Assembly: GCF_000293785.1 (NCBI RefSeq)
Contig: NZ_AKZI01000019.1
Location: 62,001 to 126,000, forward strand
Direction: 5' to 3'
Source: Rhodovulum sp. PH10
Lineage (GTDB): Bacteria > Pseudomonadota > Alphaproteobacteria > Rhizobiales > Xanthobacteraceae
DNA length: 64,000 nt
Part shown: piece by piece, positions 1 through 64,000 of the stretch
Layout of the letters: each line of letters starts with the position of its first letter
How positions within the stretch are numbered: position 1 is the first letter of the stretch
Notes under the pieces: model-generated
Database searches by the model: none
What the model was told of the DNA's origin: nothing
The model's input: only the letters and a program-made list of their open reading frames with translations
Program-made: the position numbers and the translations under genes

Positions 1-882
1 CCGCAAGGTGGCTGCGGGCGGCAGCCGGCCGCTGTCGATCGCCGCGGCGAGCCGGCCGCCGCGCCACACGTTCAGCGCATAGAGCGTCGCCCCGTCGAGG
101 CCGAGACTTGCCACCGTGTCGAGGTCGTGCGCCCAGGCCTCGTGGGTCTGGCCGGGCAGCCCGTACATCAGGTCGCAGACGATCGAGGCGCGGTCGAGCG
201 CCACGAGCTCGGCCAGGAAGGCCGCCACCTCCGGCCCGCCGAGCTTTCGCCCGAGCCGCTTCCGCACCCCGGTGTCGAACGTCTGCACGCCGAGCGAGAC
301 CCGCGTCACGCCGGCGTCGAACGCGGCAAGGGCCTTGTCGCGACCGAAGTCGAAGGCGCGACCCTCGAGCGTCACCTCGCAGTTTTCCGCGAGCGGCAGC
401 ATCGCCTTCAGCCCCGCCACCAGCCGGGCGAGCGGCTTTGCCGGCAGCGCGGTCGGGGTGCCGCCGCCGAGATAGACCGCGACGATCGGCGCCGAGGCGA
501 CCAAGGGCGTTTCCGCCTTCTCGGCGACCTCCGCGAGCAGATCGTCGACGAAGGCGTCGGCGACGTCGGGCCGCCACACGTTCTGGAAGAAGCCGCAAAA
601 GAGGCAGTGGTTCTGACAGTAGGGGACGTGCAGATAGACGATCGCCGGCTCCTTGCGCGGCGTCGCCAGGATCTCGGCATAGACGGCCTCCGCGCGCTCC
701 GGCGCGACCGGCGTGCTGCCACGCCAGGGCGGCGCGAACTCGCGGCCGGAAAACGCCTCGGTGAGCGGGTCGCGGCCGGGCGGCACCAGGAAGGCGGCGA
801 GCGGCTGCGGTGGCGAGGAGGGATGGTCGCGGCGGCGCGGCGGCGATTCGTCCCGGGTTCTTTCCTCGGCGGTGGCGGTCAT
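1..882 (-). CDS. hutW: ChuW/HutW-type radical SAM heme-degradation enzyme (3' end outside window)
   Basis: Radical SAM protein of the HemN-like group, most like the ChuW/HutW enzymes that open the heme ring without oxygen and release iron. The first 294 codons are in the window; the rest runs off the left edge. After a Pro-rich N-terminus of about 60 residues comes HVPYCQNHCLFCGFFQN, giving the 4Fe-4S ligands C89, C93 and C96 (CxxxCxxC). GGGTPTAL follows, the SAM-binding glycine motif. The ATG overlaps the hmuV stop (ATGA), so the gene is the last visible member of the hemP-hmuTUV operon. That context favours heme breakdown over coproporphyrinogen oxidation (HemN/HemW), the main alternative. 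Confidence 0.82.
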   Translation of the reverse strand, partial: MTATAEERTRDESPPRRRDHPSSPPQPLAAFLVPPGRDPLTEAFSGREFAPPWRGSTPVAPERAEAVYAEILATPRKEPAIVYLHVPYCQNHCLFCGFFQNVWRPDVADAFVDDLLAEVAEKAETPLVASAPIVAVYLGGGTPTALPAKPLARLVAGLKAMLPLAENCEVTLEGRAFDFGRDKALAAFDAGVTRVSLGVQTFDTGVRKRLGRKLGGPEVAAFLAELVALDRASIVCDLMYGLPGQTHEAWAHDLDTVASLGLDGATLYALNVWRGGRLAAAIDSGRLPPAATLR

Positions 883-1697
883 CGTCCCCTCCGGTCGGTG
901 GAGCCGCGCGGGCGCGGCGCGATCATGTGCGGCAGCACGCAGGGCAGCCCGGCCGGCACGGCGCAGCCCGCGACGTCGACCTCGAACACCCGCGCCAGCA
1001 TGTCGGGGGTCACCACGCTGCGCGGCGGGCCGTCGGCGGCGATCCGCCCGCGATGGAGCACGATCACCCGGTCGGCGAAGGCGGCGGCGAGATTGAGGTC
1101 GTGCAGCACCGCGACCACCGCCGTCCCGGCGTCCGCCCGCGCGCGGGTGGCGGCGACGAAGTCGATCTGGTGGCGCAGATCGAGCGCGGCGGTCGGCTCG
1201 TCGAGCAGCAACAGGCCCGGCCCGTTGTCCCGCTCGCCGCGGAAAAGCTGCACCAGCACGCGGGCGAAATGCGCACGATGCTGCTCGCCGCCCGACAGCG
1301 TCGTGACGATACGGTGCCGGAAGCTCTCGAGATCGACCGCGGCGAGGGCGGCGTCGACCAAGGGGTCGGCGGCGCGGCGGTCGTCGCCCGCCCCCATCCG
1401 CACCACCTCCTCGACGGTGAACGGGAAGGCGACGCCGACGCTCTGCGACAGCACCGCGCGGTGCCCGGCGAGCTTTCGCGGCGAGTAGTGCGCGACGTCT
1501 TGGCCCTTCAACAGCACACGGCCGTAAGCGGGCTTCGCGTCGCCGGACAGGACGCGCAGAAGCGTCGACTTGCCGGCGCCGTTCGGGCCGACGATCGCCA
1601 CCGTCTCGCCGGCGCCGACCGCCATCGACACGCCGTCGAGAAGGATCGCGCGGCCGGCGCGGACGCCGACGTCTCTCGTCTCGATCACGATGCTCAC
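879..1697 (-). CDS. hmuV: Heme ABC transporter, ATP-binding protein HmuV
   Basis: Cytoplasmic ATPase of the heme importer, 272 aa, usual for HmuV/BhuV. Walker A GPNGAGKST begins near residue 37, the signature LSGGEQ is at 134-139, and Walker B with the catalytic Glu (LLLLDEP) is at 162-168, followed by a D-loop TAALD. The linker between signature and Walker B is long and charged (LFRGERDN), as in heme/vitamin B12-type ATPases where the DNA-encoded spacing is larger than in BtuD. Its ATG overlaps the hmuU stop and its stop overlaps the next gene's start, so translation of the whole set is probably coupled. Confidence 0.93.
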   Translation of the reverse strand: MSIVIETRDVGVRAGRAILLDGVSMAVGAGETVAIVGPNGAGKSTLLRVLSGDAKPAYGRVLLKGQDVAHYSPRKLAGHRAVLSQSVGVAFPFTVEEVVRMGAGDDRRAADPLVDAALAAVDLESFRHRIVTTLSGGEQHRAHFARVLVQLFRGERDNGPGLLLLDEPTAALDLRHQIDFVAATRARADAGTAVVAVLHDLNLAAAFADRVIVLHRGRIAADGPPRSVVTPDMLARVFEVDVAGCAVPAGLPCVLPHMIAPRPRGSTDRRGR

Positions 1698-2800
1698 AGG
1701 CCCACCACGGCGCGCTGGCGCAGCAGGAGAAACAGGAAGAACGGCGCGCCGAGCAGCGCCGTGACGATGCCGACCGGAAGCTCCGCCGGGGCGACCAGCG
1801 TGCGCGACAAGGTGTCGGCCGCGAGCATCACCAGCCCGCCGAACACGATCGAGGCCGGCAGCAGCGTGCGGTGCGCCGGGCCGATGACGAGGCGCAGCAG
1901 ATGCGGCACGACGATGCCGACGAAGCCGATCACGCCGGCGACCGCGACCGCCGCGCCGGCGGCAGCGGCCACCAGCACGATCGCGAACCGCTTCAGGCTT
2001 TCCACCGGAACGCCCATGTGGAACGCATCCGCCTCGCCGAGCACCAGGAGGTCGAGGCCGCGGGCGATCACCGGCAGCGCCACCAGCACCGCGAGGCAGA
2101 ACGGGGCGATCGCCAAAACCTTCGGCCAGGTGGCGCCGGCCAGCGACCCGAGCGTCCAGAAGGTGATGTCGCGCAGCTGCTGGTCGTCGGCGACGAACAC
2201 CAGGAGGCCGATGCCGGCCGACGCCAGCGCCCCGACCGCGAGGCCGGCGAGCAGGAGGGTGGCGATCGAGGTGCGGCCGTCGCGGGTGGCGATGCGGTAG
2301 AGGAGCCCGGTGACCGCGAGCGCGCCGAGAAAGGCGGCGATCGGCAACCCCTCGACGCCGAGCGCGCCGTGCAGCACGACGTCGCCGAACACGATGGTGA
2401 CGGCGGCGGCGAGGCCGGCGCCGGGCGAGATGCCGACCAGCGCCGGGTCGGCCAGCGGGTTGCGGAAGAGGCCCTGCAGGATGGTGCCGGCGACCGCCAG
2501 CAGCGCGCCGACCGCGACCGCCATGACGATGCGCGGCAGCCGGATCGACAGGAGAATGAGCTGGTCGCGCGCCGCCTCCCGGGCGGCCTCCGCGGTACCG
2601 GCGTCGCCGAGCCCGAGCGCGGCGATCAGCCGCGCGGGCGGGATGCCGGCGGCGCCGACCGCAGCGGAGGCGACCGCTGCCGCGGCCAGCAGGGCCGCGA
2701 GCGTGGCGATCACCACCCAGGGTCGGCCGCGAAGGCCGGGCGGACCGGCGGGGCGGCTCGGTGCCGCGACGGCGGCGGAGGGACCGGCCAGCGCGGTCAT
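1694..2800 (-). CDS. hmuU: Heme ABC transporter, permease HmuU (FecCD family)
   Basis: Inner-membrane permease of the heme importer, 368 aa. The chosen ATG gives the N-terminus MTALAGPSAAV and sits exactly in an ATGA overlap with the hmuT stop; the reading frame continues upstream but only inside hmuT. FecCD-family hallmarks include the segment LRLPRIVMAVAVGALLAVAG after TM1, then GLFRNPLADPALVGISPGAG, and the C-terminal GFVGIVVPHLLRL. About ten hydrophobic segments are visible. It would form a homodimeric channel with two HmuV subunits and accept heme from HmuT. Confidence 0.93.
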   Translation of the reverse strand: MTALAGPSAAVAAPSRPAGPPGLRGRPWVVIATLAALLAAAAVASAAVGAAGIPPARLIAALGLGDAGTAEAAREAARDQLILLSIRLPRIVMAVAVGALLAVAGTILQGLFRNPLADPALVGISPGAGLAAAVTIVFGDVVLHGALGVEGLPIAAFLGALAVTGLLYRIATRDGRTSIATLLLAGLAVGALASAGIGLLVFVADDQQLRDITFWTLGSLAGATWPKVLAIAPFCLAVLVALPVIARGLDLLVLGEADAFHMGVPVESLKRFAIVLVAAAAGAAVAVAGVIGFVGIVVPHLLRLVIGPAHRTLLPASIVFGGLVMLAADTLSRTLVAPAELPVGIVTALLGAPFFLFLLLRQRAVVGL

Positions 2801-3774
2801 TTCACGCAGGCCTTCACCGCGGCGTCGTGGCGGGCGGCGAGCGCGTCGCTCGCCGGCGTGCCGTAGAGGCGGGCGGCGAGGTCGCGGGCGGCGAGCGCGG
2901 TGCGCGGGCCGAAGCCGAGCAGATACTGGCCGTCCATGCCGATCAGCCGCTTGTTCGCCGCCGCCGGCGTCATGCCGAAGGCGGGGCGCGAGAAGACATC
3001 GTCGGCGGTGATCACCGCGCCGGGACGCTCCATCGTGAGGATCACGTCGGGTTTCGCCGCGATGATCGCCTCGTCGCCGACCGGCTTGTAGCCGGTGAGG
3101 TCGGCGAGCGCGTTCTCGGCGCCGGCGAGCGCGATGATGCCGTCGGCGGCGGTGTCGCGCCCGGCGACCATCGTCCGGCCGCCGGCGAACGACAGCACGA
3201 ACAGCACGCGGGCGGGCTTTCCAGTCGCCTTGCGCTCCGCCGCGAGCGCGGAAAAATCGTCGCCGACGACGCCGGCCAGGCAGTCGCCGCGCGCCGGCTC
3301 GCCGATCGCCGCGGCGATCAGCCGGATCTTTTTCACGATGCCCTCCGCGGAGGCGTCGTCCGGCACCTGCACGAACGGCACCTCGGCGCTTTCCAGCACC
3401 GCCACCGCCTCGGCCGGACCGGAGCCCTTCGACGCCAGCACCACGCTCGGCCGCATCGCCAGAATGCCCTCCGGCGACAGGCGGCGCATGTAGCCGACGT
3501 TCGGCTTCTCCTTCAGCGCGCGCGGCGGATAGAGGCTCGAGGTGTCGACCGCGACGACGTCCGCCTCGCGGCCGAGCGCGTAGAGGATTTCCGTCACCGC
3601 CCCGCCGATCGAGACGATCCGGCCGGCGTCGGCGACGGTGACGGTGCGGCCGCCGGCGTCGGTGACGGTCGCCGGCCCGGCGGCGAAGCCCGGCGCGGCG
3701 GGCAGCGCGAGCAGCAGCACCGCCCCCGCGACGGCCGGGCGCAAACGGGCGAGGCATGAAAAATGCGGGCGCAT
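2797..3774 (-). CDS. hmuT: Periplasmic heme-binding protein HmuT
   Basis: Periplasmic substrate-binding protein (TroA/FhuD-like fold), 325 aa. A Sec signal peptide is visible (MRPHFSCLARL then a hydrophobic run, probable cleavage after PGFAAG near residue 32). The mature part starts with VTDAGGRTVTV and IVSIGGAVTEILYALGREAD, the typical opening of heme/cobalamin-binding proteins. A conserved heme-ligand Tyr may lie in VGYMRRLSPEGILA, but I cannot prove this from sequence alone. It lies 7 bp downstream of hemP and overlaps hmuU, so it is within the iron-responsive heme operon. Confidence 0.9.
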   Translation of the reverse strand: MRPHFSCLARLRPAVAGAVLLLALPAAPGFAAGPATVTDAGGRTVTVADAGRIVSIGGAVTEILYALGREADVVAVDTSSLYPPRALKEKPNVGYMRRLSPEGILAMRPSVVLASKGSGPAEAVAVLESAEVPFVQVPDDASAEGIVKKIRLIAAAIGEPARGDCLAGVVGDDFSALAAERKATGKPARVLFVLSFAGGRTMVAGRDTAADGIIALAGAENALADLTGYKPVGDEAIIAAKPDVILTMERPGAVITADDVFSRPAFGMTPAAANKRLIGMDGQYLLGFGPRTALAARDLAARLYGTPASDALAARHDAAVKACVK

Positions 3775-3781
3775 GGCGGCC

Positions 3782-3991
3782 TCACTTGGTCAGGATCAGC
3801 TTGTTCTGTGCGGTCAGTCGCAATCGGTACGTATCGGTTCCGTGCACGATCATGATTTCGCGGGTCGCGACGAACAGGTCGCGGCTCTCCAGCCGGTCGC
3901 GAACGATGTCGATCCGACGCACGGTCTCTGGGTCGTCTCGGGTCGCCCCCGAGGTGATCGGGGAGCTCGAAGGCCGATCGGCATGCTTCAT
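3782..3991 (-). CDS. hemP: Hemin uptake protein HemP
   Basis: Small 69-aa cytoplasmic protein with the family hallmark near its end, HGTDTYRLRLTAQNKLILTK. HemP/HmuP members work as co-activators of TonB-dependent heme-receptor expression and are found at the head of heme operons in rhizobia. Here it is the first gene of the minus-strand heme operon, divergent from the heme receptor gene, which is the expected arrangement. The N-terminal 25 residues are polar and poorly conserved. Confidence 0.93.
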   Translation of the reverse strand: MKHADRPSSSPITSGATRDDPETVRRIDIVRDRLESRDLFVATREIMIVHGTDTYRLRLTAQNKLILTK

Positions 3992-4048
3992 CTCGGATTC
4001 CGGACAGTTTATTTGCGGTTTTCTTGGGTTGGCCGGTTGTTTGGAGCG

Positions 4049-4077
4049 GTTATAGATTAGATTGTTCTTTCATTGGA
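4049..4077 (-). promoter_or_regulatory. Candidate hemP promoter
   Basis: Reading the minus strand, TATAAC at 4054-4049 matches the -10 consensus in five of six positions. Seventeen bases upstream lies TCCAAT (4077-4072), a weak -35 that is also the left arm of an inverted repeat. A weak -35 overlapped by an operator would fit an iron-regulated promoter, but this is inference. Confidence 0.35.
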
Positions 4078-4088
4078 GCCCTTCCAAT
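4072..4088. repeat. Perfect inverted repeat ATTGGA-N5-TCCAAT
   Basis: Arms 4072-4077 and 4083-4088 are perfect complements separated by GCCCT. The repeat overlaps the candidate hemP -35. It does not match the Irr (ICE), RirA (IRO) or Fur consensus that I know, so the regulator is open. Confidence 0.6.
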
Positions 4089-4123
4089 CTGTAAACAGCT
4101 TCACTTGACGTGCCGTAATACAG

Positions 4124-4148
4124 TCGAGTACCAAAGGCAAGTACTCGA
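4124..4148. repeat. Perfect inverted repeat TCGAGTAC-N9-GTACTCGA
   Basis: Arms 4124-4131 and 4141-4148 are eight-base perfect complements with the spacer CAAAGGCAA. The repeat lies 172 bp before the receptor start codon. It could be an operator or a leader-RNA hairpin for the receptor transcript. Confidence 0.6.
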
Positions 4149-4319
4149 CATGGCGCAGCTTCGAGCCGCACGGATCGCCGCAGGGAGCCGTCCCTCGGCT
4201 GCTCCGAACGGTTTCGAGGCAACGCCTCAGCCAGCCAGCGTGCCGCCCCGGCCCTCCCGGACGGCGCGTCCGCCAGCCCGTGACGAAAAACTCAGAACCA
4301 ACGGGACGCGGGGGCTCAC

Positions 4320-6518
4320 ATGGCTGGACGGACGAGCGCGGGGGCGCTTCTTTCGGGCGCATCGACGATCGCACTGATCGTGACGGCGGGACTGGTGACG
4401 ACGGGATCGGTGGGGCCGGCTGCGGCGCAGACCCAGTCGCTCGACCCGATCACGGTGGTGGCGAGCAAGACCGAGGAGCGGGCGATCGACGCGCTCGCCG
4501 CGGTCTCGACGCTGCGCCAGGAGGAGATCGACCGGATCCTGCCGAAGCGCCTGTCGGACCTCCTGATCGCGGTGCCGGGCGTGACCGTGCAGGACCGTGG
4601 CGACGATCCCTCGACCGCGATCAACATCCGCGGCCTGCAGGATTTCGGCCGCGTCGCGGTGGTGGTCGACGGCGCCCGTCAGAACTATCAGCGCTCCGGC
4701 CACGGCGCGAACGGCTCGTTCTATCTCGACCCCGAGCTGATCGGCGGCGTCGACATCGTGCGCGGCCCGACCGCCAACATCTACGGCTCGGGCGCGATCG
4801 GCGGCGTCGCCGCCTTCCGCACGAAGGATTTCGCCGACGTCGTCCGGCCCGGCCAGACCTGGGGGATCGAGACCCACACCCAGGGCGGCCTCAACGGGCC
4901 GAGCGGGCTCGCCTCCGCCTTCGGCGGCTACCAGCCATCGCCCAATGTCGACGTCTTCGCCGGCGGCAGCTTCAAGAGCCAGGGCAATTACGACGACGGC
5001 AACGGCGACGAGGTGCTGAACTCCTGGAACCGCACCGGCAGCGCGATCGCCAAGGTGACGGTGCGCCCGGCCGACGGCCACGAGGTGAAGCTCTCCGGCA
5101 TCTTCCAGAATTTTCGCTACGACGCCGGCCAGCCGACGCGGGCGGCGGGCACCGGCACCTCGGTCTATGCGACCGACCTGACCAACATCACCACCGGCCT
5201 GCGCTGGCGCTTTCAGCGGCCCGACCAGCGACTGATCGACTGGGACGCCAACGTCTACTGGAACCGCACCGACTCGCAGCAGGTGAAGACGCTGCACACG
5301 GCCTCCAGCGCCAACGCCTCGCTGTGCGGCACGGGCGTCGCCGGCAACCCGATCAGCGGCTGCGTCGGCGACGAGCGCTCCTACGTGCTCGACACGGTCG
5401 GCTTCGACGCCAACAACACCAGCCGGTTCGACGCGCTCGGCCTCGCCCATGCGATCACGATCGGCGGCGACGCCTTCCGCGACGAGGTCGACACCACCGA
5501 CCAGACCGGCAACTCCAACATCACCACGCCGGGCGGCGACCGCACCGTCGGCGGCGCCTTCGTGCAGCTCAAGAGCACGTATGACGAGTGGGTCGAGGTG
5601 ATCGCCGCGGCGCGCTACGACAGCTACGAGCTCAACGGCCTCGGCACCTCCACCTCGGGCGACCGGGTGTCGCCGAAGATCACCCTCGGCATCACGCCGA
5701 TCACCGGCTTCACGCCGTATGCGACCTATGCCGAAGGCTATCGCGCGCCCGCGCTGACCGAGACGGTGATCGCCGGCGCCCACGCCGCGCCGAGCGCGGG
5801 CTTTCCCTCGTTCCTGCTGTTCGACTGCCCGGACGGCACGACCGGCATGTTCTGCTTCATCCCGAACCCGAACCTACGGCCGGAGATCGGCAAGACCAAG
5901 GAGATCGGCGTCAACCTGAAATACGACGACGTGTTTCTTCCCGGCGCGACCTTCCGCGGCAAGGTCAACGTGTTCAGGAACGACGTCGACGATTACATCG
6001 AGCTGGTCGGCTTCGGCCCGGTGCGCGCCGACAATCAGTTCTATCAATATCAGAACATCGCCCAGGCGCGCATCGAGGGCGTCGAGCTCGAGACCATGTA
6101 CGACGCCGGCCGCTGGTTCGTCGGCATCGCCGCCCAGCATCAGCGCGGCGAGAACCGCGAGACCGGCGAAGGCTTGATCAACGTCCAGCCCGACAAGGTG
6201 GTGACGACGATCGGCGCCCGCTTCCTCGATCGCAAGATCACGACGATGGTGCGGTGGGCGGCGGTCGGCTCCAACGACGACCTGCCGTCGGGCTACCTGC
6301 CGGCCGACTCCTACAATCTGGTCAACGTCTATCTCGGCTACCAGCCGACCGAGGACGTGCTGATGAGCTTCGCGATCGACAATCTGCTGAACGAGTACTA
6401 CCGGCCCTACCCGATCGCCGGCACCTCGCTCGACACCGCCCAGAAGGATCTCCTGTGGTCGGCGCCGGCGCCGGGCATGACCTTCAAGGGCTCGATGAAG
6501 ATCAAGTTCGGGAGCTGA
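4320..6518 (+). CDS. hmuR: TonB-dependent heme/hemoglobin receptor
   Basis: Outer-membrane receptor of 732 aa, in the hemoglobin/transferrin/lactoferrin receptor family (HmuR/BhuR/ShmR-like). A signal sequence ends around residue 38 (GPAAAQ). Next comes a plug with the TonB box region PITVVASK, then LSDLLIAVPGVTVQ, INIRGLQDFGRVAVVVDGAR and VDIVRGPTANIYGSGAIGG. The barrel follows, including the typical YATYAEGYRAPALTE and NLRPEIGKTKEIG strands, and it ends with an aromatic-poor MKIKFGS. It is divergent from hemP-hmuTUV and 27 bp upstream of a tonB gene. Heme specificity comes from this context and the family resemblance; the exact ligand is not proved. Confidence 0.9.
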   Translation: MAGRTSAGALLSGASTIALIVTAGLVTTGSVGPAAAQTQSLDPITVVASKTEERAIDALAAVSTLRQEEIDRILPKRLSDLLIAVPGVTVQDRGDDPSTAINIRGLQDFGRVAVVVDGARQNYQRSGHGANGSFYLDPELIGGVDIVRGPTANIYGSGAIGGVAAFRTKDFADVVRPGQTWGIETHTQGGLNGPSGLASAFGGYQPSPNVDVFAGGSFKSQGNYDDGNGDEVLNSWNRTGSAIAKVTVRPADGHEVKLSGIFQNFRYDAGQPTRAAGTGTSVYATDLTNITTGLRWRFQRPDQRLIDWDANVYWNRTDSQQVKTLHTASSANASLCGTGVAGNPISGCVGDERSYVLDTVGFDANNTSRFDALGLAHAITIGGDAFRDEVDTTDQTGNSNITTPGGDRTVGGAFVQLKSTYDEWVEVIAAARYDSYELNGLGTSTSGDRVSPKITLGITPITGFTPYATYAEGYRAPALTETVIAGAHAAPSAGFPSFLLFDCPDGTTGMFCFIPNPNLRPEIGKTKEIGVNLKYDDVFLPGATFRGKVNVFRNDVDDYIELVGFGPVRADNQFYQYQNIAQARIEGVELETMYDAGRWFVGIAAQHQRGENRETGEGLINVQPDKVVTTIGARFLDRKITTMVRWAAVGSNDDLPSGYLPADSYNLVNVYLGYQPTEDVLMSFAIDNLLNEYYRPYPIAGTSLDTAQKDLLWSAPAPGMTFKGSMKIKFGS

Positions 6519-6545
6519 TTCCTCTGCTCCGGTGAAAGTCCCCCG

Positions 6546-7958
6546 ATGACCCGCTCGCGCTCCCGCTCCTCGACGCCGCCAGCGTCGCTCGACGTCGTCC
6601 CCGCCCGTATCCTCGACCATCCCGAAGGAACGGGCGGGGCGGCGCCGAGTGTGGAGCTGCCGCGCGACCCGCCGGATGCGGACGCCGGCAACGTGGTCTC
6701 GCTCGCGCACGTGAGAGCCGGGCGGAACCATGCCGGCGGGGGGACGCCGCCCCCGATGGCGTCCCCCACCCCCGACGACCGGCCGGCGCCGCCGGGGGCG
6801 CGCGGAAACGCGTCGCACCGCACGCTGGCGCTGACGCTGTGCTCGGCGGTGCTGCACGGCGCGGTGCTGGTGGCCTTCGCCCGCCAGCCGCCGCCACAGG
6901 CCTCGATCGGCATCGAGGTGGTGTCGGTGGAGATGGTGGTCGGCGCCGACCAGCTCGCCGGCCTCGCCGAGCAGCCGGGGGATTCGGAGGCGTCGAGCGC
7001 CGCCTCGGCGGGCGAGCCTTTGCCGGAGCCGCAGGAGACGGCGGCGAGCGAGCCGGACACCACCGACATCGCCAAAGCCGAGACGGCTCCCGACGCGACT
7101 CCCGAGCAGGCTCTCGAGCCGACGCCCGAAGAGCCCCGGGAGACCGCCGAGCAGCCGCCGGAGTTTCAGGAGCCGGTGGAGACCGCCGAGGCGCCGGCCG
7201 AGCCGGAAACCCGACCCGAGCCGCAGGTCGCCGAGGCGCCCGCGCCCGACACCGAGCCGGAACCCGTACGAGAAGCAACCGCAACGACACCGGAGCCCGA
7301 CCTGCCGCCGCCGCCGGAGCCGGCCCCCGTCGTGCTCGACGAGGAGGCGCCGGAGCGCACCGCCAGCGTGCCGGAGCAAAAGCCCGCGCCGGCCGAGACC
7401 GCGGTCGCCGAGACCGTGCAGGCCGAGACCACCCCGACCGAGCGCGCCGAGGCGGTGCCGCCGCTGCCGCGTGCCGCTCCCGCCGCCCGGCCCGAACCTT
7501 CCGTCGCCAAGCCTTCCGTCGCCAAGCCTCCCGTCTCGAAGCCGAAGCCGGTCGTGACGAAACCGCGGCCGAAAACCCGCACCGCCGTGCGGGCCGATCG
7601 CGGCCCGCCGCAGCGCACCCGCAGCGCCGCCAGCACGGCCTCGACCGCGGCGAGCGGGATCGGCCGCGGCCGCTCCGACCTCACCACCAACTACCGCGGC
7701 CTGGTCGCGGCGCATCTCGCCCGCCACAAGCGGTTCCCGGCCGAGGCGCGCGCCGCCGGCCGCTCCGGCAGCACCAGCGTCACCTTCTCGATCGACGGCG
7801 CCGGCCGGGTGGTGTCGGTGCGGCTCGGCCGCTCGTCCGGCATCCCGAGCCTCGATCAGGAGACCGTCGCGATGGTGCGCCGCGCCTCGCCCTTCCCGCC
7901 GCCGCCCGGCGGCCAGCAGGTGAGCTTTTCGGTGCCGGTCGGCTTCCACCTGCGTTAG
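6546..7958 (+). CDS. tonB: TonB-family energy transducer with long Pro/Glu-rich spacer
   Basis: 470-aa inner-membrane protein coupling proton-motive force (via ExbBD, not in the window) to the heme receptor. The only membrane segment is near residues 93-113 (LALTLCSAVLHGAVLVAFA), after a cytoplasmic N-terminus of about 90 residues. A periplasmic spacer of about 250 residues rich in P, E, A and T follows, with a PSVAKPSVAKPPVSKPKP Lys-Pro stretch. The C-terminal TonB domain includes LTTNYRGLVAAHLARHKRFP and VRRASPFPPPPGG. An internal Met at residue 71 (6756) would shorten the cytoplasmic tail and is a plausible alternative start. It is co-directional with the receptor, 27 bp downstream. Confidence 0.88.
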   Translation: MTRSRSRSSTPPASLDVVPARILDHPEGTGGAAPSVELPRDPPDADAGNVVSLAHVRAGRNHAGGGTPPPMASPTPDDRPAPPGARGNASHRTLALTLCSAVLHGAVLVAFARQPPPQASIGIEVVSVEMVVGADQLAGLAEQPGDSEASSAASAGEPLPEPQETAASEPDTTDIAKAETAPDATPEQALEPTPEEPRETAEQPPEFQEPVETAEAPAEPETRPEPQVAEAPAPDTEPEPVREATATTPEPDLPPPPEPAPVVLDEEAPERTASVPEQKPAPAETAVAETVQAETTPTERAEAVPPLPRAAPAARPEPSVAKPSVAKPPVSKPKPVVTKPRPKTRTAVRADRGPPQRTRSAASTASTAASGIGRGRSDLTTNYRGLVAAHLARHKRFPAEARAAGRSGSTSVTFSIDGAGRVVSVRLGRSSGIPSLDQETVAMVRRASPFPPPPGGQQVSFSVPVGFHLR

Positions 7959-7975
7959 GCTTTTGGTCGCCGTCG

Positions 7976-8017
7976 CCGCCGGCCGGCCCGGTGTCCGCCG
8001 GACCCGGCCGGCGGTTT
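7976..8017 (+). terminator. Large GC hairpin after tonB
   Basis: Arms CCGCCGGCCGG (7976-7986) and CCGGCCGGCGG (8004-8014) pair perfectly over 11 bp, enclose a second small stem (GTCC-GCC-GGAC), and are followed by TTT. It resembles a rho-independent terminator with a short U tract, so the monooxygenase gene downstream may be only partly read from the tonB transcript. Confidence 0.55.
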
Positions 8018-8078
8018 CGCGCGACCATCCGTTTCGGCGGCCCGATCCCCGGGCGTGCGACACCAGAGGAGACCCCCG

Positions 8079-8417
8079 ATGTACATCGCCATGAACCGCT
8101 TTCGCGTGAGGAAGGGCAGCGAGCAGGCGTTCGAGCAGGTGTGGGCGAGCCGCGAGACATATCTCGACCGGATGCCCGGCTTCGTCGAGTTCCACCTGCT
8201 GAAAGGTCCCGAGGCCGAGGACCACACGCTCTATTCGTCGCACACCGTGTGGCAGAGCAAGGCGACCTTCGAGGCCTGGACCAAGTCGGAGGAATTTCGC
8301 GCCGCGCACGCCCGCGCCGGCAACGAGCGGACCGGTCCGCTCTATCTCGAGCACCCGCAATTCGAGGGCTTCGAGGTGCTGCAGACGGTGCGTCCGCGCG
8401 AAGCTTCCGCAGCGTGA
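8079..8417 (+). CDS. hmuQ: IsdG-family heme-degrading monooxygenase (HmuQ/HmuD-like)
   Basis: 112-aa protein of the antibiotic biosynthesis monooxygenase (ABM) fold that oxidatively cleaves heme to free iron in the cytoplasm. The residues used by IsdG-type enzymes are all present at the expected places: N6, W67 and H77. The start MYIAMNRFRV is preceded by a GGAG at suitable spacing; a slightly earlier in-frame ATG at 8055 lacks this and would add eight unconserved residues. It sits downstream of the heme receptor and tonB, as HmuQ/HmuD do in bradyrhizobia. It complements the oxygen-independent ChuW/HutW-type enzyme at the other end of the locus. Confidence 0.87.
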   Translation: MYIAMNRFRVRKGSEQAFEQVWASRETYLDRMPGFVEFHLLKGPEAEDHTLYSSHTVWQSKATFEAWTKSEEFRAAHARAGNERTGPLYLEHPQFEGFEVLQTVRPREASAA

Positions 8418-8425
8418 GAAATCGC

Positions 8426-8459
8426 GCGGGCCGGACGTGCCACGGGACGTCCGGCCCGC
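8426..8459 (+). terminator. 13-bp perfect hairpin after hmuQ
   Basis: GCGGGCCGGACGT (8426-8438) pairs perfectly with ACGTCCGGCCCGC (8447-8459) around an 8-base loop, 9 bp after the hmuQ stop. Only a weak T-rich stretch (ATTCT) follows. This probably marks the end of the heme transcript. Confidence 0.65.
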
Positions 8460-8563
8460 ATTCTCCGGCATTCGGCCGGTATTGGAGCCCTCGCTTTAAT
8501 CGATTGTTTCCGCATCCCTGCAACCATCGCGGTTGATTTCGCTCGAGGGCAGGGACCGCAACG

Positions 8564-9037
8564 ATGCTCGACCAGGACGTCTCGCCGCCGATCGCCGACG
8601 ACCGCAGCGAGCCGAGTGCCCGACCGACCGTGCTCGTGGTCGACGACGACACGGTGCACCGGATGATCCTCACCAAGGTGGCGACGCGGGTCGGCTGGTC
8701 GGCCACCGGGGCGGCGACCTACGAGGAGGCGGTGGCGCTGATCGGCGCCAACGCCTACGACCTGATCACGCTCGATCTCACGCTCGGCCGGCGCGGCGGC
8801 GTCGAGGTCCTGCACGCGCTGGCGGCGATCGGCTCGGCGACGCCGGTGCTGATCGTGTCGGCCTCGCCCGAGGCGATCCGCGAGGAGAGCGCCGGCGTCG
8901 GCAACGTCTTGAGCCTCAACGTGTGCGGCTCGCTCGCCAAGCCGGTCGATCTCGTACGGCTGCGGCAGGTGCTGTCGGGCTTGCGCGAGCGCAGCACCAT
9001 CGGCCTCGCGCCGGTCGCCGCACCGACCTTTCGGTAG
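8564..9037 (+). CDS. Single-domain response regulator (receiver)
   Basis: 157-aa CheY-like receiver with no output domain. After 20 unconserved residues comes PTVLVVDDD (acidic pocket D27-D29), the phospho-acceptor D71 in LITLDLTLG, S99 in IVSAS, and K126 in LAKPVD, so all phosphorylation residues are intact. A C-terminal tail of about 15 residues is disordered. The stop is 4 bp from the GTG of the hybrid sensor downstream, so the two are probably one operon. It is likely a phosphate shuttle or sink for the Hpt domain of that neighbour; this is inference. Confidence 0.85.
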   Translation: MLDQDVSPPIADDRSEPSARPTVLVVDDDTVHRMILTKVATRVGWSATGAATYEEAVALIGANAYDLITLDLTLGRRGGVEVLHALAAIGSATPVLIVSASPEAIREESAGVGNVLSLNVCGSLAKPVDLVRLRQVLSGLRERSTIGLAPVAAPTFR

Positions 9038-9041
9038 TCCC

Positions 9042-11627
9042 GTGGACCCGTCCGACGACCACGGCGGGCCGGCGACGGCACCGCCGCCCGCGCGCCCGTC
9101 GCTCGCCTCGCCGTCGCTCGCCCCGCCGCCGCTCCCGCGTCGCGGCCGGCCGCTCGCGGCACTCGCCGCCGGCACCGCGGTGCTGATCCTGGCGATCGCG
9201 CTGATGAACGCGCTGGTGCTCGGCCATCTGCGCGAGAGCGCGCTCGCCGCCGCCGAGGAGCGGCTCGGCCGGCGCAGCGCGGCGCTCGCCGAGCAGGCCG
9301 ACCAGGCGCTGAAATCGATCGACCTGATCCTCGCCGAGGTCGCCGAGCACGTCGCGGATCGCGACATCACCACCCCCGACGACTTCCGCCGGCGGCTCGG
9401 CACCGAGGCGACCCACCGGCTGCTCGGCCGCAAGCTCGCCGGGCTGCCGCAGCTGCGGGCGCTGTCGCTCGCCGGCGTCGACGGCGATCTGGTGGTCTCC
9501 TCGCGGATGTGGCCCAATCCGCCGCTCAACCTCGCCGACCGCGGCTATTTCCGCCAGATGAAGGCGCGCGGCGGCGCTGCCGTGTTCGTCGGCGCGCCGG
9601 TGCAGAGCCGGTTCGACGCGAGCTGGATCTTCGGCCTGCACCGCCGCATCGAGGCGCCCGACGGATCGCTGATCGGCATCGCCTCGGGCATCGTCTCGCT
9701 CGACTATTTCGAGACCTTCTACCGCGCGCTCGCCGCCTCCGCGGCCGACACCTTCGCGCTCCTGCGGCGCGACGGCGTGCTTCTGGTGCGCCATCCGGCG
9801 GTCTCGCTGCTCGGCGACACGGACCCGATCCCGATCGACGCGCCGACGGCGGCGCGCGGCCGCGGCCCGCTCGACGGCGCCGACCGCCTCTGGGCGGTGC
9901 GCCCGCTGCGCACCCATCCGCTCGCCATGGTCGCCAGCACCACCACCGAGCAGGCGCTCGCCGACTGGCGGTCGATCGCCCGGCTGTCGCTCGTCCTGTC
10001 GGCGCTCGCCGCGCTGGTGGTGACCGGCGCGGCGGTCGCGCTCGGCCTGTGGTGGCGCGCCCGCACCGGCGCCGAGGAAGCCCGCCTCGCCCGCGCCGAG
10101 GCCGAGCGCGCGCTCGCCGCGGCGACCGGCCGCGAGCAAGCGACGCGGCGTCTCGGTCCGGGCCGCGAGAGCCGTCCCCCGCTTCCCGCGCTGCACGACA
10201 TCGCCGCCGCGCTGCTCGGCGGCGACCTCCGGCCCGAAGAGACCGCCGCGCTGCCGGTGCAGATGCCGTCCGCGCAAGCGCCGGGCGAGCAGGTGCCGTT
10301 CGCGCCCGACGCGCTGGTCGAGGAGGTGCTCGCCGCGGTTCGCCGGCGCGGCGTCGCCGCCTGCGTCGCGCTGCGCGGCGAGCTCGAGGCGGCGGTGCCG
10401 CCGGTGCTGATCGGCGAGCCGGCGATTCTCCGCGACGCGCTGAAGGAGCTGCTCGCCACCGCGGTCGCCGTCACCACGCGCGGCGAGGTTCGGCTCGGGG
10501 TGCGCTGCCTGTCGCGCATCGGCGAGACGGCGGCGATCGAGTGGTCGATCCGCTCGACCGCCGCGGCCGCGGCGGCCGTCGCGGCCTGGCGCATCGTGCG
10601 GCCGCCCGCTGCCGATCGCGGCGCCGGCGATCCGGCCCCGACGTCCCCGAGGGGCGAGCTCCCCGATCTCGCCGGCTGCCGCGCGGCGATCGCGCGGATG
10701 GGCGGCGAAATCGACCTGTCGCCGCCCGACGGCGAGGGATTCGCGATCCGCATCCGCCTCGCGCTCGGCTGGGCCGACGCGGCGCCGCTCGCCCAGCGCG
10801 CCGAGCGGGCGGCGGCCGCCGCCCTGCAGGCCCGCCTCGCCGCCCGCGACCGGCCGCTGCGCGTGCTGATCGCCGAGGACAATCCGACCGGCCAGCTCGT
10901 CCTGGTGCGGATGCTCGCCGAGTTCGCCCTGGTGCCGCGGCTGGTGGCCGACGGCGCCGGGGCGGTCGAGGCGACCGCGCACTTCCCGTTCGACCTCGTG
11001 CTGATGGACGTGCGGATGCCCGATCTCGACGGGCTCGCCGCCACCCGGGCGATCCGCGCCCGCGGCGGCGACCACGCGACCATGCCGATCATCGGCGTCA
11101 CCGCCGCCGCCACCCCCGAGGACGTCGCCGCCTGCCGTGCCGCCGGCATGACCGCGGTGGTCGGCAAGCCGGTGCGCAAGCAGACGCTGGTCGAGGCGGT
11201 GCATGCCGCGCTCGCCGACGATCCCGCCGAGGCGTTCGCCGCCACCGCCCTCGCCGCGCCCTCGGCCGAGATCGTCGCCCAGGATCGCGCCACCATCGCC
11301 CTGCTGGTCGAGGAGATCGGCGAGGAAGGCACCCGTCTCGCCGTCGACCTGTTCGTCGGCGACACCGAGGCGCGTCTCGCCCGCCTGCGGGCGCTGTCGC
11401 CGACCCGCGAGCGGCGCACCGTGATGCGCGAGGCGCACACCCTGAAAGGGGCCGCCGGCACGCTCGGCCTGCGGGGCCTCGCAGCGCTCGCCCGCGAGCT
11501 GGAATGGGCCGCCGGCACCATCACCCCGGCGGAGTATCTGGCGCTGCTCGATCGGCTCGACGCCGGCTACGCTCGGGCGCGCCGCAGCCTCGCCGACGCG
11601 ATCGCGGCGATCCGGACCGCCGCCTGA
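9042..11627 (+). CDS. Hybrid sensor with degenerate kinase core, receiver and Hpt domain
   Basis: 861-aa membrane protein with a GTG start. TM1 is near 37-60, then a periplasmic double-Cache-like sensor at about 65-310 (DRGYFRQMKARGG, ASGIVSLDYFETFYRAL), TM2 near 314-337 and a short coiled coil. Where HisKA should follow, the region 375-395 has no SHExRTP box, and the ATPase-like part (about 420-575) has no N-box Asn, no DxG and no GxGLGL motif. A receiver follows (DN at 613-614, D656, K709), then an Hpt domain with the phospho-His H799 in EAHTLKGAAGTLG. The protein therefore looks like a ligand-sensing phosphorelay scaffold that cannot autophosphorylate by itself. Confidence 0.82.
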   Translation: MDPSDDHGGPATAPPPARPSLASPSLAPPPLPRRGRPLAALAAGTAVLILAIALMNALVLGHLRESALAAAEERLGRRSAALAEQADQALKSIDLILAEVAEHVADRDITTPDDFRRRLGTEATHRLLGRKLAGLPQLRALSLAGVDGDLVVSSRMWPNPPLNLADRGYFRQMKARGGAAVFVGAPVQSRFDASWIFGLHRRIEAPDGSLIGIASGIVSLDYFETFYRALAASAADTFALLRRDGVLLVRHPAVSLLGDTDPIPIDAPTAARGRGPLDGADRLWAVRPLRTHPLAMVASTTTEQALADWRSIARLSLVLSALAALVVTGAAVALGLWWRARTGAEEARLARAEAERALAAATGREQATRRLGPGRESRPPLPALHDIAAALLGGDLRPEETAALPVQMPSAQAPGEQVPFAPDALVEEVLAAVRRRGVAACVALRGELEAAVPPVLIGEPAILRDALKELLATAVAVTTRGEVRLGVRCLSRIGETAAIEWSIRSTAAAAAAVAAWRIVRPPAADRGAGDPAPTSPRGELPDLAGCRAAIARMGGEIDLSPPDGEGFAIRIRLALGWADAAPLAQRAERAAAAALQARLAARDRPLRVLIAEDNPTGQLVLVRMLAEFALVPRLVADGAGAVEATAHFPFDLVLMDVRMPDLDGLAATRAIRARGGDHATMPIIGVTAAATPEDVAACRAAGMTAVVGKPVRKQTLVEAVHAALADDPAEAFAATALAAPSAEIVAQDRATIALLVEEIGEEGTRLAVDLFVGDTEARLARLRALSPTRERRTVMREAHTLKGAAGTLGLRGLAALARELEWAAGTITPAEYLALLDRLDAGYARARRSLADAIAAIRTAA

Positions 11628-11851
11628 GCCCCCGAGTCGCGCCTCGGGCGCGAACGATTCACCGGCCGCAAACCATGTCCGCCGCTTTTCCCGCGCCGCC
11701 ATCGGCGCGACGCACGGCCCGGGCAGGCAAGGGAAAGGCAAGATTTGCGATGCTACACGGGGGCACCGGCCCCCGCCCCGTCACGGCGGGCCGAGCCCGC
11801 GGATCGGCGGGTGCGGCCGAGCGGGCGACGGGAGCGAGACGGACGGTTTCG

Positions 11852-14047
11852 ATGGCACGACTGCGCGACAGGCTCGACCGGCTCGCCCGCAACGGGGTGA
11901 TCGTGGTCGCCACCGCGGCGGCGGTGGTGCTCGCCGTGCTCGCCTATCTGGTCTTCTCGCTGCGTGCCGCCCAGGCCGCCGGCCCCGACGTGCTGCTCGC
12001 CGCCACCGTCGCCACCGCCCTCACCGCCGCCGCCTGCGGCGCCCTCGCCCCGCTGGTGCGGGCGAACCGCGCGCTGCGCCACGAGGTCGGCCGGCTGGAG
12101 GAGCGCATCGAGGCCTTGTCCGATGCCCAGTGGGAGCTGCGCGAATCCGAGGAGCGGGCGCGCAGCTTCGTCGAGATGCAGGGCGACGTGGTGGTCCGCC
12201 GCGACGCCGAGCACTGCGTCACCTATGTCAACGACGCCTGGTGCACGCTGGCGGGCGCCGAGCGCGGCGCGCTGCTCGGCCGGCCGTTCGCGCCGCCGGT
12301 GGTGGAGACCGGCCCGGTCACGGCGCGCCCCGACGGCATCCGCACCTTCGAGCAGGCGATCGCCACTCCCGCCGGCCCGCGCTGGATCGCCTGGCGCGAG
12401 ATTTTGGTGCGCAGCTTCGGCGCGACCGAAACGCAGGCGGTCGGCCGCGACGTCACCGACCGGGTGACGGCCGAGCGGGCGCTCGCCGAGACCCGCGAGC
12501 GGGCCGACGCCGCGAGCCGCGCCAAGAGCCGGTTCCTGGCGATGGTCTCGCACGAGATCAGGACGCCGCTCAACGGCATCCTCGGCATGACCGACCTCCT
12601 GCTCGACACCCCGCTGTCGCCCGAGCAGGGCGCCTATGCCAAGGCGGTGAAGACCTCCGGCCGCGCGCTGCTGACGCTGATCGAGGACATGCTCGACTTC
12701 GCCAAGATCGAGGCGGGAAAGCTCGAGCTGGTCGCCCGGCCGTTCCGCCTCGCCGCGGTGGTCGAGGAGGTGGTCGAGCTGTTGGCGCCGCGCGCCCACG
12801 ACAAGGGGATCGAGATCGCCGCCTTCGTCGATCCGCGCCTCGCCGACCCGGTGATCGGCGACGACGCGCGGCTGCGGCAGGTGCTGCTCAATCTCGGCGG
12901 CAACGCGGTGAAGTTCACCGCCGAAGGCAGCGTGGTGATCCTCGCCGAGCCCGGCGCGCGCGTGGGCGAGATCGCCCTCGAGGTGCGCGACACCGGCATC
13001 GGCATCGCCGCGGAGGCGCAGGCGCGCATCTTCGAGGAGTTCGAGCAGGCCGACGGCGGCGCCGCGCGCAAGCACGGCGGCAGCGGGCTCGGCCTCGCGA
13101 TCTCGCGGCGGATCGTCGAAGGCATGGACGGCGCGATCGCGGTCGACAGCGCGCCCGGCGACGGCGCGCGCTTTCGCGTGACGGTGCCGCTGCCGGCGGC
13201 CCCCGGCCTCGCCCGCGCGCCGGAGCCGACGCCCGACCTCGCCGGGACACGGGTCGCGATCGTCACCACGAATCCATCGGCCGCCGAGCCCGTGGTCCGC
13301 CATCTGTCCGCCTGGGGCGCGTCCGTGCGGGTGGTCGCGCCCGACGCGGCCGATGCCTCGCTCGTCGATCCGGCGGTCGGCACGGTGGTGGTCGACCGGG
13401 CGATCGGCCCCGCGGCCGCCGCAGCGATCGCGTCGACAACGCCGCCCGCCGGCCAGCGCCGCATCGTGATGCTGCGGCCGAACGAGCGCGGCGAGCTGAC
13501 CGACTTCTTGGCGCACGGGTTCTCCGACTATCTGGTGAAGCCGGTGCGGACCGCCTCGCTCGCCGGCCGGCTCGGCGCCCCGGCGCCGGGGACCGCTGGT
13601 CCGGCCACCGCGCCGACCCTGGTGCCGGACCCCGCCGCCGCCGGCTGCCGGGTGCTGGTCGCCGAGGACAACGACATCAACGCCCTGCTGGTGCGCGCGC
13701 TGCTCGAGCGGATGGGCCACCGCCCGACCCTGGTCGGCGACGGCGCCGCCGCGGTCCTCGCCTGGGAGGCCGCGGTGTCCGCCGGCATGCCCTATGCGCT
13801 GGTGCTGATGGATCTGCACATGCCGGGGATGGACGGCTTTGCCGCCACCGCCCGCATCCGCGCCCGCGAGGCCGAGACCGACCGCGCCCGCACGCCGGTC
13901 CTGGCGCTCACCGCCGACGCCGCCCCCGAGGAGCCCGACGCGGTGCGCGCCGCCGGCCTCGACGGCCTCCTGGTCAAGCCGCTCGACCGCGACCGCCTGA
14001 GCGTGGTGATCGGCGACGTGCTCGCCCGCGTCGGCCTCGCCGCCTGA
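11852..14047 (+). CDS. Hybrid sensor histidine kinase (TM-PAS-HisKA-HATPase-REC-like-REC)
   Basis: About 731 aa. Two TM segments (14-37 and 46-69) form an anchor with almost no periplasmic loop. A PAS domain follows (about 100-205), then HisKA with H234 in MVSHEIRTPLNGILG, an intact HATPase (N351 in GGNAVKFT, RDTGIGI, GGSGLGLAISRR), a degenerate receiver (about 466-572, Lys of VKPVR kept but no acidic pair), and an intact receiver (AEDNDIN, D654). The start is uncertain. ATG 11852 is chosen because it begins just before TM1; in-frame ATGs at 11750 (behind a GGGAAAGG sequence) and 11675 would add 34 or 59 residues. It could supply phosphate to the Hpt domain of the upstream sensor. Confidence 0.87.
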   Translation: MARLRDRLDRLARNGVIVVATAAAVVLAVLAYLVFSLRAAQAAGPDVLLAATVATALTAAACGALAPLVRANRALRHEVGRLEERIEALSDAQWELRESEERARSFVEMQGDVVVRRDAEHCVTYVNDAWCTLAGAERGALLGRPFAPPVVETGPVTARPDGIRTFEQAIATPAGPRWIAWREILVRSFGATETQAVGRDVTDRVTAERALAETRERADAASRAKSRFLAMVSHEIRTPLNGILGMTDLLLDTPLSPEQGAYAKAVKTSGRALLTLIEDMLDFAKIEAGKLELVARPFRLAAVVEEVVELLAPRAHDKGIEIAAFVDPRLADPVIGDDARLRQVLLNLGGNAVKFTAEGSVVILAEPGARVGEIALEVRDTGIGIAAEAQARIFEEFEQADGGAARKHGGSGLGLAISRRIVEGMDGAIAVDSAPGDGARFRVTVPLPAAPGLARAPEPTPDLAGTRVAIVTTNPSAAEPVVRHLSAWGASVRVVAPDAADASLVDPAVGTVVVDRAIGPAAAAAIASTTPPAGQRRIVMLRPNERGELTDFLAHGFSDYLVKPVRTASLAGRLGAPAPGTAGPATAPTLVPDPAAAGCRVLVAEDNDINALLVRALLERMGHRPTLVGDGAAAVLAWEAAVSAGMPYALVLMDLHMPGMDGFAATARIRAREAETDRARTPVLALTADAAPEEPDAVRAAGLDGLLVKPLDRDRLSVVIGDVLARVGLAA

Positions 14048-14139
14048 ACGGCCTTTCCTTCGCTCGTTCCGCCCCGGCCGCAGCGCCGCTCCGCGCCGGC
14101 TGCGTCCGGCTGGGTCCGGCGGTGCTCACGAACAATCAT

Positions 14140-14172
14140 TTTGTGACGAGCCCGGATTTGTGTCACAAATCC
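14140..14172. promoter_or_regulatory. Palindrome GGATTTGTG-T-CACAAATCC upstream of olsB
   Basis: A perfect 9-bp inverted repeat around one base (14154-14172) lies 102 bp before the olsB start. A further half-site TTTGTGAC occurs at 14140-14147, exactly 17 bp before the TTTGTG of the palindrome. The AT-rich symmetry in a GC-rich spacer suggests an operator. It does not match a pho box (direct CTGTCAT repeats), which would be expected if olsB were phosphate-regulated. Confidence 0.5.
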
Positions 14173-14274
14173 GTGTCCCGGCCATGCTTAGTGGACTGAC
14201 CGGCACGTGGACTCGATTTTTTCAGACGTGCCGATCGGAGGCGCCGATTTGCTGTCCGATCTCGGGAGCCACAG

Positions 14275-15222
14275 ATGCAGACCCGCGTCCGCGACCAGTC
14301 GCCCGTTCGCCTGTTGGATCGTTTTCGTCCGCACCGCACCCCCGCCGGGGTGCCGAAGCTCGCCGCGCTGAAGGCGTTCGGCGGCCTGCGGGTCTCCGAC
14401 CCGCGGCTGTCGCGCACCGGCGAGACGCTCGGCCGGATCGGCGCACTCGAGGTGCGCCTCGCCCACCGCGCCTGCGAGATCCGGCAGGCGCAGCGGCTGC
14501 GCTTCGACGTGTTTTATCAGGAAATGTCGGCGGTCGCCCATCCGGCGACGCTGCTCGCCCGCCGCGACGTCGACCCGTTCGACGCCGTGTGCGACCATCT
14601 CCTGGTGCTCGATCACGCCGCCCCGCCGACCCGCCACGGCCCGGCGGTGGTCGGCACCTATCGGCTGCTCCGCCAGGAGATCGCCGAGCACTGCGGCGGC
14701 TTCTACACCGCCGGCGAGTACGACATCGCGCCCTTGATCGCCCGCCACGGCCATCTGCGCTTCCTCGAGCTCGGCCGCTCCTGCGTGCTGCCGGCCTATC
14801 GCAACAAGCGCACCGTCGAGCTTCTGTGGCACGGCATCTGGACCTATGTGCTGCGCCACAAGGTCGACGTGATGATCGGCTGCGCCAGCCTCGAAGGCAC
14901 CGATCCCGACAAGCTGGCGCTGCCGCTGTCGTTCCTCCACCACTACGCCCACGCCCCCGAGGAATGGAACGCCCGGGCGCTGCCGGCGCGCTGGGTGTCG
15001 CTCGCCCGGATGGCGAAGGAGGAGGTCGACCCCAAGGCGGCGCTGCACGCTCTGCCGCCGTTGGTGAAAGGCTATCTCCGGCTCGGCGCGGTGATCGGCG
15101 ACGGCGCGGTGGTCGACCGCCAGTTCGGCACCACCGACATTCTGGTGATCTTGCCGGTGAGCGCGATCAACACCCGCTATATCGGTCATTTCGGTGCCGG
15201 AGCGGAGCGCCACGCCGCGTGA
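14275..15222 (+). CDS. olsB: L-ornithine N-alpha-acyltransferase OlsB
   Basis: 315-aa cytoplasmic acyltransferase of the GNAT-like hemolysin/OlsB family. It transfers a 3-hydroxyacyl chain from ACP to the alpha-amino group of ornithine, the first step of ornithine-lipid synthesis. Family landmarks are RFDVFYQEMSA, FDAVCDHLLVLD, VGTYRLLRQE, FLELGRSCVLPAYR and a long C-terminal half with LALPLSFLHHY. The length is usual for alphaproteobacterial OlsB. No olsA (the second acyltransferase) is adjacent, so it must be elsewhere if ornithine lipid is made. Confidence 0.88.
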   Translation: MQTRVRDQSPVRLLDRFRPHRTPAGVPKLAALKAFGGLRVSDPRLSRTGETLGRIGALEVRLAHRACEIRQAQRLRFDVFYQEMSAVAHPATLLARRDVDPFDAVCDHLLVLDHAAPPTRHGPAVVGTYRLLRQEIAEHCGGFYTAGEYDIAPLIARHGHLRFLELGRSCVLPAYRNKRTVELLWHGIWTYVLRHKVDVMIGCASLEGTDPDKLALPLSFLHHYAHAPEEWNARALPARWVSLARMAKEEVDPKAALHALPPLVKGYLRLGAVIGDGAVVDRQFGTTDILVILPVSAINTRYIGHFGAGAERHAA

Positions 15223-15420
15223 GAAAGCGGCCTCGCGACGTGATCGTGAGTAGCGAGTAGCGAGTAGCGTGCGCACCAAACGGGAAAATTTGCGCACCAC
15301 CGGCCGACGCGAGGGATGCGTGGGCACGGCGCCTTGCGCCTCTGCCCACCCTACGGCGTTCGGTGAGCGAGTAGCGAGTAGCGTGCGCAGAGCGACGCGG
15401 GCGCACCACGGCGCCCGTCC
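15223..15420. repeat. Intergenic repeats with GAGTAGC heptads
   Basis: Between olsB and the convergent priA, GAGTAGC occurs three times in tandem at 15248-15268 and twice at 15369-15382. Each run is followed by GTGCGCA. In between lies a GGGCACGG...CCTCTGCCC palindromic stretch of the kind scattered in Hyphomicrobiales intergenic DNA. I see no gene here. Confidence 0.6.
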
Positions 15421-17592
15421 TCACAAGAAGCTCATCGGATCGACATCGATCTCGCGTTTCAGATCGCCAGTTGCTTTCGGTGCACGGCCGAGCCAATCGC
15501 GCAGATAGCCCGACAGATCGAGAGCGCGCGGCGCCTTCACCAGCAGGCGATAGCGGTGGCGGCCGCGCAAGAGCGACACCGGCGCCTCGGCGGGACCGAG
15601 CACCCGCACGCCCTCCGCCCGCGGCGCCATGCCCGCGAGCTTCCGCGCATGCCCCTCCGCCGCCAGCCGATCTTTTGCCGAGACGACGATGGCGGCGAGC
15701 CGCCCGAACGGCGGATAGCCGGTCCTCTCCCGCGCCGCGATCTCGGTGCCGTAAAAGGCCTCGCGGTCGCCGGCGACCAAGGCCTTCATCACCGGATGCT
15801 CCGGCTGATGCGTCTGCACGAAGCCGACCCCCTGCCCCGCCTCGCGCCCGGCCCGCCCCGCGACCTGATTGAGCAGCTGAAAGGTCCGCTCGGCGGCGCG
15901 CGGATCACCATTGGCGAGGCCGAGATCGGCATCGACGATGCCGACCAGGTTGAGCCGCGGAAAATGATGCCCCTTGGCGACCAGCTGGGTGCCGACGATC
16001 ACGTCGACCCGGCCCTCCTCGATCGCGGAAATCTCCTCGCGCAAAGTCTCGACCGAGGTGAGGAGATCGCTCGACATCACCAGCACGCGGGCGTCGGGAA
16101 ACAGCTTTCCGACCTCCTCCTCGAGCCGCTCGACGCCGGGGCCGCAGGCGACGAAGCTCTCTTGCGCCTCGCAGTTCGGGCACACGGTCGGCGTCGGCTG
16201 CGAGTAGCCGCAGTGATGGCAGACGAGCTTGCGCTGAAAGCGGTGGTCGACCAGCCAGGCGTCGCATTGCGGGCAGGAGAAGCGGAAGCCGCAGGCGCGG
16301 CACAGCGTCAGCGGCGCATAGCCCCGGCGGTTGAGAAACAGCAATGCCTGCTGCTTGCGCTCGATCGCGATTTTTACCGCTTCGGCGAGCCGCGGCGCGA
16401 TCCAGCGCCCGCGCGGCGGACCCTCGCGCGACAGATCGATCGCCTCGATCGCCGGCAGCGCCTGCCCGCCGAACCGGGTCGGCAGCGAGAGCCGCTCGTA
16501 GCGGCCCTTTCGGGCGTTCACCTCGGTCTCGACGGACGGCGTCGCCGAGGCCAGCACGATCGGGATCTTCGTGATGTGCGCGCGCACCACCGCCATGTCG
16601 CGGGCGTGATAACGAACGCCGTCCTCCTGCTTGTAGGCGGCGTCGTGCTCCTCGTCGACGACGATCAGGCCGAGATCGGCGAACGGCAGAAACAGCGCCG
16701 AGCGCGCACCCGCCACCACCCGCACCTCGCCCTCGGCGACCGCCTGCCAGGTGCGCGCCCGCTTGCGCGGGGTGATCTCGGAATGCCACTCGGCCGGGCG
16801 CACGCCGAAGCGCGCGGCGAAGCGGTCGAGGAACTGCGCGGTCAGCGCGATCTCGGGGAGCAGGATGAGCGCCTGCCGGCGGTTTCGCACGGCCTCGGCG
16901 ATCGCCTCGAAATAGACCTCGGTCTTGCCCGAGCCGGTGACGCCGTCGACCAGGGTCGCGGCGAAGCCGCCGTCGGCCACCATGGTGCGCAGAATGTCGG
17001 CCGCGGCCTGCTGCTGCGCCGAGAGGTCGGGTACCCGGAAGGCGGGGTCGGGCTCTTCGGCGACCGGCTCCGGCGGCAGGGCGACGGTCGCGAGCGTCCC
17101 CTCGTCGATCAGCCCGTCGACCACGCCCGGCGACACGCCCGCCTCGCGCGCCGCGTCACTCTTGGCGCGCAAAAAGCCGTCGGCGAGAAGCGCCAGCACG
17201 CGGGCACGGGCCGGCGTCATCCGCGCCGGCGGCGGGCCGGCGAGCCGCACGCCGATCCGCACGCGCTCGGCGCCGAGCCCGTCGCCCATCCGCAGCGCCA
17301 TGCGCAGCACCATGCCGCGCGGCGCCAGCGTGTAGGCGGCGACCCAGTCGACCAGCCGGCGCAGCTCCGGCTTCAGCGGCGGCACGTCGAGCTTTTGGGC
17401 GATCTCCTTGAGGCGGTTGTCGAGCCGCGGATCGGGGCTGTCGTTCTCCGCCCACACTACGCCGGTGCAGTCGCGCGGCCCCAGCGGCACCCGCACCAGG
17501 TCGCCCGGCGCGACCGCGCTGTCGCCCGCCGCATAGGAGTAGGTCTGGTCGAGCGCGACCGGAACGAGCACGTCGACGACGCGGCGGGGCAT
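15421..17592 (-). CDS. priA: Primosomal replication protein PriA (3'-5' helicase)
   Basis: 723-aa DNA helicase that reloads the replisome at stalled forks. An N-terminal DNA-binding domain (VDVLVPVALDQTYSY) is followed by Walker A in VDGVTGSGKTEVYF, the DEEH box in LIVVDEEHDAAYKQE, and motif III ASATPSVE. Four CxxC pairs for two zinc ions follow (CRACGFRFSCPQC and CHHC...CPNC), then motif V/VI sequences VGTQLVAKGHHFP and NQVAGRAGREAG. All key residues are intact. It is divergent from xerC with an 80-bp spacer. Confidence 0.96.
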   Translation of the reverse strand: MPRRVVDVLVPVALDQTYSYAAGDSAVAPGDLVRVPLGPRDCTGVVWAENDSPDPRLDNRLKEIAQKLDVPPLKPELRRLVDWVAAYTLAPRGMVLRMALRMGDGLGAERVRIGVRLAGPPPARMTPARARVLALLADGFLRAKSDAAREAGVSPGVVDGLIDEGTLATVALPPEPVAEEPDPAFRVPDLSAQQQAAADILRTMVADGGFAATLVDGVTGSGKTEVYFEAIAEAVRNRRQALILLPEIALTAQFLDRFAARFGVRPAEWHSEITPRKRARTWQAVAEGEVRVVAGARSALFLPFADLGLIVVDEEHDAAYKQEDGVRYHARDMAVVRAHITKIPIVLASATPSVETEVNARKGRYERLSLPTRFGGQALPAIEAIDLSREGPPRGRWIAPRLAEAVKIAIERKQQALLFLNRRGYAPLTLCRACGFRFSCPQCDAWLVDHRFQRKLVCHHCGYSQPTPTVCPNCEAQESFVACGPGVERLEEEVGKLFPDARVLVMSSDLLTSVETLREEISAIEEGRVDVIVGTQLVAKGHHFPRLNLVGIVDADLGLANGDPRAAERTFQLLNQVAGRAGREAGQGVGFVQTHQPEHPVMKALVAGDREAFYGTEIAARERTGYPPFGRLAAIVVSAKDRLAAEGHARKLAGMAPRAEGVRVLGPAEAPVSLLRGRHRYRLLVKAPRALDLSGYLRDWLGRAPKATGDLKREIDVDPMSFL

Positions 17593-17672
17593 GAGACGGG
17601 GGCGTTTCCACGGTTGACGAAACGTGAACGAAGGGCGCCGATCATGCCCGGCGTGTCAAGGCGGAGCGAGCC

Positions 17673-18674
17673 ATGGTTTTGCGCCCGAAGGCGGCCGAGA
17701 AGACCCCGCAGCCGATCGGAAGGGTACAGCCGATCGATCTGCCGTTCGCGGCGCCCGACGTGTCGGCGGAGATCGCGCGCTGGCTGCAGAATCTCGGTGC
17801 CGAGCGACGAATGTCGCCGAAAACGGTCGAGGCCTATCGGCGCGACGCCTTCCAGTTCCTCGGGTTCCTGTCCGGCCATCTCGGCGGGCGGGTGACGACC
17901 AAGGAGCTCGGGGCGCTGACGCCGGCCGATGTCCGCGCCTTCATGGCGGCGCGCCGGGCGGAGGGCATTTCGGGGCGCTCGCTGATGCGCGCACTCGCCG
18001 GCGTGCGCTCGTTCGGCCGGCATCTCGCCCGCGAAGGCGTTTGCGAGATCGGAGCGCTCGCCGCAGTACGCAGCCCGAAAGTGCCAAAAACCCTGCCGAA
18101 ACCGCTGACGGTCGACGCGGCGAAGCTGGTCACCGACGCCGACGTGCGCGCCGGCGAGGCCCGCGAGCCGTGGGTTCTTGCGCGCGACGCCGCGGTGATG
18201 GCGCTGCTCTACGGCTCGGGTTTGCGCATCTCCGAGGCGCTGGGGCTGAAGCGCAAGGACGTGCCGGCGCCCGGCGCCGGCGACGTCATCGTCGTCACCG
18301 GCAAGGGCAACAAGCGCCGCATGGTGCCAGTGCTGCGAAACGTGCTCCAGGCGGTCGCCGACTATGTCGCGCTGTGCCCCTATGCGGTGCCGGACGCGGG
18401 GCCGCTGTTCGTCGGGGCGAAAGGCGGGCCGCTGTCGCCGCGCATCATCCAGCTCGCGATGCAAAGAATGCGCGGCGCGCTGGGGCTGCCCGACAGCGCG
18501 ACGCCGCACGCGCTGCGCCACTCCTTTGCGACCCACCTTTTGATGCGCGGCGGGGATTTGCGCGCAATTCAGGAGCTGCTCGGCCACGCCTCGCTGTCGA
18601 CCACGCAGGTCTATACCGGCATCGACAGCGAGCGCTTGCTCGAAGTGTATCGCAGCGCCCACCCGCGCCGGTGA
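17673..18674 (+). CDS. xerC: Tyrosine recombinase XerC
   Basis: 333-aa site-specific recombinase for chromosome dimer resolution at dif, acting with XerD. It has an N-terminal SAM-like core-binding domain (about 30-125) and a catalytic domain. All catalytic residues are present: R185 (SGLRISEAL), K211 (GKGNKRR), H279 and R282 (HALRHSFATH), H305 (GHASLSTT) and the nucleophile Y314. It is not flanked by att-like repeats or cargo, so it reads as the housekeeping recombinase and not an integrase. It is convergent with the E1-like gene, 12 bp apart. Confidence 0.93.
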   Translation: MVLRPKAAEKTPQPIGRVQPIDLPFAAPDVSAEIARWLQNLGAERRMSPKTVEAYRRDAFQFLGFLSGHLGGRVTTKELGALTPADVRAFMAARRAEGISGRSLMRALAGVRSFGRHLAREGVCEIGALAAVRSPKVPKTLPKPLTVDAAKLVTDADVRAGEAREPWVLARDAAVMALLYGSGLRISEALGLKRKDVPAPGAGDVIVVTGKGNKRRMVPVLRNVLQAVADYVALCPYAVPDAGPLFVGAKGGPLSPRIIQLAMQRMRGALGLPDSATPHALRHSFATHLLMRGGDLRAIQELLGHASLSTTQVYTGIDSERLLEVYRSAHPRR

Positions 18675-18686
18675 GCGCTCCGGGGC

Positions 18687-19496
18687 TCACCCGGCCTTGC
18701 GGTGGCGCGAGAGGTCGCGGATCGTCGGGTTCTTGCCGGTCAGCGGATTCTCGGGATCCCAGCCATAGCCGAGCGTCTCGAACCGCATCGCGCGGGCGTC
18801 GACCATCAGCAGCCGCCCGACCAAGTTTTCGCCGAAGCCGACGATCTCGCGGATCACCTCCAGCGCCATCAGCGAGCCGATCACCCCGGTGAAGGCGCCC
18901 AAGATGCCGGCCTCGGCGCAGGTCGGCACGGTGCCGGCCGGCGGCGGCTCGGGAAACAGGCAGCGATAGGTCGGGTTGGGCTCGCCCGCGCCGTTGCGCT
19001 CGTGCGCACGGATGGTGGTGAGCGTGCCGTCGAGCACACCGACCGCCGCCGTCACGAGGGGCTTCTTCGCGAGGCAGCAGGCGTCCGACACGAGATAGCG
19101 GGTGGCGAAATTGTCGGAGCCGTCGGCGACCAGATCGTAGCGGCCGATCAGGTCGAGCGCGTTGTCGGCCGAGAGCCGCACCGGGTGCGGCTCGACCGCG
19201 ACGTGCGGGTTGAGGCGAGAAATGGTCTCGGCGGCGCTCGCGACCTTCGGCTTGCCGATGTCCGGCGTGTCGTGGATCACCTGCCGCTGCAAATTCGACA
19301 GCGAGACGACGTCGTCGTCCACCACCCCGATCGTGCCGACGCCGGCGGCTGCGAGATACATCAAAAGCGGCGCGCCGAGCCCGCCGGCGCCGACCACCAG
19401 AACCCGCGCCGCCTTCAGCGCCTGCTGGCCCGGCCCGCCGACCTCGTGCAGCACGATGTGGCGGGCATAGCGCTCGAGCTCGTCGGGGGTCAGCAT
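18687..19496 (-). CDS. ThiF/MoeB-family E1-like adenylyltransferase
   Basis: 269 aa. It adenylates the C-terminal glycine of a ubiquitin-like sulfur carrier (MoaD or ThiS). The ATP-binding GAGGLGAPL motif lies near residues 37-45, with SNLQRQV and IGKPK behind it, an acidic VADGSDNFATRY and a C-terminal PTCAEAGILGAFTGVIGSLMALE. Of the four zinc cysteines of E. coli MoeB, YRC and TC are visible but the usual CxxC pairs are incomplete. The ATG at 19496 is preferred over one 51 bp upstream because MLTPDELERYARH matches the family start. MoeB and ThiF cannot be told apart without the partner, which is not in the window. Confidence 0.82.
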   Translation of the reverse strand: MLTPDELERYARHIVLHEVGGPGQQALKAARVLVVGAGGLGAPLLMYLAAAGVGTIGVVDDDVVSLSNLQRQVIHDTPDIGKPKVASAAETISRLNPHVAVEPHPVRLSADNALDLIGRYDLVADGSDNFATRYLVSDACCLAKKPLVTAAVGVLDGTLTTIRAHERNGAGEPNPTYRCLFPEPPPAGTVPTCAEAGILGAFTGVIGSLMALEVIREIVGFGENLVGRLLMVDARAMRFETLGYGWDPENPLTGKNPTIRDLSRHRKAG

Positions 19497-19552
19497 GGCG
19501 AACCGTCCGTGTTTTTCGCACGCGGACCTCGTGGCGGGTCCGTGCAACGCCG

Positions 19553-19575
19553 AAAGGCCGGGCGAATGCCCGGCC
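19553..19575 (-). terminator. Rho-independent-like terminator after rpmE
   Basis: On the minus strand, GGCCGGGC-ATTC-GCCCGGCC is a perfect 8-bp stem with a four-base loop (19575-19556) followed by TTT. It sits 38 bp after the rpmE stop. Confidence 0.65.
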
Positions 19576-19613
19576 CGTGCCGTCCGACGACGCTCGGCAG
19601 ATTCGCGCGGCGC

Positions 19614-19838
19614 TTACTTCAGGCCGAGGCCCGAGAACTTCTTCTGGAAGCGCGAGACGCGGCCGCCGCGGTCGAGCAGCTGCTGGGTGCCGCCGGTCCA
19701 GGCCGGATGCGACTTCGGGTCGATGTCGAGCCGCAGCGTGTCGCCGGGATTGCCCCAGGTGGTGCGGGTGTTGAACTCGGTGCCGTCGGTCATGACGACC
19801 TTGACGGTGTGGTAGGCGGGATGAATCTCGGCCTTCAT
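19614..19838 (-). CDS. rpmE: 50S ribosomal protein bL31
   Basis: 74-aa bL31 of the long alphaproteobacterial type, beginning [19 protein letters not shown] and ending [15 protein letters not shown]. It has no cysteines, so it is the zinc-free form, and it ends in the typical SGLGLK. It is a single-gene unit divergent from an ABC exporter, with its own hairpin terminator. Confidence 0.96.
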
Positions 19839-20175
19839 CGTGAAATCCTGACGTCTCGAGCGTGTTCGGAAGTTGCGGGTCTATAACGCACGGGTTTGCG
19901 CGACACAAGCCGCGCGCCGGCGGGACGTCGTTGCGACGACGCCGGCCCTCCGGCGTGCCACGGGTGGTCGCGGAACATTAACGTTTTCTAAATTCTGTCC
20001 GGCCGGTTGCGGCGAACGATTGTCAGCGCCGCCCTCGCGTTGCATTGTCCGGCCCGGCGGGCCGTGCCGATCCGAGGGTTTTGCCAGAGCCCCCGGGATA
20101 CCGTTCTTTTCCGTCGCTTTCGACCCGTCGCATTCATTCCGCACAGACCAAGCGTGCAAGCAAGCGGGATCGTTC
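19839..20175. other. Divergent spacer between rpmE and the ABC exporter
   Basis: The 337-bp spacer holds an AT-rich patch at about 19976-19998 (ATTAACGTTTTCTAAATTCTG) that probably contains one or both promoters. The exporter frame is open upstream to 19873, but those codons are Arg/Cys-rich and unlike the family, so I treat them as non-coding. No RNA gene was recognised. Confidence 0.5.
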
Positions 20176-22029
20176 ATGAATCTTGACAGTGGAGGACGGG
20201 GATTCGGCCCCGCGGCACCGCGATCGGAGGCGCCGGCCGGCCGGCGGAGCGTGCGGCCGCTGGCCGCCATGGTGCCGTTCGTGCAGCGCTACTGGGTGCG
20301 GGCGCTGGCCGCGGTCTCCTCGCTGGTGGTCGCCTCGCTCGCCACCCTGGTGCTGCCGGTGGCGGTGCGCCGGATGATCGATTACGGCTTCACCGAAGAC
20401 CATTCCGCGCTGATCGACCAGTATTTCTCGGTGCTCCTCGTGGTCGCGGGCGTGCTCGCGGCGGCGAGCGCGATGCGCTACTACTTCGTCACCACGCTGG
20501 GCGAGCGGATCGTCGCCGATCTGCGTGCGAAGGTCTTCTCGCATCTGACGAGCCTGTCGGCGCCGTTCTTCGACAGCGCGCGCTCGGGCGAGCTGATCTC
20601 GCGGCTCACCGCCGACACCACGCAGCTCAAATCGGCGGTCGGCGCGTCGGTCTCGATCACGCTGCGCAACCTGATGCTGTTTCTCGGCTCGACCGCGATG
20701 ATGGTGGTGACGAGCCCGCGCCTGTCGCTCTTCGTGCTGTGTGCCATCCCGCTGATCGTGCTGCCGATGGTCGCCTTCGGGCGGACCGTGCGGCGGCGCT
20801 CGCGCGAGGCGCAGGACACGCTGGCGGAAGCCTCCGGCTACGCCGCCGAGCTGATCGGCGCGATCCGCACGCTTCAAGCCTTCACCAACGAGAAGACCGC
20901 GGTCGGCCGGTTCGCCGCCGCGGTCGAGCGCGCCTACTCCACCGCCGTGTCCTCCACCCGGGCGCGGGCATGGCTCACCGGCGTCGCGATCTTCATGGTG
21001 TTCGGCAGCATCGTGGTGATCCTGTGGGTCGGCGCGCAGGACGTGTTCGAGCAGCGCATCACCGCCGGCCGCCTCAGCCAGTTCGTGCTCTATGCGGTGT
21101 TCGCCGCCGGCGCGCTCGCCGAGCTGTCGCAGGTGTGGGGCGAGATCGCCCAGGCCGCCGGCGCCGCCGAGCGCCTGACCGAGCTTCTCGAGATCGAGCC
21201 CGAGATCCGCGCCCCGGCGACCCCGGTGGCGCTGCCGCTGCCCGCCAAGGGCGAGGTCGCCTTCGAGGACGTGCGCTTCACCTATCCGACCAGGCAGGAG
21301 GTGCCGGCGCTCGACGGCGTGTCGTTCCGGGTGCGGCCGGGCGAGAAGGTGGCGATCGTCGGCCCCTCCGGGGCGGGCAAGAGCACCGTCTTTCACCTGC
21401 TGCTGCGCTTCTACGATCCCGAGGCGGGCGCGGTGACCTTCGACGGCGTCAAGCTGGTCGATGCCGAGCCGCGCGAGATCCGCAGCCGCATCGCGCTGGT
21501 GCCGCAGGACGCCGCGGTGTTCGCCGCGACGATTGCGGAGAACATCCGGTTCGGCAGCCCCGATGCGACCGAGGCCGAGGTCGCCCGCGCGATCGATCTC
21601 GCCGCCGCCAGCGACTTCGTCGCCCGGCTGCCGAAGGGGGTCGACACCGCGGTCGGCGAGCGCGGCGTGCTCCTGTCGGGCGGCGAGCGTCAGCGGCTGG
21701 CGATCGCCCGCGCGATCCTGCGCGACGCGCCGCTCCTGCTGCTCGACGAGGCGACCTCCTCGCTCGACGCCGAGAACGAGACTCTCGTGAAGGCCGCGCT
21801 CGGCCGGCTGATGCAGAACCGCACCACGCTGGTGATCGCCCACCGGCTCGCCACCGTGCTGTCGTGTGACCGCATTCTGGTGATGGACCGGGGCCGCATC
21901 GTCGAGGAGGGAACCCACGACACGCTGGTGGCGAAGGGCGGCCTCTATGCCCGGCTCGCCCGCCTGCAGTTCGACACGACGGCCGAGTCGGATCGGGTCT
22001 CGGACCCGGTGTCCGATCCGGTGTCCTGA
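20176..22029 (+). CDS. ABC exporter, fused permease and ATPase (MsbA/ABCB type)
   Basis: 617-aa half-transporter that would act as a homodimer in the inner membrane. The transmembrane domain (about 40-330, six TM segments) includes the coupling segment LSAPFFDSARSGELISRLTAD. The ATPase domain has the Y/A-loop region FTYPTRQEVPALDG, Walker A GPSGAGKST, Q-loop LVPQDAAVF, signature LSGGERQRLAIARA, Walker B LLLLDEATSSLD and H-loop VIAHRLATV. The substrate is unknown; lipid or peptide export is possible for this family. The tail repeats VSDPVSDPVS, a short duplication just before the stop. Confidence 0.9.
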   Translation: MNLDSGGRGFGPAAPRSEAPAGRRSVRPLAAMVPFVQRYWVRALAAVSSLVVASLATLVLPVAVRRMIDYGFTEDHSALIDQYFSVLLVVAGVLAAASAMRYYFVTTLGERIVADLRAKVFSHLTSLSAPFFDSARSGELISRLTADTTQLKSAVGASVSITLRNLMLFLGSTAMMVVTSPRLSLFVLCAIPLIVLPMVAFGRTVRRRSREAQDTLAEASGYAAELIGAIRTLQAFTNEKTAVGRFAAAVERAYSTAVSSTRARAWLTGVAIFMVFGSIVVILWVGAQDVFEQRITAGRLSQFVLYAVFAAGALAELSQVWGEIAQAAGAAERLTELLEIEPEIRAPATPVALPLPAKGEVAFEDVRFTYPTRQEVPALDGVSFRVRPGEKVAIVGPSGAGKSTVFHLLLRFYDPEAGAVTFDGVKLVDAEPREIRSRIALVPQDAAVFAATIAENIRFGSPDATEAEVARAIDLAAASDFVARLPKGVDTAVGERGVLLSGGERQRLAIARAILRDAPLLLLDEATSSLDAENETLVKAALGRLMQNRTTLVIAHRLATVLSCDRILVMDRGRIVEEGTHDTLVAKGGLYARLARLQFDTTAESDRVSDPVSDPVS

Positions 22030-22117
22030 ACCTTTTTTTGGCCGATCGGCCCTGTTTCAAGAAGCGGAGCCGCTCGGCCAGACATCGCAACGGCTGGCGT
22101 CTCGGCCTGCGCGGCCC

Positions 22118-22636
22118 TCACGGCCGCCAGCGCATGAGAAACACCGGCGACTGCGAGTGCGCGTTGACGTCCTCGCCGTCGATGGAAAAGCCCTGCCGCT
22201 CGTAGAAGCGGATGGCGCGGTGGTTGTCCTTGTTGACGTGGAGCGCGATGCCGGTCGGCGAGACCCGCTTCGCCTCCTCGAGCAGCGCCGTTGCCGCCGT
22301 GCTGCCCCACGCCTCCGGTGCCACCACGATCTGGTCGAGATAGCCGGTGTCGTCGATCGTCACGAACCCGACCGGCTCGCCATCGGCCTCCGCCACCACC
22401 ACCGAGGCGATCGGCAGAAGCTCGCGCCGCCACCGCTCGCGCCACCACGGCAGACGCTCGGCGAAGTCGAAGCGCGGATAGGCGGTCTGCCAGGTCCGTC
22501 GCCACAGCTCGATCACCGCCTCCTCGTCGGCCGGCCGATAGGGCCGCACCGTCACCGCGCGGTGCTTGGCCGGCGCCGGGCCGGTGCCGTCCGGCTGCGG
22601 CTGCTGGGGTTGCTGCGGATCGGTGGTGTCGCTCAT
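22118..22636 (-). CDS. GNAT-family N-acetyltransferase
   Basis: 172-aa acetyltransferase. A Gln/Pro-rich leader (about 25 residues, PQQPQQPQP) precedes the GNAT core: VTVRPYRPADEEAVIELW, a beta-4 segment YLDQIVVAPEAWGS and the C-terminal VNKDNHRAIRFYERQGF of the RimI/YjaB type. The acetyl-CoA loop is unusual, with AWGSTAATALL in place of the usual Q/RxxGxG/A. Its ATG overlaps the stop of the OmpA-like gene (ATGA), so it is the last gene of a three-gene operon. The acceptor substrate is unknown. Confidence 0.8.
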   Translation of the reverse strand: MSDTTDPQQPQQPQPDGTGPAPAKHRAVTVRPYRPADEEAVIELWRRTWQTAYPRFDFAERLPWWRERWRRELLPIASVVVAEADGEPVGFVTIDDTGYLDQIVVAPEAWGSTAATALLEEAKRVSPTGIALHVNKDNHRAIRFYERQGFSIDGEDVNAHSQSPVFLMRWRP

Positions 22637-23664
22637 CGCTCGGTCAGCTTCAGCTCCAGCCGCCGGTTGCGGCGGAACGCCTCCTCGGTGCGGGACGGAT
22701 CGAGCGGCTGATACTCCCCGAACCCGGCGGCGACCAGCCGCTGCGGGGAAATTCCCCTGGATATCAGGTACTGAACCACCGAGATGGCGCGTGCCGCCGA
22801 CAGCTCCCAATTGCTCGGGAACTGCGGGCTGGCGATCGGGCGGATGTCGGTGTGGCCGTCGACCCGCAGCACCCACGGGAGTTCCGGGGGGATCTGCCGC
22901 TCGAGATCGACCAGCACGCCGGCGATCTTGTCGAGCTCGTCCTTGCCCTCGGGGCGCAGCGTCGCCTGGCCCGAGTCGAAGAAGACCTCGGCCTGGAACA
23001 CGAAGCGGTCGCCGACGATTCGCACGTCCGGCCGGTCACCGAGGATCGCCCGCAAACGGCCGAAGAAGTCGGAGCGGTAGCGCGACAGCTCCTGCACGCG
23101 CTTGGCCAGCGCGACATTGAGGCGCTGGCCGAGCTCGGCGATCCGCGCCTGGGCGTCCTTGTCCTTGCTCTCGGCGCTGTCGAGCGCGCTCTCCAACGCC
23201 GAGAGCTGGCGGCGCAGCGCGCCGATCTGCTGGTTCAGAAGCTCGATCTGGGCGAGCGCGCGAGCGGTCGCCTGCTTCTCGGTGTCGAGCGCGCCGGACA
23301 GCTCCGTGATGCGGCTGCGGGCGGCGCCGAGCTGGTCCGGCGTGCCGCCGGGCACCGCGCTGGCGCGCAGCCGGTCGCGCTCGCTCTCGGCGCTCGACAG
23401 GCTCGCCGAGAGGCGGGCGACCTGCTCCTCGAGCTCGCTCTTGCCGGATTTCTCGAGCGACAGGAGGTCGGTGAGCTGGGCGATCTGGGCGTTGAGCTTG
23501 GCGAGCGCGGTGTCCTTGCCGGCGACCTCCTGCGACAGGAAGAACTGCACGACGACGAACACCGTGAGCAGGAAGATGACGCCGAGCAGCAGGGTCGACA
23601 GGGCGTCGACGAAGCCCGGCCAGTAGTCGATCGTGCGGGTGCGGCGGAAGCGGGCGAGGGCCAT
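22633..23664 (-). CDS. MotB/OmpA-like peptidoglycan-binding stator-type protein with coiled coil
   Basis: 343 aa with one N-terminal TM (about 16-43, beginning WPGFVDALSTLLLGVIFLL, typical of MotB-like proteins). A long periplasmic coiled coil follows (about 50-195) and then an OmpA-type peptidoglycan-binding domain with VFFDSGQATLRPEGK, RVDGHTDIRPI and SAARAISVVQYLI. The TM has a D at position 20 in FVDALS that could be the proton-binding residue. It lies 7 bp downstream of a MotA/TolQ-like gene. Similar pairs occur in many Hyphomicrobiales without flagellar genes nearby; their role is unknown to me. No flagellar or Tol genes are in this window. Confidence 0.78.
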   Translation of the reverse strand: MALARFRRTRTIDYWPGFVDALSTLLLGVIFLLTVFVVVQFFLSQEVAGKDTALAKLNAQIAQLTDLLSLEKSGKSELEEQVARLSASLSSAESERDRLRASAVPGGTPDQLGAARSRITELSGALDTEKQATARALAQIELLNQQIGALRRQLSALESALDSAESKDKDAQARIAELGQRLNVALAKRVQELSRYRSDFFGRLRAILGDRPDVRIVGDRFVFQAEVFFDSGQATLRPEGKDELDKIAGVLVDLERQIPPELPWVLRVDGHTDIRPIASPQFPSNWELSAARAISVVQYLISRGISPQRLVAAGFGEYQPLDPSRTEEAFRRNRRLELKLTER

Positions 23665-23671
23665 GCGAGGC

Positions 23672-24679
23672 TCAGGTCTTCTCGGCGTGCTGACGGGCGA
23701 GCACCTGCAGGAGCTTCTTCACCTCGGCCTGCTCCTCGGCCTGCGCCTCCACCCAGTCGCGGATGATTTGCTGCTCCTGCCGCATGTGCTGGACCAAGGC
23801 CTGAATGCCCTCGGCGAGGTTGGCCATCGCGTGGGTCGCCGCCTTGTTGGCGCCGGCCTCGGTGATCGCCTCGTGCAGCCGGTCGAGCGCGGTGCGCATG
23901 TCGTTGCCGACCGGACCGCCGGCGGCCGGGACGCCGGCGCGGTCGCCGCCGCCGATCTCGCGCACGGTCGAGGCGAGCCAGTCCTCGACCTCGGTGTAGA
24001 AGCGGTTCTGCGCCTGGCTCGCCTGCAGATCGAGAAAGCCGAGCACCAGCGATCCGGCGAGGCCGAACAGCGAGGACGAGAAGGCGATGCCCATGCCGCC
24101 GAGCGGCGAGGCGAGGCCTTCTTTCAGCGAATCGAACATCGCCGCGGCATCGCCCCCGACCTTGAGGCTGTCGATCACCCGGCCGACCGAGCCGACCGTG
24201 TCGATCAGGCCCCAGAAGGTGCCGAGCAGGCCGAGAAACACCAGAAGCCCGGTCATGTAGCGGGCGACGTCGTGCGCCTCGTCGAGCCGCATGGCGATCG
24301 AGTCGAGGATCGAGCGCATGGTCTGCGGCGTGGTGGCGAGCGCGCCGACCCGGTCGCCGCCGAGAATCGCCGCCATCGGCGCGAGCAGGCTCGGCGGCCG
24401 CTCGACCGCGAGGCCGGGATCGGCGAGGCGGAAGCCGTTGACCCAGGCGATCTCCGGGAACAGCCGCACCACCTGACGGAACGCCAGCAGAATGCCGATC
24501 AGCAGGACCCCGACGATCAGCCCGTTGAGGCCCGGATTGGCGAGAAAGGCCAGCCAGATCTGGCGATGGAGAATCACCACCAGAAGGGCGCCGAGCACCA
24601 GAAAAACCAGCATCCGCACGAGAAAGATGCGGGGCGGGGACACCTTGAACGGATCGATGTCGCGATCGGATCTTGCCAT
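23672..24679 (-). CDS. MotA/TolQ/ExbB-like proton-channel protein
   Basis: 335 aa. TM segments are visible near 18-40, 47-67, 142-163 and 192-220. The last two match the MotA/TolQ core, with GLLVFLGLLGTFWGLI and PLGGMGIAFSSSLFGLAGSLVLG. The C-terminal 70 residues are a helical, Glu/Gln-rich cytoplasmic tail. The ATG at 24679 (MARSDRDIDPF) is preferred; the open frame upstream adds 37 unconserved residues. With the downstream MotB/OmpA-like protein it should form a proton-driven cell-envelope machine. Confidence 0.78.
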   Translation of the reverse strand: MARSDRDIDPFKVSPPRIFLVRMLVFLVLGALLVVILHRQIWLAFLANPGLNGLIVGVLLIGILLAFRQVVRLFPEIAWVNGFRLADPGLAVERPPSLLAPMAAILGGDRVGALATTPQTMRSILDSIAMRLDEAHDVARYMTGLLVFLGLLGTFWGLIDTVGSVGRVIDSLKVGGDAAAMFDSLKEGLASPLGGMGIAFSSSLFGLAGSLVLGFLDLQASQAQNRFYTEVEDWLASTVREIGGGDRAGVPAAGGPVGNDMRTALDRLHEAITEAGANKAATHAMANLAEGIQALVQHMRQEQQIIRDWVEAQAEEQAEVKKLLQVLARQHAEKT

Positions 24680-24849
24680 CTGAGCCTGCCGGACGAGCGC
24701 TTCGGTTCCACTATGGCACAGCCGCGGCGAGAGTTCGACGCGCCGCATTGTTGCGCCACCGGAAAGGGAGGATCCTCCACACGGCACCATGCGATGGCGC
24801 CATCTCGCCCGACGACGGCACTTGCACGACTACGGATCGGCCGTACCTA

Positions 24850-25135
24850 ATGCAAGACGACGATTTCGAATGGGACGATGCCAAGGCATCCCGGAACGAA
24901 TCGCGCCATGCCGTGAGCTTCGAGACGGCCACGGGGGGTGTTCGGCGCCCCCTTCGCGGTCGAGCGGCTGGACGATCGCGAGGACTACGGCGAGGACCGC
25001 TACAGCCTGATCGGCATGGTGGACGGGCGCGTTCTCCATGTCGTCTACACGGTGCGGGAGGGCCGATACCGCATCATCTCGGCGCGCGGAGCGACGTCCA
25101 ATGAGCGACGACGATACCACGAGGACAATGCCTGA
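24850..25135 (+). pseudogene. brnT: BrnT-type ribonuclease toxin, frame broken by one extra G
   Basis: Frame one from ATG 24850 reads MQDDDFEWDDAKASRNES and SFETATG. The family continuation VFGAPFAVERLDDREDYG and then RYRIISARGATSNERRRYHE is in another frame, from 24938 to 25135. The switch lies at a run of six G (24933-24938); with five G a normal 94-residue BrnT would be read. Causes could be a real mutation, slippage on the G run, or a sequencing error. CTTGCA (24821-24826) and TGCAAG (24851-24856) form an inverted repeat across the start codon, a possible autoregulatory site. The antitoxin-like gene overlaps its 3' end. Confidence 0.78.
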
Positions 25136-25466
25136 GCGTCGCCGTCCCCGGTCGACCGACTGGCGCCGGTTCGACGCGACGACCGAGGCGGAACGGCTGC
25201 GGGTCGCGCTCGACGATCCGGACGCACGCCCGCTGTCGGATGCCGATCTCGGCCGGGTGCGGCGGACGCCACAGGTCCGCATCGTGCGCCGCGCGCTCGG
25301 CCTCAGCCAGGAAGAGTTCGCGGCACGCTATCACATCCCGATCGGAACGCTGCGGGACTGGGAACAGGGCCGGGTCGAGCCCGACCATGCCGCACGGGCC
25401 TATCTGACCGTGATCGCGCGTCTTCCGGATGCCGTGCGCGACGCGCTCGAAGCGTCGGCGACCTGA
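25101..25466 (+). CDS. HTH (XRE-type) antitoxin-like protein paired with brnT
   Basis: 121 aa. A charged N-terminus, including STDWRRFDATTEAE, is followed by a BrnA-like DPDARPLSDADLGRVRRTP segment. A helix-turn-helix of XRE type follows (RRALGLSQEEFAARYHIP then IGTLRDWEQGRVEP). The ATG at 25101 lies inside the end of brnT, so translation is coupled, as is common in toxin-antitoxin pairs. The gene is intact although the toxin frame is not, which fits selection for the antitoxin. It probably represses the pair. Canonical BrnA has a ribbon-helix-helix, so this is the HTH variant found with BrnT in many alphaproteobacteria. Confidence 0.8.
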   Translation: MSDDDTTRTMPERRRPRSTDWRRFDATTEAERLRVALDDPDARPLSDADLGRVRRTPQVRIVRRALGLSQEEFAARYHIPIGTLRDWEQGRVEPDHAARAYLTVIARLPDAVRDALEASAT

Positions 25467-25481
25467 CCCCGCAGGCGGCGG

Positions 25482-26279
25482 TCAGCCGCGCCCGGCGGCC
25501 TGCAAGAGCCCGAGCAGCTCGCGATGCATCGTCTCGTTGCCGCAGACGATGCTTTTCCGCGACAGCATCGCGTCGCCGCCGTCGCAGTCGCCGACATAGC
25601 CGCCCGCCTCGCGCACCATCAGGATGCCGGCGGCCATGTCCCACGGCGAGAGGTCGCGCTCCCAGAAAGCGTCGTAGCGGCCGGCCGCGACCCAGGCGAG
25701 ATCGAGCGAGGCGGCGCCGAGCCGGCGCAGGCCGGCGACCTTGTCCTGCACCATCGCGAACTCCTTGCGGAACACCGCGAGGTCGCCGCGGCCGAGATGC
25801 GGCAGGCCGCAGCCGATCACCGCGTCGGCGAGCCGGCGGCGGCCGGCGACCCGGATGCGCTGGTCGTTGAGGAAGGCGCCCTTGCCGCGCTCGGCGACGA
25901 ACAGCTCCTCGCTCACCGGGTTGTAGATCACCCCGGCGACGATGGTGCCCTCGCGCTCCAGCGCGATCGAGATGGCGAACTGCGGGATGCCGTGCAGGAA
26001 GTTGGTGGTGCCGTCGAGCGGGTCGACGATCCAGGTATGGGTCTCGTCGCTGCCCCGCTGCAGGCCGCCCTCCTCGCCGAGGAAGCCGTAGCCGGGCCGC
26101 GCCTTCTCCAGCTCGAAGCGCAGCGTCTCCTCGGCCTTGCGGTCGGCGGCGCTGACGAAGTTGGCGGGGCCCTTGAGCGACACCTGCAGGTGCTCCACCT
26201 CGCCGAAATCGCGCTTGAGATTGCGGGCCGCCTTGCGGGCGGCGGCCACCATGACGTTGAGGAGTGCGGAGCGGAGCAT
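25482..26279 (-). CDS. Inositol monophosphatase family protein (SuhB-like)
   Basis: 265-aa Mg-dependent phosphatase. Metal ligands are visible: E69/E70 in FLGEEGG, DPLDGTTNF at 86-94, and WDMAAG with the third Asp. The length is standard for SuhB. The substrate could be inositol-1-phosphate or another sugar phosphate; this family also includes fructose-1,6-bisphosphatases. That would suit the tkt-gap-pgk-fba cluster upstream, but the sequence alone does not decide. A 201-bp spacer separates it from the Sel1-repeat gene. Confidence 0.88.
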   Translation of the reverse strand: MLRSALLNVMVAAARKAARNLKRDFGEVEHLQVSLKGPANFVSAADRKAEETLRFELEKARPGYGFLGEEGGLQRGSDETHTWIVDPLDGTTNFLHGIPQFAISIALEREGTIVAGVIYNPVSEELFVAERGKGAFLNDQRIRVAGRRRLADAVIGCGLPHLGRGDLAVFRKEFAMVQDKVAGLRRLGAASLDLAWVAAGRYDAFWERDLSPWDMAAGILMVREAGGYVGDCDGGDAMLSRKSIVCGNETMHRELLGLLQAAGRG

Positions 26280-26480
26280 TGGTTTTCGAGACGATCGGCG
26301 AGAGGAACGGGGCGAGCGGAACGGGCGGTCGAGGCCGGCGGACCGGATTCGGTCGGCGGCGCGGGCGGCCGGACGGGTCGTTGCAGAAAAAAGCTGCGTG
26401 CAAAAAACCCGCGGCGAGGTCTTACACGCTGCCGGCCCGGCAATCCACCCCGGGGGCTTCGTCCGCCGCGCCGGTCGCCC

Positions 26481-27596
26481 TCACGAACGCGACTGGCGGA
26501 TCACGTCGAGCCAGCCCTTGGCGGCTTTTTCCGCGGCGGCACGGACCTCCGGCGTCTGCTTTCCGGCGAACTCGTCCATATAGGGGTCGGCGGCGCCGCC
26601 GGCGCTCGCGACCAGGTGCCACTTGATCGCCTGCACCGGGTCGGCCGCCACCCCGCGGCCGACGCTCAGGAGACGGGCGAGCCGGTTCTGGGCGATCGGG
26701 CTGCCGCGCATCGCCGCCCGGCGGAACCAGGCGGCGGCCTCCGCCTCGTTCTTGGCCGTGCCGGTGCCGTTGAACAGCGCGATGCCGTACTCGACCTGGG
26801 CGTCGACGATGCCGGCGAGCGCCGCCTGCCCGAGCAGCTTTGCCGCCTCGCCGAGATCCTGCTGCACCCCGCGGCCCTCCTTGTAGAGGATCGCCAGCGC
26901 GTACTGCGCCTCCGGGCTGCCGCCGGCGGCGGACTGGCGAAACAGCTCGGCCGCCCGCCCGATGTCCTGCGGGAAGATCTGGCCCTCCATGTAGAACAGG
27001 CCGAGATCGTAGGCGGCCGAGGCGTGCCCGAGCTTCGCGGCGGCGGCGAGCAGTTTTGCCGCCTCGCTCGGGTCCTTGGCGCCGGCGCGGCCGCCGAGGC
27101 GGAACATCGCCAGCGCGAACATCGCGTCGCGGTCGCCGCGGCCGGCGGCGAGGCGGTACCATTCGGCCGCCTTCTCGTCGTCCTGCGGGATGCCGAGCCC
27201 GTTGGCGTAGAGCTCGCCGAGCAGCGTCATCGCCCGCGGATCGTTGGCCTCCTCGACCCGCTTGGTCGCCTCGTGGAAGGCGGTGAGGAAATAGCCGCGC
27301 TGATAGGCGCCGAAGGCGATGTCGGGCTTCTGCTGCGGCTTGGCGGCGGGCACCGCGTGGGTGACCGGGGCGGGCGGCTTGCCGGTGGTCGGCGGAACCG
27401 GCGTGCGGGGCGCGGCGGTCCGTTTGGGCGGCGCGGCCGAGCGCAGCGGCGTCGCCGGCACCGGCTTGGTTTCCGCGCGGGCGGAGGACGGCGGGCCGAA
27501 AACCAGCGGCGACACCGCGAGGCCGAGCGCCACGGCGAGGCCGGCCGCGAGCCGGCGGCGCGGCGCGGGCGAGGAGAGGATCGGCAGGGCCGTCAC
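26481..27596 (-). CDS. Exported Sel1-repeat (TPR-like) protein
   Basis: 371 aa with a GTG start that overlaps the stop of the thiE-like gene (GTGA). A signal peptide ends near SSARAE (about residue 41). A Pro/Ala/Lys-rich linker follows, then six Sel1-like repeats from about residue 120 to 340, for example AMTLLGELYANGLGIPQD and AQYALAILYKEGRGVQQD. Such proteins are periplasmic or outer-membrane scaffolds for protein-protein contacts. The partner is unknown. Confidence 0.85.
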   Translation of the reverse strand: MTALPILSSPAPRRRLAAGLAVALGLAVSPLVFGPPSSARAETKPVPATPLRSAAPPKRTAAPRTPVPPTTGKPPAPVTHAVPAAKPQQKPDIAFGAYQRGYFLTAFHEATKRVEEANDPRAMTLLGELYANGLGIPQDDEKAAEWYRLAAGRGDRDAMFALAMFRLGGRAGAKDPSEAAKLLAAAAKLGHASAAYDLGLFYMEGQIFPQDIGRAAELFRQSAAGGSPEAQYALAILYKEGRGVQQDLGEAAKLLGQAALAGIVDAQVEYGIALFNGTGTAKNEAEAAAWFRRAAMRGSPIAQNRLARLLSVGRGVAADPVQAIKWHLVASAGGAADPYMDEFAGKQTPEVRAAAEKAAKGWLDVIRQSRS

Positions 27597-28231
27597 GGCA
27601 CCGCCTCGCGGGCGAGCCGGCGCGCCGCATCGGCGGCGGCGACGGCGGGTCCGCGCGGATCGGCCAGCACCGCCTCGCCGACCGCGACGAAGTCGGCGCC
27701 GGCAGCGGAGAGCTGGGCGATCTCGTCGAGCGATTCGGCACAGCCGACGCACGGCGTCTCGAACACCTCGGCCCACCACTGCACGCGCTCGACCACCGTC
27801 TCGAACGGCGGCCGCCGGCCATCGGGCCCCGGCTCGCCGAACATCACGTAGTCGGCGCCGAGCTCGGCCGCGACCATCGCGTCGTGGCGGGTGCGCAAGC
27901 CTCCGACGCCGGCGATCAGCCGCGGCTTGAGGCCGGGCAGCGCCGGGCGCAGCGCGTCGGGCCCCACGAGATGCGCGCCGTCGGCGCCGCCGCGGGCGAC
28001 GATCTCCGGAAAACCCTCGATCAGCAGCGCGGCCCCGGGGGCCTGCACCACCGGCGCGAGCTTTTTGGCGATATTGATCAGGTCGCGCTCGCCGGCCGGC
28101 GCGAGGCGCAGCAGCACGGCGGCGACGTCGGCCGCGCCGAGCGCGGCGGACAGTGCATCCGCGGCCGCCGCCGCATCGGCGACGGTGAGCACGGGGGTGA
28201 CGAGATAAAGGCGCGGGTCGGTGTCCGGCAT
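27593..28231 (-). CDS. Thiamine-phosphate synthase-like protein (ThiE/TenI family)
   Basis: 212-aa TIM-barrel protein related to ThiE. It keeps LYLVTP at the start, GAALLIEGFPEIVARGGADGAHL (the ThiE nucleotide region) and GADYVMFGEP near the end. The family's usual GQ.D motif after the H of AHL is replaced by VGPDAL. ThiE joins HMP-PP and thiazole phosphate, but this variant, which is often found beside fba in Hyphomicrobiales, may have another role. ATG 28231 is preferred over one 54 bp upstream. No other thiamine genes are nearby. Confidence 0.75.
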   Translation of the reverse strand: MPDTDPRLYLVTPVLTVADAAAAADALSAALGAADVAAVLLRLAPAGERDLINIAKKLAPVVQAPGAALLIEGFPEIVARGGADGAHLVGPDALRPALPGLKPRLIAGVGGLRTRHDAMVAAELGADYVMFGEPGPDGRRPPFETVVERVQWWAEVFETPCVGCAESLDEIAQLSAAGADFVAVGEAVLADPRGPAVAAADAARRLAREAVP

Positions 28232-28354
28232 CGCTCGGGCTTGCGGTGCGATCGGGGCGAAAGCTTGGCCGCACGGTTTTCGCACGGCGCTCCGGGCGGG
28301 GGAGGCACGCCGGCACCGCGAACGGCCGCGAACGCCGGATCGGCGGCGCGTGGC

Positions 28355-28380
28355 GATTCCCGGGCACGAGCCCGGGAATC
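28355..28380. repeat. Perfect 10-bp inverted repeat between fba and thiE
   Basis: GATTCCCGGG (28355-28364), loop CACGAG, CCCGGGAATC (28371-28380). The stem would form on the transcript leaving fba; there is no T run after it on the minus strand. This GATTCCCGGG palindrome resembles intergenic repeats common in Hyphomicrobiales. Confidence 0.6.
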
Positions 28381-28480
28381 GGAATCGAGGCTCACGAACC
28401 GGGGCTGCCGGCTCCGGGGCCGACCCTGCGGGCCGTCCCGGAGCATCGACGGTGCCCCGGCCGTTCGCCGCGCGTGCGGC

Positions 28481-29569
28481 TCACTCGGCGGCGGCGGCGG
28501 TCTTGCCGATCACCGGGTCGAGCTTGCCGGCGGCGTAGAGCTTGGCCATCTCGGCGAGCGGCACGATCTTCTTGATCTTCGACGCCTGGCCGGCGGTGCC
28601 GAACTCCTGGAGGCGCTGCTTGCACAGCTTGGTCATCGCCTCCATCGCCGGCTTCAGATACTTGCGCGGGTCGAACTCGCTCGGATGCTCGGCGAACACC
28701 TTGCGGATCTGCCCGGTCATCGCCATCCGGTTGTCGGTGTCGATGTTGATCTTGCGCACGCCGTTCTTGATGCCGCGCTGGATCTCCTCCACCGGCACGC
28801 CCCAGGTCGGCTTCATCTGGCCGCCGTACTGGTTGATGATGTCCTGCAGATCCTGCGGCACCGACGAGGAGCCGTGCATCACCAGATGCACGTTCGGCAG
28901 GCGGCGGTGGATCTCCTCGATGACGTTCATCGCGAGAACCGAGCCGTCCGGCTTGCGGGTGAACTTGTAGGCGCCGTGCGAGGTGCCCATGGCGATCGCC
29001 AGCGCGTCGACCTTGGTCTCGGCGACGAACTTCACCGCCTCGTCCGGATTGGTCAGGAGCTGGTCGTGCGAGAGCTTGCCCTCGGCGCCGTGGCCGTCCT
29101 CCTTGTCGCCCATGCCGGTCTCGAGCGAGCCGAGCACGCCGAGCTCGCCTTCCACCGAGACGCCGCCGAGATGGGCCATCTCGACCACCCGCTTGGTGAC
29201 GCCGACATTGTACGCCCAGTCGCCCGGCGTCTTGCCGTCCTCCTTCAGCGAGCCGTCCATCATCACCGAGGTGAAGCCGGACTGCATCGCGGTGACGCAG
29301 GTGGCGGGGCCGTTGCCGTGGTCGAGATGCACGCACACCGGAATGTTCGGGTGGATCTCGGTCACCGCGTCCATCATGTGCTTGAGCATGATGTCGTTGG
29401 CGTAGGCGCGGGCGCCGCGCGACGCCTGGATGATCACCGGCGCGTCGAGCTCGCTCGCCGCCGTCATGATCGCCAGCGCCTGCTCCATGTTGTTGATGTT
29501 GAACGCGGGGACGCCGTAGTCGTTCTCGGCCGCGTGGTCGAGCAGTTGCCTGAGCGTGATCCTGGCCAT
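28481..29569 (-). CDS. fba: Fructose-bisphosphate aldolase class II
   Basis: 362-aa zinc-dependent aldolase of the FbaA/CbbA subtype that interconverts fructose-1,6-bisphosphate with DHAP and glyceraldehyde-3-phosphate. Landmarks are [16 protein letters not shown], the zinc-binding [49 protein letters not shown] and [13 protein letters not shown]. It lies 21 bp after pgk in the same direction. Confidence 0.95.
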
Positions 29570-29590
29570 CCTGATCTCCCGTTCTCTATC

Positions 29591-30787
29591 TCATTTCACT
29601 TTGAGGATTTCGACGCCCGGCAGCGCCTTGCCCTCGAGCCATTCGAGGAACGCGCCGCCCGCCGTCGAGATGTAGGTGAAGCGGTCGGCCGCACCCGCAT
29701 GGTTGAGCGCCGCGACGGTGTCGCCGCCGCCCGCCACCGTGACCAGCTTGCCGGCCGCCGACAGCTCGGCCGCGGCCTCGGCGATCTCCACCGTCCCGGT
29801 GTCGAACGGCGCGATCTCGAAGGCACCGAACGGGCCGTTCCACAGAAGCGTCTTCAGCCGCTCGAGCTCGGAGACGACGTGCTCGATCGAGCGCGGGCCG
29901 ACGTCGAGAATCATCTCGGTCGGACCGACCTCGTCGACGCCGACCACCTTGGAGGGCGCGTTCGCCTCGAACTTCTCCGCCACCACCGCGTCGACCGGCA
30001 GGAGGATCTGCTTGCCGGCGCGGTTCGCCTTGTCGACGATCTCCTGGGCGGTCGGGATGAGGTCCGTCTCGCACAGCGATTTTCCGACCGGCTTGCCGGC
30101 CGCGGCGAGGAAGGTGTTCGCCATGCCGCCGCCGATGATCAGAACGTCGACCTTGTCGAGCAGGTTGCCGAGCAGATCGAGCTTGCCGGAGATCTTGGCG
30201 CCACCCACCACCGCGGCGACCGGACGCTTGGGCTGCTCGAGCGCCTTGCCGAGCGCCTCCAGCTCGGCCTGCATGCTGCGCCCGGCATAGGCCGGCAGCT
30301 TGTGGCCGAGGCCTTCGGTCGAGGCATGGGCGCGGTGGGCGGCCGAGAAGGCGTCGTTCACCCAGACGTCGCCGAGCGCCGCCAGCTTGTCGACGAAGGC
30401 CGGGGTGTTCTTCTCCTCGTCCTTGTAGAAGCGGGTGTTCTCCAGGCAGAGAATGTCGCCCGGCGCGAGCTTGGCGACCGCCGCCTCGGCGACCTCGCCG
30501 ACGCAGTCGGACGCGAACGCGACCGGCCGGCCGATCACCTCCGACACCGCCTTGGCGACCGGCTCGAGCGAGAATTTCGGCTCCGGGCCCTCCTTCGGGC
30601 GGCCGAAATGCGACAGGAGGATCACCTTGGCGCCCTTGTCGGCGAGCTCGGTGATGGTCGGCGCGGCCCGCTCGATGCGGGTCACGTCGGTGACCTTGCC
30701 GTTCTCGGTCGGCACGTTGAGGTCGAGCCGGACGAGGACGCGCTTGTCCTTCACGTCGGCCTGGTCGAGTGTTCGGAATGCGGTCAT
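29591..30787 (-). CDS. pgk: Phosphoglycerate kinase
   Basis: 398-aa monomeric kinase, usual length. It has the N-terminal RVLVRLDLNVPTENGKV, the substrate-binding LSHFGRPKEGPEPKFSL, DCVGEV and the nucleotide site GGGDTVAALNH near the C-terminus. Its ATG overlaps the stop of the coiled-coil gene (ATGA), so its translation is coupled to that gene and not directly to gap. Confidence 0.96.
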   Translation of the reverse strand: MTAFRTLDQADVKDKRVLVRLDLNVPTENGKVTDVTRIERAAPTITELADKGAKVILLSHFGRPKEGPEPKFSLEPVAKAVSEVIGRPVAFASDCVGEVAEAAVAKLAPGDILCLENTRFYKDEEKNTPAFVDKLAALGDVWVNDAFSAAHRAHASTEGLGHKLPAYAGRSMQAELEALGKALEQPKRPVAAVVGGAKISGKLDLLGNLLDKVDVLIIGGGMANTFLAAAGKPVGKSLCETDLIPTAQEIVDKANRAGKQILLPVDAVVAEKFEANAPSKVVGVDEVGPTEMILDVGPRSIEHVVSELERLKTLLWNGPFGAFEIAPFDTGTVEIAEAAAELSAAGKLVTVAGGGDTVAALNHAGAADRFTYISTAGGAFLEWLEGKALPGVEILKVK

Positions 30788-31545
30788 CGGAGCATCTTCA
30801 ATGCGGCGAGGAGAAGGCCCGAGCCAATGGCCCAGGTGGTGAAGGTGATCGTCAGGATCGTCCAGGTGGTCGGCAGCGCGGCGAGCCGCGCGTCGAAGCC
30901 GGACAGCCGGCCCTTGGTTTCGGCGACCGTCTCGGCGAGGGCGCCGATTTTCGTCGCGAGAGCGTCCAGCTTGGCGTCGAGCGCATTCAGCCTTGCATCG
31001 AGCGAGTTCAGCTTGGTATCGAGCGCGTTCAGCTTGGCATCGAACTTGGCATTCATCGCGTCGAAGCCGGCGTCGCGCTTTGCGTCCGAGTCCCGGAACC
31101 GCGCGTCGAGCTTGGCGTCGAAGTCCGAAAACCTCTGGTCGAGCTTTGCGTCCTGCGCCTGAAGTCTGGTCTCGAGCTTGGCCTCGAGCTTGGCTCCGAA
31201 ATCCGAGAGCTTCCGGTCGAGCTTGTCGTCTTGCGCCTGGAGTCTCGCGTCGAGCTTGGCATCCTGGGCCGAAAGCCGCGCTTCCAGCTTGGCGTCGAAG
31301 GCGCGAAGCGTGCCGTCGAGCTTCGCCTCCCAGGCGCCGAGCCGGGCGTCGAGACGCGCATCGCCGGCGTTCAGCCGGGCGTCGAAGCGCGTGTCGAGCG
31401 CGTTGAAGCGGGCCTCGATCCGCCCGTCCATGTCGCGGACGAGCGTCTTGATCTCGGCGACGTCGTCCTCCAGCCGGGCGACACGAAAGTCGAGAGACGG
31501 CTTGCCGCCGCCTCCCGCCTCGTTGCCGTCCGGCGTTCGGTCCAT
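30784..31545 (-). CDS. Tail-anchored hendecad coiled-coil protein between gap and pgk
   Basis: 253 aa, function unknown. From about residue 40 to 195 the protein is an 11-residue repeat of the form D-A-K-L-D-A-R-L-x-A-x, with more than ten copies (DARLDARLGAW, DAKLEARLSAQ, DAKLDARLQAQ, DAKLDQRFSDF, DAKLDARFRDS, NAKFDAKLNAL and others). Two insertions break the phase (15 residues near 117-131, 14 near 176-189). A single hydrophobic segment near 226-249 leaves only four residues after it, so it is tail-anchored with the coil probably in the cytoplasm. It starts 7 bp after gap and overlaps pgk by ATGA. It may tether or scaffold glycolytic enzymes; that is a guess from position. Confidence 0.85.
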   Translation of the reverse strand: MDRTPDGNEAGGGGKPSLDFRVARLEDDVAEIKTLVRDMDGRIEARFNALDTRFDARLNAGDARLDARLGAWEAKLDGTLRAFDAKLEARLSAQDAKLDARLQAQDDKLDRKLSDFGAKLEAKLETRLQAQDAKLDQRFSDFDAKLDARFRDSDAKRDAGFDAMNAKFDAKLNALDTKLNSLDARLNALDAKLDALATKIGALAETVAETKGRLSGFDARLAALPTTWTILTITFTTWAIGSGLLLAALKMLR

Positions 31546-31552
31546 CGGCGCC

Positions 31553-32560
<1,008 letters not shown>

Positions 32561-32675
32561 GCTTCTCGTCTCCTTGCATGCGCCTTCTCGGAATCGAAGG
32601 CGCCTCGATACGTTTCTCTGCGAATTCCGCCGCGCGGTCCGCGTCCCGGTCTGCCCGACCAGTTTGGCGGTTTTA

Positions 32676-34676
32676 TTACCCGGCCTGGATCTTGGTCAGT
32701 GCCGCCTGGACGACCGCGTCCGGCGTGATGCCGAAGTGCCGATAGAGGTCCGCGGCCGGCGCGCTGGCGCCGAAGCCGGTCATTCCCACGAACGCGCCGT
32801 CCGAGCCGATGATGGCGTCCCAACCCTGACGGATCGCCGCCTCGACTGCAACCCTCACGGGAGCCTCGCCGATCACCGTCCGGCGGACGGCGTCGGGCGC
32901 CTCGAACAGCCGCTCGAAGCACGGCACCGACACGACGCGGGCCGGAATGCCGCGCTCGGCCAGAAGCTTGCGCGCCTCGACCGCGATCGTCACCTCCGAG
33001 CCGGTGGCGAAGATCGACACCTTTGCCGCACCGCCCTCGGCGGGAAGCAGTTCATAGGCGCCAGTGGCGCAGCGATTCTCGGTCTCCGCGGCGTCACGCA
33101 GCTGCGGCAGGTTCTGCCGCGACAGCGCGAGCAGGCTCGGCCGGTCGAACGAGGCGAGCGCCAGCGCCCAGCACTCGGCGGTCTCCACCGCGTCGCACGG
33201 CCGAAACACCTGGAGCTTCGGCATCGCCCGCAGCGCCGCCAGATGCTCGACCGGCTGGTGGGTCGGACCGTCCTCGCCGAGGCCGATCGAATCGTGGGTC
33301 ATCACATGGATCACCCGCCGGCCCATCAGGCAGGCGAGGCGGATCGACGGCCGGCAATAGTCCGAGAACACCAGGAAGGTGCCGGAATAGGGCACGATGC
33401 CGCCGTGCAGCGCCATGCCGTTCATCGCCGCGGCCATGCCGTGCTCGCGGATGCCGTAATGAATGAACCGGCCTTCGGGAGTATCCGGGCTCATCGCCGG
33501 CATGCCCTTGGGGCGGGTGTTGTTGGAGCCGGTGAGGTCGGCCGAGCCGCCGACCAGCTCCGGCAGCGCCGGCACCAGCACGCCGAGCGCGAACTCCGAG
33601 GAGGCACGCGAGGCGCGCGGCTTCGGGTCGGCGGCGAGCTTCTGCTTGATCTCGGCGAGCGCGGCCTCGATCCGGTCGGCCGGCACCTCGCCCCGCATCC
33701 GCCGCTCGAATTCCTGGCGGGTGTCGTCCGGCAGCGCGGCGACGCGGGCGTCCCAGGCGGTGCGGCGCTCCTTGGAGCGGACGCCGGCGGCGCGCCACTC
33801 GGTGATCACGTCGTCGGGGATCACGAAGGGCGGCGCGGTCCAGCCGAGCGCCTTTCGGGCGCCGGCGATCTCGTCGGCGCCGAGCGGCGAGCCGTGCGAC
33901 TTCTCCGAGCCCGCCTTGGTCGGCGCACCGAAGGCGATCGTCGTCTTGCAGGCGATCAGGCTCGGCTTGTCGCTCGTCTGCGCCGCCTCGATCGCGGCGA
34001 GGATCGCGTCGGGGTCGTGGCCGTCGATCCGGCAAGCGTCCCAGCCGGCCGCCTCGAAGCGTTTCACCTGGTCCACCGAGTCGGCGAGCGAGAGCGGCCC
34101 GTCGATCGAGATGCCGTTGTCGTCGTAGAGCACGATCAGCCGGCCGAGCTTCTGGTGCCCGGCGAGCGCGATCGCCTCCTGGCTGATGCCCTCCATCAGG
34201 TCGCCGTCGGAGGCCAGCACGTAGGTATAATGATCAACCACGTCGCGCGAAAACACGGCGGCGAGGTGCCGTTCGGCGATCGCCATGCCGACCGCGGTGG
34301 CGATGCCCTGGCCGAGCGGGCCAGTGGTGGTCTCGACGCCCTCGGTCGCCTCGACCTCCGGATGGCCGGGGGTGCGCGAGCCGAGCTGGCGGAACCGCTC
34401 GATCTCCTCCATCGGCACCGACTTGAAGCCGGTGAGATAGAGCAGCGAATAGAGCAGCATCGAGCCGTGCCCGGCCGACAGCACGAAGCGGTCGCGGTCG
34501 GGCCAGTGCGGGTCGGCGGGATCGAACTTCAGCACCCGGCCGAACAGGACGGTGGCGATGTCGGCCGCGCCCATCGGCAGGCCGGGGTGTCCGGATTTCG
34601 CCTTCTCGACGGCATCCATGGCGAGTGCCCGAATGGCGTTCGCCATACGGTCGTGCTCGGCGCGGGAGATCGGAAT
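32676..34676 (-). CDS. tkt: Transketolase, probable ATT start codon
   Basis: 666-aa thiamine-diphosphate enzyme of the pentose-phosphate pathway. Motifs include [40 protein letters not shown], the ThDP-binding [14 protein letters not shown] through DDNGISIDG, and the C-terminal [13 protein letters not shown]. Family members in alphaproteobacteria begin near [13 protein letters not shown]. Here the matching codons ([16 protein letters not shown]) start at ATT 34676, 5 bp after a perfect AGGAGG (34687-34682). No ATG, GTG or TTG is in frame between. The first ATG is 34646 (MANAIRAL), with no Shine-Dalgarno; it remains the conservative alternative and would give 656 aa. Confidence 0.93.
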
Positions 34677-34681
34677 GTCGG

Positions 34682-34687
34682 CCTCCT
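34682..34687 (-). promoter_or_regulatory. Shine-Dalgarno AGGAGG that decides the tkt start
   Basis: AGGAGG read on the minus strand lies 5 bp before the ATT codon at 34676-34674 and 35 bp before the first in-frame ATG. The ideal spacing to ATT is the main reason to consider the non-canonical start. Confidence 0.6.
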
Positions 34688-34847
34688 GTGGTCGCTGGCC
34701 TCGTGTGGTGACGCCCGATCGAAGGGCGTCGGCCGCGGCCGCCTGCGGGGACCTGCCTGCGAGAACCTGGCGGTGTCGGCGGCGGGTGTCGCGCGGCGGA
34801 GCCGTCGGGCGGCGAGGCCGCGCAAGCCCTTCATCCGGGGCCGAGTT

Positions 34848-34876
34848 TTGATAGGCATCCGGCGCGCTCGTGTCAA
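34848..34876 (-). promoter_or_regulatory. Sigma-70-type promoter for the tkt-gap-pgk-fba cluster
   Basis: On the minus strand TTGACA (34876-34871, perfect -35) is followed by a 17-base spacer and TATCAA (34853-34848, four of six to TATAAT). Transcription would start near 34840 and give a leader of about 160 bases before tkt. Confidence 0.6.
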
Positions 34877-35460
34877 TGTGACGCCGGTATCGGGAGCCCG
34901 TGAAGCGGCGTCGCAGGGCCGCCGATCGCGGCCGGGGCGTGGCCGGGTCGTGGCGTCCCACGGCAGGGGCATGGCGGGGGGCACGGTGGGGTGGCAGAGC
35001 GCGGGCGGGACGCCGCCGAGTGGCGGCCCCGCCCCTCCCCGAGCACGGCGGGAGGGGGCGACGCGGCGGGCGGAAAAGCCGGGGACGGCGGCCGCCGGGC
35101 GCCCCTGGGGTCCGCCCATCGCATTGCGCAACGCTGAAAATCCCCCTAAAGTTCGCTCGGCATCTCTCTGCCAACACAGGGTTTCGGCCCCGTCGTGCAT
35201 CCCGGTGGTCCGACCCGGTGGTCCGACCCGCTGGTCCGCCCCGGTCCTGGGGGCGCGGCGCCGTCGGGCAAGCGAACGGAGCACTGCGCGCGGACGCCGT
35301 GCAGCGGAAAGAAGCGAACGGGGCGCGAACGCAGCGCCGCGGGGGAAGCGAACGGCGCGCCGACGCGGCGCTGCGAGGGACGAAAGAGTCGGATCCGGGT
35401 TCGGCGATGCCGTCTTCGCCGCGCGGGGACGACACGGGTGAAGCGACGACAAAGGGTCCG
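34877..35460. other. Gene-free spacer upstream of tkt and DUF4164
   Basis: No convincing gene in about 580 bp; open frames here are Arg/Pro-rich and shift freely between strands. It holds a three-copy 13-bp tandem repeat (35201-35239) and, from 35270 to 35400, degenerate repeats around GAAGCGAACGG. A promoter for the plus-strand DUF4164-zapA pair must lie here, but I could not place it with confidence. Confidence 0.5.
35201..35239. repeat. Three 13-bp tandem repeats
   Basis: CCCGGTGGTCCGA occurs twice exactly (35201-35213, 35214-35226) and once with two changes (35227-35239). A partial fourth copy follows (CCCGGTCC). Confidence 0.75.
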
Positions 35461-35742
35461 ATGAGCGAGACCAGCAGCGTGGAGGCGGCCAGCACCCGGC
35501 TTCAGCGCGCCTTGGCGGCGCTGGAGGAGGCGTTGGAGCGCCGGCTCGACCTGGAGCGCGGCCGCAGCACGCTGGCCGACCAGCTCCATGCGGTCGGCGT
35601 CGACCGGGCCCGGCTCGCCGCCGCCCTCGACCAGGAGACCGCGCGCGGCCAAAAGCTCGCCGGCGTCAACCGCGAGGTGGCCGGCCGGCTCGACCAGGCG
35701 ATGTCGACCATCCGGTCGGTGCTCGCCGGCGACCAGCCGTAA
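35461..35742 (+). CDS. DUF4164 family small coiled-coil protein
   Basis: 93-aa, almost wholly helical protein ([33 protein letters not shown]). DUF4164 genes stand directly before zapA in Hyphomicrobiales, and here the stop is 15 bp before the zapA start, so the two are co-transcribed. A role in cell division is suggested by the company only. The start ATG at 35461 is the first that gives the family N-terminus; the open frame upstream is low-complexity. Confidence 0.8.
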
Positions 35743-35757
35743 GGGCCGGACGGCGCC

Positions 35758-36144
35758 ATGTCCCATGTCAGCGTCACCATCAACGGCCGCCAGTACCGGA
35801 TGGCGTGCGACGACGGCCAGGAGCACCACCTCGCCCGCCTCGCGCACGACCTCGACCAGCGGATCGCCAAGCTGCGCACCACCTTCGGCGAGATCGGCGA
35901 CATGCGCCTCACCGTGATGGCGGCGCTGCTGATCGCCGACGAGCTGTCCGAGGCGACCTCGCGCATGCGGCGGTTCGAGGAGGAGATGGCCGGCCTGCAG
36001 GACGTCCGCCGGCAGGCGGCCGAGCGCACCAGGACCACCAATGCGGCGGTCGCCGCCGCGCTCGAATCCGCCGCCGAGCGGATCGAGCGGGTGACCCAGG
36101 CGCTCAACCAGCAGGCCGAGGGCCACGACGTCCCCGCCGGCTGA
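35758..36144 (+). CDS. zapA: Cell division protein ZapA
   Basis: 128-aa FtsZ-ring stabiliser. The N-terminal ZapA fold is VSVTINGRQYRMACDDGQEHHLARLAHDLD, seen as VSVTINGRQYRMAC and HLARLAHDLDQRI, followed by LTVMAALLIADEL and a coiled-coil tail rich in Ala, Glu and Arg. It binds FtsZ as an antiparallel tetramer in other species. I looked for a 6S RNA gene downstream, its usual place, and saw no convincing structure in the 125 bp before the convergent rcdA. Confidence 0.9.
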   Translation: MSHVSVTINGRQYRMACDDGQEHHLARLAHDLDQRIAKLRTTFGEIGDMRLTVMAALLIADELSEATSRMRRFEEEMAGLQDVRRQAAERTRTTNAAVAAALESAAERIERVTQALNQQAEGHDVPAG

Positions 36145-36269
36145 GGTTTTGCACGGCACGGCCGACCACCGACACCGCCCGACTCACGGGCGACACGGCG
36201 CCGGCGCGCGGGCGTCACGGAATCGGCGGAAAGGCTCGGGACCTTTGGTCGGCGATCGGGAGCCGGCGG

Positions 36270-36791
36270 TCAGTGGTCGCCGCGCTCGAAGGCGGCACGC
36301 AACAAACCGATCTGCTGGGCGAGCGGGTTTTCGCCCGGCGCCGCCTCGGGAACCGGGGCGTGGATGGTGGCGTCGAGCCGGCGCACCTGGTCCTGCAGTT
36401 TCACCGAGCGGTCGATCAGCGCGACCAGCGGCTCCGGCAGCAGCACCAGCACGTCCTCGCCGGCCGGCTCGCTGCCGCCGAGCTTGACCTTTGTCTTCTC
36501 GCGGCTCGCCTGATCGAGCGACATCTCGCCTTCGTTGACCGCGCGGTGCAGCAACAGCCAGGAGGCGAGCTGCATCAGCCGGGTGGTCAGCCGCATGCTC
36601 TCGGTGGCGTAGGACAGCGCGGCGCCGCGCTCGAGCCGCTTGGAATCGACCCGGCCGGGCCCGTCGAGATAGGCGGCGGTCTCCTCGACCAGCTTCATGC
36701 CGTCGCTGAACAGCGCAACGAAGGCCTGGGACGACGCGAGCTTCGCGCCGAACGGCACAGGATCAGCGGCGGACGGTGCATTGTCGGACAT
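36270..36791 (-). CDS. rcdA: RcdA homologue (DUF1465), regulator of CtrA degradation
   Basis: 173-aa helical protein. In Caulobacter RcdA is an adaptor that with CpdR and PopA delivers CtrA to ClpXP at the cell pole. The conserved core SQAFVALFSDGMKLVEETAAYLDG, visible as FSDGMKLVEETAAYLDG, is followed by YATESMRLTTRLMQLASWLLLHRA, seen as ESMRLTTRLMQLASWLL. The C-terminal tail is disordered. It is convergent with zapA. Confidence 0.87.
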   Translation of the reverse strand: MSDNAPSAADPVPFGAKLASSQAFVALFSDGMKLVEETAAYLDGPGRVDSKRLERGAALSYATESMRLTTRLMQLASWLLLHRAVNEGEMSLDQASREKTKVKLGGSEPAGEDVLVLLPEPLVALIDRSVKLQDQVRRLDATIHAPVPEAAPGENPLAQQIGLLRAAFERGDH

Positions 36792-36986
36792 GGCGACCCC
36801 TGTTGGCCGGGACTATCGCGCCGCCGGCCCCCCGGAGTCCAGCCGCCGCCTGCCGACGATCCAGCAAGTTTTAGCGACATAGTTTCCGTGTTCGTGACGA
36901 AACCCGGGAGGCGCCACACGGGAGCACCACACCACCGTCGCGTGCGGCAGCGCAACCCGACGCCGGAAAGGCGACGAGGACGACAG

Positions 36987-37015
36987 AAAAAAGGGGCCGC
37001 CGGGAAGGGCGGCCC
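36987..37015 (-). terminator. Strong rho-independent terminator
   Basis: On the minus strand GGGCCGCC-CTTCCC-GGCGGCCC forms a perfect 8-bp stem (37015-36994), followed after one base by six T (36992-36987). It ends transcription coming from the DUF1192 gene 222 bp upstream, or from a separate small RNA. Confidence 0.85.
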
Positions 37016-37100
37016 AAAGTGTCAACAGGGAGGCGTCAAACAGAGTGGACAGGAGCCACTCGGTGTCCACGAAGTGGACGATCATGGTAATAAACGAGAA
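36987..37100 (-). ncRNA. Candidate small RNA ending at the strong terminator
   Basis: Read on the minus strand, the roughly 110 bases before and including the terminator hold paired elements GTCCAC-TTC-GTGGAC (37079-37065) and TGTCCAC/GTGGACA arms (37070-37064 and 37051-37045), then the terminator stem. Structure ending in a classic terminator, far from any stop codon, suggests an sRNA or a long structured 3' UTR. No family was recognised. Confidence 0.25.
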
Positions 37101-37236
37101 AGCTTAACGCCGGCTTACTCCGGCCTGTCCGGTGGGTGACGGAAGGCGCCTGGAACGCACCTCGGGACGCGCCGCCGCTGCGCGCGGCCCGCAGAGCCGC
37201 CCGGCGTCCTCCGCAGATATTCCGCGGGGAAAAAGA

Positions 37237-37431
37237 TCAGCTTTTGAAGAACTGGTCGGCTGCCGAGCGCGAGGCGCGCTTGCGGTCGCGCATCGCCTCG
37301 AGCCGGGCGACCTCGCCGTTCAGAAGCGCGATGCGCTCCTCCAGCTCCTCGATCGACAGCACCGACAGATCCTGCCCGATCTCGTGCGCGAGCCGCGTCT
37401 TCGGCCGGTCGTCGTCCTCGGATATCGCCAT
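37237..37431 (-). CDS. DUF1192 family small protein
   Basis: 64-aa cytoplasmic protein with the family core LAHEIGQDLSVLSIEELEER and LLNGEVARLEAMRDRK, ending AADQFFKS. It is a short amphipathic helix pair of unknown role, conserved near rcdA and a quinone oxidoreductase gene in Hyphomicrobiales, exactly as here. The ATG at 37431 gives the family start; the open frame upstream is not conserved. Confidence 0.87.
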   Translation of the reverse strand: MAISEDDDRPKTRLAHEIGQDLSVLSIEELEERIALLNGEVARLEAMRDRKRASRSAADQFFKS

Positions 37432-37696
37432 GGCGTCCTCCTCGTCGTCCTGCCGTTCTTTACGCGCACCCCGGTGGCCGGCACCGTGATCTCGGGTCCG
37501 CCCAATCCTCGCCGTGATCGCAGGCGAGGACCGACCGCAGGGAACCCGGCTTCCCTTCCCGGCGCGCCGCGCGTAGAAAATGCGCCGAGGATCGCCTGCC
37601 TTGCAAGCGCCCGACCTGCTCGCCCGACCCTCGAGCCGTGCCGCATGCGGCTCCTTCGCCGCCGCCGGCCCGGCCGGCCCCGCGACCGAGAGTGCC

Positions 37697-38710
37697 ATGA
37701 CGTCGATCCCCGCCCCGTCGATTCCCCCCACCATGACCGCCATCGCCATCCGGGCGCCGGGGGGCCCCGAGGTGCTGGTGCCCGAGGAGCGGCCGGTGCC
37801 GACGCCCGGCCGCGGCGAGATTCTCGTGAAGGTGGAGGCCGCCGGGGTGAACCGCCCGGACGTGATGCAGCGCAAGGGTCTCTATCCGCCGCCGCCCGGC
37901 GCCTCCGACATTCCCGGCCTCGAGATCGCCGGCACGGTGGTCGCGACCGGCCCCGATTCGACCCGCTGGACGCGCGGCGACCGGGTGATGGCGCTGGTGT
38001 CGGGCGGCGGCTATGCCGACTACTGCATCGCCGACGAGACCCACGCGCTGCCGATCCCGCCCGATCTCGCGCCGACCGAGGCGGCCGCGGTGCCGGAGAC
38101 CGCCTTCACCGTCTGGCACAACGTGTTCGAGCGCGGCGGCCTGCAGCGCGGCGAGACCCTGCTGGTGCACGGCGGCTCGTCCGGCATCGGCACCATGGCG
38201 ATCCAGCTCGCCAAGGCGTTCGGCGCCACCGTGATCGTCACCGCCGGCTCGGAGGAGAAATGCGAAGCCTGCCGCCGTCTGGGCGCCGACGTCGCCGTGA
38301 ACTACAGGACCGAGGACTTCGTCGCCGCCGTCAAGCAGGCGACCGGCGGAGCGGGGGCGAACGTGATTCTCGACATGGTGGGCGGCGACTACATCGCCCG
38401 CAACTGGAGCGCCGCGGCGGTCGAGGGGCGGATCGTCCAGATCGCCTTCCAGGCCTCGCCGAAAGCGACCGTCGATTTCAGCCGGGTGATGCTGAAGCGG
38501 CTGCATCACACCGGATCGACGCTGCGCTCGCGCGCGGCGGCCGACAAGGCGGCGATCGCCCGTGCGGTCGAGCGGCAGGTGTGGCCGCTGATCGCCGCCG
38601 GCCGGGTGCGCCCGGTGATGGACCGAACCTATCCGCTCGCCGAGGCCGCCGCCGCCCACGCCCGGATGGAATCGAGCCTGCACATCGGCAAGATCGTGCT
38701 GACCGCGTGA
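37697..38710 (+). CDS. NAD(P)H:quinone oxidoreductase, zinc-free MDR family (PIG3-like)
   Basis: 337 aa. N-terminal GroES-like domain with VKVEAAGVNRPDVMQRKGLYPPPPG and IPGLEIAG, then a Rossmann domain with LLVHGGSSGIGTMAIQLAKAFGA binding NADPH. The zinc cysteines of alcohol dehydrogenases are absent, as in PIG3/QorA proteins. ATG 37697 is used; a second Met 36 bp later (MTAIAIRAPGG) is an equally likely start. Its TGA overlaps the GTG of the EAL-domain gene (GTGA). The physiological acceptor is unknown. Confidence 0.9.
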   Translation: MTSIPAPSIPPTMTAIAIRAPGGPEVLVPEERPVPTPGRGEILVKVEAAGVNRPDVMQRKGLYPPPPGASDIPGLEIAGTVVATGPDSTRWTRGDRVMALVSGGGYADYCIADETHALPIPPDLAPTEAAAVPETAFTVWHNVFERGGLQRGETLLVHGGSSGIGTMAIQLAKAFGATVIVTAGSEEKCEACRRLGADVAVNYRTEDFVAAVKQATGGAGANVILDMVGGDYIARNWSAAAVEGRIVQIAFQASPKATVDFSRVMLKRLHHTGSTLRSRAAADKAAIARAVERQVWPLIAAGRVRPVMDRTYPLAEAAAAHARMESSLHIGKIVLTA

Positions 38711-41658
38711 CCGCTTCCGAGACAACGAGGCTCCGCACGGCAGGCGCGCGCCGCCGCGCCGCCTTCGACGCGTGCCGCATCGTCGCCGTGCAGGCGCTGC
38801 TGGTGCTCGCCGCGCTGGTGGCGACGCTGGTCGGCGTCCCCTCGCCCGCGAACGCCGTGCAGGCGATCAATGTCCGCGCCGACGTGCCGGCGATCGACCT
38901 CACCGACGCCGTCGAGATGCAGCAGACCGAGGGCGACCGCGTGCAGGTCTCCACCGCCCCCGGCCCCGACGGGATCGTCCGCCGCATCGAGGTGCGCTCG
39001 CGCGACGGCGGCGACGACTGGGCGGTGATCGCGCTCGCCAACACCGGCGACGAGCAGCTCGACCGGCTGATCGTCGTGCCGCATTATCAGATGGTCGGCT
39101 CCGGCCTGCTGTGGCCCGATCTCGGCCTGTCGCGGGTGGCCGGCATCACGCCGAGCTTCGGCGACCGGCCGGAGCGCCAGGACAGCGCGACCGCCGACAT
39201 CTTCCGCCTCACCCTCGATCCCGGCGCGGTGGTCACCTACGTGCTCGAGCTGCGCACCGACCGCGTGCCGCAGATCTATCTGTGGGAGCCGGAGGCCTAC
39301 AAGGACAAGGTCAACTCCTTCACGCTCTACCACGGCATGGTGATCGGCATCGCCGGCCTCCTGGCGCTGTTTCTCACCATCCTGTTCGTTGTGAAGGGCA
39401 GCGTGATGTTCCCCGCCGCCGCCGCGCTCGCCTGGGCGGTGCTGGTCTATATCGGCATCGACTTCGGCTTCTGGGGCAAGGTGTTCGACATGTCGGCCGG
39501 GGCCGAGCGGGTGTGGCGCGCCTCCGGCGAGGCGATCCTCGCGGCGACGCTGGTGGTCTTCCTGTTCGCCTATCTCAACCTCGCGCGCTGGCACGTGCGC
39601 TACGGCTATCTCACCGTCGGCTGGCTCGTCGGCCTGGTCGCGCTGGTGGCGGTGGCGCTGGTCGATCCGGCGATCGCCTCCGGCATCGCGCGCCTCTCGC
39701 TCGCCCTCGTCGCGGTGACGGGCTTCGCGCTGGTCGTCTATCTCGCCGCGCGCGGCTTCGACCGCGCGGTGCTGTTGATCCCGACCTGGTTCCTGCTGGT
39801 CGTGTGGGTGGTCGCCGCCGGCATGACGGTGACCGGGATGGTGACCAACGACATCGTCGGCCCGGCGCTGCTCGGCGGCCTCGTGCTGATCGTCATGCTG
39901 ATCGGCTTCACGGTGATGCAGCACGCCTTTGCCGGCGGCGTGACGCAGACCATCGTGTCCGACGTCGAGCGCCGCGCGCTGGCGCTGACCGGCGCCGGCG
40001 ACCTGATCTGGGACTGGGACGTCGGCTCCGACAAGATCTACACCAGCCCCGAGACCGACCAGATTCTCGGGCTGCCGCGCGGCAGCCTCGAGGGACCGGC
40101 GGCCGGCTGGCTCGAGGTCCTGCACCCGATCGACCGCGACCGCTTCCGCACCGCGCTCGACAGCGTGCTGGAGCAGCGCCGTGGCCGCCTCGTCCACGAG
40201 TTCCGCCTGCGCACCAGCGACGGCCACTATCTGTGGTTCGCGCTGAAGGCGCGGCCGGTGGTCGGCTCGGACGGCGAGGTGGTGCGCCTGGTCGGCACGC
40301 TCGCCGACGTCACCGAGTTCAAGACCGCCGAGGAGCGCCTGCTGCACGACGCCGTGCACGACAACCTCACCGGCCTGCCGAACCGCCAGCTGTTCATCGA
40401 CCGCCTGCAGGCGGTGCTGACCTTCGCGAGAGCCAATACCGGCATCAAGGCGACGGTGATGGTGATCGACGTCGACCGCTTCAAGCAGGTCAACGATTCG
40501 GTCGGCATGGCGGTCGGCGACTCGATCCTGCTCACCATCGCCCGCCGGCTCGGCCGCCTCCTCAAGCCGCAGGACACGCTGGCCCGGCTCGCCGGTGATC
40601 AGTTCGGCCTGCTCCTGCTGTCGGAGAAGGAATCGGGGCGCATCATCGCGTTCGCCGAGACGATGCGGAAGACCATCAACGCGCCGATCGTCTTCAACGA
40701 CCGCGAGATCATCCTCACCGCCTCGCTCGGCATCGCGCTGTCGGACGCGCAGCAGCAGCGCCCCGACGAGGTGCTGAAGGACGCCGAGCTCGCGATGTAT
40801 CACGGCAAACGGATCGGCGGCGACCGCATCGAGATCTTCAAGCCGGCGATGCGCGCCCGCAAGACCGATCGGCTGACGCTCGAATCCGAGCTGCGTCGCG
40901 CGCTCGAGCGCGAGGAGATCACGATGTTCTACCAGCCGATCGTCCGGCTGGAGGACCGCTCGGTCGCCGGCTTCGAGGCGCTCGCGCGCTGGGACCATCC
41001 GAAGCTCGGCCGGCTGTCGCCGTCGGAGTTCATCTCGATCGCCGAGGAGATCGGCCTGATCGTCGATCTCGGCCTGTTCGCGATGGAGCGCACCGCCCGC
41101 CAGCTCGCCGCCTGGCAGCGCGCGGTGCCGAGCCGCACGCCGCTGTTCGCCAGCGTCAACGTCTCCTCGCGTCAGCTCTTGCGCCAGGATCTGATTCAGG
41201 ATCTGCGCACCGTGCTCGCTCGCTCCGGCCTGATGCGCGGCAGCCTCAAGCTCGAGATGACCGAGAGCTTGGTGATGGAAAATCCCGAGCTGACCTCGCA
41301 GATCCTCCACCGCATCAAGGAGCTCGGCGCCGGCCTGTCGCTCGACGACTTCGGCACCGGCCACTCCTCGCTCGCCTATCTGCAGCGCTTCCCGTTCGAC
41401 ACCATCAAGATCGACAAGTCGTTCGTGCGCACCACCGCCAAGGGCACCCGGCCGGTGATCCTGCGCTCGATCGTCGGACTCGCGCACGACCTCGGCATGG
41501 AGGTGGTGGCGGAAGGCGCCGAGACGGATTCGGATGCCGTCGAGCTCTATCAGCTCGGTTGCGAGTACGTGCAGGGCTTCGTGTTCGGCGAGGCGATGCC
41601 GGCCGAGGCCGCCCGCGCGCTCCTGGTCGGCGACCGCACCGCGGCGGCGTCCCGGTAG
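38707..41658 (+). CDS. Membrane sensor with 7TM, PAS, degenerate GGDEF and intact EAL domains
   Basis: 983 aa with a GTG start. A signal or first TM at about 20-44 is followed by an extracellular 7TMR-DISM-like domain (about 50-205) and a 7TM region (about 220-410). Then come PAS (about 425-545), GGDEF (about 550-705) and EAL (about 725-970). The GGDEF signature is AGDQF (629-633), so cyclase activity is unlikely; such domains often bind GTP and activate the EAL part. The EAL domain keeps E757 (FEALARW), DDFGTGHSSLAYLQRFP and IKIDKSFV, so c-di-GMP hydrolysis is likely. It is translationally coupled to the quinone oxidoreductase, hinting at redox-linked signalling. Confidence 0.87.
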   Translation: MTASETTRLRTAGARRRAAFDACRIVAVQALLVLAALVATLVGVPSPANAVQAINVRADVPAIDLTDAVEMQQTEGDRVQVSTAPGPDGIVRRIEVRSRDGGDDWAVIALANTGDEQLDRLIVVPHYQMVGSGLLWPDLGLSRVAGITPSFGDRPERQDSATADIFRLTLDPGAVVTYVLELRTDRVPQIYLWEPEAYKDKVNSFTLYHGMVIGIAGLLALFLTILFVVKGSVMFPAAAALAWAVLVYIGIDFGFWGKVFDMSAGAERVWRASGEAILAATLVVFLFAYLNLARWHVRYGYLTVGWLVGLVALVAVALVDPAIASGIARLSLALVAVTGFALVVYLAARGFDRAVLLIPTWFLLVVWVVAAGMTVTGMVTNDIVGPALLGGLVLIVMLIGFTVMQHAFAGGVTQTIVSDVERRALALTGAGDLIWDWDVGSDKIYTSPETDQILGLPRGSLEGPAAGWLEVLHPIDRDRFRTALDSVLEQRRGRLVHEFRLRTSDGHYLWFALKARPVVGSDGEVVRLVGTLADVTEFKTAEERLLHDAVHDNLTGLPNRQLFIDRLQAVLTFARANTGIKATVMVIDVDRFKQVNDSVGMAVGDSILLTIARRLGRLLKPQDTLARLAGDQFGLLLLSEKESGRIIAFAETMRKTINAPIVFNDREIILTASLGIALSDAQQQRPDEVLKDAELAMYHGKRIGGDRIEIFKPAMRARKTDRLTLESELRRALEREEITMFYQPIVRLEDRSVAGFEALARWDHPKLGRLSPSEFISIAEEIGLIVDLGLFAMERTARQLAAWQRAVPSRTPLFASVNVSSRQLLRQDLIQDLRTVLARSGLMRGSLKLEMTESLVMENPELTSQILHRIKELGAGLSLDDFGTGHSSLAYLQRFPFDTIKIDKSFVRTTAKGTRPVILRSIVGLAHDLGMEVVAEGAETDSDAVELYQLGCEYVQGFVFGEAMPAEAARALLVGDRTAAASR

Positions 41659-41695
41659 AGCGGGGCGGCGCGATCGTCACGAGGATAGGCGGGTC

Positions 41696-41880
41696 GGGTG
41701 CGCGGAGGTAGGGTGCGCGGAGCGAAGCGTGCGCACCGCCGAGATGCGTGCGACGGCACTGCGCACCTACGGCCGTTGCCGTCATGCGCGGGCAAAGACC
41801 CGCGCATCCATCAAAATCGAAAAGACGTCTTTGCGTCGCGTGATGGATCGCCGGGTCACGGCCTTCGGCCGGCCCGGCGA
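41696..41880. repeat. Intergenic palindromic repeats between convergent genes
   Basis: The spacer carries GTGCGCGGAG/GGTGCGCGGAGCGAAGCG-type repeats, related to the GCGTGCGCACC stretches near 15265. Further on is a hairpin with arms CGCCGGG (41849-41855) and CCCGGCG (41873-41879) around GGCC-TTC-GGCC. Such elements recur in Hyphomicrobiales intergenic DNA and may end both convergent transcripts. Confidence 0.55.
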
Positions 41881-41910
41881 TGACGGCGGAGGAGCCGAGA
41901 CCGTCCGCCC

Positions 41911-42549
41911 TCAGGCGTGGCCGGCCTCGCTCGACAGCATGCCGAGATGGATGCCGATCTTCTGCAGCGCGCGCTCGTACTTCACCTCGGTGTCGCCGCC
42001 GAAGATCAGCTCGGGATCGGCGGTGCAGTGCAGCCAGCCGTTCGCCTGGATCTCGGTCTCGAGCTGGCCCGGCGCCCAGCCGGCATAGCCGAGCGCGAGC
42101 ACCGCCGAGAGCGGCCCGTCGCCGCGGGCGATCGCCTTCAAAATGTCGAGAGTGGCGGTCAGGCAGATGCCGTCGTCGATCGGCAGCGTCGAGTTCTCGA
42201 TGAAGAAGTCGCTCGAATGCAGCACGAACCCGCGCCCGGTCTCCACCGGTCCACCGCGCAAAACCTTCACGGAGCCGGCGCGCGGCGGCAGGATGATCAG
42301 GTCGGAGGCGGGGATCACCTCGAGCTGGACCAAGAGGTCGGCGAAATTGACGTTGGGCGCCGGCTGATTGACGATGATACCCATCGCCCCTTCGGACGAG
42401 TGCGCGCACACATAGATCAGGCTGCGGGCGAAACGCTCGTCGCGCATGCTCGGCATGGCGATCAGCATCTGTCCGTCGAGATAGCCGCGCTTCGGCTCGC
42501 CCTCGTCGGGCGCCGTCTCCTGCGGCGATGTTTTTCTTGCGGCTTTCAT
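41911..42549 (-). CDS. YqgE/AlgH family protein (DUF179)
   Basis: 212 aa. It keeps the family blocks [29 protein letters not shown] (seen as [10 protein letters not shown] and [18 protein letters not shown]), [29 protein letters not shown] and [14 protein letters not shown]. The molecular role is not settled; members are linked to alginate regulation and to the yqgF neighbourhood in gammaproteobacteria. ATG 42549 fits the family start. It is divergent from the DsbD-N-like gene. Confidence 0.9.
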
Positions 42550-42661
42550 CTCGGCAAGATTACTCCGACGGGATCGAGTTGCAACGCGCGGATCGCGGCG
42601 GCCGGGGCCGCCCGTCGTCATGTCGGGACGGCCGCGGGCGCACGCAAGGAGAGGATCGCGA

Positions 42662-43561
42662 ATGAATGTGACGATGCGGCGATGCGCGCTGCCGGTGCTG
42701 ACGATGCTCGCGCTGACGGGCGGCGCCGCGGTGGCGGGGCCCACCGTCTCGGCGTGGGACGGCGATGCCCGCGGTGCGGTGCGGCTGATCGGCGGCGGCG
42801 CGACGGCGGATGCGCCTTCCACCGTCGCGGGCGTCGAGATCCGGCTCGGCGACGGCTGGAAGACCTATTGGCGGTACCCCGGTGATTCCGGTGTGCCGCC
42901 GCGGTTCGATTTCTCCCGCTCGGTGAACGTGAAATCGGCGACGGTGCGCTATCCCGCACCGCACCGCTTCGCCGACGGCGGCGGCACCTCGATCGGCTAC
43001 AAGGGCGGGGTGATCTTCCCCGTCGCGGTCGCGCGCGACGACGCGACGCAGGCGGCGACCCTCGCGGTCGAGGTCGACTATGCCGTGTGCGAGCGGCTGT
43101 GCGTGCCGAAGACCGGCACCGCGACCCTGGTGCTGCCGGCCGAGAGCGCGGCGGCGCCTACGGCACCCGCCACCGGCGCGATGTCGCCTGCGACGAACGG
43201 CAGCAGCCTCGGCGGGCTCGCCGGCGCGGTCGCCCGGCTGCCGCGACCGGCGAGGGTCGGCGACGCCGGCGATTTTTCCGTGCGGGCGGTGCATCGCGAG
43301 GGCGAATGGCCGACGCCGCGGCTGGTGGTCGACGTCGCCGCCCCCGCCGGCACCGAGGTCGACCTGTTCGCGGAAGGCCCGACCGCCGCCTGGGCGCTGC
43401 CGGTGCCAAATCCCGCCGGCAGCGGGCCGGACGGCACGCACCGCTTCACCTTCGAGGTCGACGGCGCCCCCGCCGGGGTCGACCCGCGCGGCGCCACCCT
43501 GACGCTCACCGCGGTCGCCGGCGATCGCGCCATCGCGGTGCCGGTGACCCTCGACCCGTGA
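42662..43561 (+). CDS. Periplasmic DsbD N-terminal-like (ScsB/DsbD-alpha) protein
   Basis: 299 aa with a signal peptide ending near GGAAVAGP. The core ([44 protein letters not shown]) is the DsbD N-terminal-like fold, and the redox pair sits in [15 protein letters not shown] (CxxxC). Full-length DsbD and ScsB have further TM and thioredoxin domains; those are absent, so the protein needs a separate electron donor such as CcdA. It may hand reducing power to periplasmic targets. The electron partner is not in the window. Confidence 0.8.
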
Positions 43562-43564
43562 CGC

Positions 43565-43592
43565 CCGTCCGGTGACGGCCGTCCGGTGACGG
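43565..43592. repeat. Two 14-bp tandem repeats
   Basis: CCGTCCGGTGACGG occurs twice in tandem (43565-43578 and 43579-43592), immediately after the DsbD-N-like gene, with a further partial copy GTGACGGC at 43613. Possible slippage product. Confidence 0.7.
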
Positions 43593-43752
43593 CCGAATGG
43601 CCGACCGCCGACCGTGACGGCGCGGTGGCGGACGATCGGCCCGCCCGCCGTCTCGACGGGCGGCCTCTCGGCACCTATCTCGGGTGCGTTGGCCGGTCGC
43701 GCCCCCCGCGCGCCCGCCGCCCGCTCTTCGACGTCACAGCAAGGACAGCACC

Positions 43753-44238
43753 ATGCCCATCCAGGTCGGCGACCGTATTCCCGAGGCGAAATTCCGCGTG
43801 ATGACCGAGAACGGCCCGGCCTGGGCGACCACCGACGACGTCTTCAAGGGCAAGACCGTGGTGCTGTTCGCGGTGCCCGGCGCCTTCACCCCGACCTGCC
43901 ACAACAACCATCTGCCGGGCTTCCTCGCCCGCGCCGACGAGATCAAGGCGAAGGGCGTCGACACCATCGCGGTGACCGCGGTCAACGACGTGTTCGTGAT
44001 GCACGCCTGGCGCAAGGCGGCCGGCGCCGACGGGCGGATCGAGTTCCTGGCGGACGGCAACGGCGATTTCGCGAAAGCGATCGGCATGACGATGGACGTC
44101 TCGGCGGGCGGCCTCGGGCTGCGCTCCAAGCGCTACGCGATGCTGGTGAAGGACGGCGAGGTCGCGCGCATCAGCGTCGAGCCGGAGCCCGGCCAGGCGG
44201 TCGCGACCAGCGCGGAGAGCGTGCTCGCCACGCTGTGA
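43753..44238 (+). CDS. Peroxiredoxin, Prx5/hybrid-glutaredoxin type
   Basis: 161-aa thiol peroxidase. The peroxidatic cysteine lies in VPGAFTPTCHNNHLPGF, the Prx5-type active site with conserved P, T and C, and TDDVFKGKTVVLFA precedes it. VNDVFVMHAW and SKRYAMLVKDG are typical of Prx5. It detoxifies H2O2 or alkyl hydroperoxides with glutathione or glutaredoxin. ATG 43753 is chosen; the frame is open upstream. It is followed 9 bp later by a phosphatase gene. Confidence 0.93.
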   Translation: MPIQVGDRIPEAKFRVMTENGPAWATTDDVFKGKTVVLFAVPGAFTPTCHNNHLPGFLARADEIKAKGVDTIAVTAVNDVFVMHAWRKAAGADGRIEFLADGNGDFAKAIGMTMDVSAGGLGLRSKRYAMLVKDGEVARISVEPEPGQAVATSAESVLATL

Positions 44239-44247
44239 GGACGATTC

Positions 44248-45045
44248 GTGCGCGCTCCTCGAGGCGAGACGGCGGCTTCCACGTCCGCCGACCGGGCGGC
44301 GCTGCCGCCGGTCCTGCACCTGCACGGGTCGACGCCGCGCCGGTCCGCGGTGCCGGAGGGCTGCCGCGTCTATGCGGTCGGCGACGTGCACGGCCGCGCC
44401 GATCTCCTGGAGGCGCTGTTCGCCCGGATCGACGCCGACACCGCCGCCCGCAAGGCGGTGCGGCCGGTCGAGATCTATCTCGGCGACTATATCGACCGGG
44501 GCCCGCGCTCGCGCGACGTCGTCGATTTGATGATCGCGCGGCGCGCCGCCCGCGAAACGGTGCAGCTGCGCGGTAATCACGAGACCTACATCGTCCGCTT
44601 TCTCGACGATCCCGGCCTGCTGCGGACCTGGCGCCGGTTCGGCGGGCTGGAGACGCTGCTCTCCTACGGCCTGCGGCCGTCGCTCAATCCGGACGACGAC
44701 GAGCTCGCCGCTCTCTCGGCCGCGCTGAAAGAGGTGCTGCCGGCGGAGCACCTCGCCTTTTTCCGCGCGCTGCCGACCAAATTCTCGCTCGGCGATTTCT
44801 TCTTCGTGCATGCCGGCGTGAAGCCCGGCGTGCCCCTCGCCGCGCAGGACGACCAGGATCTGATCTGGATCCGCGATCCCTTCCTGATGCACGATGGGCT
44901 TTACGAGAAGACGGTCGTGCACGGCCACACGCCGGTGCCGGAGCCCGAGGTGAAGCGCAACCGGATCGACATCGACACCGGCGCGTTCGCCACCGGCCGG
45001 CTGACCTGCCTGGTGATCGAGGGCCAAACCCTCGCCTGGCTGTGA
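44248..45045 (+). CDS. Metallophosphoesterase, PPP serine/threonine phosphatase-like
   Basis: 265 aa, GTG start. It has the four phosphoesterase blocks: YAVGDVHGRADLL, LGDYIDRGPRSRDVVDLM, LRGNHETYI, and FVHAGVKPGVPLAAQDDQD followed by VVHGHTPVPEPEV. These give the GDxHG/GDxxDRG/GNHE metal ligands and the distal His residues. Alphaproteobacterial relatives include bacterial PrpA-like phosphatases. The substrate may be phosphoproteins or diadenosine tetraphosphate (ApaH-like); the sequence does not decide. Confidence 0.87.
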   Translation: MRAPRGETAASTSADRAALPPVLHLHGSTPRRSAVPEGCRVYAVGDVHGRADLLEALFARIDADTAARKAVRPVEIYLGDYIDRGPRSRDVVDLMIARRAARETVQLRGNHETYIVRFLDDPGLLRTWRRFGGLETLLSYGLRPSLNPDDDELAALSAALKEVLPAEHLAFFRALPTKFSLGDFFFVHAGVKPGVPLAAQDDQDLIWIRDPFLMHDGLYEKTVVHGHTPVPEPEVKRNRIDIDTGAFATGRLTCLVIEGQTLAWL

Positions 45046-45088
45046 CGGCCGACGCCGCGTCTCGAAGGTGGTGAGGAGGGAGAAGCGC

Positions 45089-45565
45089 GTGCCGAACCAA
45101 AAACCCGCGGTGCTGTTCGTCTGCCTCGGCAACATCTGCCGCTCGCCGCTCGCCGAGGCGGTGTTTCGCGCCGAGGCGGCGCGGCAAAAGCTCGACGCCG
45201 AGGCGGATTCCGCCGGCATCGGCAACTGGCACGTCGGCGAGGCGCCCGATCCGCGCGCCCAGGCGGTGGCGAAGAAGCACGGCGTCGATATCGGCGGCTG
45301 CCGCGGCCGGCAGGTGACGCACGAGGATTTTTCCCGCTTCACCCACGTGATCGCGCTCGACCGCGACGTGCTCGCGGCGCTGCGCCGGCTGCGCCCGGCC
45401 AACGCGACGGCACAGCTCGGCCTGCTGCTCGACGCAGTGCCGGGCCGCGAGGGCGAAGGCGTGACCGATCCTTATTACGGCGAGGACGACGGCTTCGAGA
45501 CCACCTTTTCCGACGTCGCCTCCGGTACCTCGGCGCTGGTCCGCAAGCTTTCGGAGACGCGGTGA
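45089..45565 (+). CDS. Low-molecular-weight phosphotyrosine phosphatase-like protein
   Basis: 158 aa. The P-loop is FVCLGNICRSPLAEAVFR (CxxxxxRS with the nucleophile Cys and Arg) and the general acid Asp is in VTDPYYG. The GTG at 45089 follows GGAGGGAG at good spacing; an upstream GTG at 45068 would add seven residues. Its TGA overlaps the GTG of the fructosamine-kinase gene. In bacteria LMW-PTP homologues encoded beside fructosamine-kinase homologues act as ribulosamine/erythrulosamine 5-phosphatases in protein repair; that role is inferred here. Confidence 0.9.
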   Translation: MPNQKPAVLFVCLGNICRSPLAEAVFRAEAARQKLDAEADSAGIGNWHVGEAPDPRAQAVAKKHGVDIGGCRGRQVTHEDFSRFTHVIALDRDVLAALRRLRPANATAQLGLLLDAVPGREGEGVTDPYYGEDDGFETTFSDVASGTSALVRKLSETR

Positions 45566-46380
45566 GCGGGCGGGCGAGCCCGCTGGCGGCGCACGCGGCG
45601 GCGCTGCTCGGGGCGGAGCTGACGCAGGCCGATCCGCTCGCCGGCGGCGATCTGTCGGAAATCTCGCACATCGTGCTCGCCGACGGGCGCGAGGCGATCG
45701 TCAAGGGCGGCCCGGCGCCGCGCACCGAGGCGGCGATGCTGCAGGCGATCGCAAAGGCCGGCGCGCCGGCACCCCGCGTGCTCGCGGTCGACGACGGCTG
45801 TTTGGTGATCGAGCAGCTTTCGACCGGCGGCTCGCTCGGCGGCGCCTGGGGCGATCTCGGAACCGTGCTCGCCCGCCTGCACGCGACCTGCGGCGAACGC
45901 TACGGCTGGACCGAAGACTACGCCTTCGGGCCGGTCGCGATCGAGAACGGCTTTTCCGACGACTGGCCGGCATTCTGGGGCGAGCGTCGCCTGCTGGTGA
46001 ACGGTCCGCATGTTTCGGGCGCGCTCGCGCGCCGGCTGGAAAAGCTCGCCGCCGACCTGCCGAACCGCCTGCCGAAGACGCCAAGAGCCTCGCTGCTGCA
46101 CGGCGACCTGTGGAGCGGCAACGTGCTGGCCGACCACGGCCGCGTCTCCGGGCTGATCGACCCCGCCTGCTACTTTGGCCACGCCGAGGTCGACCTCGCG
46201 ATGCTGTGCCTGTTCGGCCGGCCGTCGGCCTCCTTCTACCAGGCATACACACCGCTCGCGCCGGGCCATGCCGAGCGGCTGCCGATCTACAGCCTGTGGC
46301 CGGCGCTGGTGCATCTGCGGCTGTTCGGCGCCGGCTATCGCGGCATGGTGGAGGGTTTTCTCCAGCAGGCCGGCGTGTGA
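45562..46380 (+). CDS. Fructosamine/ribulosamine 3-kinase family protein
   Basis: 272-aa cytoplasmic kinase of the FN3K family (aminoglycoside-kinase fold), shortened at its N-terminus. Key blocks are GREAIVKGG (the Lys), CLVIEQLSTG, a catalytic loop LLHGDLWSGNVL with the HGD.W.N signature and IDPACYFGHAEVDLAML carrying the metal Asp. It phosphorylates ketoamines on glycated proteins so that they fall off. The GTG start overlaps the phosphatase stop (GTGA), so they are coupled. It is convergent with the P450 gene, only 3 bp away. Confidence 0.9.
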   Translation: MSGRASPLAAHAAALLGAELTQADPLAGGDLSEISHIVLADGREAIVKGGPAPRTEAAMLQAIAKAGAPAPRVLAVDDGCLVIEQLSTGGSLGGAWGDLGTVLARLHATCGERYGWTEDYAFGPVAIENGFSDDWPAFWGERRLLVNGPHVSGALARRLEKLAADLPNRLPKTPRASLLHGDLWSGNVLADHGRVSGLIDPACYFGHAEVDLAMLCLFGRPSASFYQAYTPLAPGHAERLPIYSLWPALVHLRLFGAGYRGMVEGFLQQAGV

Positions 46381-46383
46381 GGC

Positions 46384-47649
46384 TCAGCGCACCGCCTGGA
46401 TCGCGACCAAGAAGCCGCTCGCCGGCAGGGTCGGCAGCTTTGCGAGATCGACCGAGAGGTCCTGGTCCGGCACCTCCCACACGATGTCGCGCGCGAGCGC
46501 GCGGACCATCGTCTTCATCACCGCGATGGTGAGCCATTCGCCCGCGCAGCGGTGGTTCTCGTGGTGCGCGCCGCCGCCCTGCGGGACCATGGTGTAGGCG
46601 TTGCCGGTCCAGCCGAGGAAGCGCTCGGGACGGAACGCCTCGGGGTCCTCCCAGATGCGGCCGTCGTGATCGGTGCCGTAGAGATCGAGGATGAAACGGT
46701 CGCCCTCGTGAAAGGCGTGCTCGCGCCAGGTGAAGGCGGTGCGGGCGACCCCGGCGACGACGGGGAAGAACGGGATGATCCGCCGCACCTCCTGGACGAA
46801 GGCTTCCATATAGGCGTCGTCGCCCGCCACCCGCTCGCGCGTCTCCGGATGCTGGTGCAGCGCCAGCGCGGCGAACACCACGAAGCGGGCGATCGCGACC
46901 GTCGGGCGCAGGATGTTGAGAAGCTCGACCGCGGCGATGTCGGCCGGCAGCAGCGCGCCGCCGCCGTCGCCACCGTTGCCGTCGACACCGTCGCGATGGG
47001 CGGCGATCACCGCGAGCGCGCTCTGCGCGGGCGGCATCGGCCGGCCGGCGCGGACGTCCTCGACCAGGTTGCGCAGATAGCGCTCGGCGCCGCGCCGGAG
47101 CACGCGGGCGGTCCAGTTGGGCGGGCCGATCGTGCCGGCATTGTCGATCATCGCGCCGATCTCGCCGGTGAGGCGGGCGAGGCGCTTCTCGTCGGCCGGC
47201 ACGCCCGCCCAGTCGCACACCACCCGGCACAGGAGCGCGCGCACCTCCTCGTGCAGCGTCACCGTGCGGCCGACCCAGCCGCGCGCCGCCGTGCGCAGGC
47301 CGTCGCCCGCCGCGGCCGCGATCGCCTCGAGCCGCGGCGGCGTCATCAGCGACATCATCATGCCCTTGCGGCGACGGTGCGCCTCGGCGTCGAGAGTGGC
47401 GACGCTGCCCTCGTCCTGCAGCAGCACCAGCGTCGAGCGCGGCAGCGCGCCGACCCGGGTGAAGCGGTCGGGCGTGTAGAACATCTTCGCCGCGTCCTCG
47501 CCGCGCACGCAGTAGAAGCGCCTGCCGAGCAGCCGGGTCTCGAAGATGTCGCTGGCGAACCGCTCGCAGCGGTTGGCGACGAAGCGGTAGCCCTCCGCCT
47601 TGAAGGCGAGCGAGCTGTCGAGGGCGGGATCACGCGGGATCGTCTGCAT
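46384..47649 (-). CDS. CYP152-type cytochrome P450 (fatty-acid peroxygenase)
   Basis: 421-aa soluble P450. The heme-thiolate region PQGGGAHHENHRCAGEWLTI carries C368. The I-helix has NILRPTVAI with R248-P249 where normal P450s have an acid-alcohol pair; this Arg-Pro pair is the hallmark of CYP152 enzymes, in which Arg binds the fatty-acid carboxylate and the enzyme uses H2O2 directly. ExxR is E287-R290 (EVRR), and LYGTDHDGRIWEDPEAFRPERF and VPDQDLSVDL also match the family. Likely product: alpha- or beta-hydroxy fatty acid, or 1-alkene. Its first 20 bases overlap the flavoenzyme gene upstream, so the two form an operon. Confidence 0.92.
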   Translation of the reverse strand: MQTIPRDPALDSSLAFKAEGYRFVANRCERFASDIFETRLLGRRFYCVRGEDAAKMFYTPDRFTRVGALPRSTLVLLQDEGSVATLDAEAHRRRKGMMMSLMTPPRLEAIAAAAGDGLRTAARGWVGRTVTLHEEVRALLCRVVCDWAGVPADEKRLARLTGEIGAMIDNAGTIGPPNWTARVLRRGAERYLRNLVEDVRAGRPMPPAQSALAVIAAHRDGVDGNGGDGGGALLPADIAAVELLNILRPTVAIARFVVFAALALHQHPETRERVAGDDAYMEAFVQEVRRIIPFFPVVAGVARTAFTWREHAFHEGDRFILDLYGTDHDGRIWEDPEAFRPERFLGWTGNAYTMVPQGGGAHHENHRCAGEWLTIAVMKTMVRALARDIVWEVPDQDLSVDLAKLPTLPASGFLVAIQAVR

Positions 47650-48973
47650 CGTGTGTCTCCGAGGGAGTGCGAGGCGCCGGCCCGGCCGGCGCGGCGAGGG
47701 CGAGCATCGACGGGTCGAGCTCGGCGAGCGTTCGGCGGCCCGCGAGCGCGAGCGTCAGGTCGAGGTCGGCCGCGAGATTGTCGATCACCTCGGCGACGCC
47801 GCGCTCGCCCGCCAGCGCCAGCCCGTAGACGTACGGCCGGCCGATCAGCACGGCGGCGGCGCCGAGCGCGATCGCCTTGACGACGTCGGCGCCGGTGCGC
47901 ACGCCGCTGTCGAACAGCACCGGTATTCTGCCGTCGACCGCGCGCACCACCTCCGGCAGCGCCGCAAGCGCGCCGAGCGCGCCGTCCACCTGCCGCCCGC
48001 CGTGGTTCGAGACGACGAGGCCGTCGGCGCCTGCGTCGATCGCCCGCCGCGCGTCGTCCGGATGGACGATGCCCTTGAGGAGGATCGGCAGGCGGGTGCG
48101 CGCGCGCAGGAACGGCAGGTCGTCCCACCGCAGGCTCGGCCGCGAATAGACCGCGAGGAAGCGGCGGATCGCCCGCTGCGCCCGGTCGCTCGCCAGCACC
48201 TCCCACGCGCCGCCCGGCCAGTGCCGCAGCAGCTCGAGCACCGCCGCCAGCGACGGGCGCGGATTTTTTGCGCCGGCGCCGGCGCTCTCCCCGTCTTCGT
48301 CCGGGCCTTCTGCCGGGTCTTCGGCGAGGGCGCGAAACACCGGGTCTGAGAGATAGTTCGCGAGCCCGCGTCCGCGCACGAACGGCAGATAGCCGCCGTC
48401 GAGATCGCGCGGTCGCCAGCCGAGCATGGTGGTGTCGAGCGTCACCACGATCGCCTCGTAGCCGGCCTGCTCGGCGCGCGCGACCAAGCTCTCGGTGAGC
48501 GCGTCGCAGGCCGACCAGTAGAGCTGGAACCAGCGCGGCGCCGACCCGGTCGCCGCGGCGATCTCCTCGAGCGGCCGGCACGCCTGGTTCGACACCACGA
48601 ACGGAATGCCGGCCGCCGCCGCGGCGCGTGCCGCCGGCAGGTCGCCGTCGCGATGGGCGAGGTCGAGCACGCCGATCGGCGCCAACAGCAGCGGCAGCGG
48701 AAGCCGGCGTCCGAACAGCTCCACCGTGAGGTCGCGCTGCGCGGCGCCGGCGAGCATCCGCGGGACGATGCGCCAGCGATCGAAGGCGGCGCGGTTCGCC
48801 GCCATGGTGCGCTCGAGCCCGGCGCCGCCGGCGACATAGGCGGCCGCCTCGCGGCCGAGCGCGGCGATTCCCTTCTGCTCCAGCGCCTGCGCCGACACCG
48901 GCACCGCCGGCCGCCGGCCCGCCATCCCGGACACGAAAAGCCCGGCCTGGCGCGCTCGCCCGCGCGCGGTCAT
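47630..48973 (-). CDS. FMN alpha-hydroxy-acid oxidase/monooxygenase (lactate 2-monooxygenase-like)
   Basis: 447-aa TIM-barrel flavoprotein of the glycolate oxidase/lactate oxidase family. It most resembles lactate 2-monooxygenase in YVAGGAGLERTMAANR, MLGWRPRDLDGGYLPF and SNHGGRQVDGALGALAALPEVV. Active-site residues are Y46, Y152, D180, K300, H324 and R327, with FMN phosphate loops DSGVRTGADVVKA and IGRPYVYGLA. A loop at about 215-240 (AEDPAEGPDEDGES) is unusually acidic. Oxidases of this family release H2O2, while lactate monooxygenase oxidatively decarboxylates. It overlaps the CYP152 gene, which suggests 2-hydroxy fatty acids as substrate (inferred). Confidence 0.87.
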   Translation of the reverse strand: MTARGRARQAGLFVSGMAGRRPAVPVSAQALEQKGIAALGREAAAYVAGGAGLERTMAANRAAFDRWRIVPRMLAGAAQRDLTVELFGRRLPLPLLLAPIGVLDLAHRDGDLPAARAAAAAGIPFVVSNQACRPLEEIAAATGSAPRWFQLYWSACDALTESLVARAEQAGYEAIVVTLDTTMLGWRPRDLDGGYLPFVRGRGLANYLSDPVFRALAEDPAEGPDEDGESAGAGAKNPRPSLAAVLELLRHWPGGAWEVLASDRAQRAIRRFLAVYSRPSLRWDDLPFLRARTRLPILLKGIVHPDDARRAIDAGADGLVVSNHGGRQVDGALGALAALPEVVRAVDGRIPVLFDSGVRTGADVVKAIALGAAAVLIGRPYVYGLALAGERGVAEVIDNLAADLDLTLALAGRRTLAELDPSMLALAAPAGPAPRTPSETHDADDPA

Positions 48974-49167
48974 CGGCCGCACCTTCCGGCCGGCAGCATC
49001 GGGCAGGCGCCGCCCGGCATGGTGCGCGGGACGGGGCTCGGTGCGCCCACCGACACGCGCATGCAGTCGCTCACGGTCCGGGCACGAGGGAGAGCCCTCG
49101 GCGTAAGGTCGTCGAATTCGGGTCGCATGCAGGGACGAACCCGGACGGCGCGCCCGCGGTTCCCCGC

Positions 49168-50223
49168 TCACCGCTCGCCGGAGGCGGCGCCGTGCAGCGC
49201 CGCCCGGTCGCCCAGCACGTGGCCGATATAGACGCGGCGGATCAGCACGATCCACATGGCCGCGAACGGCGTCGCCAGCGCCAGCCCGGTGAGGCCGAAC
49301 AGCGTGCCCATCGCCACCTGCACCGACAAGGTGAGCGCCGGCGGCATCGCGATCGCCCGCTGCTGCACCATCGGCGTGATCAGATAGCTCTCGATCGTCT
49401 GCACCACGACGTGCAGCCCGATGGTCCACAGCGCGAGCTGGAGCCCGCCGGCCTCGAGCGCCACCACCGCATTCGGTGCCGTCGAGAGAAACGGCCCGAT
49501 ATTGGGCAAGAAGGTGATCAGCGCCGACCACAGGCCGAGCGTCAGCGCGAACGGAACGCCCAGCACGTAGAGCCCGATCGTGATCAGGACGCCGATGATC
49601 GCCATCGAGATCAGCCGCCCGATCAGCCACCAGAACAGCGTGTTGCCGATGTCCATCAGCACGCGGCGCGCCTCCGCCCGCCCCTCTTGCGGGAACAGCG
49701 ACACGATCCCGCCGACATACAGCGACGGCTCGATCGCCAGATAGATGCCGACGAACAGGACGATGACGATGTCGGTCGCGGCACCGAGCGCGGTCGTGCC
49801 GACGCTCGACAGGGCACCCGACAGGCTGCCGCTCTGCAGCGCCTCGACGCCGTTGTCCCAGAAGTAGCGGCCGATCGGCGACTGCGAGAACAGGGCGTGC
49901 AGGCGGTCGGTGTAATCGGGGATCTTGGCGGCCGCCTCGCTCATCTGGCCGACCACCTGCGGCATCAGGAACCACGACCAGCCGGCGACCGCGAGCACCG
50001 CGACGAGGAGGATCAGCGCCAGCGTCCAGTCGGGTCCGACGCCGACGCGGCGCGAGATCGCCACCGCCACCTTGCGCAGCATCACCGCCAAGAGCACGGC
50101 GCCGAACACCAGCAGGAGAACGTGACCGAGCAGCCAGAACAGCACGACGAGCACCACCAGCCCGACCGTCGCCGCGGCCAGTCCGAGCAGCGGGACACGC
50201 TGGATGCGGTCGATCACGTTCAC
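49168..50223 (-). CDS. AI-2E family transporter (PerM/TqsA-like)
   Basis: 351-aa inner-membrane protein with about eight hydrophobic segments. TM2-3 encloses a long periplasmic loop (MSEAAAKIPDYTDRLHALF), and the C-terminal half has the family signature LPNIGPFLSTAPNAVVAL and LSVQVAMGTLFGLTGLALATP, seen in all AI-2E proteins. The family name refers to TqsA, an AI-2 exporter in E. coli; other members are Na+/H+ antiporters, so the cargo here is not known. It is read divergently from a small unknown gene; a larger relative lies at 50952-53093. Confidence 0.87.
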   Translation of the reverse strand: MNVIDRIQRVPLLGLAAATVGLVVLVVLFWLLGHVLLLVFGAVLLAVMLRKVAVAISRRVGVGPDWTLALILLVAVLAVAGWSWFLMPQVVGQMSEAAAKIPDYTDRLHALFSQSPIGRYFWDNGVEALQSGSLSGALSSVGTTALGAATDIVIVLFVGIYLAIEPSLYVGGIVSLFPQEGRAEARRVLMDIGNTLFWWLIGRLISMAIIGVLITIGLYVLGVPFALTLGLWSALITFLPNIGPFLSTAPNAVVALEAGGLQLALWTIGLHVVVQTIESYLITPMVQQRAIAMPPALTLSVQVAMGTLFGLTGLALATPFAAMWIVLIRRVYIGHVLGDRAALHGAASGER

Positions 50224-50543
50224 GAAAGGCTCCTCGTCGCCAACGGGTATTCACCGGAACAACCGGCCCGGGCGGGAGAGGTTTCTGCCCGCTCGCCGAC
50301 CAGCGCGTCGGCCGGGCGCGTCGAGCGGGCGACGGACCGCACCCCCGGCGTCCGCCGTCGCGTACCGCTGCCGCGGTGCGGCTCGGATTCTCGGTCCGCC
50401 AGCGCACCGCCCGCGCGGGCGGCCGCGCGCCGGCGGCGGGCCCGGGGACTTGTCCGATCGAGGTCTCCGCAACGGCGGCCCGAGCGGACGCCTCGCGGGA
50501 AAGCGACGCGACCGAGGCCTCACGAACCGAGGTGGAGACGATC
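50224..50543. other. Spacer before the small unknown gene
   Basis: 320 bp. The plus-strand frame of the downstream small gene is open back to 50376, but those codons encode an Arg/Ala-rich tract with no conservation signal, so I do not include them. No promoter or RNA gene was recognised with confidence. Confidence 0.4.
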
Positions 50544-50870
50544 ATGACCAGCGACGACCGAAAGAAGAGGGAGCTGCTCGATCTGGTCGAGCGAAAGGCG
50601 TTCGATCCGGTGATGCACGCGCGGCCCGATGGCCGCTCGCCGGCCGACCGGGACGCGCTCGAGGAGGTGAAGCGCAAGACCGAGTCCGAGATCGAGCGAT
50701 ATCGCGGCTACGACTCCGCCGCGACGCTGGTCGCCAATTTCGAGCGGGACCTGACGTCCGAGCCGGCCAAGCGGGTGCATGCCGAGCTGCGGCGGCTCGA
50801 TCTGCCGACCATCGAGGACATCCGCGACGAGTTCGAGCGCAAGGCGGCCGATCTCGGCGTCGGGGCGTGA
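50544..50870 (+). CDS. Small conserved charged protein of unknown function
   Basis: 108 aa, soluble, strongly charged and helical. It starts MTSDDRKKRELLDLVERKAF and contains ADRDALEEVKRKTESEIERYRG and a C-terminal EDIRDEFERKAADLG. GTGGAG precedes the ATG at 9 bp. It has no signal peptide, TM or cysteine. It lies between two AI-2E transporter genes and is divergent from one and convergent with the other. I do not recognise the family. Confidence 0.7.
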   Translation: MTSDDRKKRELLDLVERKAFDPVMHARPDGRSPADRDALEEVKRKTESEIERYRGYDSAATLVANFERDLTSEPAKRVHAELRRLDLPTIEDIRDEFERKAADLGVGA

Positions 50871-50951
50871 CGGCCTCGCCTGACGATCTCTCCGTGGCGG
50901 TCTCGGGACGCGATGGCCGCGTGGCCGCGGGTACGGGTGACGCGCCGGCGA

Positions 50952-53093
50952 TCACCGCTCCGGCGTGGCGAGCGCCGCGCGGGCGATGCGCTTCGGCAAG
51001 GATTTGTTGGCGGATCGCGACGCGCTCTCCGGCTGGTCCTCCGCCGCGGCGGCATCCTCGTCCCGCGGCTGCTGCGGCGGGGCGTCCCCCTCCGGCCGCT
51101 CCTCGATCGCCTCCTCCGGCAAGGCGTGCTCGCTGGCGGCATCGACGCAGGCATTCACCGCCTCGGTGAGCGACACGGCATAGAGGTCGGCGCCGATCGT
51201 CGCCCGCACGCTCTCGCCCTCGCGCGGGCCGTCGCCCGCCGGCCACAGCCCGACCAGGATTTTCGCGTCCGGAAGCTGTCGGCGCAGCCGCCGCACCAGA
51301 TAACGAACGCGCGACAGATTGCCGGTCGGCTCGATCAGCGAGATGCACACCATCGCCACCTCGTCGGGATCGAAGGTGGCGACATGGACGCGCGACAGCC
51401 GATCGCTCGCCACCTCGCGGGCGCCGATGCCGTGCTTGGCGAGCAGCTGCTTCAGCATTGCGGTGGCCGCCTCGTCGAGCGGGCTCGCCCCGGCGATGCA
51501 CAGCACCGGCACGCCGTGGCGCCAGGCGCCGGTGCGCCGCTCGATCGGCGGCGCGATCCGGCCGGGCGGCGCGGCGGCGGGCTCGGCGTCGGCGCGGTCG
51601 TCGGCGACCGGCCCGTCGTTCTTGCGCGGCGTCGGCACCGGCCGGCGATCGTCGTACTCGTCGAGCTCCTCCACCACCTCGCGCACCGCGTCGCGGATGC
51701 GGGCGAGCCGCTGCGGCCCGAGCACGCCGCGCGATGCGTCGCCGGCGGCGAGCGCGAGGCCGCGCAGCGCCACCTCGTCGTAATAGGACGACAGCGCGCG
51801 CGTCTTCAGCAAGGTCTCGGCCTGGTCCTGCACCTCGTCGGGGTCGCCCGCCAGCATCCGCTGATAGAACGTCTCGGTGGAGGTGAGCGCCGGCCGGTCG
51901 CCGAGCAGCACGTCGAGAAATTCCAGCCGGTCGACGTGACGGCCGAGCACCACCAGGCACAGCGTCAGCGGGGTGGCGAGCAGAAGGCCGATCGGCCCCC
52001 ACAGCCAGGTCCAGAACACCGTGGCGATCAGGACCGACACCGGCGACAGGCCGGTCGAGTGGCCGTAGGCGACCGGCTCCACCGCCTGCCCCATCACCGG
52101 CTCGGTGACCGCGAACAGCGCGCCGGTCCACAGCACCATCGACCAGCCGGGATCGACCGCCGCGGCGACCGCCATCGGCAGGAGCGCGGCGACCCACGCG
52201 CCGACATAGGGCACGAACCGGCACAGTCCGGCGACGATCCCCCACAGCACCGGGCTCGGCAGGCCGATCACGTAGAGGCCGAGCGTGACCAGCAGCCCGA
52301 ACACCGTGTTGAGCGCGAGCTGCATGAGAAAGTAGCGGCTCAGACGGTTCGCGGCGTCGTTGAGGGCGACGGTGGTGCGGTGCAGGTCACGCGAGCCGAA
52401 CAGGCGGATGAAGCGATCGCGCAAGTCCTCCTTCTGGAGGAGGATGAAGGTCGCGAACACCAGCACGAGCCCGAGGGTCGCGAGCGGGCTCAGCACCGGC
52501 GAGGCATAGCGCTGCAGCAGCGCGAAGGTGGAGGAGCCGACCTCCTCGTCCTCGCCCCGCTCGCCGGTGCCGCGTCGCCGCTCGGGCGCGGCGGCCTGCC
52601 GTCCGTCGTCGCCGGGAGCGGGCGTCGCCTCGGGCCGCGACGGCGGCTGAATCCCCTGCGGCGTCTCGGCGATCGGCGGGGCCGGCCGCATCTGCTCGAA
52701 GCGATCGACCAGCGTGGTGATCCGGCCGATCGTCATCTCGCGCACGGTGTCGATCTTGGCGCGGATCGTCGTCTCGTAGCGCGGCAGGTCGCCGGCGAGC
52801 CCGGCGATCTGCGTGCCGATCACGCCGCCGATGCTCGACAATACGGAGAGCGCGACCAGGATCGCCACCAGCACCGCCGGCACCCGGCCGAGCCGCAGCC
52901 AGCGCAGCAGCCGCACCAGCGGCGCCAGCACGAAGGTGAGCAGCACCGCGAGCGTGATCGGCACCAGCACGTCGCGGCCGAGATAGAGCGCCGCCACCAC
53001 CACGACGCAGACCGCGAGCGTCAAGAGGCTGGACAGCGACGGCACCTCCGCCGGGCTCACCCGCGGGACCGCGCCACGCTCGCTCTCGGCCAT
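50952..53093 (-). CDS. AI-2E family transporter with C-terminal B12-binding-like domain
   Basis: 713 aa. Membrane part at about 20-395 with TMs from LLTLAVCVVVVAALY onward. The loop at about 100-195 carries a disordered Pro/Arg/Glu-rich insert (PSRPEATPAPGDDG, RRRGTGERGEDEEV). The family signature is RFVPYVGAWVAALLPMAVAAA. The cytoplasmic C-terminal region (about 400-713) includes an alpha/beta Rossmann-like unit at 527-655 (GVPVLCIAGASPLDEAAT, VHVATFDPDEVAMVCIS, LPDAKILVGLWPAGDG) resembling B12-binding or receiver folds, and ends in a charged tail. AI-2E proteins usually stop near residue 400, so this is a fusion that may sense a cytoplasmic ligand. Confidence 0.85.
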   Translation of the reverse strand: MAESERGAVPRVSPAEVPSLSSLLTLAVCVVVVAALYLGRDVLVPITLAVLLTFVLAPLVRLLRWLRLGRVPAVLVAILVALSVLSSIGGVIGTQIAGLAGDLPRYETTIRAKIDTVREMTIGRITTLVDRFEQMRPAPPIAETPQGIQPPSRPEATPAPGDDGRQAAAPERRRGTGERGEDEEVGSSTFALLQRYASPVLSPLATLGLVLVFATFILLQKEDLRDRFIRLFGSRDLHRTTVALNDAANRLSRYFLMQLALNTVFGLLVTLGLYVIGLPSPVLWGIVAGLCRFVPYVGAWVAALLPMAVAAAVDPGWSMVLWTGALFAVTEPVMGQAVEPVAYGHSTGLSPVSVLIATVFWTWLWGPIGLLLATPLTLCLVVLGRHVDRLEFLDVLLGDRPALTSTETFYQRMLAGDPDEVQDQAETLLKTRALSSYYDEVALRGLALAAGDASRGVLGPQRLARIRDAVREVVEELDEYDDRRPVPTPRKNDGPVADDRADAEPAAAPPGRIAPPIERRTGAWRHGVPVLCIAGASPLDEAATAMLKQLLAKHGIGAREVASDRLSRVHVATFDPDEVAMVCISLIEPTGNLSRVRYLVRRLRRQLPDAKILVGLWPAGDGPREGESVRATIGADLYAVSLTEAVNACVDAASEHALPEEAIEERPEGDAPPQQPRDEDAAAAEDQPESASRSANKSLPKRIARAALATPER

Positions 53094-53379
53094 TGGTCGT
53101 CTCCGTCGCGCACCGCTGGGGCTCGGCCGATCACGGCCGGGATCGAAGCGCCGGGCGGCGCCGCGCTAGACAACGCCGCAGCGCGGGAACGGTGCCATGG
53201 TCGTCGGCATGTTTTCCGCGCCGACCCGTCGGCCCGCCCGCCGCCGTGCACCGGTCGTCCCCGTCGCCGTGGAGTAGATGGAACTTTGCGCGAAGGGGCG
53301 GGTTGTAAACCGCATTTTTCCGAGTGCGCAGCGATGCGCCGGCCGGGCACCCCGCCACGGCCTCCCTGGAGAACGATCG
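53094..53379. other. Divergent spacer before glgX
   Basis: 286 bp between the large AI-2E gene and glgX. The glgX frame is open from an ATG at 53278 (MELCAKGRVVNRIF), but ATG 53380 has the better Shine-Dalgarno (TGGAGAA). No strong -35/-10 pair was identified on either strand. Confidence 0.4.
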
Positions 53380-55821
<2,442 letters not shown>

Positions 55822-55845
55822 TCTCGTCCTGCTGCGGACGACACG

Positions 55846-55878
55846 AAAAACGGGGCGCCCGCGAGCGCCCCGTTTTTT
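55846..55878. terminator. Bidirectional rho-independent terminator
   Basis: CGGGGCGC (55851-55858) pairs with GCGCCCCG (55865-55872) over 8 bp around a six-base loop. Six T follow (55873-55878), and on the other strand five T (opposite 55846-55850). It ends both glgX and the convergent DUF4167 gene. Confidence 0.9.
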
Positions 55879-55923
55879 ATCGTTCTCGTTCTTTCGGTCG
55901 GTCGCGCGGCTGCGCGGAAAAAA

Positions 55924-56634
55924 TCACTCGGTCGCGGGGCCCGGCGCGGGGGCCGCCATCTCCTCGCCGCCCTCGGCGCCTTCGCCGCGCGTGGTGGTGC
56001 GGTGACGCCGGCGGCGGCGATGCAGCGGGAAGCGGTCGCCGTTCTGCCCGGCCTCGCCGTCGGCGGCGGCAGCCGCGGCAGCGCCGTTCTGCGCGAATGC
56101 CGGGGCCGCCTGCTGCGCCGGCGCGGGCGCGCCGGTGACGAACGACGGCAGCCGCCCGATGTCGTCGTCGCTCTGCGCCGGCTGTGGCTGCGGCTGACGG
56201 ACATAGGCCTGCTCGCGCGGCACGAAGAACTGCGCGTCGCGCGGCAGATAAGGCTGCGGATCGCGGGTGCCGAACGCCGGCTGCTCGCCCTGCGCCGCGG
56301 TCGGCATGCCCGGCTCGTCGTCGCCCTCGTCGAACAGATCGTCGCGATCGCCCGCGCCGCCCTCGTTGCGGAAAAAGCCCGGGGTTTGCCGGAACTGCTC
56401 CTGTGCGGCGGCGATCAGACGGAGATAATGCTCGGCATGTTGAAAGTAGTTTTCCGCCGAAACCGGATCACCGGAGGCCTGCGCATCGCGCGCGAGCTGC
56501 ATGTACTTCTCGGCGATGTGCGACGCGGTACCGCGAATCTTCACGTCCGGGCCGTTCGACTCGTACACCCGCGTGAGCGGATTGTGGCTCTTGCGGTTGC
56601 GCCCCCGCATGCGCTTGTTCTGACCGTTTCTCAT
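55924..56634 (-). CDS. DUF4167 domain-containing protein
   Basis: 236 aa. The DUF4167 core is the first 85 residues: basic start RNGQNKRMRGRNRKSHNPL, then VYESNGPDVKIRGTASHIAEKYMQLARDA (seen as GPDVKIRGTASHIAEKY) and YFQHAEHYLRLIA. The rest is disordered, rich in Gln, Pro, Ala and Asp, and has a very basic patch HRRRRRHRTTTR near the end. It resembles RNA-binding proteins; the gene is conserved next to prmC-prfA in Hyphomicrobiales. ATG 56634 matches the family start. Function unknown. Confidence 0.88.
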   Translation of the reverse strand: MRNGQNKRMRGRNRKSHNPLTRVYESNGPDVKIRGTASHIAEKYMQLARDAQASGDPVSAENYFQHAEHYLRLIAAAQEQFRQTPGFFRNEGGAGDRDDLFDEGDDEPGMPTAAQGEQPAFGTRDPQPYLPRDAQFFVPREQAYVRQPQPQPAQSDDDIGRLPSFVTGAPAPAQQAAPAFAQNGAAAAAAADGEAGQNGDRFPLHRRRRRHRTTTRGEGAEGGEEMAAPAPGPATE

Positions 56635-57120
56635 GATGTCGGCTTTCGGCCACCTCTGATTGCGGCGGTCCGGCCGCCGGTTACGCGGTTTGCATCGGCC
56701 GGACCGAAGCCGGCCTCGTCGGCTGCGCCGTGCATCCCCGTGAAAAAACGGCGCACAGCCGATCCGATGGGCGCCCTCGGGGCGCGCCAAAATTCACCAA
56801 AGACGGCAGCTTGCGTCCGCAGCCCGCCCGCGGCGCTGCAACCTCTCACGATACCCGCGGCGCTCGCGGTCACCGCGACCGGAAGCGCGTGCAGAAGCCG
56901 TTGAAGTCCCTCGATCCCGAGTGGCGGAACACCAATCCTGTTGATCGGATTTTGCGTGCCGCTCGTCGTCGCTGCATGCCTCGCAGAGCCGTGCTCCGGG
57001 CGTCGTGCGCAGCGGTCCAACCCCGACCCAGGTCGATTCCGTAAGCGGAACCTAGTCGCTTCGGCCGGATAATCAAGCTCTTTTTTGGCGGCGGATGAGA
57101 AACACTTTCGGATTTGTATA
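56635..57120. other. Leader/spacer between prmC and the DUF4167 gene
   Basis: 486 bp with no convincing gene; minus-strand open frames here have no conserved features. The stretch 57060-57120 is relatively AT-rich (TAATCAAGCTCTTTTTTGGCGG, with a T6 run on the plus strand). A long 5' leader for the DUF4167 transcript is possible, since this gene family is often autoregulated in my experience of similar loci, but nothing proves it here. Confidence 0.4.
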
Positions 57121-57993
57121 TCAGGTCGGCAGCTGTGCCACGACGGCACGCGGAACTCCGGAAAGATCCTTATACGGGACACGGCAAACAAGGCCGACCG
57201 CCTCGAACAAAGCCGGGACGGACCTTTCCTGACCGATGCCGATCTCCACCGCCAGCACGCCGCCGGGCGCCACGAGGCGGCGCGCATCGGCGGCGATCGC
57301 GCGATAGGCGTCGAGCCCGTCGACACCACCGTCGAGCGCGAGATGCGGATCGTACTCTCTCACCTCCGGCGCGAGCGTCGCGATCGCGTCGCGCACGACA
57401 TAGGGCGGATTGGAGACGACCAGATCGAGTTTTCCGGCGAGCGCCGATCCGAAATCGCACAGGACGAAATGCGCGCGATCGTGCAACGCCAGTGTCTCGG
57501 CATTTTTTCGCGCGACCTGGAGGGCGTCGATGCTGCGATCGGTGGCGACACCGCAGGCGTGCGGCAGCTCGGTCAGGAGCGCGAGCAGCAGCGCGCCGGA
57601 GCCGACGCCGAGATCGGCGATGCGTTTCGCCCGCGCGCGGCCGCCGGTGGCGTCGAGCGCGGCGAGCGCCGCCTCGACCACCGTCTCGGTGTCGGGCCGC
57701 GGATCGAGCACCGCCGACGTGATCAGGAGTGGCAAGCCCCAGAATTCGCGGCATCCGAGAATGCGCGACACCGGCTCGCCGGCGAGGCGGCGCGTCACGA
57801 ACGAGGCGATCCGCGCGCACGCCGCGCCGTCGAGCGCACGCTCGGCGGCCGAGACGAGGCCGGCGTGATCGAGCGCGAGCGCGTGGCCGATCATGAGCCG
57901 CGCATCGAGGGCCGGCGTCTCGACGCCGTTTTCGCGCAGCGCCGCCGTCACGACCCGCCGCGCCTGCGCGATCGTGATGCCGGCGGGAACCAT
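57121..57993 (-). CDS. prmC: Release-factor glutamine methyltransferase PrmC
   Basis: 290-aa SAM methyltransferase that modifies the GGQ glutamine of RF1/RF2. The N-terminal helical domain is followed by the SAM motif IADLGVGSGALLLALL and the catalytic NPPY in VVSNPPYVVRDAI. PRPDTETVVEAALAAL matches the family too. It follows prfA in the same direction, separated by a 292-bp spacer with repeats. Confidence 0.94.
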   Translation of the reverse strand: MVPAGITIAQARRVVTAALRENGVETPALDARLMIGHALALDHAGLVSAAERALDGAACARIASFVTRRLAGEPVSRILGCREFWGLPLLITSAVLDPRPDTETVVEAALAALDATGGRARAKRIADLGVGSGALLLALLTELPHACGVATDRSIDALQVARKNAETLALHDRAHFVLCDFGSALAGKLDLVVSNPPYVVRDAIATLAPEVREYDPHLALDGGVDGLDAYRAIAADARRLVAPGGVLAVEIGIGQERSVPALFEAVGLVCRVPYKDLSGVPRAVVAQLPT

Positions 57994-58100
57994 CAGAGTT
58001 TGCCGAAACGGCGGATGGCCGAGTCAGGACGAGCCGTTGCCGAAGCGGTGCTCACCCCGCGGCTGCACGAAGGGGGCTCGGAGACCGCTCCGGATGCGGC

Positions 58101-58256
58101 GCGTCTCCCTCTCCCCGCGTGCGGGGAGAGGGTGGGGGTGAGGGGGGAGAGGGTCGGGGTGAGGGGGGGAATTTCGGGTGCAGCAGGCGACGCCCCCTCA
58201 CCCGGAGTCCTCGCTCGCGCTCGGACTCCGACCTCTCCCCGCACGCGTGGAGAGGT
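58101..58256. repeat. Composite palindromic intergenic repeat between prfA and prmC
   Basis: CCCTCTCCCCGC (58107-58118) and GCGGGGAGAGGG (58121-58132) form a long hairpin. A G-rich direct repeat of about 21 bp follows, with two copies of AGAGGGTxGGGGTGAGGGGGG from about 58128 to 58169. Then come GGAGTCC/GGACTCC arms (near 58205 and 58223) and a second CCTCTCCCCGC-type arm near 58232. This Arg-rich-free, purine-biased element is of a kind widespread in Hyphomicrobiales spacers. Confidence 0.65.
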
Positions 58257-58285
58257 GCGCCGATGGCCGGCGACGAGAAGCTCGC

Positions 58286-59365
58286 TCACGCGATTCCGCC
58301 TTCGGCGGCGAGCAGCGCGGCGTTGTGCTCGGCCATCAAGGCGTCGACGATCTCGCCCAACGCCTCGCCCTGCATCACCTGCGGCAGCTTGTAGAGCGTC
58401 AGGCCGATGCGATGATCGGTAACGCGCCCCTGCGGGAAATTGTAGGTGCGGATGCGCTCGGAGCGGTCGCCCGAGCCGACCTGCCCGCGGCGGTCGGCGG
58501 CGCGCTCGCTGTCACGGCGCTGGCGCTCGGCGTCGTAGAGCTTCGCCCTCAGCATCGCCATCGCCTTGGCGCGATTCCTGTGCTGCGAGCGCTCCTCCTG
58601 CACGAACACGACGATGCCGCTCGGCACGTGCTTCACGCGGATCGCCGACTCGGTCTTGTTGACGTGCTGGCCGCCGGCGCCGCTCGACCGCATGGTGTCG
58701 ATCTCGAGGTCCTTCTCGTCGATCGCGACGTCGACCTCCTCCGCCTCCGGCAGCACCGCGACGGTGGCGGCGGAGGTGTGGATGCGGCCGGACGCCTCGG
58801 TCTCCGGCACCCGCTGCACCCGGTGCACGCCCGACTCGAACTTCAGCCGCGCGAACGCACCGGCGCCGCGGATTTCCGCGACGATCTCCTTGTAGCCGCC
58901 CATCGTGCCTTCGCTCGCCGAGACGATCTCGGTCTTCCAGCCCTGCAACGCGGCGTAGCGCTCGTACATACGAAAGAGATCGCCGGCGAACAGCGCCGCC
59001 TCGTCGCCGCCGGTGCCGGCGCGGATTTCCACGATGACGTTGCGCGCGTCCATCGCGTCCTTGGGGATCAGCGCGAGCCGCAGCTCCTGCTCCAATCTTT
59101 CGCGCGTCTCCTCGAGCGTGGATCGCTCGCTCGCCGCCACGGCGCGCAGCTCGGCGTCGGTCGCGGCATCCGTCATCATCTCGTCGACGTCGTCGATCTC
59201 GCGCAGCACGGCCGCGTAGCGGTCGATCGCCTCGACCACCGGCGTCAGCTCCGACAGCTCACGTGACAATCGTGCGAAAACCTCCGGCGAGGTCTTTTCC
59301 GAAAGCTCCGCCTGCAGGGCGGCATGGCGCGTGACGAGCGCCGCGAGTTTGTCCGAGGGGAGCAT
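58286..59365 (-). CDS. prfA: Peptide chain release factor 1
   Basis: 359 aa, standard RF1 length. The peptidyl-hydrolysis loop GGQ is at 231-233 ([12 protein letters not shown]). The stop-codon-reading tripeptide of the PxT type is PET (187-189, in [16 protein letters not shown]), so it is RF1 and not RF2. It is 9 bp after ptsP, so the two are co-transcribed. Confidence 0.96.
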
Positions 59366-59374
59366 CGATCGGCC

Positions 59375-61642
59375 TCAGAGCGTCAGCCCCTCCGCCTCGG
59401 CGAAGGCGGTGAGCTTGGCGCGGATCGAGGCGGTGCCGAGCGGCAGCGCCATCAGCTGGCCGATCAGCCGCTCGGCCTTGCCGACGTCGAGATCGAGCAG
59501 CATCGCCTTCACCGGGCCGACCGCGGAGGGCAGCACCGAGAAGGCGCGGAAGCCGATGCCGATCAGCGCCAGCGCACCGAGCGGCTTGGAGGCCAGCTCG
59601 CCGCACAACGTCACCGGCTTGTCGTGCACGCGCGCCTTGTCGACGATCAGCTTGAGCGCCCGCAGCACCGGCACCGACAAGGGATCGAACCGGCTGGCGA
59701 CCCGCGGATTGCCGCGATCGGCGGCGTACATGAACTGCAAGAGATCGTTCGAGCCGACCGACAGGAAGTCGACCCGGTCGAACAGCTCGTCGAGCTGGAA
59801 CAGCAGCGAGGGCACCTCGAGCATGGTGCCGACCTCGACCCGCTCCGGCAGCCGGTGGCCGTGCCGGCGCAGATGCGTCAGCTCGCGCTCGACCAGGCCC
59901 TTAGCCTCGTCGTACTCGTCGACCGCGGCGATCATCGGGAACATCACCCGCAGCTCGCGGCCGGCCGCCGCGCGCAGCATCGCCCGCACCTGGCTGCGCA
60001 GAAGGCCCGGCCGGTCGAGCCCGAGGCGGATCGCCCGCCAGCCGAGCGCCGGGTTCTCCTCCTCGAAATTGCGCATGTAGGGGAGCACCTTGTCGCCGCC
60101 GATGTCGAGCGTGCGAAACACCACCGGCCGGCCGCCGGCGGCGTCGAGCACGTTGCGGTAGAGCGCGAGCTGCTCGCTGGTGCGCGGAAACTGCGAGGCC
60201 ACCATGAACTGCAGCTCGGTGCGAAACAAACCGATGCCGGCGGCGCCGGTCTCCTCGATGTGCGGCAGGTCGACCGGCAGGCCGGCATTGATCATCAGCG
60301 TGATCGGGTGGCCGTCGCGGGTGACCGAGGGGCGATCGCGCAGGCTGAGATACTGGAGCTGCCGGCGGGCGCGCAGCCGCACCCGCTCGATATAGGCCTG
60401 CTCCATGTCGGGCGAGGGCCGGACATGGACGTCGCCGGTGGCGCCGTCGACGATGATGCCGTCGCCGGGATCGACCAGGCCGGTGGCATTCGGCACCTCG
60501 CCGACCGCGGCGATGCCGAGCGCGCGGGCGACGATGGCGACGTGCGAGTTCGGGCCGCCCTCCTCCAGCACCAGGCCGCGCAAGCGGTTGCGGTCGTAGT
60601 CGAGCAGCGCCGCCGGCCCCATCGAGCGGGCGACGATGACGGCGTGCTCGGGCAGCTTGTCGCGGGTCGGTGCGTGGTCGTAGCCGAGCAGCTGGCGCTG
60701 CAAGCGATGCGCGAGGTCGTCGAAATCGTGCAGGCGCTCGCGCAGGTAAGGGTCGGTCTGGCGCAGCATGCGCGCGCGGGTGTCGGACTGCACGCGCTCG
60801 ACCGCGGCCTCCGCGGTGAGGCCGGTCAGCACCGCCTCCTCGAGCTTGTGCACCCAGCCGCGATCGTGGGCGAACATGCGGTAGGCCTCGAGCACGTCGC
60901 GGTGCTCGCCACCCTCCGCCACCTCGCCGCTCTCCAGCATCAGATCGAGCTCCGCCCGCAGCGTCTCGATCGCGACGCCGAGCCGGCGCAGCTCCTTCTG
61001 CACGTCGTCGGCGATGAAATTGGTGATGACGACGCGCGGCTCGTGCAGCACCACGTGGCCGAGCGCGATGCCGTCGGTGAGCGCCGCCCCCGTCACGTGC
61101 ACCGGCCGCCGGACGGCGGGCTCGGCCCCGGGCCGCGCCAGCGAGAGAAGCTCGCCCGAGGCGATCATCTCGGCGAGCACCATCGCGGTGGTCTGGAGCG
61201 CCTCGACCTCTTCCTCGGAATAGGTTCTGCGCGCCCGATTCTGCACCACCAGCACGCCGAGCGTGTTGCCGGCGCGCAGAATCGGCACGCCGAGGAAGGA
61301 GCGGTAGATCTCCTCCCCGGTCTCCGGGCGGTACGAGAAGGCGGGGTGGGCCTGGGCGTCCGACAGATTGATCGCGCTCGCCTCGGTGGCGACCAGGCCG
61401 ACGAGGCCTTCGTCGGCGCGCATCACGGTCTGGTGGACCGCCTGCCGGTTGAGACCCTCGGTGGCATAGAGCTCGAGCGTGCCGTCGACCCGCAGGACGT
61501 AGCAGGAGCACACCTCCGCGACCATGTTCGCGGCGATCAGCACCACGATCTTGTCGAGACGTTCCTGCGCGCTGACCGGCTCCGCCATCACCTCGCGGAG
61601 GCGCCGTAACAGCACGCGTGGACCGCCGAGCGCACCGCGCAT
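59375..61642 (-). CDS. ptsP: PEP-protein phosphotransferase PtsP (EI-Ntr)
   Basis: 755-aa enzyme I of the nitrogen PTS. It has an N-terminal GAF domain (about 25-165) for glutamine sensing in relatives, then the EI domains. The phospho-His is H367 in EGGPNSHVAIVARALGI, the PEP-binding part has GIGLFRTELQFMV, TLDIGGDK, and the catalytic region SVGSNDLLQFMYAADRGN and VTLCGELASKP. It passes phosphate to NPr and EIIA-Ntr, which are not in the window. Lies between lysC and prfA, as usual in Hyphomicrobiales. Confidence 0.95.
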   Translation of the reverse strand: MRGALGGPRVLLRRLREVMAEPVSAQERLDKIVVLIAANMVAEVCSCYVLRVDGTLELYATEGLNRQAVHQTVMRADEGLVGLVATEASAINLSDAQAHPAFSYRPETGEEIYRSFLGVPILRAGNTLGVLVVQNRARRTYSEEEVEALQTTAMVLAEMIASGELLSLARPGAEPAVRRPVHVTGAALTDGIALGHVVLHEPRVVITNFIADDVQKELRRLGVAIETLRAELDLMLESGEVAEGGEHRDVLEAYRMFAHDRGWVHKLEEAVLTGLTAEAAVERVQSDTRARMLRQTDPYLRERLHDFDDLAHRLQRQLLGYDHAPTRDKLPEHAVIVARSMGPAALLDYDRNRLRGLVLEEGGPNSHVAIVARALGIAAVGEVPNATGLVDPGDGIIVDGATGDVHVRPSPDMEQAYIERVRLRARRQLQYLSLRDRPSVTRDGHPITLMINAGLPVDLPHIEETGAAGIGLFRTELQFMVASQFPRTSEQLALYRNVLDAAGGRPVVFRTLDIGGDKVLPYMRNFEEENPALGWRAIRLGLDRPGLLRSQVRAMLRAAAGRELRVMFPMIAAVDEYDEAKGLVERELTHLRRHGHRLPERVEVGTMLEVPSLLFQLDELFDRVDFLSVGSNDLLQFMYAADRGNPRVASRFDPLSVPVLRALKLIVDKARVHDKPVTLCGELASKPLGALALIGIGFRAFSVLPSAVGPVKAMLLDLDVGKAERLIGQLMALPLGTASIRAKLTAFAEAEGLTL

Positions 61643-61945
61643 CGCGTGAGGTCCTTCAGGTGCGAGTCGGACCGGCCGGCCCGAGGGACGTTGCCGGCAC
61701 GTGTCGAGGGAACCGGGTCCGGGGCGGACCGGATCGCGATTCCCCGATGGTCATAGCGAATGCCCCGCGTGCGCTGCAAGCGAAAGCAACGGCCGCGGCG
61801 CGACCCCGGCGGGCCGGGTCGACGCTTTGCGGCGAAATGGTTTGGCTTTGTGGCGAAATGGTTTGCACCGCTGCCGCCGGCGGCGGCAACGGGGCGCGGC
61901 CGGAGCGCACCGGCGCCCCGCCACGAAACGCCGGCGGGCGGCCGG
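61643..61945. other. Spacer between lysC and ptsP
   Basis: 303 bp with no gene. It holds a two-copy 21-bp tandem repeat (61825-61866) whose core decamer is repeated in inverted orientation before ubiG. A promoter for ptsP-prfA could lie here, but none was clear. Confidence 0.5.
61825..61866. repeat. Two 21-bp tandem repeats downstream of lysC
   Basis: CTTTGCGGCGAAATGGTTTGG (61825-61845) is followed directly by the same unit with two changes (61846-61866). The shared core is GGCGAAATGGTTTG. Confidence 0.8.
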
Positions 61946-63199
61946 TCAGGCCTTGTCGAGGCCGTAGAGCGTGTGCAGCGTGCGCACCGCGAGCTCGGTA
62001 TAGGCGGCGTCGATCAAGAGCGAGAACTTGATCTCGGAGGTGGTGATCGCCCGGATGTTGATGCCGCGGTCGGCCAGCGCGCGAAAGCCGCGTGCGGCGA
62101 CGCCGGCGTGGCTGCGCATGCCGACCCCGATCACCGACACCTTGCACACGTCCTCGGCGACGTCGAGCCGGGCGAAGCCGATCGTTTCGCGCGCCGTCTC
62201 CACCGTCGCCTTGGCGCGCTCGAAATCGGCCGCAGGCACGGTGAAGGTGAGGTCGGTGGTCTTGCCGTCCGGCGACACGTTCTGGACGATCATGTCGACA
62301 TTGATGTTGGCGTCGGCCAGCGGCCCGAAGATCGAGGCCGCGACGCCGGGCTTGTCCTCGACGTTGCGGACGGAGATCTGCGCCTCGTCGCGGGAGAAGG
62401 CGATGCCGGTGACGACCTCGTGTTCCATGATCTCGGTCTCGTCGCAAATCAGGGTGCCGGGCGGGGGCCGGTGCGGGTCGATGTCCTCGGGGGCATCGAA
62501 GCTCGAGCGGACGAAGATGCGGACATTGTGGGTCATGCCGAGCTCGATCGAGCGCACCTGCATGACCTTGGCCCCGAGCGAGGCCATCTCCAGCATCTCC
62601 TCGAAGGCGATCTTGTCGAGCCGGCGGGCTTTCGGCACCACCCGCGGGTCGGTGGTGTAGACGCCGTCGACGTCGGTGTAGATGTCGCAGCGGTCGGCCT
62701 TGATTGCGGCGGCGAGCGCCACCGCCGAGGTGTCCGAGCCGCCGCGACCGAGCGTCGCGATCCGGCCGCTCTCGGCGTGGATGCCCTGGAAGCCGGCGAT
62801 CACCGCCACCTCGTTGCGCTCGGCGAACGCCTTCACCAGCGGCGCACCGTCGATGTCGAGGATGCGGGCGGAGCCGTGCGCGTCCGAGGTTTTGATCGGA
62901 ATCTGCCAGCCCTGCCAGGAGCGCGCCGGAATCCCGAGCGCCTGCAGCGCGATCGCCAGCAGCCCGGAGGTCACCTGCTCGCCGGATGCCACCACCGCGT
63001 CGTACTCGCGCTGGTCGTGCAGCACCGAGGCGGCGCGGACGAGATCGACGAGCTTGTTGGTCTCGCCTTTCATGGCGGAGACCACGACGGCCACCTCGTG
63101 GCCGGCATCGACCTCGCGCTTGACGTGGCGGGCCACGTTGCGGATGCGATCGATGTCGGCGACCGAGCTGCCGCCGAACTTCATCACGAGTCGGGCCAT
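61946..63199 (-). CDS. lysC: Aspartate kinase
   Basis: 417-aa kinase that makes aspartyl phosphate for lysine, threonine and methionine. N-terminal VMKFGGSSVAD carries the catalytic Lys; YTDVDGVYTTDPR and GRGGSDTSAVALAAA bind ATP and aspartate; two ACT domains at the end (AQISVRNVEDKPGVAASIFG and VSVIGVGMRSHAGVA) give lysine/threonine feedback. ATG 63199 is used; the open frame upstream covers the divergent ubiG and is not coding. Confidence 0.96.
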   Translation of the reverse strand: MARLVMKFGGSSVADIDRIRNVARHVKREVDAGHEVAVVVSAMKGETNKLVDLVRAASVLHDQREYDAVVASGEQVTSGLLAIALQALGIPARSWQGWQIPIKTSDAHGSARILDIDGAPLVKAFAERNEVAVIAGFQGIHAESGRIATLGRGGSDTSAVALAAAIKADRCDIYTDVDGVYTTDPRVVPKARRLDKIAFEEMLEMASLGAKVMQVRSIELGMTHNVRIFVRSSFDAPEDIDPHRPPPGTLICDETEIMEHEVVTGIAFSRDEAQISVRNVEDKPGVAASIFGPLADANINVDMIVQNVSPDGKTTDLTFTVPAADFERAKATVETARETIGFARLDVAEDVCKVSVIGVGMRSHAGVAARGFRALADRGINIRAITTSEIKFSLLIDAAYTELAVRTLHTLYGLDKA

Positions 63200-63338
63200 G
63201 GCGGGACGGGTCGTGCTCCGGAACGGTGCGCGCGAAGGCTTGCATCGGCGCGGCCCCGGCGCGAGAAAGGCGCGTATACATAACGGCGGGAAGGCGGCGT
63301 GGCAACCGGCCGCGCCGCGGGTGCCGCACACCGCCACG

Positions 63339-63362
63339 CAACCATTTCGGCAACCATTTCGG
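63339..63362. repeat. Two 12-bp tandem repeats before ubiG
   Basis: CAACCATTTCGG occurs twice in tandem (63339-63350 and 63351-63362), ending 8 bp before the ubiG ATG and 140 bp upstream of lysC. Its core AACCATTTCG is the reverse complement of the core of the 21-bp repeat at 61825-61866. Confidence 0.8.
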
Positions 63363-63370
63363 ACATCCGC

Positions 63371-64000
63371 ATGAGCATCGATTTGAACCGGGCTTCGACC
63401 GTCGACCAGGCCGAGATCGCGCGCTTCTCGGCGATCGCCGAGACCTGGTGGGATCCCCGCGGCAAGATGGCGGCGCTGCACAAGTTCAATCCGGTGCGGG
63501 TGGGCTGGGTGCGCGACCAGGCGTGCCGGCGGTTCGGCCGCGACACCAAGCGGATCGACACGCTGGCCGGCCTGCGCATTCTCGACATCGGCTGCGGCGG
63601 CGGGATTCTGTCCGAGCCGCTCGCCCGGCTCGGCGCCGAGATGGTGGGAGCGGACCCGGCCACCACCAATATCGAGGTGGCGAAGCTGCATGCCGAGAAG
63701 AGCGGGCTCGCCATCGACTACCGCAACACCACCGCGGAAGACCTCGCCGAGGCGGGGGAAAAGTTCGACGTCGTGCTGGCGATGGAGGTGGTCGAGCACG
63801 TCGCCGACGTGCCGCTGTTCGTCTCGATCTGCGCCGGGATGGTGAAGCCGGGCGGGCTGATGATCGCAGCCACGCTGAACCGCACGCTGAAGAGTTTTGC
63901 GATGGCGATCGTCGGGGCGGAGTACGTGCTGCGCTGGCTGCCGATCGGCACCCACCAGTGGGACAAGTTCGTCACCCCGGCGGAGCTGGAGACGGCGATG
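63371..64000 (+). CDS. ubiG: Ubiquinone biosynthesis O-methyltransferase UbiG (3' end outside window)
   Basis: The first 210 codons are present. The SAM-binding motif is [21 protein letters not shown], seen as [15 protein letters not shown], and the post-motif [14 protein letters not shown] is typical of UbiG. The start [29 protein letters not shown] (seen as [14 protein letters not shown]) matches the family. It catalyses both O-methylations in ubiquinone synthesis. It is divergent from lysC with a 171-bp spacer. Confidence 0.94.

Follow-up and report, generated by a model that had tools for sequence, protein, structure and literature searches.

An overlapping CYP152 peroxygenase and 2-hydroxy-acid flavoenzyme gene pair as a candidate native acid α-oxidation module

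A gene for a CYP152-family P450 peroxygenase and a gene for an FMN-dependent 2-hydroxy-acid oxidoreductase overlap on the minus strand of the window, the whole 64,000-nucleotide stretch of Rhodovulum sp. PH10 DNA analyzed here (contig NZ_AKZI01000019.1, positions 62,001 to 126,000), and the same gene order recurs in other lineages. The best reading of this pair, which we consider reasonably probable on the evidence of the genes, is a dedicated two-enzyme module for acid α-oxidation in which the product of the P450 would be relayed to the flavoenzyme as its substrate.

The flavoenzyme is encoded by the upstream gene of the pair (P0002; 447 aa; 47630..48973, minus strand, with its ATG at 48973 and its stop at 47630) and the P450 by the downstream gene (P0001; 421 aa; 46384..47649, minus strand, ATG at 47649, stop at 46384). 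Direct reading of the sequence confirmed the 20-bp overlap of the two frames (47630..47649, minus strand) that a first-pass annotation of this DNA had reported. The start codon of the flavoenzyme is backed by homologues, and the junction holds, within the flavoenzyme frame, a GGAG that resembles a Shine-Dalgarno sequence for the P450 (47657..47660, minus strand); AGGAG and GAGGAG occupy the same site in G861 and G1033, two further genomes that carry the pair. The structure is thus operon-like, and each gene is present as a single copy in the source genome. A fructosamine-kinase-family gene lies convergent to the pair on its 3′ side, and 195 bp upstream of the pair is an AI-2E family transporter gene (49168..50223, minus strand; Pfam AI-2E_transport), which possibly shares its transcript; no AI-2E transporter stands beside the pair at loci L059 and L188. 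In the window, two such transporter genes stand in tandem on the upstream side of the pair (49168-53093). Further upstream, lysC, ptsP, prfA, prmC and a DUF4167 gene (55924..63202, minus strand; located by searching the window with G861 proteins in tblastn and by lists of open reading frames) share their order and strand with G861, and this block is a syntenic landmark outside the module. The pair directly follows the DUF4167 gene in G861, and an alpha-amylase-family gene and the two AI-2E transporters lie in between in the window. This shared position fits common descent of the locus; alternatively, it may mark an insertion hotspot. A conserved third gene was considered and rejected, as the flanking genes differ among the window, Jiella and G861.

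The P450 matched NF053744 (CYP152 CypC) over its full length (residues 2-415) with 465 bits, and because this is below the equivalog cut-off of 600 bits we assign it to CYP152 and not as a CypC orthologue. The I-helix Arg-Pro pair of CYP152 enzymes binds the carboxylate of the acid; it is present here as R248-P249 (codons 46908-46903, minus strand), and the heme-thiolate ligand is Cys368 (codon 46548-46546, minus strand). All three residues, already pointed out in the first-pass annotation, are invariant in 30 aligned CYP152s. Sequence and fold matches in the PDB were 6fyj, 1izo and 3awm, with 6fyj and 1izo nearest, and an AlphaFold model built from 30 sequences (pLDDT 91) matched CYP152K6 (6fyj) with a TM score of 0.95, P450BSβ and P450SPα being close behind. 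The P450 is predicted to be an H2O2-using fatty-acid hydroxylase. In its pocket, Ala84 (codon 47400-47398, minus strand) takes the position of P450BSβ Gln85 and OleT His85, where 78 of 93 CYP152s have Gln, and Gln78 takes that of Phe79. P450SPα, an exclusive α-hydroxylase, has Leu79, and the F79L substitution in P450BSβ moves the product toward α-hydroxylation (PMC5377825). C2 specificity is something that we infer for the present enzyme, since no characterized enzyme with an Ala84/Gln78 pocket was found among the CYP152s that could be compared. The idea that Ala84 is unique to the clade of paired P450s was rejected, as four CYP152s outside it (L039, L095, L111 and L201) have Ala at the same position; the literature examined describes no activity for such variants.

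The flavoenzyme matched Pfam FMN_dh (PF01070) with 415 bits and conserves the Tyr, Tyr, Lys, His, Arg catalytic set of its family (Y46, Y152, K300, H324 and R327), in keeping with the complete active site that the first-pass annotation had ascribed to it; it is predicted to oxidize 2-hydroxy acids. Its nearest single-domain solved relatives are structures of Mycobacterium smegmatis lactate 2-monooxygenase (LMO; 6dvh/6dvi). Assignment to the LMO subfamily, as first proposed, proved too precise: in an IQ-TREE phylogeny the LMO-like sequences form a separate branch (100/100), which places the flavoenzyme in a sister group of LMO and not among the true LMOs, and the lid region, counted between fixed motifs, spans ~80 residues in the clade (88 in the flavoenzyme of the window), whereas LMO-like relatives have 47. 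Gly101 (codon 48673-48671, minus strand) is invariant in the flavoenzyme clade and aligns with LMO Gly99 and with Ala95 of lactate oxidase. When Ala95 of lactate oxidase was replaced by Gly, specificity moved to long-chain 2-hydroxy acids and no monooxygenase was created (PMC7312611). Gly101 and the long lid would fit larger substrates; Gly101 also agrees with LMO-like coupled decarboxylation, yet it does not discriminate between the peroxide fates considered below. An AlphaFold model of the flavoenzyme was discarded, as only two sequences were usable and the pLDDT was 40.

The FMN_dh family includes dehydrogenases, and the LldD and PRK11197 models match the flavoenzyme, each below its cut-off. 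(S)-mandelate dehydrogenase is a membrane- or carrier-coupled dehydrogenase, and the hydrophobic lid insert of the present enzyme could contact a membrane. One may therefore postulate a scenario in which the flavoenzyme, as a membrane- or carrier-coupled dehydrogenase, acts on 2-hydroxy acids derived from the P450 without forming H2O2, so that the pair would break acids down to 2-oxo acids at the expense of peroxide from outside. We regard this scenario as improbable, given that the closest solved relatives are the O2-reactive LMO and lactate oxidase and that no gene for a transmembrane or respiratory partner is found repeatedly next to the pair.

Conservation beyond a single species, which the first-pass annotation had named as a check of its proposal, was observed in four genomes with the co-directional order of flavoenzyme then P450 (the window, Jiella sp. 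LLJ827, G861 and G1033, representing four lineages) and in one with a divergent arrangement. At the Jiella locus (L059) the flavoenzyme and P450 are 61% and 50% identical to those of the window and are separated by 107 bp. Both proteins of G861, which was found by searching Jiella relatives with the Jiella flavoenzyme, are ~60% identical to those of the window, with a gap of 12 bp; G1033, found by searching relatives of a Roseomonas metagenome-assembled genome (MAG), has a P450 of 67% identity, a gap of 20 bp and a flavoenzyme of 65% identity over the part that precedes the contig end. The divergent case is G1134 (L197). Its CYP152 belongs to another clade and is oriented head to head with a flavoenzyme of the clade found in the pairs, the matches being 266 bp apart, which links the two families independently for a second time. 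Jiella sp. LLJ827 (G803) also carries a second CYP152 (L176), which belongs to another clade and has no flavoenzyme beside it.

The distribution of the pair is rare and patchy. CYP152 was present in none of five other members of the genus, and none of 12 further CYP152s from a sample of the order (397 genomes) had such a flavoenzyme within 1.5 kb. A search of one genome per species across 84,980 species yielded at least 80 CYP152 loci, and among the 80 matches listed one was paired, that of Jiella sp. LLJ827; on these counts pairing as a general trait of CYP152 was rejected. No record in a plasmid collection held the pair, and the best plasmid flavoenzyme (P. cervicalis, 65%) adjoins an aldehyde dehydrogenase gene.

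All four co-directional P450s fall within one six-member clade (support 100/100) whose members all have Ala84, and the flavoenzymes of the co-directional pairs fall within one 12-member clade (97/91). A flavoenzyme of the latter clade is carried by five of the six genomes of the P450 clade, the exception being the Roseomonas MAG G782, which has a close P450 and no flavoenzyme. Among 293 Roseomonas-related genomes, the relatives of that MAG, CYP152 was found in 10, the flavoenzyme in four and both in three, such that CYP152 occurs in 3/4 flavoenzyme carriers versus 7/289 others (Fisher p=1.1e-4, or p=3e-6 when G1033, whose flavoenzyme is cut by the contig end, is counted; both values ignore kinship among the genomes). 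The effective number of co-occurrence events is smaller than these counts, because the genes of G1103 and G1157 are close relatives of one another. Taken with the recurrent order and the restriction to one P450 clade, this above-chance co-occurrence supports a functional linkage of the two genes as judged from their sequences. The pairing label requires three changes on the P450 tree and three on the flavoenzyme tree, and gain and loss, or transfer, have therefore occurred. Co-phylogeny was unusable as proof of joint descent, as resolution inside the clades is poor and the two trees show no clear congruence.

This lack of clear congruence, the rare and patchy distribution and the location of the pair behind one conserved block in both the window and G861, a potential insertion hotspot, are features that one would also meet if two accessory genes with no metabolite in common had merely traveled together, in a mobile region or one prone to insertions. 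Such hitch-hiking appears very unlikely, however, given that the four co-directional occurrences involve P450s only ~50-68% identical to that of the window and span lineages as distant as Aurantimonadaceae and relatives of Roseomonas, with the divergent occurrence in G1134 and the co-occurrence of p=1e-4 (kinship ignored) in addition.

Unpaired members of the flavoenzyme clade occur in other contexts, including G831 and G1104, which have the flavoenzyme without CYP152, so a CYP152 partner is not obligatory for the clade. In Caenispirillum the flavoenzyme adjoins an AMP-binding acyl ligase gene. A sister clade (L179-L187, from G888-G927), 55-60% identical to the flavoenzyme of the window, adjoins phasin and MaoC-type hydratase genes in several genomes; phasin is a protein of PHA granules, and the presence of an FMN 2-hydroxy-acid enzyme in this storage-polymer context is unexplained. 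G404 (L125/L133) encodes a 53% identical relative with a short lid, whose gene precedes those for a MerR regulator and a thiolase, an arrangement like that of fatty-acid degradation clusters. Neighbors of these kinds (acyl ligase, phasin/MaoC, thiolase) would be compatible with acyl substrates. In Roseomonas E05 and G1104, MR/MLE-family genes lie near an unpaired flavoenzyme of the pair clade, which suggests that other acids may serve as substrates.

The latter surroundings bear on an alternative in which the flavoenzyme is a peroxide generator only, oxidizing an unrelated and abundant small 2-hydroxy acid to fuel the P450, whose own product would not be its substrate. Unpaired relatives that have MR/MLE-family genes and transporter genes of small-acid metabolism nearby are in line with this scenario, as is G1134, where a flavoenzyme of the same clade accompanies a CYP152 of a different clade, as expected if peroxide alone is shared. 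Gly101 and the ~80-residue lid favor bulky substrates, however, and many other oxidases could supply peroxide, whereas a 2-hydroxy-acid enzyme is specifically what one would expect for a relay from a fatty-acid α-hydroxylase. We thus consider a generator role unlikely, though less so than either of the alternatives above.

Under the preferred relay, the P450 would use H2O2 to hydroxylate a fatty acid, or another acid of medium to long chain, at C2, and the co-translated FMN enzyme would convert the resulting 2-hydroxy acid with O2 to a 2-oxo acid and H2O2. The H2O2 of the flavoenzyme would then either go back to the P450, closing a peroxide cycle, or decarboxylate the 2-oxo acid to a Cn-1 acid and CO2. 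We favor the relay because of the overlapping frames, the recurrent order, the clade restriction, the co-occurrence, Gly101, an in vitro precedent and some of the acyl-gene neighbors; it is weakened by Gln78/Ala84, which are uninformative on regioselectivity, by the MR/MLE neighbors, by the unpaired carriers and by the patchy distribution. As to its two forms, we can propose only tentatively that peroxide is returned, which would make the pair a native self-fueling fatty-acid α-oxidation operon whose cycle is driven by O2 alone after priming. Coupled decarboxylation within the relay seems somewhat less likely still. LMO uses peroxide within its active site, in a coupled decarboxylation with no release of H2O2, and an LMO-like relay would shorten acids by one carbon and consume outside peroxide. 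Of the chain-shortening module proposed in the first-pass annotation, the linkage of the two genes is borne out by gene order, P450 clade and co-occurrence, and the chemistry is one that we infer; the idea itself has been published in the form of an engineered cascade (PMC5768024).

These possibilities matter for how CYP152 enzymes are fueled. A review gives the H2O2 route as the likely physiological one for CYP152, and a term search of its text brought up no natural peroxide source (PMC5818669). The conserved pairing with a 2-hydroxy-acid flavoenzyme in one operon provides a concrete candidate for such a source. In their wide use, CYP152 enzymes are supplied with peroxide from outside, and we know of no natural, dedicated peroxide source for any of them; a self-fueling operon, if true, would be the first. 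The pair also suggests a bacterial α-oxidation route in which acids are shortened by one carbon. The first-pass annotation knew of no described native pair, and a full-text literature search likewise found none, an absence that is suggestive only given that most subscription journals lay outside its scope.

Among characterized enzymes, P450SPα (CYP152B1), P450BSβ (CYP152A1) and CYP152K6 share the fold of the P450 (TM 0.92-0.95), its Arg-Pro pair and its heme Cys at ~41-42% identity, and differ in having Gln84/85 and Leu/Phe79 where the present enzyme has Ala84 and Gln78; no flavoenzyme partner for these three is described in the literature examined. M. smegmatis L-lactate 2-monooxygenase (6DVH) has the FMN_dh fold, the catalytic residues and the Gly99-equivalent glycine in common with the flavoenzyme, whose lid is ~33 residues longer and from which the LMO-like enzymes are set apart by their 100/100 branch. 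Aerococcus viridans lactate oxidase Ala95Gly likewise has a Gly facing flavin N5 and prefers long-chain 2-hydroxy acids (PMC7312611), although it is a laboratory mutant of a lactate enzyme, whereas the Gly of the present flavoenzyme is natural and invariant in its clade. The closest parallel is the cascade engineered by Gandomkar et al., in which P450CLA or P450SPα and an (S)-α-hydroxyacid oxidase recycled H2O2 internally in vitro on C6-C10 acids, P450SPα being (S)-selective and the (S)-oxidase accepting its product (PMC5768024). It joins the same two enzyme classes in the same proposed chemistry, but does so with enzymes of unrelated organisms, whereas the present pair is native and overlapping and draws on another flavoenzyme subgroup. 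The peroxide-recycling cascade that chemists assembled in vitro may already operate in nature, and for this cascade, so far known in engineered form only, the pair provides naturally matched enzymes.
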